A stretch of 54,959 nucleotides of DNA from Akkermansiaceae bacterium. Its GTDB lineage: Bacteria; Verrucomicrobiota; Verrucomicrobiia; Verrucomicrobiales; Akkermansiaceae. Made by a program: the position numbers and the translations under genes. The DNA lies in contig CAIVSK010000019.1 in the NCBI GenBank assembly GCA_903908495.1, positions 1 to 54,959 on the forward strand, read 5' to 3'. Below, piece after piece: positions 1 through 54,959 of this stretch. The first letter of the stretch is position 1; each line of letters starts with the position of its first letter. Below the pieces are notes generated by a model. It was not told the origin of the DNA and did not search any database. It saw only the letters and a program-made list of their open reading frames with translations.

Positions 1-1764
1 AACGTCTACGGCCCGACTGAAACCACCATCTGGTCGACCGCTCACCCGCTCGTCCCCGGCAATCCCGTAAACATCGGCAAGCCGCTGGCCAACACCCGGA
101 TCTATGTGTTGGACGCCGCCGGCCAGCCCGCCCCCATCGGCCTGCCCGGCGATCTCCTCATCGGCGGCGATGGCCTGGCACGCGGCTACCGCAACCAGCC
201 CGATCTAACATCAGAGCGCTTCATCGCCGACCCGTTCAGCCCGCAGCCCGCTGCACGTTGCTACAAAACGGGCGACCGCGCAAGATGGCTCCCGGACGGC
301 AGCCTGGAATTTCAGGGGCGCAACGACTTGCAGGTGAAGATCCGCGGTTTCCGCATTGAGTTGGGCGAGATCGAGGTGATTCTCCGCAGCCACCCAGCGC
401 TGCGCGATGCGCGGGTCATTGCCCGTGAAGACAGCCCCGGCGACAAGCGACTCGTCGCCTACCTCGTCGCACAGTCCGAGGCTCGCCCTGATGAGACCGC
501 TCTCCACACCCTGTTGGCAGCCAAGCTGCCGTCCTACATGTTGCCGGGCGCATGGGTGTGGCTCGAACAACTGCCACTCACGCCTAACGGAAAAATGGAT
601 CTCAAGGCATTGCCCAAACCGGCGCACGTCGGCGCCAGCGGTGACAGCCCGGACAACGCACCAACCAATCTCCTGGAGTTGGAACTGGTCCGCATCTGGC
701 AAAAACTTTTCCGACGGCAGGACATCGGCACCCACGACAATTTTTTTGAATTGGGCGGGCACTCGCTGCAAGCGGTGCATCTGGCGGCGGCGGTCGAGAA
801 CCTGCTCGGGTGCAAGCTGCCCATTGCGACGTTGTTCCAAGCGCCCACCGTCGAACTATTGGCCCGTCGGCTCACCGACGAGCGCTGGACGCCGGCGTGG
901 AGTTCGCTGGTACCGCTGCAACCGCAGGGCCCCAAACCACCCTTGTTTCTCATGCATGGCTGGGGCGGCGACGTGTACGGATTCGTGGATCTGGCCCGGC
1001 TGATGGACTCCGACCAACCGGTTTATGGATTGCAAGCGGTCGGACTGGATGGCAGAACCGCCCGCCATATCAGCATCAAGGACATGGCCGCGCATTACGT
1101 CGAGGAGATCCGCTCGTTCCAACCCGAGGGCCCGTACTTCGTCGGCGGCTATTCAATGGGCGGCCAAATCGCCTACGAGGTCGCCCAACAACTCCGCAGC
1201 CTCGGACAATCCGTCGGCCTGCTTGCCCTCATGGATAGCGGGCCCATCGGTGCCATCCCTAAATCCATCTACGCACGCAACATGGCGGCCTATCTATCCC
1301 GCCGCTGCCTGTTTCATCTGCGCCACTGGTGGCAAAAACCCAACATCGATCGGGTTGCCTACCTACGCGGACGTTGGGCGGCATTGCGGATTATCACGGC
1401 CCGCAATCGCTCCAATCCGCCACAGGTGGCGGCGACCACTCCCGCGATTGAAGCACCGCAAGTGCCGGGATTTACCGATTACTATTTTGCCCTAGCCGCC
1501 GCCTATCAGCTCAAGCCATATCACGGCCCGGTAGATATCATTGTCGGCGATGGCGACACACCCGAGCGCAGGCGGTTTTGGCGCTACATGGCACGCGGCG
1601 GAGTCTCATTCCACCGCATAGGAGGCACACATCTGGAAATCCTCACCCCGCAACGCATGCCGGTGCTGGCGCAGACTCTGGCGGCGCTGCTGCGGCGCGC
1701 CCAACAAGCGGCAGCCCCGCCTGGCCCCCCCACCCCGCCGCCACATGCCAATCACCTATCATGA
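1..1764 (+). CDS. Non-ribosomal peptide synthetase, C-terminal part (A-PCP-TE), 5' truncated by window
   Basis: Final module of an NRPS that activates one amino acid, carries it on a phosphopantetheine arm and releases the product. The frame is open from base 1, so the gene begins before the window; 587 residues are visible. They start inside the adenylation domain at core motif A5 (NVYGPTETT, residues 1-9), then A7 (YKTGD, about 88), A8 (GRNDLQVKIRGFRIELGEIE) and A10 (NGKMDLKALP, about 196-205). The carrier domain has LGGHSLQ with the modified Ser at about 255. The type I thioesterase has GYSMGG (Ser about 385), an Asp candidate in VGDGD (about 518) and His about 544 in GGTHLE. The last 20 bases overlap the PPTase gene that would activate the carrier domain. 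The product is unknown because the specificity-defining half of the A domain is mostly outside; the TonB receptor nearby suggests a metallophore (inference). Confidence 0.95.
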   Translation, partial: NVYGPTETTIWSTAHPLVPGNPVNIGKPLANTRIYVLDAAGQPAPIGLPGDLLIGGDGLARGYRNQPDLTSERFIADPFSPQPAARCYKTGDRARWLPDGSLEFQGRNDLQVKIRGFRIELGEIEVILRSHPALRDARVIAREDSPGDKRLVAYLVAQSEARPDETALHTLLAAKLPSYMLPGAWVWLEQLPLTPNGKMDLKALPKPAHVGASGDSPDNAPTNLLELELVRIWQKLFRRQDIGTHDNFFELGGHSLQAVHLAAAVENLLGCKLPIATLFQAPTVELLARRLTDERWTPAWSSLVPLQPQGPKPPLFLMHGWGGDVYGFVDLARLMDSDQPVYGLQAVGLDGRTARHISIKDMAAHYVEEIRSFQPEGPYFVGGYSMGGQIAYEVAQQLRSLGQSVGLLALMDSGPIGAIPKSIYARNMAAYLSRRCLFHLRHWWQKPNIDRVAYLRGRWAALRIITARNRSNPPQVAATTPAIEAPQVPGFTDYYFALAAAYQLKPYHGPVDIIVGDGDTPERRRFWRYMARGGVSFHRIGGTHLEILTPQRMPVLAQTLAALLRRAQQAAAPPGPPTPPPHANHLS

Positions 1765-2488
1765 GTGGGGCGACCCCAATGTCGCGCTGAGAACGGCAGC
1801 GGCGCTCGGCAGCGACGAGGTCCAAGTGTGGCTGGCCAGGCTGCCCGCCGCCGAGGCCGGCATGGCAGGGCTCACCGGCCTGCTCGGCCGGGACGAACGC
1901 GAGCGGGCGGAGAGATACCGTGCGGACGAAGCTCGCCAGCACTTCGTGTTTGGCCGGGCCCTGTTGCGACTTCTCCTCGCGGCTTGCCTGAACGTCGAGC
2001 CGGCCGCGCTGGAGTTTGCCTATCAACCCCACGGCAAACCCATCCTTGTTTTCCCTCACCCGGAAGAAAATCCGCGCTTCAACCTGTCGCATTCCGGCGG
2101 CTTGCTCGCCATCGCCCTGGCCCGCGGGCGGGATGTCGGCATCGACATCGAGTCGATGGGTGCGGAGGCCCCGGATTGGCTGCCGCTGGCCGCGCGGGTT
2201 TTTTCTCCTCGCGAACTGGGTGAATTGACCGCCCTGCCGGCCCCACACCTGCAACGCCGGGCATTTTTCACCGGCTGGACGCGCAAGGAGGCCTATCTAA
2301 AAGCCACCGGCGAGGGTTTGATAGACGCGCTGGAGGCAATCGAGGTCACGCTGACTCCCGGCCAAGCGCCCGCGCTGCTCAAGCTGCCCGCCTCGGCGCG
2401 ACCGCCGCGCGAGTGGTCGATCCGCGACATCCCGATGCCGCCGGACTTTGCCGGCGCCGTGGTTTACAGTTCATTCATTACCACGTGA
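1745..2488 (+). CDS. 4'-phosphopantetheinyl transferase, Sfp type
   Basis: Transfers the phosphopantetheine group of CoA onto the Ser of carrier proteins, turning apo-PCP into holo-PCP. The 247-aa length fits the Sfp/EntD superfamily. Both signature motifs are present: DVGIDIE (residues 130-136, Mg-binding acids) and WTRKEAYLKATGEGL (from residue 178, with Lys181 and Glu182). The ATG lies inside the end of the NRPS frame (20-bp overlap), implying translational coupling and a shared transcript. The 3' end overlaps the convergent TonB receptor gene by 11 bp. Function by family is secure; the partner being the upstream NRPS is inferred from position. Confidence 0.93.
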   Translation: MPITYHEWGDPNVALRTAAALGSDEVQVWLARLPAAEAGMAGLTGLLGRDERERAERYRADEARQHFVFGRALLRLLLAACLNVEPAALEFAYQPHGKPILVFPHPEENPRFNLSHSGGLLAIALARGRDVGIDIESMGAEAPDWLPLAARVFSPRELGELTALPAPHLQRRAFFTGWTRKEAYLKATGEGLIDALEAIEVTLTPGQAPALLKLPASARPPREWSIRDIPMPPDFAGAVVYSSFITT

Positions 2489-4589
2489 CCCTGGCACCCA
2501 CAATCGCATTGAAGCCGGGTTCATTCTGGCCGGAGCCGACAGTACGGCAGTTCGCATCGGTTAGATTCTCCAACCCGCAGTGCAGATCCAGATGCTCATT
2601 GACCTGCCAACCGGCATGCAGCGAGGCGACCACATATCCCGGCGTGCCGCCGGTCGGGATGCGCTGATAGTCCGCGGCTTGGTCAGCGGCGGTGATGCGG
2701 TCTTCGGTATCGGCAGCCAGGATGCGACCCTCGACCCAATACTTGTTTGACGCCGCGGTCCACCGCAACGCCAGCGAGCCAGTGAGGGGCATTTGGCGGG
2801 TATTGGGCTTGTTGATGACCGGGCCGCCGAGGGTATCCGGCGCTTGGGTGCGGGCATCCATCCACGCGATGTAGCCGGAAAGCAGCCACTGCGGGGCGAT
2901 GCGCCAAGCGGCTTCCAGCTCAGTGCCATAGACATACCCTTGCGCGGCATTGGTGGTGATGTTGCGGGTGCCGTCCTTCACGCTGGAGATGGCATCGGTG
3001 ACGTCGGTGTAAAAGATCGAGGCGCTGCTGGTGAACGACTCACTCACCCGCCGTGCGCCAAGTTCATAGGTGAGGAATCTCTCCGGCTGGACATTGACTG
3101 ACCCGCGCGACTTGGTATCCGCCAAGGACGTCACATCACCGGATAGATCGTTGAGGTTGGGAGCGCGGAAGGCCTGTGACAGGCCACCGTAAACACTCCA
3201 ATTGCCGTCAATGTGATAGAGCAAGCGCAGCGACCCGACCAGCGCATCCCAATTGAAGGATTGATCGTGGACCAGCGTGGTGGTGCCGGTGGCGGGATTG
3301 TAGCCGTAGAAGCGGCCGAGCTTCGCATCGACGTAGGTGTAGCGGGCGCCGCCGATCACTTCAAACGCCGCCGCGGGTTTCCATGTGTACTGGGTGAAAA
3401 TCCCCAGCATGTCATAGGTGGAATCATCCGCCACCGGGAGCTTTTCCCTATAACTGGTGCCGGCTGAGTTATTGGACCAGCCCGAGGAATTCACGCTGTC
3501 GTGATAAAAATCACAGCCATAGACGAAGCTGCCAGGGCCGGCGTCGGACTCGAGGGTGAGGTCGAAACCGACCGTCTGGACCTGGGTCGAGAGCGATTGG
3601 ACCTGATCGGCTTTGTTGTTGTTGGCGTCGAGATTCTCCCCATCCTGGACGTTTTGGAACGACAGGGTGGCGCTCCAACTCTTGATGGCAGCGTTGGCTT
3701 GGGCGTCTTTGCCGGCATAGCGCAGATAGGTGAGCGAGTGCCCCTGGTTGAAGTTATCGTAGTTATAGGTTCCCTTGCCGGCATAGTGATCGCCATCGGT
3801 CCAACCGGGGTTATTGAGGGTGCGATGCCAGCGTGAGACGTTGTCCTGAGTGACGTAGTAGCTGGCCAGGGTCAGGGTGGAGTCCGGGGTGACGGCATAG
3901 TCGAAGCGCAGGTCGAGGTCCTGTTCCGGATAGCCGGTATTGACCATGCGGCCCAGCGCGTTGTCGCGAATATCCCCGAAGTCCTTGGCGGAAACTCCTA
4001 GCAGAATGCCGAATTGTCCGCCCACCCCGGTCTCGGTTTCGAGCCGGCCGATGCTGCTGCCCTGGCCATTGCTGCGGTATTCATACGAGGCGGAGCCGCC
4101 GACATAGGCCTGCCCGGCGGATGCGTCACGAAAGCGGGAGGTCTTGCCGAACGCGTTGAGGGTGCCGCCGACGGCATCGGAGCCATAGAGCACGGACCCT
4201 TGGCTCTTGATCAACTCGAGGTGGTCGATGGCGAGGGGATCGAGGGTGTTCCAATATTGGACCGGGCCGCCGCGGAAGGTGGAATTATTGATGCGCACGC
4301 CATCCATCAGCAGCAGGTTCTGGCGTCCGGTGAAGCCCCGAATGATCGGTGAGCCTTGACCGTAGGATGTCTTTTGAACCAACACACCGGGCGTGTATTG
4401 CAGGGCATCGGGCAGCGTGCGACGGGTGTTCTCCCGAATGTAATCCGCGTCCAGACGGGTCGCAGCATAGGGCGTGTCGCTCAGCGGCGTGGCCACCCGC
4501 TCGGCGGTCACCACCAACGGCTCGAGTAAATTCTGAGCCTGCAAAGTTGCGATGCATGTGAGAAGGATGAGGGATGTGGACTTAATCAT
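2478..4589 (-). CDS. TonB-dependent outer-membrane receptor
   Basis: Outer-membrane beta-barrel that imports a chelate using TonB energy. I chose the internal ATG at 4589 because it gives a clean signal peptide (MIKSTSLILLTCIATLQAQ); the frame extends to 4673 but that adds a non-signal leader. The mature protein opens with a plug domain, including DALQYTPGVLVQKT, GSPIIRGFTGRQNLLLMDGV and the segment around GSVLYGSDAVGGTLNAFG, then a 22-strand-type barrel rich in aromatic and Gly residues. It ends LTDANCRTVGSGQNEPGFNA and then VTW, with the usual terminal aromatic residue. The 703-aa length is normal. Convergent with the NRPS/PPTase genes, so a siderophore-type ligand is plausible but unproven. 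I could not see a convincing Fur box upstream. Confidence 0.93.
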   Translation of the reverse strand: MIKSTSLILLTCIATLQAQNLLEPLVVTAERVATPLSDTPYAATRLDADYIRENTRRTLPDALQYTPGVLVQKTSYGQGSPIIRGFTGRQNLLLMDGVRINNSTFRGGPVQYWNTLDPLAIDHLELIKSQGSVLYGSDAVGGTLNAFGKTSRFRDASAGQAYVGGSASYEYRSNGQGSSIGRLETETGVGGQFGILLGVSAKDFGDIRDNALGRMVNTGYPEQDLDLRFDYAVTPDSTLTLASYYVTQDNVSRWHRTLNNPGWTDGDHYAGKGTYNYDNFNQGHSLTYLRYAGKDAQANAAIKSWSATLSFQNVQDGENLDANNNKADQVQSLSTQVQTVGFDLTLESDAGPGSFVYGCDFYHDSVNSSGWSNNSAGTSYREKLPVADDSTYDMLGIFTQYTWKPAAAFEVIGGARYTYVDAKLGRFYGYNPATGTTTLVHDQSFNWDALVGSLRLLYHIDGNWSVYGGLSQAFRAPNLNDLSGDVTSLADTKSRGSVNVQPERFLTYELGARRVSESFTSSASIFYTDVTDAISSVKDGTRNITTNAAQGYVYGTELEAAWRIAPQWLLSGYIAWMDARTQAPDTLGGPVINKPNTRQMPLTGSLALRWTAASNKYWVEGRILAADTEDRITAADQAADYQRIPTGGTPGYVVASLHAGWQVNEHLDLHCGLENLTDANCRTVGSGQNEPGFNAIVGARVTW

Positions 4590-4799
4590 GACAAGAAATG
4601 ATGGGCATTGATGGATCGGCGGGGCGGCTGTTGACTTGCCGCTAGATTCGCTTATTCCCACAAGCAGCGTCAATCATCAGGGGCGGACAAGATTTGCCCG
4701 ACGCGGGCTTGGCGTGGCCGTTTTCAGCTCCCGGCCGCGGCGCTTTAATGCGCAGGCTGGTGGATTGCAGGGATCACACAGCAAGGCCTTCGCCGGGCG

Positions 4800-5267
4800 C
4801 TACGATTCGCCGAACCCCACGTCGTCCAGCAGAACGGGGGCCTTCACCGCTATGTTGGCGAGCACATCGCAGCGCTCGTTTTCGGCGTGGCCGGCGTGGC
4901 CTTTCACCCAATGCCAATGGATTTTGTGCGAGCCGATGGCGGCGAGCAGGCGCAACCACAGGTCACGGTTTTTGACGGGTTGTTTGGCGGCGGTTTGCCA
5001 GCCGCGCTGTTGCCAGCCGGCGATCCATTTTTTGGAAAAGGCATCGATGATGTACTTGGAATCCGAGTGCAGGTCCACCTCGCACGGTTCGCTGAGCAAT
5101 TCGAGGGCGGCGATGGCGGCGCGCAATTCCATGCGGTTGTTAGTTGTCAGGCGGTAGCCGGCGGAGATTTCCATGCGGTGTTTGCCGCTGACCAGCACCG
5201 CGCCATAGCCGCCAGGCCCCGGATTGCCCTTGCAGCCGCCGTCAGTATGGATCACCACGTGTTTCAT
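4800..5267 (-). CDS. rnhA: Ribonuclease HI
   Basis: Cleaves the RNA strand of RNA-DNA hybrids with two metal ions. The 155-aa product from the ATG at 5267 starts [20 protein letters not shown], the typical family N-terminus; an 18-residue upstream extension in the frame looks spurious. The catalytic set is complete: Asp9, Glu47 (NNRMEL), Asp69 (HSDSKY), His124 (VKGHAGH) and Asp134 (ERCD). It lies 54 bp downstream of the RND pump gene on the same strand, so it may be co-transcribed with the efflux operon, though a functional link is not expected. Confidence 0.96.
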
Positions 5268-5321
5268 CGGGCGGCAACGTGGCGTAAGGCGGGCCACTTG
5301 CCAAGTCCCGCGTGCTGGCAT

Positions 5322-8300
5322 TCAACCCAGCGCAGCCGGCTTGGCCACTGCAACGGGCACCGCTGGCGTCGGCGCTGCTGTCTTCGGGCCAAAAATCCGT
5401 GAGACCAGCACGAAGAAGAACGGGATGAAGATCAGGTCGATGAAAGTGGCCGAGAGCAGTCCGCCGGTCACCGCGGTGCCGATGGCGTTCTGGGCGGCAG
5501 CGCCGGCGCCATGGGTCAGCGCGAGCGGCAGGGTGCCGAAGAAGAACGCCAGCGAGGTCATGATCACCGGGCGCAAGCGGATGCGCACCGCGGTGAGCGT
5601 GGCGTCGACCAAGTCGTGGCCCTGGTTCATGAGTTGCTTGATGAACTGAATGATCAAGATGGCGTTTTTGGTGGAAAGGCCGACGGTGGTCAGGAGGCCG
5701 ATTTGCAAATAGACGTCATTGGGGAACATGCGCAGTTTGACCGCCGCGACGGCCCCCAGCAGGCCGAGTGGCAGCATCAACAGGTTGACAAACGGGATGG
5801 TCCAGCTTTCGTACAAAGCCGCCACCGCGAGAAACACCACCAACAACGAGATGGCATACAAGGTCGGGGCCTGGGCACCGGCATTTTTTTCCTCGTAGGA
5901 GAGACCGGTCCACTCAAACCCGATGCCCGGTGGCAACTGGGCCGCCATTTTCTCCATCTCGGCCATGGCCTCGCCGGTGCTGATGCCCGGGGCGGCCTGG
6001 CCCATGATCTCGACGGCGGGAATCCCGTTGTATCGCTCGAGGCGGGGTGAGCCGAACTGCCAGCGGGCGCTGGCAAAGGCGGAGAACGGCACCATCTGGC
6101 CGCTCTTGTTATTGACGTACCAGTTGTTGATGTCCTCCGGCACCATCCGGTAGCGGGCATCCGATTGCAGGAAGACTTTCTTGACCCGCCCGTCCTGGAT
6201 GAAATCGTTGACGTAGGAACTGCCCCAAGCGGTGGCTAACACGTCGTTGACCTGGGATAGGGACACTCCCAAGGCGCCGGCCCGCACATCGTCGATGTCG
6301 AGCTTGAACTGGGGCGAGTCGTCCAGTCCGTTGTGGCGGACGGCGATGAGTTTGGGGTTTTTCATGGCCATGCCCAACAGTTGGCTGCGGGCCTCCATGA
6401 GCTTTTCATGGCCGAGGGCACCACGGTCCTGCAATTGGAAGTCGAACCCGTTGGCGACGCCCAATTCGAGCACCGCCGGCGGGACGAAGGCGAAGGCCAT
6501 GCCGTCGCGGATCTGCGAGAAGCTCTTCATCGCCCGGCCAGCCACGGCCTGCGCCCTGAGTTCCTTGCCATTGCGCAGTTTCCAGTCCTTAAGTTTGACC
6601 CAGGCGAGGGCCATGTTCTGGCCGCTGCCGGCAAAGCTGAAACCCGCCACGGTGATGATGCCTTCCACGGTTTTGGACTCGTCCTCGATGAAATGGCGCT
6701 CCATTTCCCGCATCACCTCGAGGGTGCGTTCCTGGGTGGCGCCGGCCGGCAACTGGACCTGACACATGATGAACCCCTGGTCCTCGTCCGGCAGGAACGA
6801 GGTGGGCAAGTGCAGGAAAAAATAGCCCATCGCGGCGACGATGGCAGCATACGCCGCCAGATAGCGCAGCGGCTGGCCGAACGAGCGGCCGACGATGCCT
6901 TCGTAGGTTCCCCGGCAGAAGTCGAACACCCGGTTGAAGTGGCGGAAAAACCCACTGAACCAACCGCCTTCGCCGGCCTGATGGCCCTTGGCGATGGGCT
7001 TGAGGATGGTGGCGCAGAGCGCCGGGGTGAGGATCATCGCCACAAACACCGACAAAATCATGGCGGAGATGATGGTGATGGAAAACTGGCGGTAGATCAC
7101 CCCGGTGGAGCCGCTGAAAAATGCCATCGGCAGGAACACCGCCGTGAGCACCGTCGCGATGCCCCAGAGCGCGCTGGTGATCTGGCCCATGGATTTGACG
7201 GTGGCATCATGGGGTGAGAGGCCCTCTTCGGACATGATGCGTTCGACGTTTTCCACCACCACGATGGCGTCATCCACCAGCAGCCCGATGACGATGACCA
7301 GCGCGAACATGGTCAGCGTGTTAATGGAAAAGCCGGCGATGGCGAGGACGCCCATGGTGCCTAACAACACCACCGGCACCGCGATGGTGGGGATGAGAGT
7401 GGCGCGGATGTTCTGCAGAAACAGAAACATGATGATGAACACCAAACACACCGCTTCGATCAGGGTGCGCACCACCTCTTCAATCGAGATTTTAACAAAC
7501 GGGGTGGAGTCATACGGATAGGCCACCCTCACCCCGGCTGGAAAGTACTTCGAGAGCTCCGCCATCTTGGCCTTGATCCGGTCGCCGGTTTCCAGCGCGT
7601 TGGCTCCGGCGGCCAGTCGCACCGCCATCCCCCCCATCGGTTTGCCGTTGTAGAACGATTGGATCTCGTAGTTCTCGGTGCCGATCCGGCTTTCGGCCAC
7701 ATCGCCGAGCCGCACGCTGGAGCCGTCGCCGTTGGTGCGCAGGATGATCGCATCAAACTGTTGGGCCGTCTGCAGCAAGGCGCGGGCGTTGATGGTGGCA
7801 TTGAGTTGCTGGCCCTTGCTGGCTGGCACGCCGCCGAATTGGCCGGCGGAAATCTGCACATTCTGCGATTGCAGGGCCGCGATGACGTCATTGGTGGTGA
7901 GGTGGAAGTTGTTGAGCTTGGCCGGGTTGACCCAGATGCGCATGGCGTTCTGGGTGCCGAACACCCGCATCTCCCCCACCCCGTCGAGGCGGCTGACGAT
8001 ATCCTGCAGATTGGACACCATGTAGTCGGTCAACGCGCTGCGGTCCATCTTGCCATCTTCCGATACCAGGCCGACGATGAGCAGGAAGTTGCGGGTGGAC
8101 TTGAGCACCGAGATGCCCTGGCGCTGCACAATCTGCGGCAACAGCGGCGTGGCCAGCTGCAATTTGTTCTGCACCTGCACCTGCGCTATGTTAGGGTCGG
8201 TGCCCGCCTTGAAGTTCAGATTGATGGCCACCCCGCCGCTCGCGTCGCTGGTCGACGACATATAGATGAGGTTGTCAATGCCGTTGAGCTTTTGTTCGAT

Positions 8301-8492
8301 CACCTGGGTGACGGTATCCTGCACCGTCTGGGCGGAGGCGCCCGGATAGGCGGCGTTGATGGTGATTTGCGGCGGGGCGATCGGCGGGTACTGCGAAACC
8401 GGGAGTGTCTTGATAGACAGGAGGCCGGCCAGCATGATCATGATGGCGATGACCCAGGCAAAGATCGGGCGGTTGATGAAAAAGCGCGGCAT
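5322..8492 (-). CDS. RND efflux pump, inner-membrane subunit (HAE1/AcrB family)
   Basis: Proton-driven trimeric pump that expels hydrophobic or amphiphilic compounds. 1056 aa, the usual length. It starts [20 protein letters not shown], the standard AcrB-like first helix. It contains the porter-domain features [20 protein letters not shown] and, in TM4, [16 protein letters not shown] with the paired Asp residues of the proton relay. Two halves of six TM helices each, with large periplasmic loops, can be followed. The last ~25 residues are a Pro/Ala-rich tail. It is the second-to-last gene of the minus-strand run outer-membrane factor, adaptor, pump, rnhA. Substrate cannot be read from sequence. 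Confidence 0.97.
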
Positions 8493-8591
8493 GGGGAGGA
8501 AATTTCGTTAGTTAGAAGCGCCTGCGGCGGTCTTCATTGGGTGATCCAGCGGTTTGTTGAAATAGGCGTTCATCCAAGCAACTGATGCGTG

Positions 8592-9875
8592 TTACTTGGT
8601 CGCTGCGGGTGCGGCGGGCGCGGCCGGCGCGGGTGTGGCCGGCGCGGGTGCGGCCGGCGCGGGTGCGGCCGGCGTGGGTGCGGCGGCTGCGGGTGCGGCC
8701 GGCACGGGTGCGGCGGCTGCGGCGGGTGCGGGCTTGGCGACGAAAGGCACGGCTTTGACCGGGGTGCCGGGGCGGGCCTTTTGCAAGCCCTCCACGATCA
8801 CTCGCTCGCCCACTTTCAAGCCATCGGTCACCAACCAGCTGTCGCCGACGGTGCGGGTGACCGCGATGACCCGCGGCTCGACCTTCTCATCGGCATTGAC
8901 GGTCATGACCATGGCGTTGCCGGCTGGGTTGCGGGTGAGGCCGCGCTGCGGGACGAGGATGGCATCGTCCTTGATCCCTTCCTCGAGCACGGCACGCACG
9001 AACATGCCGGGCAACAGCACGAGCTTCGGATTGGGGAAGAGCGTGCGCAAGGTCACCGAGCCGGTGCTCGCTTCGACGAAGGCTTCGGAAAACTTCAGGC
9101 TGCCGGGCTCCGGGTAGTGGCTGTTGTCGTCCAGCTGCAACTGCACCTTCGCCTGGCCGCCGGCGTGGGTGAGCTGGCCGCTTTCCAGCGCCTGGCGCAA
9201 GCGCAGCATTTCGCTGCTCGACTGGGTGACGTCCACATACACCGGGTTGAGTAGTTGGATGGTGGCCAACGGCAACGTCTGGCTGGCGGTCACCAACGCG
9301 CCGTTGGTCACTGCAGAGCGGCCAATGCGCCCGGAAATGGGTGCCGTCAGCTTGGTGTAGGCCAGATTGATGCGGGCGGATTCCAGCGCCGCCTTGGCCA
9401 ATTCAATCTCAGCCTCCGCCAGCTTCTGCGCCGCCGAGGCGTCGTCGTAGTCCTGTTTGCTGACCGCCTCGCTGCTCAACAATTCCTTGTAGCGCTCGGC
9501 CTTGAGCCGCAGCGGGGCCACACCGGCCTGGGCCTTGGCCAGTGCTGCGGTGGCTCCGTCATAGGCCGCCTGATAGCTGGCTGGATCGATCTGGTAGAGC
9601 ACGTCGCCGGCCTTGACGTCGGACCCTTCGGTGAACAGCCGGTTTTGGATGATGCCACCGACTTGGGGGCGCACCTCGGCGGTCTGCGAGGCGGCGACCC
9701 GTCCGGCCAATTCAGTGGTCAGCGCGACGCGCTGGGTTTGCACGGTGATGACGGCCACTTCCGGCATGCCACCTGGCGGCGGGCCGGCTGCGGCGGCCGG
9801 TTTCTGATCACAGGAGGTGAGCACGGTCCCGGCGACGAGCCATCCGGCGGCGGTGAGGAGACGTTTTCTGTTCAT
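8592..9875 (-). CDS. RND efflux periplasmic adaptor (membrane fusion protein), lipoprotein
   Basis: Links the inner-membrane pump to the outer-membrane channel. 427 aa. The N-terminus has a lipoprotein signal with lipobox LTSC (Cys22). Then come the biotinyl-lipoyl half motif (RPQVGGIIQNRLFTEGSDVK), an alpha-hairpin of about residues 105-175 with a KAQ/LAEAEIELAKAALESARI coiled coil, the second lipoyl half (TAPISGRIGRSAV), and beta-barrel and membrane-proximal domains. The C-terminus (from about residue 380) is a long Ala-Pro tail encoded by a 15-bp tandem repeat. The tail is not part of the standard adaptor fold and may cross peptidoglycan or be a length-variable linker (inference). The pump starts 99 bp downstream. 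Confidence 0.95.
   Translation of the reverse strand: MNRKRLLTAAGWLVAGTVLTSCDQKPAAAAGPPPGGMPEVAVITVQTQRVALTTELAGRVAASQTAEVRPQVGGIIQNRLFTEGSDVKAGDVLYQIDPASYQAAYDGATAALAKAQAGVAPLRLKAERYKELLSSEAVSKQDYDDASAAQKLAEAEIELAKAALESARINLAYTKLTAPISGRIGRSAVTNGALVTASQTLPLATIQLLNPVYVDVTQSSSEMLRLRQALESGQLTHAGGQAKVQLQLDDNSHYPEPGSLKFSEAFVEASTGSVTLRTLFPNPKLVLLPGMFVRAVLEEGIKDDAILVPQRGLTRNPAGNAMVMTVNADEKVEPRVIAVTRTVGDSWLVTDGLKVGERVIVEGLQKARPGTPVKAVPFVAKPAPAAAAAPVPAAPAAAAPTPAAPAPAAPAPATPAPAAPAAPAATK
8607..8733. repeat. 15-bp tandem repeats encoding an Ala-Pro tail
   Basis: Consecutive near-identical units GGGTGCGGCCGGCGC on the plus strand begin at 8631, 8646, 8661, 8676, 8691 and 8706, flanked by partial copies from 8607 and to 8733. 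In the adaptor gene, read on the other strand, each unit encodes an AAPAP-type pentapeptide. Such arrays change copy number by slippage, so the tail length may vary between strains. Confidence 0.85.
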
Positions 9876-9930
9876 AATCGTTTTTTATTGGAAAGGATTC
9901 AGACGCAAGACGTGAAGTCTTGTGTCATAT

Positions 9931-11340
9931 TCACCAAGCCCCGCCGAGGGACTTGATCAGCGACACCGACACCGCAAGGCGCTCGGCGCGGATCGCGTTG
10001 GCCGCCTGTTCGGTATCCAGGCGGGTGCGTTCGGCGTCGACCACATCGAGGAAGCTGACCAGGCCGGCTTGGAAGCGTTTGACGGACAGGTCGAAGGTTT
10101 TGCGGGCGGCTTGCAGCGCCTTGTCCTGCGCCACCTGGCGGCGTTGCAATATCGCCGCACCTTGCAGCGCGTTCTCCACTTCGCGGATCGACTCTAGCAC
10201 CGCCTGACGGTAATCCGCGCTGGCCGCATCGTGGGCGGCTACTGCGGCATTGCGCTGGGCATTGAGCAATTTCTGGCTGGTGATGGATGTCAGCGTGCTG
10301 GTGCCGAGCGACCACACCAGCGAAGATGCGTTGAAGATATCCGCCAAATGCGCGGCATCCACGCCACTGGATGCGTTGATCGTGAATGACGGATAGAACG
10401 CGGCGCTGGCCACGCCGATGTTGGCGTTGGCGGCGGCCACCCGGCGTTCGGCGGCACGGATATCGGGCCGTTGACGCAACATCTCGGAGGGCAGCGCGAG
10501 TGGCACGGCCGGGGGTTGCGGCAATTCCGGCTGCTCGGCGATGGCCGAGCCGGTGGCCAGCGACCCGCTGAGCACCGCCAGCGCGTTGACCAGCAAGATG
10601 CGGTCCTGCTCGAGGCGGATCCGCTCGGCCTCGGCGGTGGCCACTTCCGTTTCGGCGCGGGCCAAGTCCAGGCCGCTGATGTTGCCCACATCGCGCCGTT
10701 TGGTGAGGAGTTCGAGCGCCTTGCGGCGGATTTCCACGGTGCGGGTGAGCACCGCGCGATTGGCGTCGACGGCCCGCAGCGTCCAATAAGTTTGGGCCAC
10801 CTCGCCGGCCACGCTGAGCCGCAAGGCATTGAGGCCCTCCCCGGCGGCGGATTCCGACGCCCGCGCGGACTCGACTTGACGGCTGACCTTGCCCCACACG
10901 TCCAGCTCATAGCGCAACACCACCGGCACGGCAAAATTGTCCGACTGAATGGTGCCACCGCCACCGGGGCCGCGGTAGCGGATTTTCGAGCGTTCCGCCA
11001 CAGTGCCCAGGGTGATGTCGGGAAAATATTGTGAGCGTGCTTCATTGCTCATTTCATGGGCTTGGCGCAGGCGCGCCGCCGCCCCCTTGAGATCTTGGTT
11101 GTTGACCAGCGCACGCTCCACCAGCGCGGTGAGCGTCGCGTCATGATACATCCGCCACCATTGCTGCGGCTGCGCCTGCCCCAGCGGCGATTGCCGCTTG
11201 AAACTCACCCCACCTTGCGAAAACGCCGCCGGCAATTCCAGCGCCGGCGTCTCGTGATTGGGACCCACCGGCCCACAGCCACTCAACACCAGCAGCGGGC
11301 TACAACTCAGCAAACGACGGATAAACAGGCTTTTCGGCAT
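9931..11340 (-). CDS. RND efflux outer-membrane factor, NodT/TolC-family lipoprotein
   Basis: Outer-membrane channel of the tripartite pump. I take the ATG at 11340, which gives a lipoprotein signal MPKSLFIRRLLSCSPLLVLSGC with Cys22; the longer frame to 11379 runs through the putative operator. 469 aa, normal for the NodT family. Family landmarks are WWRMYHDATLTALVERALVNN near the N-terminus, two repeats of long helices, LPSEMLRQRPDIRAAERRVAA at the start of the second repeat, and a C-terminal helix with QAGLVSFLDVVDAERT. First gene of the efflux operon; the adaptor ATG is 55 bp downstream. Probably repressed by the divergent TetR protein. Confidence 0.95.
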   Translation of the reverse strand: MPKSLFIRRLLSCSPLLVLSGCGPVGPNHETPALELPAAFSQGGVSFKRQSPLGQAQPQQWWRMYHDATLTALVERALVNNQDLKGAAARLRQAHEMSNEARSQYFPDITLGTVAERSKIRYRGPGGGGTIQSDNFAVPVVLRYELDVWGKVSRQVESARASESAAGEGLNALRLSVAGEVAQTYWTLRAVDANRAVLTRTVEIRRKALELLTKRRDVGNISGLDLARAETEVATAEAERIRLEQDRILLVNALAVLSGSLATGSAIAEQPELPQPPAVPLALPSEMLRQRPDIRAAERRVAAANANIGVASAAFYPSFTINASSGVDAAHLADIFNASSLVWSLGTSTLTSITSQKLLNAQRNAAVAAHDAASADYRQAVLESIREVENALQGAAILQRRQVAQDKALQAARKTFDLSVKRFQAGLVSFLDVVDAERTRLDTEQAANAIRAERLAVSVSLIKSLGGAW

Positions 11341-11367
11341 GACCAAGCGGGATTTAAACGCGATTGA

Positions 11368-11393
11368 GCTTGCATGCAAGCGATTACTTGCAA
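11368..11393. promoter_or_regulatory. Candidate TetR operator in the efflux divergent region
   Basis: A perfect 14-bp palindrome GCTTGCATGCAAGC (11368-11381) is followed by a further half-site CTTGCAA (11387-11393). It lies between the outer-membrane-factor start (11340, minus) and the GTG proposed for the regulator (11406, plus), the normal place for a TetR-family operator controlling both directions. Binding is inferred. Confidence 0.55.
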
Positions 11394-11405
11394 AAACTTT
11401 CCTGC

Positions 11406-12035
11406 GTGAGCGCCGAGCCCCCCATCAAAAAAGCGAGCGAATCCACCGGCGCGCGCCCACGCCTGTTGGAGGCGGCGCGCGCGGAATTTGGCGACAAGGG
11501 CATCGAAGCGGCCACCACGCGGGGGATCGCGGAACGCGCGGGCTGCAACGAGGTGACCTTGTTCCGGCACTTTGAAACCAAACAAAAATTATTGGTGGCA
11601 GTGGTGCAGGAGACCTCGGACGAATTCCGAGCCCTGTGTGATTGTGGCGGCGGCTTCAGCGGCAACCTGCTCGATGACCTGATGCGTTTTGCGCAGGTTT
11701 ACAACGCGTCGTTGGAGCGTTGCGAGGGCATGGCGCGGGCGATGATCGGTGAGAGCCGGCGCCGCCCAACCTTGGCCAAGGAGTTGATCGGCGATGTGTT
11801 GGAGCCATTCCACCGCAGCATCGCTGCCAATCTCGAACAACACCGCCTGGCCGGCCGGGTGCGCGCCGGGATTGACGCGATGGCCTTTGCCGAGGTGCTC
11901 ACCTCCGCCTTGATGGGCGGACTGTTGCGCCGCAGCTCCGGCCTCTCCGGCCTGGATAGCGACGGCTGGATCCGCGCCACGGTGGAAATTTTCGTCCGCG
12001 GCATCGAGTCCCAGCCGCCGGGCGGCAACGCTTAG
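11406..12035 (+). CDS. TetR/AcrR-family transcriptional regulator
   Basis: Probable ligand-responsive repressor of the divergent efflux operon and of itself. I chose the GTG at 11406 (209 aa, usual size) because the upstream TTG at 11364 would put the palindrome inside the gene. The N-terminal DNA-binding domain is clear: RLLEAARAEFGDKGIEAATT, then the helix-turn-helix IAERAGCNEVTLFRHFETKQ, which matches the IAxxAGVSxGTLYxHFxxK consensus. The C-terminal ligand domain is variable, as in the family. It converges on proC with 15 bp between stop codons. Confidence 0.9.
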   Translation: MSAEPPIKKASESTGARPRLLEAARAEFGDKGIEAATTRGIAERAGCNEVTLFRHFETKQKLLVAVVQETSDEFRALCDCGGGFSGNLLDDLMRFAQVYNASLERCEGMARAMIGESRRRPTLAKELIGDVLEPFHRSIAANLEQHRLAGRVRAGIDAMAFAEVLTSALMGGLLRRSSGLSGLDSDGWIRATVEIFVRGIESQPPGGNA

Positions 12036-12050
12036 GCACCAGCCTGGTGC
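12036..12050. terminator. Possible bidirectional terminator between tetR and proC
   Basis: The only 15 bases between the two convergent stop codons form an inverted repeat, GCACC-AGCCT-GGTGC, which can fold on either strand. No strong U-tract follows on the plus side, so the assignment is tentative. Confidence 0.35.
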
Positions 12051-12857
12051 TTATTGGTGGCCGAGTTCCTCGGCGCGGCGGGATGCGGCGCTGACGGCGG
12101 CAATCAAGGCGGAGCGCAGGCCGAGGCGCTCGAGTTCGGCGAGGCCGGCGATGGTGGTGCCGCCGGGTGAGGTGACCTTATCCTTGAGAACCGCCGGATG
12201 TTCGTTGGTTTCCAACACCATCGCGGCGGCTCCCAGCACCGTCTGCGCAGCCAGTCGCAAGGCCACCGCTCGCGTCAGACCAGCCAACACCCCGCCGTCG
12301 GCGAGGGCTTCAATGACCACGTAAACGTAGGCCGGGCCGCTGCCCGACAGGCCGGTGACCAGATTCATGAAGCGCTCCGGCATTTCAATGGCGAGACCCA
12401 CTGCTTCCAACAACATTTGGGCGGTGGCGGCATCGGCGGGGGTGGCGCGGGTGCCCAGACAATAGCCGGCGGCCCCCTTGCCGACGAGCGCCGGCGTGTT
12501 GGGCATGGCCCGGATGACGCGGAAATTTTCCGGGCAGGCCGCTTCCAGCGCAGCCAGCGTGATGCCTGCGGCGATGGAAATGACCAGGCGGGGTTGACCG
12601 GCGGCCGCATGCGCCGCGGCGCGCAGGGCTTCGGCGGCGTGGGGCGGCAAGGTGCAGAGGAAAATCACCTCGCAAGCGTTGGCCATCTCAGCGGCCGAAC
12701 TGGTGGTTCTGGCCGCGGTTAGCTGGGTGAATGACTCACGCGCAGCCGCCACGGGGTCACAGCCGATGACTTGATCGGCGGTGACAATGCCCGCACGGAT
12801 CGCGCCACCGATGAGGGTGGTTCCCATTTTTCCACAGCCGAGAGTACCAAGGTTCAT
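12051..12857 (-). CDS. proC: Pyrroline-5-carboxylate reductase
   Basis: Reduces 1-pyrroline-5-carboxylate to L-proline with NAD(P)H, the last step of proline synthesis, in the cytoplasm. 268 aa from the ATG at 12857, matching the family length of about 270. The N-terminal Rossmann motif is GCGKMGTTLIGGAIRAG, followed by FLCTLPPHAAEAL and AMPNTPALVGKGAAGY. The C-terminal signature is DKVTSPGGTTIAGLAELE. The frame continues upstream for another 198 codons, but these show no homology I recognise and overlap the divergent gene. Divergent from a P5C dehydrogenase that uses the same intermediate. Confidence 0.96.
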   Translation of the reverse strand: MNLGTLGCGKMGTTLIGGAIRAGIVTADQVIGCDPVAAARESFTQLTAARTTSSAAEMANACEVIFLCTLPPHAAEALRAAAHAAAGQPRLVISIAAGITLAALEAACPENFRVIRAMPNTPALVGKGAAGYCLGTRATPADAATAQMLLEAVGLAIEMPERFMNLVTGLSGSGPAYVYVVIEALADGGVLAGLTRAVALRLAAQTVLGAAAMVLETNEHPAVLKDKVTSPGGTTIAGLAELERLGLRSALIAAVSAASRRAEELGHQ

Positions 12858-13145
12858 GACACCATTGTAATCGGCCGGGCCACCCGAGGCTAGCAAAATC
12901 TCATGACCCGGCCCGAGCCCCTGCCCGGCACCGGAAAAATTCCGAGAAAATTCTTGGCACTGCGGTATCGATAGGCATTCTCTGGGGCGAGGACATGGTC
13001 CCATGCATTCCGCTCCTGGTGTCCGATCCGCAGCGTCGCCTTTGGCTCGTGAGCGATCGGCGGCAGAGACGGATTTCCAGCAAAATCCGGACCGCCCGCC
13101 ATGCTTCACAGCACGGCAAGCCTCCTTCATAGAAAGACGAAAATC

Positions 13146-14777
13146 ATGCCAAAAGGAATCTACAAAGTACCGGTTGCAGTTAACGAACCGATGAAGAGTT
13201 ATGCTCCCGGTAGCGCCGAACGCAAGGAATTGCAGGCCATGCTCAAGGAACTGCGCGGCCAGCAACTGGATATTCCGATGTACATCGGTGACAAGGAAGT
13301 CCGCAGCGGCAACCCGATCCGCCTGGCACCTCCGCACGACCACCGGCATACCCTGGGCCATTTCCATAAGAGTGATAAAAGTCATATCAGCCAGGCCATC
13401 GACGCGGCCTTGGCGGCCAAACCCGCATGGACCCTTCTGGGCTGGGAACACCGCGCCACCATCTTCCTCAAGGCAGCGGAATTGATCGCCGGCCCGTATC
13501 GCGCCAGGGTGAACGCCGCAACCATGTTAGGCCAAAGCAAGAACGCGTTCCAGGCTGAAATCGACAGCGCCTGCGAACTCGCCGATTTCCTCCGCTTCAA
13601 TGTCCAGTATATGACGGAGATATACGCCGAGCAACCACTGTCCGGACCAGGCGTGTGGAACCGGCTCGAGTGGCGGCCGCTGGAAGGCTTTGTATATGCC
13701 CTGACTCCGTTCAACTTCACCGCCATCGCGGGGAATCTGCCATCAAGTTGCGCCTTGATGGGCAATGTGGTGGTTTGGAAGCCGAGCAACACCCAAGTGT
13801 ACGCCGCGAATGTGTTGATGGAAGTGTTCCGTAAGGCAGGAGTGCCCGCCGGGGTCATCAACCTGATCTATCCGAGCGGGCCTGACGCCGCAGAGGTCAT
13901 TTTCAATCACAGGGATTTTGCCGGAATTCACTTCACCGGCAGCACGGAAGTGTTCCAAAGCATCTGGCAGGCCATCGGCAACAACATTCACAAGTACCGC
14001 TCCTACCCCCGCATCGTCGGCGAAACCGGCGGCAAGGATTTCATCATGGCACACAAGTCCGCCGAGGCAAAATCCCTGGCCGTCGCGTTGGCCAGGGGCG
14101 CCTTCGAATACCAGGGCCAGAAATGTTCGGCCGCATCCCGCGCCTATGTCCCTAGCAATTTATGGCCGGAGGTGAAAGCCCATGTGCTGGCGGATTTGCA
14201 GGACATGAAGATGGGGCCGACCGAGGATTTCACCAATTTCATCAATGCGGTCATCGACGAGAAGAGTTTTGACAAGTTGGTGGGCTATATCGAAGCGGCC
14301 CGGCTCTCCAACGAGGTCGAGATCATCGCCGGTGGCAACTATGACAAGAGCAAGGGCTACTTCATCGAACCGACCATCCTTGTCACCACCAATCCGCGCT
14401 ACGTGACCATGTGCGAGGAGTTGTTCGGGCCGGTGCTGACCATTTTCGTTTATGATGCAGATGAGTTTGAGCAAACCTTGGAGTTGGTGGACGCAACATC
14501 CGTGTATGCCCTCACCGGCGCCATCCTGGCTCAGGATCGCTATGCCATCGAATTGGCAACCCGCAAACTGAGCAACGCCGCCGGCAATTTCTACATCAAC
14601 GACAAATGCACCGGAGCGGTCGTCGGCCAACAACCCTTCGGTGGCGCCCGCGGCAGTGGCACCAATGACAAGGCCGGCGCCAAAATCAATTTGTTGCGCT
14701 GGGTCTCCCCGCGCACCATCAAGGAAACCTTCCTGCCGCCCACCGACTATAAATATCCGTTCCTGCAAGCGGACTGA
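13146..14777 (+). CDS. 1-pyrroline-5-carboxylate dehydrogenase (ALDH4 type)
   Basis: Oxidises P5C / glutamate semialdehyde to glutamate with NAD+, the second step of proline catabolism. 543 aa from the ATG at 13146 (start MPKGIYKVPVAVNEP), the length and N-terminus of the stand-alone ALDH4 branch. Catalytic residues are visible: Glu293 in GETGGKDF and nucleophile Cys327 in YQGQKCSAASRAY. Also present are ALTPFNFTAIAGNLPSSCAL, VVWKPSNTQVYAANVLMEVF, GIHFTGSTEVF, CEELFGPVLTIFVY and QQPFGGARGSGTNDKAGA. No proline dehydrogenase is in the window. The 288 bp shared with divergent proC must hold both promoters; I see no clear operator. Confidence 0.95.
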   Translation: MPKGIYKVPVAVNEPMKSYAPGSAERKELQAMLKELRGQQLDIPMYIGDKEVRSGNPIRLAPPHDHRHTLGHFHKSDKSHISQAIDAALAAKPAWTLLGWEHRATIFLKAAELIAGPYRARVNAATMLGQSKNAFQAEIDSACELADFLRFNVQYMTEIYAEQPLSGPGVWNRLEWRPLEGFVYALTPFNFTAIAGNLPSSCALMGNVVVWKPSNTQVYAANVLMEVFRKAGVPAGVINLIYPSGPDAAEVIFNHRDFAGIHFTGSTEVFQSIWQAIGNNIHKYRSYPRIVGETGGKDFIMAHKSAEAKSLAVALARGAFEYQGQKCSAASRAYVPSNLWPEVKAHVLADLQDMKMGPTEDFTNFINAVIDEKSFDKLVGYIEAARLSNEVEIIAGGNYDKSKGYFIEPTILVTTNPRYVTMCEELFGPVLTIFVYDADEFEQTLELVDATSVYALTGAILAQDRYAIELATRKLSNAAGNFYINDKCTGAVVGQQPFGGARGSGTNDKAGAKINLLRWVSPRTIKETFLPPTDYKYPFLQAD

Positions 14778-14788
14778 TCCCTCCATCA

Positions 14789-14898
14789 AGGAGGGGCGAT
14801 CTCCGGCTCGCCGTAGCCCATGGCGAGCCGAGGCGTGGTGGCCACCCGCCGCCCATTGTCGCCTCATGGCCCTGGGCGATGCGGAGATCGCCCCTCCT
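14789..14898. repeat. Long foldback repeat downstream of the P5C dehydrogenase
   Basis: A perfect 17-bp inverted repeat (14789-14805 and 14882-14898; core GGGGCGATCTCCG) encloses 76 bases. The loop contains its own perfect 9-bp stem CGGCTCGCC / GGCGAGCCG (14804-14812 and 14822-14830). The nested palindromic design resembles REP/BIME-type or MITE-like elements rather than a simple terminator; it could also end the upstream transcript. Confidence 0.75.
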
Positions 14899-14946
14899 CA
14901 ATCTTTTCCGCTTGGTTGTGCCACGGACCTGTGAAAAAGTCACGCC

Positions 14947-16608
14947 ATGAGCAATTGGATGGCAATTTTGATGGCACTCGGGCTGTGCGGCGGCGCCCTG
15001 GGCAAGGACGTGGCACCCCTCGAAGACGCCATCCCGGCAGCCGTCAAGGCGTTGGCAGCCCCATCCCCCAGGGCGTTTCCCGGCGGCATCGCCATGGCGG
15101 TCACCACCGCCAATGACGAGGCGCAGGCGGCCGTCAATCAAGGGCTCAATCACCTCCATGCCGGCTGGGAATTTGAGGCCAGCCGGTTTTTCGCCGTGGC
15201 CATGCGCGCCGATCCGGACTGCTTGCTGGCGCATTGGGGCATGGCCATGTCGCTGCTGGTGCCCACCCCGGCCACCGGCAAGGCGCGCAATGCGGCAGTG
15301 GAACGCATGCTCGATTTGGTCGATCAGGGGAAAGGCAGCGATCTGGAACGGGGTTACGCTTATGGCCTGATCAAGTACTTGGAAGAGGGCCCGGTGTCGG
15401 CGGCTTCGGCCTTCCGCAAGGTCGCCAAAAAATTCCCCAACGACCTGCAAGCCGCCATGTTTGCCGCCCTCTTCAGCCGCAGCGGCTATGATGAGACCGG
15501 TTCCGCCACCCCCAACCAACAGCAGTCCGAGGACGAGCTGACCGCCCTGATCAAGGCCCACCCCGACAGCCCGCTGCCACTCAACGCCCTGTTGCTGATC
15601 CGCGCCGAGGCACCGGATCTGAAACCCTCGCTGCTCCTTGCCCGCAACCTCTGCCAAATGGTGCCGGATTACGCCCCCTATTGCCATCTGTTGGGCCACT
15701 ACGCATGGCGCAGCGGTGAACACGCCGAGGCAGTCACCGCGTTCGACCGCGCCGCCACTTTGTTCAGCGAATGGATAAGATCTAACAAAACGACTTTTGC
15801 CGATTGTCCCGACTGGGTCAAGGCCGAGTGCTATCGGGTAGTGGCGCTGGCCTCGAAGGGGGATTTCGATGCAGCCCTGAGCGCCGCCAAAAAATTGGCA
15901 GCCACGCCGTTGTCAGTGGCACGTGCCTCATCGGCCGGGGTGCGGATGATGTTGTGGGAAGCCGAGACGCTGCCCGCCCGCCTGCTCATGCGCCGGGGCC
16001 TGCCCGGCGATGCCGCCCTCGCGCTGGCCGCCCTGCCCAAGCCCAAGACGATCAAACCCTATCATGACGAATGCCTCGCCTATTGGGGGATCGACGGCCT
16101 GCGCATCGCACTGGACGCGCAGCGTTTGTTAGAAGAAGGCAATCTCGACGAGGCCAGGAAAAACAGTGCGGCGCTGGCCTTTCACGGCGAGCAAATGGCC
16201 AAAGCCCAATCCATGGCTGCCGATGGCGGCGAGCGCTCGGCGTGGACGCGCGCATTTCGAGCCATCGAGGTGCTCGCCAGCGACATCCGCGGCCGCCTCT
16301 CGCTGGCCGGACCCAAAAACCTGCGCGGCACCGCCTATAACTGGTTGCGCTCCGCCGCCGACCGCCAACAGCCCGCATCCTTGCTCTATCCGCCGGTGGT
16401 GCTCACTCCCATGCTGGCCCGCCTCGGCGACTATCATCTGGCGGAAAACAAGCCGGACGCCGCCATCGAGGCATTTTCCGACGCGCTGGTGGCCTTTCCC
16501 AATGACATGGGTGCATTGCTGGGCCTGCAACGCGCCTACACCGCCGCCAAGCAACCCGACAAGGCCGCCGCGCTCGCCCAATCCATCAAGCACCTGCAGG
16601 AACCCTGA
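14947..16608 (+). CDS. Secreted TPR-repeat protein, function unknown
   Basis: 553 aa. The N-terminus (MSNWMAILMALGLCGGALGKD) looks like a Sec signal peptide, so the protein is probably periplasmic or exported. Helical TPR-like repeats run through it: NQGLNHLHAGWEFEASRFF and VAMRADPDCLLAHWGMAMSL near residue 55-100, YCHLLGHYAWRSGEHAEAVT at about 240, and a canonical pair at the C-terminus (ADYHLAENKPDAAIEAFSDA-like, then GLQRAYTAAKQPDKAAALAQ). No enzymatic motif was recognised. It probably scaffolds protein contacts. The NIPSNAP protein follows 52 bp downstream and may be co-transcribed. Confidence 0.82.
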   Translation: MSNWMAILMALGLCGGALGKDVAPLEDAIPAAVKALAAPSPRAFPGGIAMAVTTANDEAQAAVNQGLNHLHAGWEFEASRFFAVAMRADPDCLLAHWGMAMSLLVPTPATGKARNAAVERMLDLVDQGKGSDLERGYAYGLIKYLEEGPVSAASAFRKVAKKFPNDLQAAMFAALFSRSGYDETGSATPNQQQSEDELTALIKAHPDSPLPLNALLLIRAEAPDLKPSLLLARNLCQMVPDYAPYCHLLGHYAWRSGEHAEAVTAFDRAATLFSEWIRSNKTTFADCPDWVKAECYRVVALASKGDFDAALSAAKKLAATPLSVARASSAGVRMMLWEAETLPARLLMRRGLPGDAALALAALPKPKTIKPYHDECLAYWGIDGLRIALDAQRLLEEGNLDEARKNSAALAFHGEQMAKAQSMAADGGERSAWTRAFRAIEVLASDIRGRLSLAGPKNLRGTAYNWLRSAADRQQPASLLYPPVVLTPMLARLGDYHLAENKPDAAIEAFSDALVAFPNDMGALLGLQRAYTAAKQPDKAAALAQSIKHLQEP

Positions 16609-16660
16609 GCGGATCCAAGTTTGCCTTGCCAGCGGGCGGGGCATGGCTACGCTTCGCACG

Positions 16661-17446
16661 ATGACCAAGCACCTAACCACCGCCTTGCTGGCAGCAGGGC
16701 TGTCCTTCGCCGCCGCCACCGCCGCCGCCACCGCCGAAGACAAGCCAACGGATACGCGCGTCTATGAACTGCGCACCTACCACGCGGAGCCCGGCAAACT
16801 CGATGCGCTGATGGCCCGCTTCCGCGACCACACCACCCGCCTTTTTGCCAAGCACGGCATGACCAACATCGCCTACTGGGTGCCCGTTGATAACAAGGAC
16901 AACCTGCTCATCTATCTCCTCGCCTATCCGGACCGCGCGGCACGTGACGCCTCGTGGGCGAAGTTTCAGGCCGACGAGGATTGGAAAAAGGTCGCCGCCG
17001 CGTCCGAGAAGGACGGCCGGCTCGTCAACAAAGCCGATCAGCTTTTCCTAACCGCCACGGATTTCTCGCAGGGTTTCAGCGCTGCGGGCGACGGCAGCGA
17101 GCGACTGTTTGAAATGCGCACCTACACCACCCCCGCGGGCAAGCTGGCCGCATTGCACAGCCGCTTCCGGGACCACACGCGCGGCCTGTTCAGCCACCAC
17201 GGCATCACCAACCTCGGCTACTTCCAACCGCTCGCGGGCCAACCCGCGGCAGGCGAAACTCTGCTCTACTTCCTCGCCCACAAAGATGCCGCCGCCGCCC
17301 AAAAATCCTGGGACGCATTCCGCGCCGACCCCGCCTGGCTGGCGGTCAAGCAAGCCTCCGAGGATGCCGCCGGCAGCTCGCTGACCGTGCCGGATGGCGT
17401 CAAATCCGTGTTCCTCAAGCCGACGGACTTCTCCCCGGTGAAGTGA
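16661..17446 (+). CDS. Secreted protein with two NIPSNAP domains
   Basis: 261 aa. Sec signal peptide MTKHLTTALLAAGLSFAAAT, then two tandem copies of a NIPSNAP ferredoxin-like domain. Copy 1 starts RVYELRTYHAEPGKLDALMA and contains RFRDHTTRLFAKHGMTNI; copy 2 starts RLFEMRTYTTPAGKLAALHS and contains RFRDHTRGLFSHHGITNL. The copies align without gaps over their first 40 residues, so this is an internal duplication. An ATG at 16643, six codons upstream and in frame, is an alternative start. The family is widespread in Verrucomicrobiota and Planctomycetota as exported proteins; its biochemical role is not established. Confidence 0.88.
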   Translation: MTKHLTTALLAAGLSFAAATAAATAEDKPTDTRVYELRTYHAEPGKLDALMARFRDHTTRLFAKHGMTNIAYWVPVDNKDNLLIYLLAYPDRAARDASWAKFQADEDWKKVAAASEKDGRLVNKADQLFLTATDFSQGFSAAGDGSERLFEMRTYTTPAGKLAALHSRFRDHTRGLFSHHGITNLGYFQPLAGQPAAGETLLYFLAHKDAAAAQKSWDAFRADPAWLAVKQASEDAAGSSLTVPDGVKSVFLKPTDFSPVK

Positions 17447-17568
17447 CGGCGGGAGCCTTGCAAGGCGCGGTTGCGGAGTCACCCATCTTTTGTTGCTCTC
17501 GGCACTCATTCCACGGCACCATCCAGCCCCAGGCGCCCTGCAACATCAGACCGTGAAAAAGCAAGGCG

Positions 17569-17612
17569 GCGGGCAGAATGCCCGCGCCACGTGGACCGGG
17601 CATCCTGCCCGG
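17569..17612. repeat. Cluster of three short palindromes upstream of the histidine kinase
   Basis: Three adjacent perfect palindromes: GCGGGCA-GAA-TGCCCGC (17569-17585), CCACGTGG (17587-17594) and CCGGGCA-TCC-TGCCCGG (17596-17612). Both long arms share the core GGGCA/TGCCC. A related hairpin occurs at 29701-29720, which suggests a dispersed REP-like family. The flanking 17447-17568 is otherwise non-coding, apart from a 12-bp palindrome GCCTTGCAAGGC at 17455-17466. Confidence 0.7.
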
Positions 17613-17667
17613 ATTCAATCGGGTTGATGCAATTTCCCGGAGCCAATCGATTCACCTGATTTCCCCC

Positions 17668-18996
17668 GTGCCACCCACCACCGCGCAGCCCCCAGCAAGC
17701 CGGCGGCCAGCTAGCCTGGCCGTATGGATGACGGCGAGCGTGGCGGTGTTTGTGTTGTTAGGATCGCTGTCACTGGTGTTCGCCTTCGAGCGGCAACTCG
17801 ACCGCGAGGAACGGCGGGCGTTCGAGGGCTTGGCGCGGGTCAATGCCGGATTCCTGGAGCGCGCGCGCTTGCCTCAAAGTGCGAAGATGGCCGCCCAACT
17901 TGGCGAGATCATCGGCGCACGCGTGTTTTTCCGACAGCCAAAAACCGGCCTGATTATCGGCCAGGCCGACGATGCCGTCGCTCGCGCGGCGTTGCGCCTG
18001 GGCGTCGACGGCAAGGTCAACGTCATGGCGGATGGCGCGTGGATGGTAGGTGTGTTAGGGAAGGACGGCACGCAGGTCATTTTCCTGCGCTCCCCGGCGC
18101 AGCGCGTGTTGGCGCTGGACCGCGCCGACACCTGGCTGGCCTTGGCCGTGTTCTGGCTGTTGTCGTTAGGACTGGGCTGGTGGCTGGCGCGGCGGGTGAC
18201 CCGGCCGTTGCGCAGCCTGGCCGAATCGCTGCCGCTGGTGGGTACCGAGCGCGAGTTGCCCGCGTTGCCGGTCTCGCGGCGCGATGAAATCGGCCAACTC
18301 GCGCAAACCCTCACCCGCACTCACACCAGCCTCCGCAATGAGCGCGAACGCCGCCGCGCGGCTGAACGGCACGCCATGTTAGGCCGGATGGCCACCAGCC
18401 TCGCCCACGAATTGCGCAATCCGGTGGCGGCCATCCGGCTCCACGCGCAATTGCTGGAAGCGGCGGCACCGGACGAGGCGGCCATCTCGCGCCAACTCAT
18501 CGAGAGCGAGGCGGAGCGGATCGAGGCCCTGGTCGGCCAGTGGTTGAGTTATGCCAAACCCGCGCCGCCGGTACTCGCGGAGTTGGACTTGCGCGCCGCG
18601 TTGCGGCAGGCGCTGCGCCTGATGGAACCTCAGGCGCGCCATGCCGGGGTGCTGCTAGATAGCGCCGTGGCGCTGGACGCGCCACCCTTGGTGATCCGCG
18701 CCGACCGCCACCGCGTGCAGCAGGTGTTAGGCAACCTGTTGCTCAACGCGGTGCAGGCGATGCCGCGCGGCGGCCGGGTGCATGTGCGGGTGGAGGATGG
18801 CGGCGCGCGGGTGGCGGTGCTCGTCGAGGATGAAGGCGCAGGGTTCAGCGAGTCGGCGCTCGCCCGCTTGGGTGAAGCGTTTTATTCCGAGCGGGAAGGC
18901 GGCATGGGATTGGGCTTGGCGGTGGTCAAAGACATTTGCGAGGCGCACGGCGGCGGACTGAGTGTCACCCCCGCGACGGCGGCGGTGCCCGGGTGA
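17668..18996 (+). CDS. Sensor histidine kinase
   Basis: Membrane sensor that autophosphorylates and passes phosphate to the regulator encoded 67 bp downstream. I chose the GTG at 17668 (442 aa), since the longer frame to 17578 would run through the palindrome cluster. Layout: TM1 (WMTASVAVFVLLGSLSLVFA, about 18-38), a short extracytoplasmic domain of about 110 residues, TM2 (ADTWLALAVFWLLSLGLGWW), a HAMP linker (RRVTRPLRSLAESL), the dimerisation/phosphoacceptor helix MATSLAHELRNPVAAIRLHA with His247, and an ATPase domain with N box NLLLNAVQAM, G1 DEGAGF and G2 GMGLGLAVV. It stops about 10 residues after the G2 helix, slightly short for the fold but acceptable. Confidence 0.92.
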   Translation: MPPTTAQPPASRRPASLAVWMTASVAVFVLLGSLSLVFAFERQLDREERRAFEGLARVNAGFLERARLPQSAKMAAQLGEIIGARVFFRQPKTGLIIGQADDAVARAALRLGVDGKVNVMADGAWMVGVLGKDGTQVIFLRSPAQRVLALDRADTWLALAVFWLLSLGLGWWLARRVTRPLRSLAESLPLVGTERELPALPVSRRDEIGQLAQTLTRTHTSLRNERERRRAAERHAMLGRMATSLAHELRNPVAAIRLHAQLLEAAAPDEAAISRQLIESEAERIEALVGQWLSYAKPAPPVLAELDLRAALRQALRLMEPQARHAGVLLDSAVALDAPPLVIRADRHRVQQVLGNLLLNAVQAMPRGGRVHVRVEDGGARVAVLVEDEGAGFSESALARLGEAFYSEREGGMGLGLAVVKDICEAHGGGLSVTPATAAVPG

Positions 18997-19063
18997 GAGC
19001 CGAGTTCGCCACAGCACCGCCCGCCCCGACCCACTACGAATCGACTCCTAACCCGCCACCAAC

Positions 19064-20377
19064 ATGACCGCCCGCCCGATTTTACTCATTGAAGATGAAC
19101 ACGCACTTGGCACGGCCTTGTCGTTCTTGGTCCGCCGCATGGGCCACCTGCCCAGCCTGGTGGCGTCGGGTGCCGCCGGTCTGGCCGCCCTCGAGCAGGA
19201 TGAGTTTGCGGCAGTGGTGCTCGATATCGGCTTGCCGGACATGAGCGGGTTGACAGTGCTGGAGAAACTGCGGCTCAGCGGGGCCGCCGTGCCGGTGCTG
19301 GTGATCACCGCGCACGCCACCTTGGAGCACGCCATCCACGCGCAGAAATCCGGGGCCTCCGCCTATCTGACAAAACCGCTGGACTTGCGCCACTTCGAGC
19401 AAACCCTCGGTGCCATGCTCGCCAGCGGAGTGCCGCGGGCGCAGCCCACCCCGGGCGCGCCGCAAACCCGCGCGGCGACCCTGATCGGAGCCGCCGCCTG
19501 CCTGCGGGAAACCTTCATCGGCATCGCCCATGCCTGTGCCGGCGACGTACCCGCCTTGATCACCGGCCCCAGCGGGTCGGGCAAGACGCTCACCGCAGCG
19601 GTCATTCACGCCCACGGCCCGCGGGCGAGCCAGCCGTTGGCATTCCTGACCTGCTCGCATCTGCAGGATGCCTGTGAGATCGAGAACGGCGGCGCCACCA
19701 TCGTGTTAGAGGAAGTGACCGAGCTTGCCCCCGAGCTGCAAACCCGCCTGGCGGCGTGGTTGGCCGGCGCGGCGGGCCCTCGGCCGCGCTTGCTTGCCAC
19801 CTCCGCCCACGATCCGCGCGAGGCGGTGCGCGACGGCCGTCTGCGCGAGGACTTGTATTATGCTCTAACCACGCTGACCATCCCCTTGCCTCCACTCCGC
19901 GAGCGCAGCGGCGACATCCCCGCCCTGAGCGCGTTTTTCCTCGGTGTGCGCACTGCCGCCCCCGCGCCGCAACTCACCGCGCCGGTGCTGGCCACCTTGC
20001 AGGCCTATCAGTGGCCGGGCAACGTGCGCGAATTGCGCCATGTCCTGGACTACGCCGCGGCCCTCTGCGGCAGTGGTCCGGTGTTCCTGAGCCATCTACC
20101 GGCGCATGTCGCCGCGGCCGCGGGCCCAACCGCCACCGCCGCTCCCGGCGAACTGGAGGCGGCCGTCAGCCGCTGGCTGGACGCCGAACTGGCGCTGCCC
20201 GAGGCCGAGCGCCCGGACTACGATGCGATGTTCGATAGGATCGAGGCCGTGATGCTGCGGTATTTGCTAGAGAGGCACGAGAACAAGCCGACGCATCTGG
20301 CCGCGGCGCTGCGCATGCACCGCGCCACGCTGCGGCAGAAACTGCGCCGCGCCGGCTTGCAGCGGGGGGAGGAGTGA
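19064..20377 (+). CDS. NtrC-family response regulator lacking the GAFTGA loop
   Basis: 437 aa, partner of the upstream kinase. Receiver domain 1-120: acidic pocket IEDEH, phospho-acceptor Asp54 in LDIGLPD and Lys in LTKPLD. AAA+ domain: Walker A GPSGSGKT (168-175), Walker B-like IVLEE (213-217, where LDE is usual), then LREDLYYAL, PLRERSGDIP and YQWPGNVRELRHVLDY. C-terminal Fis-type HTH: THLAAALRMHRATLRQKLRR. Only about 38 residues separate Walker A from Walker B, and the segment that normally carries ESELFGHEKGAFTGA is absent. GAFTGA contacts sigma-54, so this protein probably does not activate sigma-54 promoters; family precedents without it are TyrR, HupR and the Rhodobacter capsulatus NtrC. 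It converges on the next gene with 2 bp between stop codons. Confidence 0.93.
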   Translation: MTARPILLIEDEHALGTALSFLVRRMGHLPSLVASGAAGLAALEQDEFAAVVLDIGLPDMSGLTVLEKLRLSGAAVPVLVITAHATLEHAIHAQKSGASAYLTKPLDLRHFEQTLGAMLASGVPRAQPTPGAPQTRAATLIGAAACLRETFIGIAHACAGDVPALITGPSGSGKTLTAAVIHAHGPRASQPLAFLTCSHLQDACEIENGGATIVLEEVTELAPELQTRLAAWLAGAAGPRPRLLATSAHDPREAVRDGRLREDLYYALTTLTIPLPPLRERSGDIPALSAFFLGVRTAAPAPQLTAPVLATLQAYQWPGNVRELRHVLDYAAALCGSGPVFLSHLPAHVAAAAGPTATAAPGELEAAVSRWLDAELALPEAERPDYDAMFDRIEAVMLRYLLERHENKPTHLAAALRMHRATLRQKLRRAGLQRGEE

Positions 20378-20379
20378 GC

Positions 20380-22578
20380 CTACCTGGATGGGGCGGTTTC
20401 GGTGATGATGCCCACATCAATGTACTGGCCGCCACTCACCTGATGGCAATGCACGGCAAACACATTGCTGCCGGGGTGCAGCGCCGCCAGGCCTTCGGGC
20501 GTGAGTGTCATCTCTTCGTAATCGGAGGTGAAGCCGTCGGCCTTGCCTGCCAACACCCCGTTAATGTAGATCTCGACGTCCTCGTCATGATGCACGAACA
20601 AGGCAGGCACTCCGGCATCGACGGCCGTCCACTCGAAGCTGCGGCGCAGCCAGATATCGGCCGTTTTCCACTCGCTGCGCACCACGGCACCAGGAGTGGC
20701 GGCCGTGCCGAAGCCGCCGGGTCCTTCTTTCCACGCCGCATCACTGAAGCCGCTCTTGATCCAATCGGCTGCCGGCGCGTCAAACGTGAAGCGCCAGTTG
20801 ATCCCCTCTTGTTGGGAGGTTGGCACCACTTGCTTGATCACCGGCTGCGGCGGCAAGTTGCCGCTGTTCACCGCGGCCGCCCGCCCGGCAAGCACCTTGT
20901 TGACCTCGCGATCATAGGTTAACAACCCGTTGCATTCGGTCTCCACATCCGTGATCTGAGTGTAAATCACGGCGGATAGACCGGCAGAGTCCTTCAGCCG
21001 CCAAGCATTTACTAACAATTTCTCGTAAGCGCGGGTCAGCGCCTCCATGCTCTGGGTGCCCTTGTAGCCCCAGTTGGCGGCGGCCCAGCGGTGGCCGTCG
21101 ACGGCCAGGCCGAGGCCGCCGAATTCTCCTAACACCGCCGCCCGCTCTGCTTCCGGCTTCGGAGAGCCGGGACCGGGATAGTTGTGCATATCGATCACGT
21201 CGCCGCACTTCTTGTCATCCCCGCCGCTGGCGTTGTTGACGAGACGTGACGGATCGAGGGCTTTGACGGTGGCCACCAGCGCCTCGGTATCGTGCTGGCC
21301 CTGGGCCTCGTTAAAGATCACCCACAGGATGATGGAGGGATGATTCCAATGATTTCTAACAAGCCTCGTCAGTTCGGTTTGGAACTGCGGCACATCGATG
21401 GGCTGGGGCTTGTCGGTGTATGAATTGACGCTGGGCATGTCCTGCCAGACCATCAATCCGAGTTTGTCACACCAGTAGTACCAACGGTCCGGCTCGACCT
21501 TGATGTGCTTGCGGGCACAGTTGAACCCGAGGCGGCGCATTTCCGCCACATCCCAGCGCAAGGCCTCGTCGGTCGGCGCGGTGTAGATGCCATCCGGCCA
21601 GAACCCCTGATCGAGCGGCCCGACTTGAAACACGAACTTGCCGTTGAGCATCAAGCGGGTGACGCCTTGCTCATCCTTGCCCAAGGCAATTTTGCGCATG
21701 CCGAAATAGCTCGTCACGCTGTCCACCACCTGGTCGCCGGATTTCAGCGTCACCCGCAGGTCGTACAAATGCGGCGAGGCCGGCGACCACAACTTCGGAC
21801 TGGGAATGGCGAGTTTGAGTTCGCTGCCGGCGGCACCGCTGATGGTGGCCACCGGCTTGCCATCGTCACTGGCGACGGCCTCCACCGTGCCGCTGCCGGC
21901 CACCGTCAAGCGCAGACAAGAGCCATCCAAATCCGGGATCAGGTGCAACGAGTCGATGTGCGCCTTGGCCACCGGTTCCAACCACACGGTCTGCCAGATG
22001 CCGGACGTCGGCGTGTACATGATGCCGCCGGGCCGCATGGTTTGTTTGCCGCGTGGCTGGCCGCCCAGGTCGGTCGGGTCGAACACCTCGACGCTGAGTT
22101 GCTGGGCACCATCGGCGTTGAGCGCGGCGGTGATATCGAAACTGAATGTGTCATATCCGCCGCGGTGCACGCCGAGCAGCTTGCCATTGAGCGACACCTT
22201 CGTTTGCCAATCCACCGCACCAAAGTGCAGCAACACTTGGCGCGTACCCCAGGCTTTGGGCACCTCGAAACTGCGCCGATAGGTCATGCGATCAGCGTGC
22301 TTCATGACGCCCGACAAGGCCGACTCGATCGGATAAGGCACGAGGATCTTGGTTTCCGGACTGTCACCGAGCTTGATGTCCCACAAGCCGTTGAGGTTGA
22401 GCCAGTCCTCGCGCACCATCTGCGGCCGCGGATACTCAGGCAGGGCGTTGGCGGGAGTGACGTCCTTGGCCCAGCGGGTTTTAAGCGGGCCATCGGCCTG
22501 CTTCCAATCGGCGGCGTGGGTGGGTGCCAGCAACAGCAGTGAGATCAAGGCGGCGAAGCCGGAATGCGGGTAGTTCAT
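20380..22578 (-). CDS. Secreted glycoside hydrolase family 2 protein
   Basis: Retaining exo-glycosidase of the beta-galactosidase/mannosidase/glucuronidase family. 732 aa from the ATG at 22578, which yields a signal peptide MNYPHSGFAALISLLLLAPTHA. Order: sugar-binding jelly-roll (REDWLNLNGLWDIKLGD), immunoglobulin-like domain (WSPASPHLYDLRV), TIM barrel with general acid/base Glu424 in ILWVIFNEAQGQ and nucleophile Glu485 in AVLGEFGGLG. An added C-terminal beta-sandwich (about 600-732) has PALFVHHDEDVEIYINGVLA, probably carbohydrate-binding. Last gene of a minus-strand run after ThuA; a hairpin lies in the gap. Exact sugar specificity cannot be assigned. Confidence 0.93.
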   Translation of the reverse strand: MNYPHSGFAALISLLLLAPTHAADWKQADGPLKTRWAKDVTPANALPEYPRPQMVREDWLNLNGLWDIKLGDSPETKILVPYPIESALSGVMKHADRMTYRRSFEVPKAWGTRQVLLHFGAVDWQTKVSLNGKLLGVHRGGYDTFSFDITAALNADGAQQLSVEVFDPTDLGGQPRGKQTMRPGGIMYTPTSGIWQTVWLEPVAKAHIDSLHLIPDLDGSCLRLTVAGSGTVEAVASDDGKPVATISGAAGSELKLAIPSPKLWSPASPHLYDLRVTLKSGDQVVDSVTSYFGMRKIALGKDEQGVTRLMLNGKFVFQVGPLDQGFWPDGIYTAPTDEALRWDVAEMRRLGFNCARKHIKVEPDRWYYWCDKLGLMVWQDMPSVNSYTDKPQPIDVPQFQTELTRLVRNHWNHPSIILWVIFNEAQGQHDTEALVATVKALDPSRLVNNASGGDDKKCGDVIDMHNYPGPGSPKPEAERAAVLGEFGGLGLAVDGHRWAAANWGYKGTQSMEALTRAYEKLLVNAWRLKDSAGLSAVIYTQITDVETECNGLLTYDREVNKVLAGRAAAVNSGNLPPQPVIKQVVPTSQQEGINWRFTFDAPAADWIKSGFSDAAWKEGPGGFGTAATPGAVVRSEWKTADIWLRRSFEWTAVDAGVPALFVHHDEDVEIYINGVLAGKADGFTSDYEEMTLTPEGLAALHPGSNVFAVHCHQVSGGQYIDVGIITETAPSR

Positions 22579-22611
22579 GGGACAATGGATAGAAGTTAGC
22601 CGAAGCCCACC

Positions 22612-22644
22612 GCCGACGGAGATGCTGACGCAATCTCCATCGGC
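22612..22644 (-). terminator. Hairpin between the ThuA and GH2 genes
   Basis: Inverted repeat of 12 bp (22612-22623 and 22633-22644) with a 9-base loop. In the minus-strand transcript the single mismatch becomes a G-U pair, so the stem is fully paired there. No U-run follows, so it may be an mRNA stability or attenuation element rather than a full terminator. Confidence 0.45.
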
Positions 22645-22678
22645 CGTGGCCAGCCTGGACACTTACGGGTTGGATGAA

Positions 22679-23509
22679 TCAGTTCTTGGGTGCGGCTTTT
22701 TTCAGGCCGAGGGCCCACTCGATGCCGCCGAGGATATGTTGTTGATAGGCCTTGCTGATTTCGATCGAGTTCTTGCGATCCTTCAACTCCGGATCGGTGT
22801 CAATGACATCCTCGCGGTGACCGAGCGAAGTGTAGAAGATCTTGCCGGTGCCAAACGGCTTGCACCAGGATACCGGGAAATGGCCGGGAGCCTTGCTCTG
22901 GGGATGCTTGTCGAGAATGAGCAGGTCATGCACTTTGGCGGGATCGTAATTCTTGAACTCGTAGATTTCCTCCTGCGAAATCGTCCAGGTCTTGCCCAGC
23001 TTGGCGGTGGCAGGATTCTGCGGATCCTGGTTCAGGCATTCCACACTGACCTGCGCACCGTGCCCCTGAAACTCGCCGCCAAGCATTTCGGCAAAGCCCG
23101 GCCAACCGTGGAAGGTATCGCTGGCGGCGTGAATGCCGACAAACGCATGCCCCGCCTTGATCCAGTCCACCAACCCCTGCTGGTCGGGAATCGGCAAGTC
23201 GCCGGTGGTGCTGGCGAAAACCACGCAATCGACAGTCTTCAATGCCGCCGGCGAGAGTTTCTGCAGGGCGTCTTTCAACGCCTGCTGCCAGGCAGGATCG
23301 CCCGGATTGCCCGCCGGTTGGTGCACATAGTCAACTGTGAATTCGCCACTGGTCTGCCCGAGTTGCGCGATCACTTTTTCCAGATTGGGAATCGAGCTGT
23401 GGCGGAAGCCGGTGGTGGTGGTGACCACCAACAGTTTTTTGGGTGCGGCCGACAGGGTGGTTGCCGCCATGGCGGCTATGAGAAACGTGGGGATGATTTT
23501 CATTTTCAA
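22679..23509 (-). CDS. Secreted ThuA-domain protein
   Basis: 276 aa. Signal peptide MKMKIIPTFLIAAMAATTLSA (a second in-frame ATG lies two codons in). The ThuA domain has a class I glutamine amidotransferase-like fold: KKLLVVTTTTGFRHSSIPNL at the start, VDCVVFASTTGDLPIPDQQ, then AGHAFVGIHAASDTFHGWPG, and GKIFYTSLGHREDV near the end. The family was named from a trehalose-utilisation locus but its reaction is not firmly known; secreted forms accompany sugar-degradation genes in this phylum. It sits between the GH78-like gene and the GH2 gene, in the same direction. A homopolymer tract lies directly upstream of the start. Confidence 0.9.
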   Translation of the reverse strand: MKMKIIPTFLIAAMAATTLSAAPKKLLVVTTTTGFRHSSIPNLEKVIAQLGQTSGEFTVDYVHQPAGNPGDPAWQQALKDALQKLSPAALKTVDCVVFASTTGDLPIPDQQGLVDWIKAGHAFVGIHAASDTFHGWPGFAEMLGGEFQGHGAQVSVECLNQDPQNPATAKLGKTWTISQEEIYEFKNYDPAKVHDLLILDKHPQSKAPGHFPVSWCKPFGTGKIFYTSLGHREDVIDTDPELKDRKNSIEISKAYQQHILGGIEWALGLKKAAPKN

Positions 23510-23512
23510 TTA

Positions 23513-23529
23513 TTTTTTTTTGGGGGGGG
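23513..23529 (-). repeat. C8-A9 homopolymer tract in the ThuA 5' leader
   Basis: On the coding strand eight C are followed by nine A, ending three bases before TTGAAAATG. Such tracts are slippage-prone and, just upstream of a start codon, could alter expression. Bases 23530-23689 beyond it contain nothing I recognise. Confidence 0.7.
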
Positions 23530-23689
23530 AGTATTCTTTCAGGTGGCCCTTGCACATGCGATGGCGAATCTACCGATCTGCGAGCGGGACAGCGCGTTGT
23601 GGAGCGGAGTGCCCTGCCGGAGAAACTATCTGACCGCCCGGCGAGTGCAAGCAAACAATTGCATGAATGATAGCAGTTGGCATGGCATA

Positions 23690-25978
23690 TTACCGCGGAG
23701 CGGCGTTCAGTTTGCCGGTCACCACGAAGCGGTGCGCGCCGGCTAGCAAGTGTGCGGCAACCGCCGCGGGGCGGCCATCCAACTCGATGCTTGCTTGCTC
23801 AAACCGGGAGGTGGGAACGATCACATCAGCCTCGCCGCCCGCAGGCACGGTCACGTCGAGAGTGAGGGAATCAGCGCCCAGGGTCCACGCCACAGCCACA
23901 TCACCGAGGGGCGTGGGCACGCTGCCTTTGGCCCAGGTCAAATCGCACAGGCATGGCCGGATGGCAATGGTCGTGAAACCCGGCGCGGCGGGCGTCACGC
24001 CCAGCACCCGCGAGGACAGTTGTATCAACGGCGAGGAACACCAGCCGTGACTCAGATCGCCACCACCCCACATTTCGCGAAACGACTGGGTCTCCGGCAC
24101 GATCTGCCAGCGCCGCATCTGCGAGGTGCCTAAGTTATCGAACAGCCCGGCATGATCGATGGCTTGAAACACCCAGTGCATGAACCAGGGTTGGGTGTTG
24201 AGCGGCTTATCCGCCAGAACTTTCCCGGTGATCGCCGCTTGGCGGGCCTTCGGTGCGAGGTCGTAAAGCACGGCAAGCAGGTTGACGTGGGGGCTGAATG
24301 TTTCGATGTCCTTGTCGGCCGGCAGCCATTGATAGGGTTTCACCGAGGTTTGGAAGGGCTTGCCATCCCGGTACAATCCTTTCTGATCAACCCACAGTTC
24401 GCGGTTGAAGGCGACGGCCGTCTGCTGGCGCAATTGCCCGTACTTGGCACCGCGTGCCGTGTCGCCCTGCAGCGCCGCCACGCGCGCCGCCATTTCCAGA
24501 CCATGATAATACAAAGCGGTTAGATACCCCTGACCGATCACCGCCGGCGGGTGGTGGCATTCGAAGCCGCCGATGCTCACCCAGTCCATGAACATGTAGT
24601 TTGGCGCCTCGGAAATGATTCCGTTCCTGCCGCGCCACGAGGTATAGGTATCGAGCAACTCGTGCACATAAGGCGCCAACTCCTCCACCAGCGCCTTGTC
24701 ACCGGTGTAGTCGTAGTAATCCATCAACATCTGCAGCCAGCCAAGCGAATAACTCGTGTGAAAGTTGTGGTAGGAGCGGTCCTTCAGAAGCCACGCGAAC
24801 TTGCGCAGGTCCTGGCGGGTCAGCCACGGCTGGGCAAACGCGTAGTTATTGACCATCGCCTCGATCACGTAATCGCCAGGATCGCAGATGGGTTCCTGAT
24901 GGTTGGGCGAATCGAGGTGATGGGTCTGCAGGCAAATCTGCACCGCCCACCGCGACACGCTCCACAGCCGTGTTAGGTTGTCGTCGTTGCACGCGAAGCT
25001 GCCCCGATAGGCGACCGGTTGGGAGGTGAAGGTCGCCCCGGCATCGAGGACCACCAGCGGCTCGGTGACGTGGGTGAATTCGACCGTGTAGGCCGGTGCG
25101 ATTTCGGTCATGAACGAGAACTCCAGCGCTTGTTCGCCACCGCCGAGCGTGAACGCTGCTTCGCGGTGCGCCTTGATGGTCACCGTGGCCCCCTTGCCAC
25201 CCTTCACCTTCAATGACGGATAGGCGCTGAGCACCCGGTCGAACACCACCTTGAAACTGCCGTCTTTGGTGAAGCGCTTGTCGTCGGGCAAGCCCTCGGT
25301 GCGGGCCGCCGGATAGCGAGCTTCCATCAGCGGCGGAATCTCGCTGGCCACCAACGGGTCCGCAATGTCCGGCACGACTTGAGCCGCAGGCATGGCTGCA
25401 TCGTCAAACCCAGTTAGAAGCCACTCGTTGGTCGGCTGGGCCGGAATCGCGTGCCAGGATGCATCCGATTTGACTGTCATCTTTTGCTGGCCGGGCAACG
25501 TCAGGTCCGACTCAAACAGAAACGCAGGACGCCCACTGACCTTGGCGGCGATGACGTTTTTGCCTTTGCTAAAGAATGGCGTCAAGTCGCGGTAGTCATA
25601 GAACCAGCGATGCGTGTTGCCGCCGTCATAATCGCGGCCCATGTCCACCGGGCCGCGCGATACCAAGCGCCCGTTGATGAAGAGTTCATAATGGCTGTCA
25701 GCCGTAAGCCAGGCAGAGACCTGCTGCGGCACCTCGGCCAGGGTGACTTCCTTGCGGAACCATCCGCTGCCAGAGATCCACTGCGCCTGCCACGGGGCGG
25801 GCTTCTTGCAGGTGTTGCCAAACACATAGTCGCGCGCCTGCACTCCTTGCGCGTCAACCTGCGTCCGCATCCCCGGATAGACAATCGGCCCCGTGGCATC
25901 ACCCGCCGCCGAACCCGCCACTCCGGCCAGCACACTTCCCAGCAAAACCAGCCACAGGTACTTATCCATCGGTCCCAT
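23690..25978 (-). CDS. Secreted alpha-L-rhamnosidase-like (GH78-type) protein
   Basis: 762 aa from the ATG at 25978; a second ATG at 25969 starts directly at the signal peptide MDKYLWLVLLGSVLAGVAGS. The N-terminal lectin-like region (WISGSGWFRKEVTLAEVPQQ, then ADSHYELFINGRLVSRGP) matches the carbohydrate-binding part of GH78 proteins. The (alpha/alpha)6 barrel carries DSPNHQEPICDPGDYV at the place where typical GH78 enzymes have a DCPQRDER-like motif, then MDWVSIGGFECHH, and a C-terminal beta-sandwich (RVLGVTPAAPGFTTIAIRP). The motif difference makes rhamnose specificity uncertain. The start is five bases from the stop of the upstream 1205-aa gene, implying translational coupling. Confidence 0.87.
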   Translation of the reverse strand: MGPMDKYLWLVLLGSVLAGVAGSAAGDATGPIVYPGMRTQVDAQGVQARDYVFGNTCKKPAPWQAQWISGSGWFRKEVTLAEVPQQVSAWLTADSHYELFINGRLVSRGPVDMGRDYDGGNTHRWFYDYRDLTPFFSKGKNVIAAKVSGRPAFLFESDLTLPGQQKMTVKSDASWHAIPAQPTNEWLLTGFDDAAMPAAQVVPDIADPLVASEIPPLMEARYPAARTEGLPDDKRFTKDGSFKVVFDRVLSAYPSLKVKGGKGATVTIKAHREAAFTLGGGEQALEFSFMTEIAPAYTVEFTHVTEPLVVLDAGATFTSQPVAYRGSFACNDDNLTRLWSVSRWAVQICLQTHHLDSPNHQEPICDPGDYVIEAMVNNYAFAQPWLTRQDLRKFAWLLKDRSYHNFHTSYSLGWLQMLMDYYDYTGDKALVEELAPYVHELLDTYTSWRGRNGIISEAPNYMFMDWVSIGGFECHHPPAVIGQGYLTALYYHGLEMAARVAALQGDTARGAKYGQLRQQTAVAFNRELWVDQKGLYRDGKPFQTSVKPYQWLPADKDIETFSPHVNLLAVLYDLAPKARQAAITGKVLADKPLNTQPWFMHWVFQAIDHAGLFDNLGTSQMRRWQIVPETQSFREMWGGGDLSHGWCSSPLIQLSSRVLGVTPAAPGFTTIAIRPCLCDLTWAKGSVPTPLGDVAVAWTLGADSLTLDVTVPAGGEADVIVPTSRFEQASIELDGRPAAVAAHLLAGAHRFVVTGKLNAAPR

Positions 25979-25982
25979 AGGT

Positions 25983-28900
25983 TTAATTTTCGACGACGAC
26001 GCGGAAGCCGACGTGATAGACCCGCTGCCAACTCGGGTAGCCGAGGCGGAACGACGACGTGGAGCGAGCCGGCCGGTCGTGCCACGACCCGCCACGGACC
26101 ACCTTCAGGTTGGCTGGCGCCAGGCCGTTGCGGCCATCGGCGTCGTTATACGGATACGCCTGATAGTCGGAGAGCGTCCACTCGGCGACGTTGCCGTGCA
26201 TGTCAGACAGGCCCCACGCGTTGGCCTGATACTTGCCGGGCGCGGCGAGGTGCAGCACGCCGTCATTGAAGCGAGCGTCCTTGAGTTCGAAGTCCACATC
26301 GGGGCCGGGATTGGGGATGGGCTGGGGATCGACGCCGGATACGGCCATTTTTTTGACGGTGGCATCGGCCAGGTTGGCAAAGCCGGAGAAGTCACTGTTG
26401 AGGTCGCCGTAGGAGCACGGCGTGGCGGTACCGGCGCGGCACGCCCACTCCCACTGCGCCTCAGTGGGCAGGGTGGTTTTACGGCCGGTCTTGCGGGAGA
26501 GCCACTGGCAGTATTCCATGGCTTTCTGCCAGGACACCCGGATGACCGGCAACTCCACGTGGTTCATGTCATAGCCCGGCCTGACCTGATCCTTGTAGTG
26601 CATGTCATAGATACCATTCTGATAGTCCGGGTCGAACTGCCGGTATTCCTCCAGGCTCACTTCCTTGGCACCCATCCAGAAGGCATTTTTAATGGTCACC
26701 GGCGTGACCGGTCGTTCCATGGGGGTTTCCGCGTCGCTGCCCATCAGGAAAGCACCCGCGGGAATCCGCACGAAGTCCATCTTCACTCCATCGCCCAGAT
26801 CCAGCTGTACTTTCGCGCTGGCACCCTGCTTGGTCTTGGCGACCTCGGCGGAAAACGGCCAGCCTGCCAGCATCAGCGGCGCGAGCTTGCTGGTTGGCGC
26901 GGACTCCGCGGCGGCCCTGACGAAGGCCGCCGTCTTCTGATAGGGATTGTAAATCTTCTCGGTGTCCGCCACCGCCTCGGCATAATACTGCTTGTTGAGT
27001 TCCATGCGCCGCTTGAGCACGTCCTGGCCCGCACCGGCCTCCGCCCAGGTGCCGTGGAGAGGAGCGTTGAGGTCGATCCAGGTCACCAGGCGACTCCACG
27101 CCTCCCCATCGAGTTTGACGCCATGGTGGCCTTTTTCGAGCATCTGGATGAGTTCGCTGGTATCGGCATGAAACTCCAGCGGCATGAGCAAGTGATAGTT
27201 GCCTTCCGGGCCGTTGCGCCGCACGTACGGATGGATGGCCGCGTACGCCCTGTTAGGTTCTGACAAATCCGGTTTGGCCCCGCCCTTGTCGTCGTGGCAC
27301 CCGGCGCAATACTTGTCCATGACCGGCTGCACCTCGCGGGCGAAGCTGAACCCGCGCGGCGGTCCAAACCACGGCGTGAGCGCATGGGGTTCGATGCGCT
27401 GGGCGATGGCTTGTTTGGTCGGCGGCGCCGAGTTTTGGTTCTCATGGCACCCGACGCAGGACAGGTTTTCGCCGGGCATTGCGGTGGTCCAGCTGCGCAT
27501 GATGGCCAGCGCCCTGCCGTCCTTGTCGAGCGGCTGCAGCGAGAGCGGGGTGTTGGCCGGCACCTTGAAGGCGGCCGAGCCATCGGCTTCGACCGGGGCG
27601 GTGCCCAGGATGACATGTTGGTCCCAGCCGGCTTCCATGCCCATGGCGTAGTGGCCGCCGCTGCGGCGCGGGCTGAACTCATACTGATAGACGCGGAGGC
27701 TCTTGACGGTGCCGCGCGGCACGCCGGCGAGGCCGGGGCCTGCGTAGATATCGGTGATGAGCATGGTGGCCTCCTTGCTGGCGGGTTTGATGCGGTCGGG
27801 GATGACCGGCGGGGTGGGCGTCTTGCGCAGCGGCACCGGCTCAAACAACATGGCACCATCGTCCTTCTTGAGCAGCAGGAAATTATCGAACACGTCAACC
27901 AGATAGATCCCCCACCCGCCCTTGAGATTGCAGGAGGCGAGGAAGTATTTGTCACTCAATGGATAGGGATGCAGGAAGCGGGGAAACGACGTCTCCACCA
28001 GGGTATCCTTGGTGATGGCCTCGACTTTTTTGCCGTAACCCGGGATGCGCTGGACCGCGCCGTCGGCCTCGAAGGTGCCGCGCGCAGAGTCGAACACGAT
28101 CAATTCGCCTTCGCGGGCCTGGCCATGATGGCCGCTGATGACGCCGACGAACTGGGTGGCGGAGCCGGGGATGGGACGGGCGTAGAACAGCGAGTTGGGC
28201 CAATACGAGTTGCTATGATAAAAGGACTTCTGATCGGTGCCATCCGGATTCATGTGCATGAGCACGCGGCTGAAGTAATGTGCCGAGTCGGTGTACTCCC
28301 AGCGCAGATACATGACGCGGCCGTTGTTGAGAACCACCGGATACCAATCGTTGTCCTGCTCAAAGCACAGGCGCCGCAGGCCGCTGCCGTCGGCATTCAT
28401 GATGTGCAGGTTGGCGACGTAATCGGCGCCGCCGACGCAGGGCACGCCGGCATAGCTGAGGGTGCTGTCAAAGATGATGCGTCCATCGGGCAGGTAGACC
28501 GGGTCGTAACAATCGACGTCGGCCCCCAGATCGGGCGAAACCCGGCGCAGGCCGCTGCCGTCGGCCTTGATTTCAAAGACGGCCCACGCGTTGTCGGGGG
28601 CAAGCGATGAGAAGAGGATTTTATCGGCGTTGAAATGCAGGTCGAAGTCGCCGACGAACTGCTGCTTATCGGGTCGATAGAGGGTCTTGAGCGCGCCGCC
28701 TAACAACGGGCTGAGGACCGCTATTTCGTTGTCGTAGTTTTTGCCGAGGCTGGAATTGCCCTGCCAGTTTTGGGGCAGCCCGCTGGCGCCTTTGCGGCGC
28801 ACCAAGAGCAACTTGTCGAAATCCAACAGCGGATTGGCCATCAGCGCCTCGCTTTTCAGCGCTTCGTAGGCTTTAGCAGCCTCCGGGGATGGCAGTTTGG

Positions 28901-29600
28901 GTTCAAGCTCGCCGAGTCTGGCAAGGAATTCAGCGCCGCGGGGGTAGCGCGCGCCGTTGGATTTCATCAAGTCGGTGATGGCCAAGCGCAGGGATTGCGG
29001 GGTGCCGTCGCTGTGGGTGCTCGGGGTGTCGGGGTTCCAGTTCGGGCAGGCGACGCGCGTGCCGAGCCACGGGCAGGCCGGCGGGTCCTGGACCGGGAGC
29101 GGGTTGGCACCTGCCACACACTTGGCGAGGGACGTGCCCCAAATGACCTTGCGGTGGGCGTTGAGCACCAACACCCGCACGTCGTTCATCAGATCGATCC
29201 GCGACGTCCACACCACGATTTTCCCGATGGCCACCGGCTTGCCCAGATCCACTTCCCAAGCGGGGTCGGCAAACGGGGCATCGGTGTGGGCGCTGCTTGC
29301 GGCGGCATCATCGCCGCTGGTATTGCCATCGACTGCGCGCTGGGAAACGCCCTCGCCACGGACGCTGGTCTGCCGCGTTGGCATGTTGAGCGCCACATTG
29401 GTCGGGCCGCTGAAAACCTCGACCTCCGCGAGGGCCAACTCGCGGTGATTGTTGCCGGGAAGCATGACGTGGACATAGCGGCCCATGACCGTCGGCGGCG
29501 CCTGCGCGCGGGCCGGAGCGGACAGGACCGCCAACACGGCACCAAGCAGCAACCCGATGGCAAATCGGCCTTTGTGCGATACAAGTGGGTGGGTGTACAT
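25983..29600 (-). CDS. Secreted fusion: galactose-binding-like, beta-propeller, diheme cytochrome c, SUMF domain
   Basis: 1205 aa with signal peptide (MYTHPLVSHKGRFAIGLLLG, ending APARA). Order: discoidin-like domain (about 40-160; YVHVMLPGNNHRELALAEVE); WD40/TolB-like propeller repeats (about 290-480; NADKILFSS, FEIKADGSGLRRV, LPDGRIIFDST, HIMNADGSGLRRL) of the kind seen in hydrazine-synthase-alpha-like proteins; two heme-c motifs, CVGCH (about 717) and CAGCH (about 767); then a formylglycine-generating-enzyme-like (SUMF) domain (about 935-1205; RIPAGAFLMGSDAE, TLPTEAQWEWACRAGT, GLSDMHGNVAEWTLSDYQ, VVRGGSWHDRPARSTSSFRL). The paired C-terminal Cys of true FGE are absent, so sulfatase maturation is unlikely. 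It probably acts as a periplasmic redox or sugar-related protein. First gene of the minus-strand cluster. Confidence 0.9.
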   Translation of the reverse strand: MYTHPLVSHKGRFAIGLLLGAVLAVLSAPARAQAPPTVMGRYVHVMLPGNNHRELALAEVEVFSGPTNVALNMPTRQTSVRGEGVSQRAVDGNTSGDDAAASSAHTDAPFADPAWEVDLGKPVAIGKIVVWTSRIDLMNDVRVLVLNAHRKVIWGTSLAKCVAGANPLPVQDPPACPWLGTRVACPNWNPDTPSTHSDGTPQSLRLAITDLMKSNGARYPRGAEFLARLGELEPKLPSPEAAKAYEALKSEALMANPLLDFDKLLLVRRKGASGLPQNWQGNSSLGKNYDNEIAVLSPLLGGALKTLYRPDKQQFVGDFDLHFNADKILFSSLAPDNAWAVFEIKADGSGLRRVSPDLGADVDCYDPVYLPDGRIIFDSTLSYAGVPCVGGADYVANLHIMNADGSGLRRLCFEQDNDWYPVVLNNGRVMYLRWEYTDSAHYFSRVLMHMNPDGTDQKSFYHSNSYWPNSLFYARPIPGSATQFVGVISGHHGQAREGELIVFDSARGTFEADGAVQRIPGYGKKVEAITKDTLVETSFPRFLHPYPLSDKYFLASCNLKGGWGIYLVDVFDNFLLLKKDDGAMLFEPVPLRKTPTPPVIPDRIKPASKEATMLITDIYAGPGLAGVPRGTVKSLRVYQYEFSPRRSGGHYAMGMEAGWDQHVILGTAPVEADGSAAFKVPANTPLSLQPLDKDGRALAIMRSWTTAMPGENLSCVGCHENQNSAPPTKQAIAQRIEPHALTPWFGPPRGFSFAREVQPVMDKYCAGCHDDKGGAKPDLSEPNRAYAAIHPYVRRNGPEGNYHLLMPLEFHADTSELIQMLEKGHHGVKLDGEAWSRLVTWIDLNAPLHGTWAEAGAGQDVLKRRMELNKQYYAEAVADTEKIYNPYQKTAAFVRAAAESAPTSKLAPLMLAGWPFSAEVAKTKQGASAKVQLDLGDGVKMDFVRIPAGAFLMGSDAETPMERPVTPVTIKNAFWMGAKEVSLEEYRQFDPDYQNGIYDMHYKDQVRPGYDMNHVELPVIRVSWQKAMEYCQWLSRKTGRKTTLPTEAQWEWACRAGTATPCSYGDLNSDFSGFANLADATVKKMAVSGVDPQPIPNPGPDVDFELKDARFNDGVLHLAAPGKYQANAWGLSDMHGNVAEWTLSDYQAYPYNDADGRNGLAPANLKVVRGGSWHDRPARSTSSFRLGYPSWQRVYHVGFRVVVEN

Positions 29601-29656
29601 GGCGGTTGAAGCGTCTATAACCGCTCTGGCGGCGCCAAACTTTCAACAATCCGCCG

Positions 29657-29680
29657 CCACCTGCCGTGGCTGGCAGGTGG
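29657..29680 (-). terminator. Hairpin downstream of pgi
   Basis: Perfect 9-bp stem CCACCTGCC / GGCAGGTGG with a 6-base loop, between pgi and the 1205-aa gene. Its position after the pgi stop suggests a terminator, though no clear U-tract follows. Confidence 0.5.
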
Positions 29681-29700
29681 GACGCAGGCCAGCCGATGGC

Positions 29701-29720
29701 TCCGGGCAGGGATGCCCGGA
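29701..29720. repeat. REP-like hairpin
   Basis: TCCGGGCA-GGGA-TGCCCGGA: perfect 8-bp arms with a 4-base loop. The core CCGGGCA/TGCCCGG is the same as in the palindrome at 17596-17612, so the two are probably copies of one dispersed element. Confidence 0.6.
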
Positions 29721-29759
29721 CCAGACTGACGCGGTCCTGCTTGCTGGCGGCGGCGCGGA

Positions 29760-31325
29760 CTACGCCCGCCTGGCCAGCGCAAAGGTATCTTCCGCCGGGC
29801 CCACCCCTTCGCATGCTTGAGCCGCTCCGTTGGCAGCGAGGTGGTTGAGGCAATGATAGACGTCCTCGGCATCGGCACCGAGCGTGGCGGCGATGGAAGC
29901 GGCCGTTTGCGGGCTCCCGGCCAGCTGGCTGCGGACGTCGGCGAGCAGTTTGAGGAAAATACCCGCCGCCTTCTTGCCGGCTTCCACGCCCGGTTGGTGA
30001 TAGGCGTTGATATTGACCAGCGAGGCGTAGAACGACACCGCCCGCTCAAACAGGGCGATGAGCATGCCGAGTTGGAACGGGCCGACCTGTGGAATGGACA
30101 GGGTGATGGATTGGCGACCGGAGTCGTGCAAGGCCTTGCGGGTGCCGCGGAAAAACCCCTGCAGGTAATCGCCGCTGGTGAAGCCGGGCTCCACTTCGAG
30201 GCTGGCGGCAGCCCGCCCCTGGCGCACCTCGATGAAGGTGACGAAGAAATTGTTCACGCCGTCGCGGAGTTGTTGGACGTAGGCATGCTGGTCGGTCGAG
30301 CCCTTGTTGCCGTAGACGGCTATCCCCTGGTTGACCACATTGCCATCGAGGTCGAGTTCCTTGCCGAGCGACTCCATGACGAGTTGCTGCAGGTATTTTG
30401 AAAACAACACCAGCGCGTCCTTGTATGGCAGCACCACCATGTCTTTGGCACCGCGGCCGTGGCCGGCAAAGTGCCAGGCCAGCGCCAGACGCATCGCAGC
30501 GTTGTTAGGAACCTCCGGCTTGCGGGTTTCCGCATCCATTGCCGCCGCCCCGGCCAGCAAGGCGTCGATTTCGATCCCGAGCAGTGCGGCCGGCACCAGG
30601 CCCACGGTGGAGAGCACCGAGGTGCGGCCGCCGACCCAGTCCTCCATCGGAAAGCGCGCGATGAAGTGATGTTCGGTGGCGAAGCGGTCAAGCTGCGAAC
30701 CGTTGCCGGTGACGGCGACGGCGTGATTGCCGAAATCCAGGCCGGCGGCGGTGTAGGCCGCCTGCGCCTCGAGCATGCCGTTGCGGGTTTCGGGCGTGCC
30801 ACCGGATTTTGAAATAACCAGCACCAGGGTTTTATCGAGGCCGGTTTTGGCCAGCCGCGCAAGCACGCTATCGATGCCTGCCGGATCGGTGTTGTCGAAG
30901 AAATACAGCGGCAACAGCGCCTGTTGGCCCAGCGCCTCGGCCAGCAGTTGCGGCCCCAGTGCGGATCCGCCGATGCCTATCAAGAGCACCTGCGCAAACG
31001 GCGCACCGGCAGGCGTGGCCACGGTGCCCGTCAGGACGGCCTTGGCAAATTCCTTGAGCGCAGCCAGCGGTTCGCTGATGGCGGCCCGGAGCTCGGGCGT
31101 GGGAGCCAGCGCTGCATTGCGCAGCCAGTAATGGCCGACCATGCGGCCCTCATCCGGATTGGCGATGGCACCGGCTTCGAGGGCCGCCATGTCTGCAAAC
31201 GCCTGTGCGATTCGGGGAGCAAGCGCTGGCGGCGCGCCGCCAGGCATCCCCATGAGGGATAAATCGAGGGAGAACCCGAGTTGCGGATAGCGGAGGAGGA
31301 GTTGATTGTAGGTGTTCCAGGACAT
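29760..31325 (-). CDS. pgi: Glucose-6-phosphate isomerase
   Basis: Interconverts glucose-6-phosphate and fructose-6-phosphate in glycolysis and gluconeogenesis; cytoplasmic. 521 aa. Landmarks: [19 protein letters not shown], the phosphate loop [17 protein letters not shown] with the catalytic Glu, [35 protein letters not shown], and the C-terminal signature [18 protein letters not shown] with the active-site Lys. The extra ~60 residues at the C-terminus ([20 protein letters not shown] and onward) look like a small helical extension. It starts 8 bp after the apt stop codon, so apt and pgi are probably one operon. Confidence 0.96.
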
Positions 31326-31333
31326 GATTTAAG

Positions 31334-31852
31334 TTAGTAAATGAGAATCGAGTGGACGGGATAGGGCTGCAGCTTGGAGCGGCCGTTGAGAAATGACAGC
31401 TCGATGAGAAACGACACGCCGATGAGCGTGGCACCGAGTTGTTCCAAGAGTTTCACGGCGGCGGCGGCGGTCCCGCCGGTGGCCAGCAAATCGTCCACCA
31501 GCAGCACCACTTCACCGGGCTTGACCGCGTCTTCATGGATTTCGACAATCCCCTCGCCGTATTCCAGCGCGTAGGCGGTTTGGCGGGTTTTCCACGGCAG
31601 CTTGCCTTGTTTGCGCAGCGGCACAAACCCGGCCCCGAGCCGGTCCGCCACGGCGCTGGCAAAGATGAAGCCGCGCGCGTCGATGCCCACCACCTTGTCG
31701 ATGCGCGCCCCGCCGGCCGTCGCGCACAGCAGGCTGATGGATCGGCGGAACAATTCCGCATCGGCTAGAATCGGCGTGATGTCCTTGAACACAATCCCCG
31801 GCTGGGGGAAATCAACAACATCTCGAATGGCGGCGCGCAGCGAGTCGGGCAT
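31334..31852 (-). CDS. apt: Adenine phosphoribosyltransferase
   Basis: Salvages adenine to AMP using PRPP. 172 aa from the ATG at 31852 (MPDSLRAAIRDVVDFPQPGI), the normal start and length; the frame runs upstream to 31963 without family similarity. The type I PRTase PRPP loop is VVLLVDDLLATGGTAAAAVK. Other family motifs are VFKDITPIL, VVGIDARGFIFASAVADRLG and FVPLRKQGKLPWKT. Cytoplasmic. Followed at 8 bp by pgi. Confidence 0.96.
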   Translation of the reverse strand: MPDSLRAAIRDVVDFPQPGIVFKDITPILADAELFRRSISLLCATAGGARIDKVVGIDARGFIFASAVADRLGAGFVPLRKQGKLPWKTRQTAYALEYGEGIVEIHEDAVKPGEVVLLVDDLLATGGTAAAAVKLLEQLGATLIGVSFLIELSFLNGRSKLQPYPVHSILIY

Positions 31853-31934
31853 GGCAGTGACAATAAATTCAACGAGCGGGCCTGCCGGATGCAGGCCCAA
31901 GGCCAGTCTAATTGAGCGCCCCGCCGCAGGCAAG

Positions 31935-34442
31935 TCATTTGACGCTCCACTCGAGGATGCCACCGGAGAAACCCGGCTGCAGTTTCACCTCGAGTCGCAG
32001 CGCCGTGGTTTTCACCGGGGTGAATTTCATCCGGTTCCATCGATCCTTGGCCGGCGCGGCCGGATTGGCTTCGACGACAGGTTTCCAGGCGCCATGATCC
32101 TGATAGAGCAAGCGCCACGCTTGCGGGATGCGGCATTGGCCGACACCGGTGTCATCGAACCAATAGACACCTATTTCGGCGACCTCCCTGGCTTGTGGGA
32201 ATTCGTACTGCACCCATTCGGAGGTGCCGCGATGGTCCCACCATGTCAGCCGGGGCATGCCGGCATCGCCAGATGAACTCGGCTCCATCCCGTCATCGAT
32301 GGCCGCGAGCGAGTCGATGGCCGAGCAATACGAGGCGCTGGCTTTGTACAGCGGCGCACGCGGCCCGGCGGGCACAGCCCAGCGGTGGGCACCTGCGCCG
32401 CTGCCGACAACCGGAAACGCGGAGATCCGCAGGCGGGCGGCACCCATCGGGATGAGAGTGACGTTCTCCACCGCCTCGGCCGAGACCACCGGACTGTCTT
32501 GCAGCACCGCGCAGAGGCCGTAGCGGTCGATTTTCCATTCCGGAATCCGCTGTGCCTTCGCCTCGAGGGTCACCGGGGCGGCATTGCACTCGAACGGAAA
32601 ATCGTTAGACGGCCACTTGCCGTGTTTCACCGTGAATGACTGAGCCGGGTTGCGGGCGTCGAGCAGCAGGCCGTAGTTCCAGGCGGTGGTCGGATGGATT
32701 TCATAGGACGGCCACTTCGCTGGATCGGCACCCTTCTGCCAACTCGAATCGCCGATGGCCGTCTTGCTGCTGTCCTGGCGGTCGTAGCGCTCACCAATCT
32801 TGAGCGAAAACGTCAGCGGACCGTAGTTCACACTCGCACTGGCGTGATTTTTCTCCCAAATCTTCACGGAAATCTCCATCGCCAGTTGCAGCACCACCGT
32901 ATCGCCACTCTTCCACTCGCGGGAAATTTTCACATACTTGCCGGCCGCCGCCGGCAATTCGAGCGGCTCGCCATTGACGGCGACTTTCGGGCTGGTGCAC
33001 CAGGCCGGGATGCGCAGGTAGAGAGGAAAGCTCTGCGGCTTGGCGACTTGGATGCCGAACCGGATCGTGTCCTCAAACGGATAGTGAGTGTCCTCGCTGA
33101 TGGCCACCGCCACCCCGTCGCCGACCTTCGCGCTGAGCTTGCTCGCGCTGTACATCGCGGCGCACACGCCGTTATCGGGCGTGGCCTGCCACAGGTTTTT
33201 AGTGAAGTACGGCCATCCGTGCGAATGGTTGTGCTGGCAGCAGCGCGAGCTGAACGGATTCATCATCATGAACGGGCCGCTGTTCTCGACCCCCGGCGCG
33301 TGGTTCTTGCTGTCGCTGACAACCATGTTCGGAGCAGTTAGATAGCGCAGGCTCTTGAAGTCCGGCATCACGGCCGCAGGGTAGCTGTTGAAGGCCACCT
33401 CCTCGCAGTGGTCGGCCCAGAACGCATCGCCGGTGATTTGCAGCAGCATCTCATCGGAGAGCATTTGCTCGACCATGCCGCAGGTCTCCACCGCCTGGCG
33501 CGGGTCGCCAAAGCCGGCCCGGCAGTTTTCATCGCCGCCGAACATCCCGCCGGGCACCTGGCCGTAGCGTTTGCGGACCTCGGAAAAATTGTTATAGGTG
33601 GCCTGCAGCGAGGCGGGGTTGTGCGACTGGAGATAGAACTGGGCCGGCTCGCGGAAGCATTGGGCGATATTGACGTTGTGCCAGTTCGGCAGGGTCCCCG
33701 GCATCGCCCAATCCGCGGTGCAGCGGTGGATTTTTTCCGCCAGCTTGAGCAATTCGGCGTCGCCGTTGCGGTTGTAGAGCCAGTAGATGCTGTGGAGATT
33801 GTCCCCGCCGCGCATTTTCTGCCAGTAGTGGGTGAGCATCAAGTTGTCAGGAATGGTGAGCTGGTATTTGAAATACTTCGCCATCAAATCCACCACCCGG
33901 ACGTCGTGGGTCTGGTCGTAGTAGGATTCCAAACAGAACAACATGATCATGTTCGCCCAGTAATCGCGCGAACCGTCGTCCAGCCGCTCGCAGGGGCCGA
34001 AGTCACCGTCGGGCCGCTGGCTGGCCAGAGCGCCCTCAACCCATGTGTGAACCTCGGCAAGCATCTTGGGATCCTTGAAAATGTAGGCCAGCTCGATGTA
34101 GCCCTTGAACCAGTACGGCAGTTCCTCCCAGCCGTACTTGCCCTTGCCATCCTTGCTGAGCCAGGCGTTGCCGTCCTTTTGCAGCCACGCGCTGATCTCG
34201 CCGAGATGGCCGGTTAGCCCCTCGCTCTGGCGCTTGAGAAACTCGCGCAGCCACCCACCGGGCTCGACCGAGCCGAGCGGCAGGCCGATGAACGGCCCCG
34301 GCAGCAGTGGTGCCCGGTTGCCGACATAGTTGGCGTTGGTGGTGCTAACATCGGGGCGGCTGACAACCTCGACTCCGGCGTGCAATGCGGCCACGCTCAA
34401 GCCAAAGGGGATCATCCAACAGGTAAGGTGTCGTGCTGTCAT
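31935..34442 (-). CDS. Secreted GH127-type (DUF1680) beta-L-arabinofuranosidase-like protein
   Basis: 835 aa with signal peptide MTARHLTCWMIPFGLSVAAL (ending HAG). The long helical-barrel domain shows family features: FIGLPLGSVEPGGWLREFLK, GYIELAYIFKDPKMLAEVHT, ETCGMVEQMLSDEMLLQITG and the Cys pair SRCCQHNHSHGW (Cys401-Cys402). In characterised GH127 enzymes clustered Cys residues bind zinc and one is the nucleophile. A beta-sandwich follows, then a C-terminal discoidin-like module (WWDHRGTSEWVQYEFPQARE, about 700-835) that probably binds glycans. Specificity is inferred only. The apt gene begins 82 bp downstream in the same direction. Confidence 0.88.
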   Translation of the reverse strand: MTARHLTCWMIPFGLSVAALHAGVEVVSRPDVSTTNANYVGNRAPLLPGPFIGLPLGSVEPGGWLREFLKRQSEGLTGHLGEISAWLQKDGNAWLSKDGKGKYGWEELPYWFKGYIELAYIFKDPKMLAEVHTWVEGALASQRPDGDFGPCERLDDGSRDYWANMIMLFCLESYYDQTHDVRVVDLMAKYFKYQLTIPDNLMLTHYWQKMRGGDNLHSIYWLYNRNGDAELLKLAEKIHRCTADWAMPGTLPNWHNVNIAQCFREPAQFYLQSHNPASLQATYNNFSEVRKRYGQVPGGMFGGDENCRAGFGDPRQAVETCGMVEQMLSDEMLLQITGDAFWADHCEEVAFNSYPAAVMPDFKSLRYLTAPNMVVSDSKNHAPGVENSGPFMMMNPFSSRCCQHNHSHGWPYFTKNLWQATPDNGVCAAMYSASKLSAKVGDGVAVAISEDTHYPFEDTIRFGIQVAKPQSFPLYLRIPAWCTSPKVAVNGEPLELPAAAGKYVKISREWKSGDTVVLQLAMEISVKIWEKNHASASVNYGPLTFSLKIGERYDRQDSSKTAIGDSSWQKGADPAKWPSYEIHPTTAWNYGLLLDARNPAQSFTVKHGKWPSNDFPFECNAAPVTLEAKAQRIPEWKIDRYGLCAVLQDSPVVSAEAVENVTLIPMGAARLRISAFPVVGSGAGAHRWAVPAGPRAPLYKASASYCSAIDSLAAIDDGMEPSSSGDAGMPRLTWWDHRGTSEWVQYEFPQAREVAEIGVYWFDDTGVGQCRIPQAWRLLYQDHGAWKPVVEANPAAPAKDRWNRMKFTPVKTTALRLEVKLQPGFSGGILEWSVK

Positions 34443-34468
34443 AAATTAGGAAGGGCGCTGGAGCCGGT

Positions 34469-34630
34469 TCAATCCGTCACCCGCGCCCGCTGAGTTACCA
34501 GCGCCGTTAGCAGGACCAACCCGACAACGGATATTGCCAGCGGGCGGCGGATTTTTGCCAGACCCGCTTGCGGCCATCCGAAAAACCCGCCATCCCCCCG
34601 CACAATTCGCTTGAACCCGCCGCAAACCAT
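34469..34630 (-). CDS. Possible 53-aa single-span membrane protein
   Basis: A short frame from ATG 34630 to TGA 34469. The product has a basic N-terminal part (MVCGGFKRIVRGDGGFFG) and one predicted membrane segment flanked by charge (KIRRPLAISVVGLVLLTALV, then TQRARVTD). It lies 26 bp upstream of the GH127-type gene in the same direction. Only length, hydrophobic pattern and position support it; it is not a family I recognise and could be chance in GC-rich DNA. Confidence 0.3.
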   Translation of the reverse strand: MVCGGFKRIVRGDGGFFGWPQAGLAKIRRPLAISVVGLVLLTALVTQRARVTD

Positions 34631-34647
34631 GCCAATTATCGAAATCG

Positions 34648-35310
34648 ATGAGGACGCACAGAATTTTGTTGGTTGATGACCATCCTTTGATGAACGAAGG
34701 CCTGAGGCAATTGTTGGACTCGCAACCCGGGCTCACCACTTGCGGCATGGCTGGCTCGGTGCAGCAGGCCATCGCGCTGGTGGACTCGACCAAACCGGAT
34801 TTGGTCATCACCGACCTGACCCTGCCGGGGCGCAATGGCCTGGAACTCATCAAGGACCTCGGTGCCACCCATCCGGAACTGCCCATCATCGTGCTCTCGA
34901 TGCACGATGAGTTGCTCTATGCCGAACGCGTGCTGCGTGCCGGCGGGCGCGGTTATGTCAGCAAGGATTCACCAGCCGAACGCATCATCGAGGCCATCCA
35001 TTGCGTGCTTGACGGGGAGGTGTTCGCCAGCCCCGCCGTCACCAAGCATTTTCTGCAGGCCATGGTACCCGGCAGGGGCGCGGCCAAACCGAGTTTCCCG
35101 CTGGAGCGGCTCACCGATCGCGAGATCGAGGTGTTCGAGTTGATCGGCCACGCCAAGAGCAACCACGACATCTCCTGCCAACTGGGCATCAGCCCGCGCA
35201 CCGTCGACGTCCACCGCGCCCATATCCGCGAGAAACTCGGCCTCGAGGACGGCAGCGCCTTGACCCGCCATGCCATCCGCTGGGTCGAGGTGGGCATGAT
35301 CGGTACTTAG
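34648..35310 (+). CDS. NarL/FixJ-family response regulator (orphan)
   Basis: 220 aa. Receiver domain: RILLVDDHPLMNEGLRQLL, phospho-acceptor Asp in LVITDLTLPGRNGLE, Thr/Ser position in IIVLSMHD, and Lys in GYVSKDSPAERI. Linker, then a LuxR-type HTH: LERLTDREIEVFELIGHAKS and ISCQLGISPRTVDVHRAHIR. No histidine kinase lies beside it, so its partner is elsewhere. The gene is divergent from the GH127-type gene and followed by the repeat island. Confidence 0.93.
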   Translation: MRTHRILLVDDHPLMNEGLRQLLDSQPGLTTCGMAGSVQQAIALVDSTKPDLVITDLTLPGRNGLELIKDLGATHPELPIIVLSMHDELLYAERVLRAGGRGYVSKDSPAERIIEAIHCVLDGEVFASPAVTKHFLQAMVPGRGAAKPSFPLERLTDREIEVFELIGHAKSNHDISCQLGISPRTVDVHRAHIREKLGLEDGSALTRHAIRWVEVGMIGT

Positions 35311-35399
35311 CCGGGCAGAGCGTCACCACGCATCCGTTCCCGGCTTGGGGGATGCCTATCCGCCAGACGGCTTGCGGCAGCAGGGAACGCCGGAGCTCT

Positions 35400-35615
35400 G
35401 CCGGTTTAGCCAAAGCGGCGTGGCGGGCTTGCGCCCTTCCCGCCGCACTCCACGCTTTGGCTCGCGCAGGCGACAAGCACTCATCGGCTCGCGCAGGGAT
35501 CGCCAAAGTGTGGACTGCGGTGGCAAGCGCCAGCGCGACACCGCTTTGGCTCGCGCTGGCGACGGGCATGCATTGGCTCGCGCTGGCGACAAGCACTCAT
35601 CGGCTCGCGCAGGCT
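35400..35615. repeat. Palindromic and direct-repeat island
   Basis: The core GGCTCGCGC(A/T)GG occurs five times, starting at 35459, 35486, 35548, 35575 and 35602; three of the four spacings fit a 27-bp period. A 29-bp exact direct repeat lies at 35469-35497 and 35585-35613. An 18-bp inverted repeat (16/18) pairs 35443-35460 with 35503-35520, and CGCCAGCGCGA near 35529 pairs with TCGCGCTGGCG near 35551. Non-coding. The mixture of foldback and tandem units fits an expanded REP-like element. Confidence 0.85.
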
Positions 35616-35632
35616 AGCGCTGGCATGCGGCC

Positions 35633-35851
35633 TCAAGAGCGCGACTCAGGTGCTGCGGGCAATGATCCGCCGCTCATCCGCTGGAGCAGCGCGCGCACCA
35701 CATAGCGCTGGCGGGGTCTGAGCGGACTGATGTCCAGGCCAAGCCGGAACACCGCGATAGAGCGGTCCCCGGCACAGCCGGCTGAGGGCGCCCCCCCACT
35801 TCTGTTAGTAACGTCGATCGGACTGGCGGCGGGTTTGGCAGGTGCTTTCAT
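35633..35851 (-). CDS. Doubtful 72-aa ORF
   Basis: The frame from ATG 35851 encodes a Pro/Ala-rich start (MKAPAKPAASPIDVTNRSGG) and a basic C-terminal half (LRPRQRYVVRALLQRMSGG). No family recognised. It occupies part of the otherwise gene-free 35311-36076 stretch. Apart from this ORF, the repeat island and the ECF-type promoter near 35989, I see nothing in that stretch. Confidence 0.2.
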   Translation of the reverse strand: MKAPAKPAASPIDVTNRSGGAPSAGCAGDRSIAVFRLGLDISPLRPRQRYVVRALLQRMSGGSLPAAPESRS

Positions 35852-35988
35852 CCCTGTTAGGCTAGCACCTGTTCCTGCCGTGCCAATTGGCTGATCCGGA
35901 ATCACGGAACTCGCATGTTCGGAGGATGCACATAGGGGATTTCACGTAGACCACCGAACCGGTCAGCGCTGGCCCGATTTTAAAAAAG

Positions 35989-36016
35989 TGTAACATCGGC
36001 GGCGAAATGGTGTAGA
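35989..36016 (+). promoter_or_regulatory. ECF-type promoter candidate before the membrane-protein/sigma operon
   Basis: TGTAAC (35989-35994), a 16-bp spacer, then TGTAGA (36011-36016), preceded by an A-run. The same arrangement recurs at 37792-37819 before the first kinase. The ATG follows 60 bp after the -10-like element. The TGTAAC hexamer is rare in this window, so the match in two promoter positions within one gene cluster is notable. Confidence 0.6.
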
Positions 36017-36076
36017 AAACAAGGCAGCCGATGACGGCCCCAACCGTCCACCGACACTAACCCTCCCAGCCTAACC

Positions 36077-37054
36077 ATGAATACGCTAGAAAGCAATAAT
36101 CGCGGGATGAAGACCCCGTCAGCAATCGGTCTGGTACTTGTATCAGTTTTAGTCACCCTGGCCATCGAGGAATCGCGCATCGCGGCGCTGCGCTCGTCGG
36201 TCAATCCGGCGCCCGCCACCCGCGCCGAGCTTTCACCAGCCACCCCCGTGGCAGGTGCCGGCCCTAACCGATCAGCCGATTCCAGCGGTCCGCCGGTCCG
36301 CCCGGCGGCGCGGCCCGCCGCAGCGCCGGACCCGGCGCTGGCCGCAGCCGAGGACGAGTCCTTCGCCAAGACCGCCCGCAAGATGTGGGACAATCCGGCC
36401 GGCAAATCCATGATGAGCCAAGGCGTGAAGATGGCCGTGGGCATGATGTACCAGGATTTCATCGACGGCTTGAAGCTGACGAAGGAGGAAGGCGGCTATT
36501 TGAAAGACCTTCTCGGCAAGCAAATGGCCGACCAACAGGAACTCGGGATGAAGTTGCTGGGAGCCTCGGACGATGAGCGCAAGGCGCTGACCGAAGAAAT
36601 CACCCAGCGCAGCAACGAGAGCGACGCGCAGATCCGCAAATTCCTCAACAGTGAAGAGGATTCCAAGAGCTTCAGCGACTACAAGAGCCGGCTGCCCGAG
36701 CACCAGCAACTCGACGGCATCCGCAGCGCCATGAACACCCAGGGCACCCCCCTCGACGCCGATACCGAGGCCAGCCTGGTCGATGCCATGTACCGTGCGC
36801 GGACCGAGGCCGGCACCCCGGATCTGTCCGGCCCCGGCGCGCTCGACGAGATGGCCAAGGGCACCCTCACCGCTACCTTTGAGACCAGCTGGGACAAGCA
36901 ACAGGCAACCCTCCAGGCGGAAGCCGCCAAAATCCTCAGCGAGCCCCAGCTGAGCGCCTTCCAGGACTATCAAAAACAAATGAAGGAAATGCAACTCATG
37001 GGCCTCAAAATGGCCGAAAAAATGCTGCCTGGAAAAAAGACCGGGGCCCCATGA
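36077..37054 (+). CDS. Membrane-anchored protein of unknown function, coupled to the ECF sigma gene
   Basis: 325 aa. One N-terminal membrane segment (SAIGLVLVSVLVTLAIEESR, about 15-35), a Pro/Ala-rich linker (about 45-95), then a soluble helical domain (about 100-325) with LTKEEGGYLKDLLGKQMADQ, SDDERKALTEEITQRSNESD and a C-terminal amphipathic helix ending MAEKMLPGKKTGAP. Not a family I can name. Its stop overlaps the sigma-factor start (ATGA, 4 bp), so the two are translated together. An extracytoplasmic sensor or anti-sigma-like role is an inference from this coupling only; no anti-sigma motif such as a zinc HxxxCxxC is present. ATG at 36107 is an alternative start. Confidence 0.85.
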   Translation: MNTLESNNRGMKTPSAIGLVLVSVLVTLAIEESRIAALRSSVNPAPATRAELSPATPVAGAGPNRSADSSGPPVRPAARPAAAPDPALAAAEDESFAKTARKMWDNPAGKSMMSQGVKMAVGMMYQDFIDGLKLTKEEGGYLKDLLGKQMADQQELGMKLLGASDDERKALTEEITQRSNESDAQIRKFLNSEEDSKSFSDYKSRLPEHQQLDGIRSAMNTQGTPLDADTEASLVDAMYRARTEAGTPDLSGPGALDEMAKGTLTATFETSWDKQQATLQAEAAKILSEPQLSAFQDYQKQMKEMQLMGLKMAEKMLPGKKTGAP

Positions 37055-37782
37055 CCCACCCCGCCTCCCACCCGCCGTTTTTCGCCACCACCCGCTGGAC
37101 GCTGGTGTGCGATGCGGCGCAAGGTGGCGACACCCGGGCGGTGGCAGCGCTGGGCGACTTGTTTGCCACCTACTGGCAGCCGCTCTATCGCTATGCCCGG
37201 CGCCTCGGCAAGTCCAGGGAAGACGCCGAGGACCTGGTGCAGGGGTTTTTCACCCACTTGATCGAACAGTGCGCGCTGCGCGACACCGACCGCAACAAGG
37301 GCCGCTTCCGGGCGTTTCTGCTCGCCTCTTTCAACCACTGGATCATCAACTCGTGGAAACACGCCAGCCGTCAAAAGCGCGGCGGCGGCATCGCCCCGCT
37401 GTCGTTTGATTGGCACAGCGCCGAGACCGGCCTCAAGCTCGAGGTCGCCGACGAGCGCAGCCCGGACCGCCTGTTCGACCGCGAGTGGGCGCTGACCCTA
37501 TTGGAAAAAGTGCTCGGCGAGCTGGAGGCGGCCTGCCGCGCGGAGGGCGGCGCGGCCCAATTCGACCAATTGAAGCCCTGCCTGACTGCGGATTCCAGCC
37601 GCATCCCCTACGCCGAACTGGCGGCCGGACTCGGCCTCAGTGAGGGGGCGGCGCGGGTGGCGGTCCACCGCCTGCGCAAGCGGTACCGCGCGTTCCTAAC
37701 CGCCGAAATCGCGCGCACACTGGCATCCCCCGCCGCCGTGGAGGAGGAGATGCGGGCCTTGTTCGCGGTGCTTGCGGAGTAG
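37051..37782 (+). CDS. ECF-type RNA polymerase sigma factor
   Basis: 243 aa. Region 2: FATTRWTLVCDAAQGGDTRA, LFATYWQPLYRYARRLGKSR and EDAEDLVQGFFTHLIEQ, which contains the core-binding and -10-recognition helices. Region 4: IPYAELAAGLGLSEGAARVA followed by VHRLRKRYRAFL, the -35-recognition HTH. A linker of about 90 residues, longer than in many ECF factors, separates them. This form is typical of Verrucomicrobiota/Planctomycetota ECF groups encoded beside Ser/Thr kinases. It overlaps the membrane-protein gene by 4 bp and is followed at 59 bp by a kinase. Likely autoregulated through the promoter at 35989-36016. Confidence 0.92.
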   Translation: MTHPASHPPFFATTRWTLVCDAAQGGDTRAVAALGDLFATYWQPLYRYARRLGKSREDAEDLVQGFFTHLIEQCALRDTDRNKGRFRAFLLASFNHWIINSWKHASRQKRGGGIAPLSFDWHSAETGLKLEVADERSPDRLFDREWALTLLEKVLGELEAACRAEGGAAQFDQLKPCLTADSSRIPYAELAAGLGLSEGAARVAVHRLRKRYRAFLTAEIARTLASPAAVEEEMRALFAVLAE

Positions 37783-37791
37783 CACTTTTTC

Positions 37792-37819
37792 TGTAACGAA
37801 TCCGCCGCCACGTTGTTGA
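37792..37819 (+). promoter_or_regulatory. ECF-type promoter candidate before the first Ser/Thr kinase
   Basis: TGTAAC (37792-37797), a 16-bp spacer, then TGTTGA (37814-37819), preceded by a T-run. It fills the 59-bp gap between the sigma gene and the kinase gene and ends 22 bp before the kinase ATG. Spacing and hexamers match the site at 35989-36016. Confidence 0.6.
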
Positions 37820-37841
37820 GGAAAGGTGCCCCCCCTCCATC

Positions 37842-40394
37842 ATGACAGCCCCCATCGCCCCTCCCCTCTGCCCCGACTGCGGCACCCCGCTGCCGCCGGA
37901 GTCCCCGCAGGCGCTCTGCCCCGCGTGCCTGCTGCGCCAGGCGCTCGCCTCCCGCACGCTCGTCGCCGACAGCGGGGACCCGCCCCCTCTGCCGCCGCCC
38001 ACGCCGGAGGAAATGGCCGACAAGTTCCCCCAGTTTGAAATCACCTCCTGCCTCGGCCGCGGTGGCATGGGCGTGGTTTACAAGGCCCGCCAGAAATCGC
38101 TAAACCGCTGGGTGGCCATCAAAATCCTCCGGCAAGACCGGGTGGGTGAGGAGAAATTCGCCGAGAGATTCGCCCGCGAGGCGCAGACGCTCGCCCGCCT
38201 CAACCACCCTAACATTGTCACCGTCTTCGACTACGGCGAAACCGCCGGTCTGTTCTACATCGTCATGGAATTCGTCGACGGGGTGAACCTGCGCGACCTG
38301 CTGCGCGACGGCAAACTGGCCCCCAAACAGGCGCTGGCCATCGTCCCGCCCATCTGCGAGGCGCTGCAATACGCCCACGACAAGGGCATCGTCCACCGCG
38401 ACATCAAACCGGAAAATTTATTGCTGGATCGCGATGGCCGGATCAAGATAGCCGATTTCGGCATCGCCGCGCTGGTCGGCGCCGGGGGGGAGGCCGCCGG
38501 CACGCCGCCCTACATGGCTCCCGAACAGGCCGGCACCGCCGCGGAAATCGACCACCGTGCGGATATCTATGCGCTCGGAGTGGTGCTCTACGAAATGCTG
38601 ACCGGCGAGCGCCCCACCAAGGATGTCGTCGCCCCCTCGCGGAAAGTCCAACTCGACGTGCGGATCGATGAGATGGTGCTAAAAGCGTTAGATAAGACCC
38701 CGGAGTTGCGCTATCAAACGGCGGGCGAATTCCGCAGGGTGGTGGAGACGCTGGCTGGATCTGCAGCAGAACCACCGGCGGCAACGCCGCCACCCGTGCC
38801 GCCCCCGCTGGTGGCGGCCCAGGCTGCGGCGGCCAATCCAGACGCCGCCATCAAGGCCGCCGCCATCGCGATGATGATCGTGAGCGGGTTGAGCAGCGTC
38901 GTCCTCATTTTCGGTTCACTCATCGCCGGGGGCATGATTTTGTTTGTGCGCGACCGCGTGGTTTCGGTTGGGAGTCTGCCACGCTGGGCATCCATGATTC
39001 CCGTTTCCAACCATGGAACGATGATTCTGTCCCATGCGGCACTCATGAGCCTCATGGTTCTGTGGATTGTCGTGGTTCTGCTCGGCCAGGTTGTCCCATT
39101 CCTGGCGGGCGTGCAGATGAGCCGGCTGCGGCACTATCGATTCGCCATCGCGGGTGCGGTGGTCATGATTGTGTTAGGCCTGACCGGCGGGGTTTTGCAA
39201 ACTCCAGGTGCGCCCGGATTCGCGGGCACGTGGGCGCTGGTGGAACTTGGCGTTGGCATATGGGCGCTGGTGGTGGTGTTGCGGCCGGGAACAAAGGCGT
39301 TGTTCGCGGCGACGGCGAGGCCTGTCTCCCCTCGGGAGCAGCTAGCCGTCACGGCGGCCGACCCCGCCGACGCCCGCCAATGGGTGGCCGCGCCGGCGAT
39401 CGGCTTGATGGTCGCGTCGGGTCTCAATCTGTTGCTGGCCGGGGGCTTGGTGCTGGCTCTGGTGATGCTAACCCTTTTGCGCGCCGGGCCTTTCCCCGCA
39501 TCGCCGCCCAGCGGCGGGATGGTGCCGGCGGCGGGCCTGCTGAGCTTGCCGCTGGTGGCCCTGGTATTCGTCGGCTTGCCCGCGCTTCTGACTTTCATTG
39601 GGGCTTGGCGGATGCGCCGGCTCAAGGGTTATGGCCTGGCGGTGACGGCGGCCATTCTCGCCATCATCACCCCGCCGGGATTGCTCGTCGGCCTGGCCTT
39701 TGGCATCTGGGCGCTGATGGTGCTCGCCCGCCCGGACGTGCAAGCGGCGTTTCAGCGCGAGCAATCCCGCGCCACCGGCAGAGGCTGCCTGCTTGCGGGT
39801 TTCGCGCTGCTCGGGGTGCTTGTGCTAGCAATTCTGGTGATCATCGGGTTGCGGCTGTTGCTGCCACATCACCGGACCGCGTCATTTTCCCCGGCGACCC
39901 CACAGGTTCATCCGCAAAATTCGCCAACCCCGCTTTCCGGGCAAGTCATCGAGCGCAGCCTGGCCCTCAACACCGACGGCACCAGCGATCTGCTCGACCC
40001 GCGCAGCGGCGAGGTCACGCCCGCGCCGACCCCGGCGCAATGGACCATCCCCGGCTTGTTCATCCACCGCGACGCCGCCTTGGTAGAAACGATGCTAACC
40101 GGTGCCAACGGCGCGCTGGCGCAGGAGTCGCGCGCCGATCAATGGGACCACCTCAGCAACACCCAGGCGCTGGCTACACTCCGCGCCAGCTCCAGCAGCC
40201 AGGGGATGACCATCGGCGCGGTCGGCCACGGGGACCTGCCGCAAACCTTCCTGTTCAAGACCCTAACCGGTGAAATCGGCATCCTGCAAGTTCTCCGCTT
40301 CAGCGACAACCCGCGCAGCGTGACGTTCCGCTACAAGTGGGTGGAGGATGCGGCGGGCCAGCCCGCATCCAAACCCGCGGAGGCAATCCGCTGA
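37842..40394 (+). CDS. Ser/Thr protein kinase with N-terminal zinc ribbon and multi-span membrane domain
   Basis: 850 aa. Zinc ribbon at residues 10-29 (CPDC and CPAC pairs). Hanks-type kinase domain from about 65 to 310 with all key motifs: GRGGMGVVYKARQKSLNRWV, AIKIL (ATP Lys), YAHDKGIVHRDIKPENLLLD, KIADFGIAALVG and TPPYMAPEQAGT. A Pro/Ala linker is followed by about seven or eight hydrophobic segments from 345 to 685 (for example AAIAMMIVSGLSSVVLIFGS and GCLLAGFALLGVLVLAILVI), then a C-terminal domain of about 160 residues outside the membrane, unidentified. It probably senses an envelope signal. Transcription is likely driven by the adjacent ECF sigma factor. Confidence 0.94.
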   Translation: MTAPIAPPLCPDCGTPLPPESPQALCPACLLRQALASRTLVADSGDPPPLPPPTPEEMADKFPQFEITSCLGRGGMGVVYKARQKSLNRWVAIKILRQDRVGEEKFAERFAREAQTLARLNHPNIVTVFDYGETAGLFYIVMEFVDGVNLRDLLRDGKLAPKQALAIVPPICEALQYAHDKGIVHRDIKPENLLLDRDGRIKIADFGIAALVGAGGEAAGTPPYMAPEQAGTAAEIDHRADIYALGVVLYEMLTGERPTKDVVAPSRKVQLDVRIDEMVLKALDKTPELRYQTAGEFRRVVETLAGSAAEPPAATPPPVPPPLVAAQAAAANPDAAIKAAAIAMMIVSGLSSVVLIFGSLIAGGMILFVRDRVVSVGSLPRWASMIPVSNHGTMILSHAALMSLMVLWIVVVLLGQVVPFLAGVQMSRLRHYRFAIAGAVVMIVLGLTGGVLQTPGAPGFAGTWALVELGVGIWALVVVLRPGTKALFAATARPVSPREQLAVTAADPADARQWVAAPAIGLMVASGLNLLLAGGLVLALVMLTLLRAGPFPASPPSGGMVPAAGLLSLPLVALVFVGLPALLTFIGAWRMRRLKGYGLAVTAAILAIITPPGLLVGLAFGIWALMVLARPDVQAAFQREQSRATGRGCLLAGFALLGVLVLAILVIIGLRLLLPHHRTASFSPATPQVHPQNSPTPLSGQVIERSLALNTDGTSDLLDPRSGEVTPAPTPAQWTIPGLFIHRDAALVETMLTGANGALAQESRADQWDHLSNTQALATLRASSSSQGMTIGAVGHGDLPQTFLFKTLTGEIGILQVLRFSDNPRSVTFRYKWVEDAAGQPASKPAEAIR

Positions 40395-40523
40395 GCGCCA
40401 GCCTGCTGATGTGCCTGCCTGCAGCACCGGCGCGATCGTCCGGCAGCGGTTGACAATGCCGGGCGGCTGTGGCAAAAACCGTTGGAGTGCCCAGACGATG
40501 AGCGCACACCAAAAACAATCCCC

Positions 40524-42380
40524 ATGACCGAGGCTCCTGACAACTCCCAGGCGATCCAGGAATGGCTGGCGCACCTCAACCAAGTCTTGAGTGCCTATCA
40601 TTTCGAGTCATTCATTGCACGCGGCGGGATGGGGTATGTCTTCAAGGCCTGGCAGAAGTCGCTCGAACGCAGTGTCGCCGTCAAGATCATGTCGCGGCGC
40701 TATGGCAGCGATGAGCATTTCCGCGCATCGTTCGCCACCGAGGCGAAGGCGATGGCCCGCCTCAACCATCCCAACCTCATCGGCGTCTACGACTTCGGCC
40801 AAGTCGATGATATGCCATACATCGTCATGGAATATGTGGCGGGCAGCTCGCTCCATGACGCCGCCGTTGACCGCAAGATCGACCCTCAAGCGGCAGTCCG
40901 CATCATCCGCGGGATGTGCGCGGGCCTCATCCACGCCCATGACAACGGCGTGATTCACCGTGACATCAAACCCGCCAACATCCTTCTAACCGCCGACGGA
41001 CAGCCGAAGATCGGCGACTTCGGGTTGGCACGCCAACTTGGCACCGCAAGCGAGGGTGTGTTGATGGGCACCCCCGGATACATCGCTCCGGAAGTCTTCC
41101 TGCATCAAGACTCGGCAGACCGGCGCTCGGATATTTTTTCAGTCGGGACCATTCTCTATCAATTACTCAGCGGCCGGGAGCCCGCTGCCACCAGCGCGGT
41201 GAGTTCCGGCCTCGTTGATTGTCCCTCCGCTCTGCTGCCGATCTGCCAGCAGGCGATGCATCCAGATCCCAATCGTCGCTACCAGGACGCCCGCGCCTTG
41301 GACCGCGCGCTGCTAAATTGGCAAACGCTGCAAGCCTCGCCAGCAACCACCGGACCCATGGCAGGAATAACCAGGCGACTGCTGGCGGGCTCAGCGGGTC
41401 GAAAGCCAGCCGCGACGCTGCCCAATTCCGGTGCTCGTGGCGGCCTGGCGCGCTCACCAAGCGGCAGATCCAGGGGCGGCGGCAACCACGGCCGTCAACT
41501 GCTCCAACTCCTGCTTATCGGGGCTGCCATCGGATCCATTCCTTTCACCTACAAGGCGCTGCAGCTACGCCGGAATGCGGGGGCGGCCCCGGTTCCACCG
41601 GTCTCCGCAAACCCTGTCACCAACCCACCCGTCACCAACCCGCCCGCCACCAGCCAACCGGCCAAGCCAATGTTAGATCCAAGGCAGGCGGCGGTACCGC
41701 CCTCTGCACTGCCCATATCCCCGGCATCGAAACCGACTCCCCCGCCAATAACGAGCCTGCGGCCGCCGCAGCCACAACCGCGACGCAACGACCCTCTCAC
41801 GACCCGGCAGGAGCCCCGGCAAACGCCCGCTGAGATGCAATCATCCACCGCGAGCGAGAGCGCGGCAAAGGCGCAACTGGACGAGTCCATGGCAAAACTC
41901 ATTGATGCCCTTGAGCCGCTGAAGACGCCGGACCTGCAACGCGCCCAACTGGCCTACGAAAATCTGAAAATACTCGCTGCCACTCAAAGCGGAGCCACCC
42001 GGAGCGAGACCGAACGATTGAAAGGCATCATCGGCACCTTGTCCGCCGCTGAAATCAGGATCAGCGCCGCAGTCAAAAAGCGCAAGCAAGCCGAGAGTGA
42101 GGCGACTTCTCACGACGCCGCAGCCAAGGCCTGGCAAACGCCGAACCGGTTTGGCTTCGTGAATCAGCAGGCCGTGGCGGAAAATTTGAACGAAGCCAAG
42201 CAACTCAGGCAGGATGCGGCACAGGGCATTGCCGACGCGCACAAAAACCTTGACAAGCAATTGGGAGATATGACTTCTGTCATTGATAGTTATGTCAAAC
42301 TTCAGCAACCCGACATCGCCGGAATCCTGACCGAAATGTGCAAGGCGGTCAAATCGCGAACACCACCCAAAAGCGGCTAG
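40524..42380 (+). CDS. Ser/Thr protein kinase with single TM and coiled-coil C-terminus
   Basis: 618 aa from the ATG at 40524 (MTEAPDNSQAIQEWLAHLNQ). The kinase domain (about 25-285) is complete: ARGGMGYVFKAWQKSLERSV, AVKIM, VIHRDIKPANILLTADGQ, KIGDFGLARQ and MGTPGYIAPEVF. One TM segment (LLQLLLIGAAIGSIPFTYKA, about 330-350), then a Pro/Thr-rich stretch (about 360-440) with near-repeats of NPPVTNPPAT, and a helical coiled-coil-like C-terminus (about 445-618) with many Ala, Lys and Glu. No zinc ribbon. The gap to the first kinase is 129 bp with no TGTAAC site, so it may depend on the same transcript. Confidence 0.93.
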   Translation: MTEAPDNSQAIQEWLAHLNQVLSAYHFESFIARGGMGYVFKAWQKSLERSVAVKIMSRRYGSDEHFRASFATEAKAMARLNHPNLIGVYDFGQVDDMPYIVMEYVAGSSLHDAAVDRKIDPQAAVRIIRGMCAGLIHAHDNGVIHRDIKPANILLTADGQPKIGDFGLARQLGTASEGVLMGTPGYIAPEVFLHQDSADRRSDIFSVGTILYQLLSGREPAATSAVSSGLVDCPSALLPICQQAMHPDPNRRYQDARALDRALLNWQTLQASPATTGPMAGITRRLLAGSAGRKPAATLPNSGARGGLARSPSGRSRGGGNHGRQLLQLLLIGAAIGSIPFTYKALQLRRNAGAAPVPPVSANPVTNPPVTNPPATSQPAKPMLDPRQAAVPPSALPISPASKPTPPPITSLRPPQPQPRRNDPLTTRQEPRQTPAEMQSSTASESAAKAQLDESMAKLIDALEPLKTPDLQRAQLAYENLKILAATQSGATRSETERLKGIIGTLSAAEIRISAAVKKRKQAESEATSHDAAAKAWQTPNRFGFVNQQAVAENLNEAKQLRQDAAQGIADAHKNLDKQLGDMTSVIDSYVKLQQPDIAGILTEMCKAVKSRTPPKSG

Positions 42381-42639
42381 TGCAATGCGGGTTCCGCGTG
42401 GCCGGGTGGCGTGACGCCAGCCGTAACGGCCACTGCAGCAAGAAATACCCGACAAAGCCCCTTGTCAAAGCGGGCCTGCCGGATATTTTCGCGTTCGAGA
42501 AGTCTCACCATGATTCCGCCCAAAAAAACCTTCGCCGCCACGATTCCCGCCGTACCAGCACCTGCGTCGGCCCCGGGCGTGGCCTAACATGATGCGCATG
42601 CCTCCAATGATCCACATCTCACGCAATCTCCAAGAACTT

Positions 42640-43731
42640 ATGATTCCCAAATCCCGCCCAGCCAACCGTCCATGCCAACGCGCGGCGCTTTGCGTCGCTT
42701 CGATTTTCGTCATCGGGCAACCGGTGAGTGGCGCTCCCAGCCGCGTGGACGCCGTGCGACCTCTGCAAGCCAGTGCTTCCAGCCCGGGCGTTCACGAGCG
42801 CTGGAACAGCGATGCAGCCAATAGCCCGGTCGCCAACGCTGCCACAACAGCGGCCAAACCACCCGCGCCGGCGGTCCTGCCGGGCAAGGGACTGGCCCAA
42901 CACGACTTCTTTTATGCGGGCGAGGCCAAGGACGAGCGGATGTTTATCGTGCGCGACGGCAAGATCGTCTGGACCTACACGCATCCGGCCCAGGGCGAGA
43001 TTAGCGACGCGACATTGCTGCCCAACGGCAACGTGTTGTTCGCGCACCAGCGCGGCGTGACGGAAATCAGCGCCGACAAGAAAGTGGTTTGGAACCATGA
43101 TGCCCCCGCCAACACGGAGATCCACACCGCGCAACCGTTCGGTACAAACAGCGTGTGGTTCATTCAAAACGACAACCCGCCGAAGTTCATCGTCATCAAC
43201 AAGACCACCGGGGCCACCGACAAGGAGTTTGTTTTACCGGTTAAGAACCCCGGCAGCACCCACGGCCAATTCCGCCATGCCCGGATGACCGACGCCGGCA
43301 CCTTGCTGGTTGCTCACATGGATTTGGGCAAGGCCGCCGAGTACGACCTATCCGGCAAGCAACTTTGGTCGGCGGATGTGCCGGGCATCTGGTCGGCCAC
43401 GCCGCTCCACAACGGCAATGTGCTCGTCGCCAGCAACAACAGATTCGTGCGCGAGCTGGACCGCCGGGGCCAGGTCGTTTGGGAATGGAAACCCAGTGAC
43501 ACCCCCGAATACCAAATGTCCAATCTGCAACTTGCCACGCGCCTGCCTAACGGAAACACGCTCATCAATAATTGGTTCAACCAATGGAACGACAAGTTCA
43601 ATGCCGCCACCGCGGAGGTGCAGGCGATCGAGGTGACATCTGACAAAAAAGTGGTCTGGGCGCTGCGCTCATGGGAAGATCCCGCGAACCTCGGCCCGGC
43701 CACAACCCTTCAGATTTTGCCGAAGCAATAA
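42640..43731 (+). CDS. Secreted PQQ-like beta-propeller protein
   Basis: 363 aa from the ATG at 42640, which gives a basic start and hydrophobic signal (MIPKSRPANRPCQRAALCVA, then SIFVIGQPVSGAPS); the frame also has an ATG at 42589. After a low-complexity linker, blade repeats follow: MFIVRDGKIVWTYTHPAQGE, ISDATLLPNGNVLFAHQRGV, HGQFRHARMTDAGTLLVAHM, IWSATPLHNGNVLVASNNRF and LATRLPNGNTLINNWFNQWN. The DG-x-V-W and LPNGN pattern is that of PQQ/arylsulfotransferase-like propellers. No catalytic residue set was recognised, so binding or scaffold function is likely. Bases 42381-42639 hold only a 25-codon ORF (see rejected items). Confidence 0.87.
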   Translation: MIPKSRPANRPCQRAALCVASIFVIGQPVSGAPSRVDAVRPLQASASSPGVHERWNSDAANSPVANAATTAAKPPAPAVLPGKGLAQHDFFYAGEAKDERMFIVRDGKIVWTYTHPAQGEISDATLLPNGNVLFAHQRGVTEISADKKVVWNHDAPANTEIHTAQPFGTNSVWFIQNDNPPKFIVINKTTGATDKEFVLPVKNPGSTHGQFRHARMTDAGTLLVAHMDLGKAAEYDLSGKQLWSADVPGIWSATPLHNGNVLVASNNRFVRELDRRGQVVWEWKPSDTPEYQMSNLQLATRLPNGNTLINNWFNQWNDKFNAATAEVQAIEVTSDKKVVWALRSWEDPANLGPATTLQILPKQ

Positions 43732-43783
43732 TGATCGATTTAGGTCTGCACCACTTCCCCTGAGATTTGTCCATCCCGCCCAC

Positions 43784-46465
43784 ATGAACCCTCAAACCTC
43801 ATTGCGCAGCGGACGGATCCTGCTTGCCAGCATCTTGTGCCTCGCTTGCTGGCTATCCGCCCTGGTTCCCGCCATGGCGCAGGAAACCGTCCGCCAATAT
43901 CTCTCAGGCCACGATGCCGAACACACCGTGCCGTGGGAATTTTTCTGTTCCGACGGGCGCAACAGCGGAGCGTGGACGAACATCGCAGTGCCGTCTTGTT
44001 GGGAATTGCAAGGCTTTGGAAAATTTCGTTACGGCCACGAGGACAAGACCTATCCCCTCATTCACGGCGACTACCGTCATCGCTTCAATGTTCCCGCCGA
44101 CTGGCAACATGGCCGGCGCGTCTTCATCGTGTTCGAGGGCGTGATGACCGATGCTTGCGTCAAAATCAACGGCACCCAGGCCGGAACTATGCATCAGGGC
44201 GCATTCTACCGCTTCAAATATGACGTCACCAGCCTGCTCAAGTTCGGCGCGGAAAATCTCCTCGAAGTTTCCGTGAGCGACAAATCCACGGATGCTTCCG
44301 TCAACAACGCAGAGCGCAATGCCGACTACTGGGTCTTCGGTGGAATCTTCCGGCCGGTCTGGTTGCAGGCCGAGCCGGCACAGTTCGTGGATCGCGTGGC
44401 GATTGACGCCCGCGCCGACGGCACGTTTGGCCTGGACTACTATCTCGGCGGAGATGGCCGGGCCGACGCGCTTGAAGTGACGTTGCAGGACGCCAGTGAA
44501 AAAACCGTTGGCAAGCCGGTGGCCGTGCCGGTGGCGACGGGGCACGTAGCGAGTCGCCTTTCCGCGCCAGACCTGTGGACGGCGGAAACGCCGGCGCTTT
44601 ACACCGCGGTTGTGCGGCTCAAGCAAGGTGACAAGGTATTGCATGAACTCAAGCAGCGCTTCGGCTTTCGCACGATTGAATTGCGCCCGGGCGAAGGGCT
44701 TTTCGTCAATAACAAGCATGTGCTGCTCAAGGGCGTCTGCCATCACGTCGCCTGGCCAACGCTGGGACGGGCATCGTCCGACCGGATTGCAGCACTCGAT
44801 CTGGATCTGATAGAAGACATGAACATGAACGCCGTGCGCATGTCACATTATCCGCCCGACGAACAATTTTTGGAGTTATGTGATGAGCGGGGGATTTATG
44901 TTCTCGACGAACTCGGCGGCTGGCAACACAAGTATGACACGAGCGTGGGACGCGGGCACCTGAAGGATATGATATCCCGTGATGTGAACCATCCCAGCAT
45001 CATCATCTGGGACAATGGCAACGAAGGCGGCTGGAACACGGATCTGGACGCCGACTTTGCGAAACTCGACCCGCAGCATCGCGCGGTGAATCATCCGTGG
45101 GCAAAGTTCGGCGTCTTGAATGACCCGCACTACCCGGATTACACCGCGCTGGTGCGGGGGCTGGCGGACAATTTGATCTATATGCCCACGGAATTTCTCC
45201 ACGGCCTCTACGACGGCGGCCACGGTGCGGGGTTGGACGATTATTGGAATGCGATGCGTGGCAGCAAAGTCGCGGCAGGCGGATTCCTCTGGGTGTTTGC
45301 CGATGAAGGCGTGCAACGCGGCGATTTGAACAACACGGTGGACGTGAAGGGGAACTGGGCCCCCGACGGCATCGTGGGCCCCTTCCGTGAAAAGGAGGCC
45401 AGCTACTACACCATCAAACAAATCTGGTCGCCGGTGCAACTGCCAGGCCAGTTGCCAACAGGATTCGACGGCACGCTGCCAGTGGAAGACCGCTACGAAT
45501 TCACCGGCCTTTCCCAATGCAAATTTTCCTGGAAATTGCGCAAATTTGGCGAGTCCGCCGGTTACGAATCGCTGGCTCAAGGAACCATCACCCCTCCCGA
45601 TGTCGCACCGGGAAAATCCGGCAGATTGCAACTCAAACTGCCCGCCGATTGGCAGAAAGCCGATGCTCTGGCGGTCACGGCATCTGATCCCAAGGGCCGC
45701 GAATTGTGGACATGGGTCTATCCATTGAAGCCGCAAGCAGCATTGGTGCCGACGGGAGCACCCGTGGCGGCGACCACGGCAAGCGGTGAATTGCAATTGA
45801 AGACGGGCACCACCGAGGTGCGTATCAAGGTAGCGACGGGACAATTGCTCGCCGTCAAGATTGGCGGACGATCGTTCTCGCTGACCAGCGCGGCCATTCC
45901 CAATGCGAAGTGGACATTGCTGGACAGCGGCTGGCTCAAACTCGAGTACTCAGTGGATCCAACGCTGCCGACAGCGCTGGCTGGCGTGGCGTTCGACTAT
46001 CCGGAACCAAAGATACTCAGGAAACTTTGGTTAGGCGATGGCCCGTACCGCGTCTGGCGCAACCGCTTGAAAGGCGGGACGCTCGGTGTGTGGGAGACCG
46101 CCTACAACACCACTGAAACAGGCTTCAAAGATTGGGTCTATCCCGAGTTCGCCGGCTACTTTGCCAACATGCGCTGGCTCAAATTGGTCACACTTGAAGG
46201 TACGCTCACCATGGTCATCCCCGACGCAAACACCTTCGTGCGCGTCGGCACTCCTAAATTTCCCGCGGCCAATCTATCGGGCAAGACGATGGTGGATTTC
46301 CCGCCGGGCAACCTCGCGGTGCTGCGCGATATTCCCGCGATCGGGACCAAGTTTTCATCCGCCGCTCAGTCTGGCCCACAGGGGACCACTCCGCTGGTGA
46401 AGGCGCCGTTTCAAGGCACTGTCTATCTGCGAGTCGAAGCAGCGGCCACAGCGGATGGAAAGTAG
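43784..46465 (+). CDS. Secreted glycoside hydrolase family 2 (beta-galactosidase-like)
   Basis: 893 aa with a signal peptide (RILLASILCLACWLSALVPA, ending MAQ). Order: jelly-roll (AWTNIAVPSCWELQGFGKFR, FIVFEGVMTDACVKINGTQA), Ig-like domain (TPALYTAVVRLKQGDKVLHE), TIM barrel with KGVCHHVAWPTLGR and MNAVRMSHYPPDEQFLELCD, general acid/base Glu414 in WDNGNEGGWN, nucleophile Glu470 in YMPTEFLHGL, then about 330 C-terminal residues of beta-sandwich domains. Distinct from the GH2 gene at 20.4 kb. Codon use is more AT-tolerant than its neighbours (more AAA, GAA, TTT), and the GTTAG motif is almost absent from it, which could mean later acquisition. It converges on msrA with 11 bp between stops. Confidence 0.93.
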   Translation: MNPQTSLRSGRILLASILCLACWLSALVPAMAQETVRQYLSGHDAEHTVPWEFFCSDGRNSGAWTNIAVPSCWELQGFGKFRYGHEDKTYPLIHGDYRHRFNVPADWQHGRRVFIVFEGVMTDACVKINGTQAGTMHQGAFYRFKYDVTSLLKFGAENLLEVSVSDKSTDASVNNAERNADYWVFGGIFRPVWLQAEPAQFVDRVAIDARADGTFGLDYYLGGDGRADALEVTLQDASEKTVGKPVAVPVATGHVASRLSAPDLWTAETPALYTAVVRLKQGDKVLHELKQRFGFRTIELRPGEGLFVNNKHVLLKGVCHHVAWPTLGRASSDRIAALDLDLIEDMNMNAVRMSHYPPDEQFLELCDERGIYVLDELGGWQHKYDTSVGRGHLKDMISRDVNHPSIIIWDNGNEGGWNTDLDADFAKLDPQHRAVNHPWAKFGVLNDPHYPDYTALVRGLADNLIYMPTEFLHGLYDGGHGAGLDDYWNAMRGSKVAAGGFLWVFADEGVQRGDLNNTVDVKGNWAPDGIVGPFREKEASYYTIKQIWSPVQLPGQLPTGFDGTLPVEDRYEFTGLSQCKFSWKLRKFGESAGYESLAQGTITPPDVAPGKSGRLQLKLPADWQKADALAVTASDPKGRELWTWVYPLKPQAALVPTGAPVAATTASGELQLKTGTTEVRIKVATGQLLAVKIGGRSFSLTSAAIPNAKWTLLDSGWLKLEYSVDPTLPTALAGVAFDYPEPKILRKLWLGDGPYRVWRNRLKGGTLGVWETAYNTTETGFKDWVYPEFAGYFANMRWLKLVTLEGTLTMVIPDANTFVRVGTPKFPAANLSGKTMVDFPPGNLAVLRDIPAIGTKFSSAAQSGPQGTTPLVKAPFQGTVYLRVEAAATADGK

Positions 46466-46476
46466 ATCATATCAGC

Positions 46477-47109
46477 TCAATGCTCGAGCTTGAGTTTTTT
46501 GAGTTTCGGCTCGATGACGTATTTGCAGTAGCCGTTCTTCGACTTGTTTTCGAAGTAATAGTTTTGGTGGTAATTTTCCGCCGGATAGAAGTCGGTGGCT
46601 TTGGTGATCTCGGTGACGACGGGATCCTTGAGGATTTTGGCGATGGCGGCCTTGGATGCCTCGGCAGTCTTGCGCTGGGCGTCGGAATGGAAGAAAACGA
46701 CCGAGCGGTATTGCGGGCCCTCGTCGTTGCCTTGACGGTTGAGGGTGGTCGGATCGTGCAAGTCCCAGAACCAGGCGAGGATGCGCTCGTAGGAGATTTT
46801 CTTGGGATCAAACACCACCTGCACCACCTCGGCATGGCCGGTGGCTTTGTCGCACACCTGCTCATAGGTGGGATTCTTCACCGAGCCGCCCATATAGCCG
46901 GAGGTGGCGGAAATGACGCCGTCGAGTTGGCGGTAGGCGGCCTCGATGCACCAGAAGCAGCCGCCGCCAAGGGTGGCGGTTTCGGCGCCGACCGGCACAG
47001 CGGGCATCTTGGCGGGGACTTGGGCATCAGTGGACATGGCTTTTTTGGGTTCGCAAGACGCCAGCGTGGGCAGAAACAGCAACAAGGAAAGTGCAAAGCG
47101 TCGGTTCAT
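46477..47109 (-). CDS. msrA: Peptide methionine-S-sulfoxide reductase MsrA, lipoprotein form
   Basis: Reduces methionine-S-sulfoxide in proteins. 210 aa from the ATG at 47109. An N-terminal lipoprotein signal MNRRFALSLLLFLPTLASC (lipobox LASC, Cys19) places it in the envelope rather than the cytoplasm. The catalytic motif is TATLGGGCFWCIEAAYRQLD; other family motifs are TSGYMGGSVKNPTYEQVCDK, TGHAEVVQVVFDP, DPTTLNRQGNDEGPQYRSVV and NYHQNYYFENKSKNGYCKYV with the resolving Cys. Complete and normal. Confidence 0.96.
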   Translation of the reverse strand: MNRRFALSLLLFLPTLASCEPKKAMSTDAQVPAKMPAVPVGAETATLGGGCFWCIEAAYRQLDGVISATSGYMGGSVKNPTYEQVCDKATGHAEVVQVVFDPKKISYERILAWFWDLHDPTTLNRQGNDEGPQYRSVVFFHSDAQRKTAEASKAAIAKILKDPVVTEITKATDFYPAENYHQNYYFENKSKNGYCKYVIEPKLKKLKLEH

Positions 47110-47154
47110 GCTCCTACGATGCACATACGCGCAACTTATTCCCGGCAATCGGTC

Positions 47155-48078
47155 CTACCACTCGACGCCCAGGCCCTCCTCCAGAATGAGGACCCGCTCA
47201 CGGATGCCCAATCGCTCGGCCTCCATCAGCAGCCGCTCCAACGGCTCGGCCAGCGGCTCATTGCCTAACGAAAAAGTGGCGTAGTGCATGGGAATGAGCA
47301 CCTTGGCCCCGAGATCGGCGAAGGCGCGCACGGCTTCCTCCGGGTTCATGTGGACGTCGCGGCCGCTCGGCGCGTCGTAGGCCCCGATGGGCATGAGCGC
47401 CACATCGATCTGGTGGCGCCTGCCAATTTCCGCAAACCCATCGAAGTACGCGCTATCACCGCAGTGAAACACGCTCTTGCCGCCGGCCCGCACGATGTAG
47501 CCGCCGAAGTCGCGGTGGGTGTCGTGCAAGAACCGCGCGCCCCAGTGATGGCTCGGGGTATGGATCACTTCAAGCTGGCCGAAGTGCAGGCTGTCCCACA
47601 CCGTCATCTCATGGATCGCCGGAAACCCGAGGCGCTTGACCAGTTTGGCGCTGCCCCGCGGCACCACAATCCCCTCCCGCGCCTGCAATATCCTCAGGCT
47701 CGGCTTGTGCAAGTGGTCGAAATGAGCGTGGGTCACCAGCACCAAATCCACTTCCGGCACCTCGCTGAGCCGCAGCCCGGGCAGGCGCTGGCGCTTGACC
47801 GGCCCATGCCAGTTGGCCCAGTTTGGATCGACGATGACCGAGTGGCCGGCGAATTGCAGGAAAAACGAGGCATGGCCGATCCAGGTGATGCGGACGCGGC
47901 CATCGGGTGGCGGTTCCAGCACCGGTTCGAGCACCACGCCGCCCATCTGGCGAAACATGCCGGGCACGATCCGGTGGCGGAAAAACCGCAAATTCCGCTT
48001 GGGCCAGCCTTTGTGCGGCCGCAATCCCGTATGCCGCGCCGGGGCCCATTTACCGGGCTGATTGCCTGTGTCCTTCAT
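47155..48078 (-). CDS. Metallo-beta-lactamase-fold hydrolase (UlaG / NAPE-PLD type)
   Basis: 307 aa, no signal peptide. Metal-binding motifs of the fold are present: ITWIGHASFFLQFAGHSVIV at the start, LVLVTHAHFDHLHKPSL (HxHxDH), HTPSHHWGARFLHD, VFHCGDSAYFDGF (bridging Asp) and VLIPMHYATFSLGNEPL (last His). The WIGHAS start and the HHWGAR segment resemble the NAPE-hydrolysing phospholipase D-like branch, but substrate cannot be assigned. pyrF ends 52 bp upstream on the same strand. Confidence 0.92.
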   Translation of the reverse strand: MKDTGNQPGKWAPARHTGLRPHKGWPKRNLRFFRHRIVPGMFRQMGGVVLEPVLEPPPDGRVRITWIGHASFFLQFAGHSVIVDPNWANWHGPVKRQRLPGLRLSEVPEVDLVLVTHAHFDHLHKPSLRILQAREGIVVPRGSAKLVKRLGFPAIHEMTVWDSLHFGQLEVIHTPSHHWGARFLHDTHRDFGGYIVRAGGKSVFHCGDSAYFDGFAEIGRRHQIDVALMPIGAYDAPSGRDVHMNPEEAVRAFADLGAKVLIPMHYATFSLGNEPLAEPLERLLMEAERLGIRERVLILEEGLGVEW

Positions 48079-48130
48079 GCGTGGCCGAAATTACGCGGGT
48101 GCCGGATAATTGCCACGAAATTTTACGCGC

Positions 48131-48907
48131 TTAATGGGCATAGGCTGCAGTGATTTTTTCCGCCCAATCCATCGCCCGCGTCGCAAAGTCGCGGTCATCC
48201 GCCGCATACAGGATGCCGCGCGACACATTGATCACGTCGGGAGCCCGGCGCTTGGCGGCGGCCAGCGCCGCCAGGTCGCCGCCCTGCGCGCCCAAGCCCG
48301 GCACCAACAAAGGGGCATCGGGAATCCGCTCGAGCACCCCCGCGGCATTCGTCAAACCGACCACGTAGCCGACATCCGTCGCGCGGCCCTCCTCTTTGGC
48401 GCGTTCCCCCAGGGCGGTGACCAATTCAAACACCGCCCTCCCATCTAACAATGTTTGCCGTTGAAAATCCGCCGAGCCGGGGTTTGAGGTGACGGCCAGC
48501 AGGTAAATCCCCTTCCCCTCCCACCCGAGGAACGGCTCGATCGAATCGTAGCCGAGGAATGGACTGAGCGTCACCGCATCCACATTCCAGCGGCCGAAAT
48601 AGCCCTGCGCGTAGTATTTCTGGGTCTCGCCGATATCGCTGCGTTTGGCGTCGAGAATGACCGGCACGTCGTCGGGCATCGTGGTCAGCAAGTCCTCCAG
48701 CAACCGGATGCCCTCAATCCCCATCGCTTCGAAATACGCCATGTTCGGCTTGTAGGCGGCTGCCCACGGCGCGGTTTCCTCCACCACCTGGCGGAGGAAA
48801 TTGCGCACAAATTCGGTCCCGCCATCCCCCGGCCGCGGATCCAGCCCGACGCACAGCCGCGACCCGGTTTTATTGATCCTTTGCTGCAATCGTTCCGTGT
48901 AGCGCAT
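48131..48907 (-). CDS. pyrF: Orotidine 5'-phosphate decarboxylase (type 2)
   Basis: Converts OMP to UMP, the final step of UMP synthesis. 258 aa. Family motifs: RLCVGLDPRP, AAYKPNMAYFEAMGIEGIRL, the catalytic VILDAKRSDIGETQKYYAQG with the Lys-Asp pair, DAVTLSPFLGYDSIEPFL, AVTSNPGSADFQ, VVGLTNA and LLVPGLGAQGGDL. Length and AKRSDIG place it in the longer type 2 (PyrF-like) subgroup. Cytoplasmic. Upstream 48908-49006 has no recognised feature. Confidence 0.96.
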   Translation of the reverse strand: MRYTERLQQRINKTGSRLCVGLDPRPGDGGTEFVRNFLRQVVEETAPWAAAYKPNMAYFEAMGIEGIRLLEDLLTTMPDDVPVILDAKRSDIGETQKYYAQGYFGRWNVDAVTLSPFLGYDSIEPFLGWEGKGIYLLAVTSNPGSADFQRQTLLDGRAVFELVTALGERAKEEGRATDVGYVVGLTNAAGVLERIPDAPLLVPGLGAQGGDLAALAAAKRRAPDVINVSRGILYAADDRDFATRAMDWAEKITAAYAH

Positions 48908-49006
48908 GGCCCAAGCTGGACCGCCAATCCCAATTTCTCAACCAAAAACATCCGCTGCCGCCCGGCCGCGCCAAGCCGTCAGGCAAGCGAGTCAGGTGGT
49001 ACCCCA

Positions 49007-51553
49007 TCACGGTGCCGGCTCCACCACGAAGACTTGGGCTCTGGACCAATCGCCGGTTTGGGTGAAGGTCACCGCTCCGGTCGCGTCCGCTACCAGGGTG
49101 GCGACCACCGCACCGGCAATTTCGAGCCGGTAGGGTGCCTTGGCCGTCAGGCCGCGCACCCGATGCCCCAGCGGCGGTGTGGCGGTGGCGGCTTCCTGCC
49201 AGCGGCGGGTCCCGACCGGCGTGTTAGACCATTCGAGCATCTCGATATTCACACTGGCGGATGCCTGCCGGGAAATTTCCAAGGCCGGCTTGTCGGCCGT
49301 TCCGGCGAACCATGCCACCATGCCGGCGGTGGCGCTGAAGGCAAACGGGGCCGCTGCCTTCACTGAGAAGTTCATCACTGCTCCGGTGCATCCCGGCGTA
49401 TCCAACGTCAGATCGTAGGCTTGGTTGCGCAACCGGTATTGGAGCGTGGTCCCAGTCAAGGCCGGGGTGAGGTGAGGGTCGAGAAGCAAGCGGTCCCACT
49501 GCGGGCGGACGCCGTAGATATCGCGGTAGAGCCCGACGATGGTCATGGAATTGCCCGCCAGAATATCATCTCCGGCACCAGCCTGGGCGGCGCGGGTGTA
49601 GCGCTGATGGGAAAGCCCGTCCACCCGGTAGCGCTCCAGAATCCGCTTCACGTAAGCGACGGCGGTGGCCGGCTGGTATCCGGCATAGGCGCGCACCCCC
49701 AGTTCGCCCCACGACAGGAAAATATCGCCGTTCTCGTACTCGGGAAATTTTGCGCCAGCCGCACCTTCGTCCGCTGCGTATGGCAAAAAACACGATGGCC
49801 AGAAAAACAGGCTCTCCTGGCGCATGCGGGCCTCCGTTCCATCGAGAATCACTTGCCGCTGGCTGTCGCTGCAGAGCCCGTAGGCGACGGCGGCGAAGTT
49901 AACCGCAGTCACCAGGTTATTGCCATGGATCGAGCCGTCTTTATCGCGCCAATAGGCGAACCAGCCCTTGTCCGGATCCCAAAACCCACCCTGGCTAACA
50001 GGACGGATGAACGCCGCCTTGAGCTTGCTGGCAGCGAGGCTATATCGGCTTGATTTCGCGGCATCGCCGAGGAGTTGTTCGCGCTCGGCCCACAACGTGA
50101 GCGCATAGTAAAGCTTGGCGTTGACGAAGGCGTTTTCATACGATGCCCACACCACATCCAACCAATCGCTGGATTTGCCCTGGGTATGGGAATCGGTCAT
50201 CATTTCCACCAACCCGTTGTGGTCGCTGTCGCGCTCCAACAGCCACTCCAGCGCCCGCTCGCAAGGCTCCTTCTGGCCCCGCAGCCAGGCCATGTCGCCG
50301 CTCAGATCAAACTGCTCGGCGACGTTGACGGCATAGTCCGACTGCGAATCCATCAGATAGCCCCAGCCGCAATCATAGTAGCCGGTGGCCGGATCGTAGG
50401 TTCCGGGCATCATGTTGTCACTGGTGTCGTGATGCCAGCGGGAGAACACCCGGCCATCCTTCTGCAACGCGTGGTCGCGCCAGGCGTCCAGACTCGCCGC
50501 CAGGTTGGCCGTGTAGTTAGGGTCGGCCAGCGCCAGGCCCATTTGCGCGAAAAACGGCTCGTGCAGGCAAACCCAACCGGTCAGCCAGCCATTGCCGCCC
50601 ATGATTTCGCGGTCCACCACCCCGTAGCGGCCGATCGTATCCAGCAGGTCCGTGATGGCGGCGCCATCCAGTCCCTTGAAATCCCCCCGGTAGCGCATGG
50701 CCTCGCCAGCGGGCGCTTCTAACATCAGGGTGGTCTGCAGGGTGCCGGGCGTCACCTTGAAGGGCGCCCACACGTCCAGCGCGTTGACGCTGCGATGCAG
50801 GGCGTGCTTGGTCGCGAGCGGCTGGCTGCTAACCGACTGGGCGAAGCTCATGAAGCCCGACGGCTGATGCGAAAACCGCGACGCCAGATGCGCGTTGTTG
50901 GAGGCGGTGGCAGTCACCTTGAGCGCCTGCCCGCCCTGCCAAAACTTCACCGATCCGGCATGGCAACCGAACGAGGCGCCCGTGCCGATATAGCGGAACC
51001 AAGCGACACCGCCGGTATCCAGCAGGCCGCCGGTCCAGGTGTCAATCCCGGCGAAATCCCAGCCGGGGAAATAACTATCCTCCAGCGTGCCGCCGTTCAG
51101 ATACTGGCGCGTGATGCGCCACTCGATGCCGGTTTCGCCAACCTTGAAGCGCCAGCTCTCTCTAACTGAAACACCGCCGGCCGCGTAGTCGATCTCGTCG
51201 ATGGTGACCTCGTCGCCACTGACGCTGAGCTTGGGATTGCCGACAGCGCCGCGGGTGGTGGCCCAAACACCGCCGACCTGGATGCCGGTGCAGACCCCGG
51301 TGGCGGGGGCGACGGTTTCCTTGCCATTGACCTGCACTTGGTCGATGTAGCAGCGCCCGGCAAAATTCAGCCGGAGCTTGAGTCTGCCCGCGGCATCGGC
51401 CATGACGATGGATTTATTGACTGCGTCTGTTTGGATGGATGCGGCGTGTGCCGCGACGCCGGAAACTAACAAACAAGCGGCGGCAAGAATCGTGAAGGAT
51501 TTCCCCGCAGTGGGGAGGAGCCGGAGGACGGGATGAACAGGGCGAGGTCTCAT
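49007..51553 (-). CDS. Secreted six-hairpin ((alpha/alpha)6) glycosidase-like protein
   Basis: 848 aa from the ATG at 51553; the signal sequence is GKSFTILAAACLLVSGVAAH. An N-terminal beta-sandwich (about 40-290) is followed by a helical barrel (about 300-690) with DREIMGGNGWLTGWVCLHEP, DCGWGYLMDSQSDYAVNVAE, LLERDSDHNGLVEMMTDSHT, DWLDVVWASYENAFVNAKLY and ENGDIFLSWGELGVRAYAGY. A C-terminal beta domain has GVRPQWDRLLLDPHLTPALT. This layout matches GH families with six-hairpin barrels (GH15/GH65/GH94/GH78 relatives), but I cannot assign one. Acidic residues in DSDHNGLVE and the ENGDIF segment are catalytic candidates. It lies 89 bp downstream of the PEP-CTERM gene on the same strand. Confidence 0.85.
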   Translation of the reverse strand: MRPRPVHPVLRLLPTAGKSFTILAAACLLVSGVAAHAASIQTDAVNKSIVMADAAGRLKLRLNFAGRCYIDQVQVNGKETVAPATGVCTGIQVGGVWATTRGAVGNPKLSVSGDEVTIDEIDYAAGGVSVRESWRFKVGETGIEWRITRQYLNGGTLEDSYFPGWDFAGIDTWTGGLLDTGGVAWFRYIGTGASFGCHAGSVKFWQGGQALKVTATASNNAHLASRFSHQPSGFMSFAQSVSSQPLATKHALHRSVNALDVWAPFKVTPGTLQTTLMLEAPAGEAMRYRGDFKGLDGAAITDLLDTIGRYGVVDREIMGGNGWLTGWVCLHEPFFAQMGLALADPNYTANLAASLDAWRDHALQKDGRVFSRWHHDTSDNMMPGTYDPATGYYDCGWGYLMDSQSDYAVNVAEQFDLSGDMAWLRGQKEPCERALEWLLERDSDHNGLVEMMTDSHTQGKSSDWLDVVWASYENAFVNAKLYYALTLWAEREQLLGDAAKSSRYSLAASKLKAAFIRPVSQGGFWDPDKGWFAYWRDKDGSIHGNNLVTAVNFAAVAYGLCSDSQRQVILDGTEARMRQESLFFWPSCFLPYAADEGAAGAKFPEYENGDIFLSWGELGVRAYAGYQPATAVAYVKRILERYRVDGLSHQRYTRAAQAGAGDDILAGNSMTIVGLYRDIYGVRPQWDRLLLDPHLTPALTGTTLQYRLRNQAYDLTLDTPGCTGAVMNFSVKAAAPFAFSATAGMVAWFAGTADKPALEISRQASASVNIEMLEWSNTPVGTRRWQEAATATPPLGHRVRGLTAKAPYRLEIAGAVVATLVADATGAVTFTQTGDWSRAQVFVVEPAP

Positions 51554-51642
51554 GCGGGCAGGGAGATCGTTGGGTACGTCCGTCGGCGCTGAAAATTTCA
51601 TCGACGTGGCAACAATGGACATGCCGCAATTGATTAGCAGAC

Positions 51643-53628
51643 TCAAGACCGCTGCCGCCGCAGCAACCCGGCGACCAGCAGCAACCCGGCCACCGCGCTG
51701 GTGGGCTCGGGCGTCTCAGTGTACTGCAAGCCGCCGTCACCGATGGTGAAAATCCCAAGACTGTTGACGGGGGCGCCGCTGGTCTCCACACTTCCAAAGG
51801 ACCCCTTGAAGTTGGAGCCGAAAATCGCCGCCATCGACCATTCCCGGGTGACCCACGGCGTGCTCCAGAAACTATTGTTCATATCCACACCGGGGCCGAT
51901 GACTATCCTGAAGATCGTGTTGGTGGTATCGACATTCACCGCACCACCCGCGCCCACCATGTCGAAACCCATCGTCGTCGAGTTGGCGTTGATGTCCCAC
52001 TCGAAGATCGAGCCGCTGGCAAATGACAGATCGCCGGATAGATGCACGGTCCCCACCGAGCCCAGCTCACCGGGCGCGAGGGTCCCGCCGGATTGGATGG
52101 TGGTGGCCCCACCCAGCGTGCCGGTGCCAGCCAGCTTGCCAAAGACCGAGACGCTGCCGCTCGCCAAATGCTGGTCGCCGTTGACCACCAGGGTGCCCGC
52201 ACTGATGGTGGTGAGCCCGGTGTAGGAGTTGGCACCGGATAGCACCAGGGTGCTGCCGGCCGTGTCCAGGGTTAGATTACCACCATTGCCGGAAATGACT
52301 CCGGCAAAGGTCGTCAGGCCGGAACTCGCGCCCACCGTCAACGTGTTGCCGCCCAGCGCGACGCTGGAGGTTGTGGCACCGCTGAGTGAGGCGATCGACT
52401 GGCTGGCCCCGAGTGTTAGATTTGAACTACCGGCCGTGGCATCCATGATGATCGAGCTGCGTCCGCCGATGGTCGGCAGCGCATTGGCCACATTGGCATG
52501 GATCATGCCGCCGTTTTGGATAAATGTGCTGCCAACGTAAGTATCGGCGGTCCCGATGATCAGGTTGATTCCATTCACCACCACGTCCGAGTTGGGAGTT
52601 GAGCCGGCTATACCGTTATCTGTGACGTTTACCGTGCCGCCCCCGCTAAATGTTAGAATCGTCGAGTGTTTCTCGATGCCGCCGGTGAGGTTGAGTGTGC
52701 CGGCACCGACGTGGATGGTCGCGTCGGTGGCGATGTTGACCCGCCCGGCGTACGTCGTGGTACCGCTGCCGACGGTGGTCAGGGCACCCAGTGGTCCCGC
52801 GCCCGCATCGTAGCCTGCCCCGTTGAGCGACAACGCTTCGGCCGTCGGATAATTCAGCCCTGCGGACAAGCGCAACGTACCGCCGCTGGCAACGATGGTA
52901 CCGGCGGCCGCATTCCCCAGCGCGTTGTTAGTGTTGATTTCCAAGACTCCGCCGCTGACGCTTGTCAAGCCGGAGTATGTGTTGGTGCCGCTGAGGATTG
53001 TGGTGCCATTGCCTGTCTTACTGACGCTGTTGATGACGCCGCCGCCTTTATCAGCGAGCACCGAACCGAGAGTGAATGACTCGGAGCTAGCGGGCGAGAG
53101 AGTGACCAGGTTGTGGGTGGCGTCCACCACACTTTCCCGCACCCGACCGACAACGATTGACCCGCCGCTGCCAGCGCTGTCGTAGGCCCAGTCCTCGACC
53201 AGAGCCCCGCCGGTGTCGTTGGTGAAGATCACCCGCATCCAGCCGTAATCGCCGTTGGCATTGAAGCCGATGTAACCTTCCGTGCCGGCGGTGAAGGTGC
53301 TGCCCAAGTGAGTCTCCGAGCCGCCAGCCCCGGTGGAGAAATTGAGAGCCCCATTGCTGGAACTGATCAGAGTTCCCGCCGACAGATTCAGAATGGCATC
53401 CAGCGGGTCGGTTCCGGTGCGGGCGGGTTGCAACAGCGGGTCGTTGGCAACCCCCACCCCGCCGAAAAACGGATTGATGGATCCGCCATTGACGGTGATT
53501 GTCACGCCGGTCCAGCTGCCGGTTGGAATGGCGGTGTTCTGGAGATTGCTATAGATGATATCCGCCGATGCGGATCCGATCAGAGCGAGGGTGACAAGTG
53601 CCGCAGAATTCCGAAGTTTGGCTTTCAT
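51643..53628 (-). CDS. PEP-CTERM protein with autotransporter-associated beta-strand repeats
   Basis: 661 aa. Signal peptide MKAKLRNSAALVTLALIGSA. The N-terminal domain (about 25-165) includes ETHLGSTFTAGTEGYIGFNA and DYGWMRVIFTNDTGGALVED. Repeats follow, of the pattern SKTGNGTTILSGTNTYSGLT, SVSGGVLEINTNNALGN and STLVLSGANSYTGLTTISAG, TLVVNGDQHLASG, which are autotransporter-associated (PATR-type) strands forming a beta-helix. It ends with a PEP-CTERM sorting signal: PEP triplet (TPEPTSAVAG), hydrophobic helix LLLVAGLL and RRQRS. There is no C-terminal translocator barrel, so it is exosortase-sorted, not self-transported. No exosortase is in the window. Confidence 0.93.
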   Translation of the reverse strand: MKAKLRNSAALVTLALIGSASADIIYSNLQNTAIPTGSWTGVTITVNGGSINPFFGGVGVANDPLLQPARTGTDPLDAILNLSAGTLISSSNGALNFSTGAGGSETHLGSTFTAGTEGYIGFNANGDYGWMRVIFTNDTGGALVEDWAYDSAGSGGSIVVGRVRESVVDATHNLVTLSPASSESFTLGSVLADKGGGVINSVSKTGNGTTILSGTNTYSGLTSVSGGVLEINTNNALGNAAAGTIVASGGTLRLSAGLNYPTAEALSLNGAGYDAGAGPLGALTTVGSGTTTYAGRVNIATDATIHVGAGTLNLTGGIEKHSTILTFSGGGTVNVTDNGIAGSTPNSDVVVNGINLIIGTADTYVGSTFIQNGGMIHANVANALPTIGGRSSIIMDATAGSSNLTLGASQSIASLSGATTSSVALGGNTLTVGASSGLTTFAGVISGNGGNLTLDTAGSTLVLSGANSYTGLTTISAGTLVVNGDQHLASGSVSVFGKLAGTGTLGGATTIQSGGTLAPGELGSVGTVHLSGDLSFASGSIFEWDINANSTTMGFDMVGAGGAVNVDTTNTIFRIVIGPGVDMNNSFWSTPWVTREWSMAAIFGSNFKGSFGSVETSGAPVNSLGIFTIGDGGLQYTETPEPTSAVAGLLLVAGLLRRQRS

Positions 53629-53668
53629 GATGTAATAAAAGGGGAGGATGTTAGATGGATTATTGGAC

Positions 53669-54959
53669 TCAAGGTGCCATCGAAACTCCCACCCGGAAGA
53701 ACTGGGCCTTTTTCACCACCCCCCCGGGGCGGATGAACAAGGGGTAGTGGACATAGACCGCTTGCATCACACCGCCCGCATCGGTGACCAACACGCTTGG
53801 CGTGGCCGTGCTGTCCACCCACACCACATTGTCCGCGCTGAACTGCAGCGTGTAGCTCAGCCCCAATGCCGAAAAGTTCACCCGGCGGCAGAACACCGCG
53901 CGGAAATCCCACCCGCTGCCGCTGGCAAAATTGGCGGCATACGGCGGACCGGACGAGGTGAGCAAAGTGCCCGTATAGGCAATGGTGGCCCCGCTGGTGG
54001 TCGGATTGGTGCCGAATGCGTATTCTTGCAAGTTGGTCAGCCCATCGCCATCCGGGTCGGCACCCGGCAGCGCGTTGCTGCCTGTCAGACCCGGGTAGTT
54101 GGTGGTGATCCAGGCCCCGAAATACCCGTTCATGATCGTGATGACCGAACTGGTGCCGGTCTTGCCGCCGCTCGATGTGGCCGTAAGCGTCACCGATTCC
54201 ACCACTGCGTCCTTGGTGCTGATGGTGAATGTGCCGGCGGCAAGCGTCTTGGTGGTGTCGCCAAACGTCCCATTGCCGTGACTATCAAACTGTGCGCTGC
54301 CGCTGCTGGTCAGCGTCACCACCGTCGCACTGTCAGTGGTCACCGTGTTGTTATTGGAGTCCTTGGCCGTCACCCTGGCGCTGAATGCCACCCCAGCCGT
54401 CTGCGGCGATGCGGCACTCACGACGAATAAGGTGATCGCGCCCGGATTGACCGTCGTGAGGGTCGTCGTGCCAATTTTGCTAGATCCGGTGATAATGAAC
54501 GTCAAACCACTGCCCGCCGTGATTGGCGTCACGCTCACCCCCGGCAGCTGGCCTGCAGTAAACGCCGTCGAAGTCCCGCTGATGCCCGCCGTGCCGCTGT
54601 AGGTCACCGTGCTCACATAACTCGTCACCGTGTTGTTGCCCACATCCTGCGCCGTGAGGATGACGCCCGTGATGGCCGTGCCCGCTGTTTGCAGCGAGGC
54701 AATGGACGAAATTGAAAAGTGATCCAAGCTGCCCACTGTGATATTGAATGCGCTACTCGTCGCACTGGTCAGCGTGCCATCCGTCGCGCTGAGCGTGTAG
54801 CCGGTGCCTATCTTATCAATCTGCAAGCCATTGCCACTAAAACTCGCCACCCCTGCGGCAGCAGCCTCGGTCAAGGTGCCGCTCAGGTTGCCGCCCGGAC
54901 CCGCGTTGTTTGAAATCGCCAGCGTCACCGTGGAGGTGTTCGTCGTCACCGTGTTGCCG
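53669..54959 (-). CDS. Large surface protein with Ig-like repeats, C-terminal part (5' truncated by window)
   Basis: The frame is open to the window edge, so at least 429 C-terminal residues of a longer protein are visible. Ig-like/invasin-type repeats of roughly 90-100 residues are seen at least twice: LDHFSISSIASLQTAGTAIT / LTAQDVGNNTVTSYVSTVTY, and ITLFVVSAASPQTAGVAFSA / VTAKDSNNNTVTTDSATVVT. After these comes a Ca-binding thrombospondin-3-like stretch GADPDGDGLTNLQEYAFGTN, common near the ends of verrucomicrobial exported proteins, and a beta-sandwich ending AQFFRVGVSMAP. Probably a secreted adhesin or matrix protein. No PEP-CTERM tail. The gene ends 40 bp upstream of the PEP-CTERM gene on the same strand. 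Confidence 0.85.
   Translation of the reverse strand, partial: GNTVTTNTSTVTLAISNNAGPGGNLSGTLTEAAAAGVASFSGNGLQIDKIGTGYTLSATDGTLTSATSSAFNITVGSLDHFSISSIASLQTAGTAITGVILTAQDVGNNTVTSYVSTVTYSGTAGISGTSTAFTAGQLPGVSVTPITAGSGLTFIITGSSKIGTTTLTTVNPGAITLFVVSAASPQTAGVAFSARVTAKDSNNNTVTTDSATVVTLTSSGSAQFDSHGNGTFGDTTKTLAAGTFTISTKDAVVESVTLTATSSGGKTGTSSVITIMNGYFGAWITTNYPGLTGSNALPGADPDGDGLTNLQEYAFGTNPTTSGATIAYTGTLLTSSGPPYAANFASGSGWDFRAVFCRRVNFSALGLSYTLQFSADNVVWVDSTATPSVLVTDAGGVMQAVYVHYPLFIRPGGVVKKAQFFRVGVSMAP

Follow-up and report, generated by a model that had tools for sequence, protein, structure and literature searches.

Two copies of a bipartite motif, TGTAAC followed after 16 nt by TGTWGA, lie in the same direction on either side of an ECF sigma gene and ahead of a Ser/Thr kinase gene, and on the sequence evidence they are very probably promoters of that sigma factor, which would be autoregulated and control a small regulon made up of itself and the kinase. 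The first-pass annotation had proposed that the sigma factor drives both its own operon and the kinase. Three lines of evidence argue for this proposal, namely a footprint of both sites in sigma orthologs, a strong, orientation-specific over-representation of the -35 element within the sigma-to-kinase gaps of the wider family, and a match of the two -10 regions within each locus.

Sites and genes of the locus

In the window (the whole stretch of 54,959 nucleotides that was analysed), both sites of the first-pass annotation, TGTAAC-N16-TGTAGA at 35989-36016 and TGTAAC-N16-TGTTGA at 37792-37819, were confirmed on the + strand. The 59-bp gap it had described between the sigma gene and the first kinase extends from the sigma stop to the kinase ATG (37783-37841), and an A/T run does precede each site (35977-35987 and 37786-37790). 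The features are as follows.

35977..35987, + strand: A/T tract 5' of promoter 1, possible UP-like element (from the sequence and an A/T bias at -8 to -5 in pooled sites of the window's clade)
35989..36016, + strand: putative promoter 1, with -35 TGTAAC (35989-35994), 16-nt spacer and -10 TGTAGA (36011-36016), preceding the 325-aa gene and the sigma gene
36077..37054, + strand: 325-aa protein, with one N-terminal hydrophobic stretch (by eye) and a Pro/Ala-rich linker; no Pfam or NCBIfam match
37051..37782, + strand: ECF sigma factor, 243 aa, DAED kept (Sigma70_r2, Sigma70_ECF and TIGR02937 above cut-off; alignment A1)
37786..37790, + strand: T5 tract 5' of promoter 2 (from the sequence)
37792..37819, + strand: putative promoter 2, with -35 TGTAAC (37792-37797), 16-nt spacer and -10 TGTTGA (37814-37819), within the sigma-to-kinase gap
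37842..40394, + strand: Hanks-type Ser/Thr protein kinase, 850 aa (Pkinase E 2.6e-55; translation)
40482..42380, + strand: second Ser/Thr kinase, 632 aa (Pkinase E 1.2e-49)

The sigma factor consists of sigma2 and sigma4 domains and little else, as in group 4 (ECF) factors. Sigma70_r2 (5.7e-8) and Sigma70_ECF (3.3e-5) both pass the Pfam cut-offs, TIGR02937 covers residues 33-212 above its cut-off, and the sigma profile matches the solved chains of the ECF factors SigE and SigH. The sigma start overlaps the stop of the 325-aa gene (ATGA). The 850-aa kinase shows N-terminal CxxC pairs, a kinase domain, the sequences HRDIKPEN and DFG, and a hydrophobic C-terminal half. By sequence, no copy of the motif lies ahead of the second kinase (40482..42380), and none of the loci had a recognisable anti-sigma gene.

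Among 17 pooled sites of the window's clade, columns -8 to -5 read A, A, A, T at 0.6-1.3 bits, so the A/T patch is partly conserved. In addition, a conserved leader resembling AGGAA...GAACCCC follows the kinase -10 at 37820-37841 and in several loci of the window's clade, and repetitive stretches resembling GGCTCGCGC...GGCGACAAGCACTCAT occupy 35400-35620, between the response-regulator gene and promoter 1. A search for an RNA element with Rfam over positions 34500-43000 gave no matches up to E=0.1, and this candidate was rejected.

Occurrence in the genome and in sigma orthologs

The 6.19-Mb draft genome contains just two exact copies of TGTAAC-N16-TGTWGA, the pair at the sigma/kinase locus, and no match to the reversed-pattern control. 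The random genome-wide distribution that the first-pass annotation had named as its refutation was therefore not found for the exact motif. The relaxed pattern GTAAC-N16-KKTWGR has six sites in the genome, and the four beyond the window pair all fall inside reading frames, although two of them (L102 and L103) also have a reading frame starting less than 200 bp downstream. The same pattern with an N19 spacer, taken as a control, has eight sites; with one mismatch allowed, N16 gave 202 matches and N19 gave 185, which is no clear excess over the spacer control across the genome. Nor was the motif enriched at further ECF/kinase loci of this genome, the support that the first-pass annotation had suggested looking for: the two closest paralog loci (C182 and C307) carry no motif. 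The lack of the motif in the closest paralogs, together with the relaxed counts, makes the regulon look local, and a genome-wide regulon was rejected at this stringency (two exact copies, other relaxed sites within reading frames, 202 vs 185 one-mismatch matches). Among the one-mismatch matches listed, a TGCAACCCATTCCATTNTCCTTTTTAGR-like sequence, perhaps an interspersed repeat, recurs in this genome at C64, C77, C182 and C190.

Scanning of 62 genomes of the genus revealed that 14 of 33 motif matches lie at these loci, in eight genomes with a close sigma ortholog. In many genomes the reversed-pattern control outnumbered the motif matches, which reflects base composition, and the spacer control was used instead.

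Close sigma orthologs were present in eight other genomes of the genus among 60 searched (E 4e-98 or better in seven, 1.6e-94 in G021), and more distant orthologs occur outside those eight; the culturable Luteolibacter marinus has a 55% relative. Eleven orthologs had readable DNA upstream of the sigma gene (L087, L088, L089, L090, L091, L013, L092, L093, L094, L113 and L114). In nine of these, NGTAAC-N16-NNTA lies 37-46 bp ahead of the sigma start, and the remaining two keep the N16 spacing with GAAAC (L113) or GTAAT (L114) in place of GTAAC. An NGTAAC-N16 site also precedes the kinase in 9/11 (L087, L088, L089, L091, L013, L092, L093, L096 and L113) and is absent from L094 and L114; contigs L090 and L096 belong to a single genome, in which contig ends interrupt the sigma gene. 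In L091 the sigma and kinase genes are separated by a second sigma/kinase pair, encoded on the opposite strand, yet TGTAAC-N16-TTTTGA is still present ahead of the kinase. The motif core in relatives is captured better by NGTAAC-N16-[G/T][G/T]T[A/T]G[A/G], in which the -10 part is usually GGTAGR at the sigma site and TTTTGA at the kinase site. In the window's clade the spacer has a constant length of 16 nt, so that GTAAC and the following 16 nt present the AAC of the -35 and the fixed spacer of an ECF promoter.

The 12-position motif of the first-pass annotation reached p<0.05 in 8/11 regions before sigma and 7/10 after it (1000 dinucleotide shuffles); in other sigma-family loci it did so in 1/32 and 3/32, respectively (300 shuffles). 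Before sigma, this single-locus shuffle test fails for L094, L113 and L114, which are more divergent, and in L093 the best-scoring stretch is a tie and not the site. The downstream miss in L091 is the inserted sigma/kinase pair.

Promoter 1 of the window lies 60 bp ahead of the 325-aa gene, while each of the 11 orthologs has the site, or a variant of it, directly before sigma, with no 325-aa gene between. Furthermore, no homolog of the 325-aa protein was detected in the nine genomes (of 99) with close sigma orthologs (G002, G012, G020, G021, G025, G026, G039, G054 and G068). This suggests that the 325-aa gene came under the sigma's promoter in the window lineage. The six homologous loci examined (L068-L073) are stand-alone genes, with no nearby sigma and no matching promoter ahead; on this ground, and for want of a homolog in the nine ortholog genomes, the idea that the 325-aa gene belongs to a conserved system with the sigma factor was rejected. 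The profile of the 325-aa protein had no match among solved chains up to E=1.

GTAAC in kinase gaps and matched -10 regions

The sigma-family records numbered 132, of which 92 formed the first set and 40, retrieved later, were held out. The first set gave 37 sigma-to-kinase gaps with lengths of 20-130 bp, and the held-out set gave 13 gaps. In the first set, GTAAC was the top-ranked pentamer both in the gaps (21/37 vs 1.00 expected) and before kinase-paired sigmas (13/37 vs 1.07 expected), and before sigmas without an adjacent kinase it was found in 6/48 (1.54 expected). It ranked first in the held-out gaps as well (4/13 vs 0.24-0.27 expected), and in the held-out regions before kinase-paired sigmas no GTAAC enrichment was seen (1/13 vs 0.29 expected, p 0.26), nor did any of the 21 held-out regions before other sigmas contain it. 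Gaps from outside the window's clade retained the enrichment (17/40 vs 0.88 expected). In the pooled gaps, GTAAC was present in 25/50 and its reverse complement GTTAC in 0/50, which places it in the kinase orientation only; since half of the gaps are without it, the element is frequent and not universal. In the sigma tree, loci with GTAAC fall into several different supported clades, and the clade of the window has 12 members and a support of 1.00.

GTAAC stands on both sides of the sigma gene in 12 of the 50 kinase-paired loci, a count that leaves out the window because its promoter 1 precedes the 325-aa gene. By these counts, the kinase appears to be targeted no less consistently than the sigma gene (25/50 gaps vs both sides in 12/50 loci). 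The kinase is divergent in six cases. Two of these, the near relatives L185 and L215, carry GGTAAC-N16-TGTAGG/C upstream of sigma on the reverse strand, facing the kinase, and the -10 there is of the same type as in the window. GTTAC was enriched before sigmas without a downstream kinase (7/66 vs 1.75 expected); of these seven, two or three point towards a divergent kinase.

The -10 regions vary between lineages and agree within a locus. For the 13 loci that carry GTAAC on either side, nine columns around the -10 were compared using 100,000 permutations; the two sites of one locus agreed at 5.77/9, and sites of different loci at 3.78 (p about 1e-5). When the window's clade was represented by one member together with six other loci, the values were 6.29 and 3.67 (p 0.0006), and the six loci from outside this clade alone gave p 0.004. 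Examples of such pairs are CCAAGG/CCAAGG in L231, CGCAGA/CGAAGA in L184 and GTAAAA/GTAAGA in L200. The first 12 spacer columns were also somewhat alike within loci (5.15/12 vs 3.92 between, p 0.004; 0.02-0.05 in sets of 6-7 loci), and shared descent of both promoters may account for some of the match. A shared -35 with -10 regions that drift together on both sides is the trace expected of an autoregulated sigma factor with the kinase as its second target.

Recognition by the window sigma is deduced from sequence, and GTAAC recurs across many sigma lineages, so that a -35 of this kind does not by itself reveal which factor reads it; both genes could happen to be driven from these sites by another sigma factor, perhaps the housekeeping one. 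We consider this very unlikely, because -10 sequences follow the sigma/kinase pair beside them, the genome holds no exact copy of the motif outside this locus, and the sites and close sigma orthologs co-occur (14/33 matches at these loci, in 8/62 genomes of the genus). A conserved bipartite motif can also be an operator for a DNA-binding regulator. Against this, the motif is not palindromic and is one-directional in the kinase gaps (25/50 vs 0/50), an orientation that ruled out a symmetric operator, GTAAC starts 29-55 bp ahead of the estimated kinase start in 23/25 gaps, and the 16-nt spacing is fixed in the window's clade. These are properties of promoters, and the operator reading is highly improbable. 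That the sites arose by chance in GC-rich DNA rich in near matches (202 with one mismatch), or are two functionless DNA copies of shared descent, as the weak spacer similarity within loci might hint, is scarcely credible given the ortholog footprint, the held-out enrichment and the controls.

Proposed circuit and relation to known systems

In the circuit that we propose, with the sigma factor encoded between the sites as their reader, RNA polymerase carrying it would contact the -35 TGTAAC through region 4 and the GKTWGR-type -10, 16 nt further on, through region 2. Promoter 1 would transcribe the 325-aa gene and sigma, and promoter 2 the kinase. Such an arrangement would form a positive loop: active sigma would always bring about synthesis of the kinase, and the level of this synthesis would not depend on transcripts reading through from the sigma operon; the pair would share its -35 with others and have a -10 of its own. 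As a target of its sigma factor, the kinase would be embedded in a feedback loop instead of serving purely as an upstream sensor, and it would presumably set sigma activity in turn.

For Verrucomicrobiota more broadly, we lean, with considerable reserve, towards many ECF/kinase pairs being self-contained loops with one promoter each for sigma and kinase, a shared GTAAC -35 and private, co-evolving -10 regions, which would allow several paralogous pairs per cell without cross-talk. This would amount to a testable promoter code for a large and little-studied sigma/kinase family, in which the two ends of a locus predict each other's -10, and the promoter specificity of many paralogs could be read from sequence alone. 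This rule was not found in titles and abstracts of literature on ECF/kinase promoters in Verrucomicrobia or Planctomycetes and on TGTAAC with ECF, and the predicted motifs of the 2021 ECF classification may already include a GTAAC -35.

The sites resemble autoregulated ECF promoters generally, for which AAC in the -35 is a hallmark (PMC8103513), autoregulation is described in most ECF sigmas (PMC5333181), and strict requirements for elements and spacer are reported (PMC6411747). They differ from these in a -10 that is GKTWGR-like and not plain CGT, and in the second copy dedicated to the kinase.

Similarly, in the ECF43 pairs EcfP-PknT of Vibrio parahaemolyticus and EcfK-PknS of Xanthomonas citri, the ECF gene adjoins that of a Hanks-type kinase and no anti-sigma is recognised (PMC8103513, PMC8999054, PMC13147305); a kinase gene adjoins the sigma gene in the window and in most loci of its clade. 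However, ECF43 sigmas are without DAED and gain the charge by phosphorylation (PMC8999054), whereas D58 A59 E60 D61 (DAED) is invariant in 9/9 aligned sigmas of the window's clade (alignment A1). The ECF43 phospho-switch, in which phosphorylatable residues replace DAED, is therefore not what is found here, and any phosphorylation control of the window sigma would act at another site. The window sigma instead fits the description of the other STPK-linked groups, six ECF groups having been proposed as such and those other than ECF43 showing DAED or a similar charged sequence (PMC8999054). A further difference is that the passages on the ECF43 pairs describe no separate matched kinase promoter (PMC8103513, PMC8999054, PMC13147305). 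Ser55, three residues ahead of DAED, is also invariant in the 9/9 aligned sigmas and is either a candidate phosphosite or merely a helix cap.
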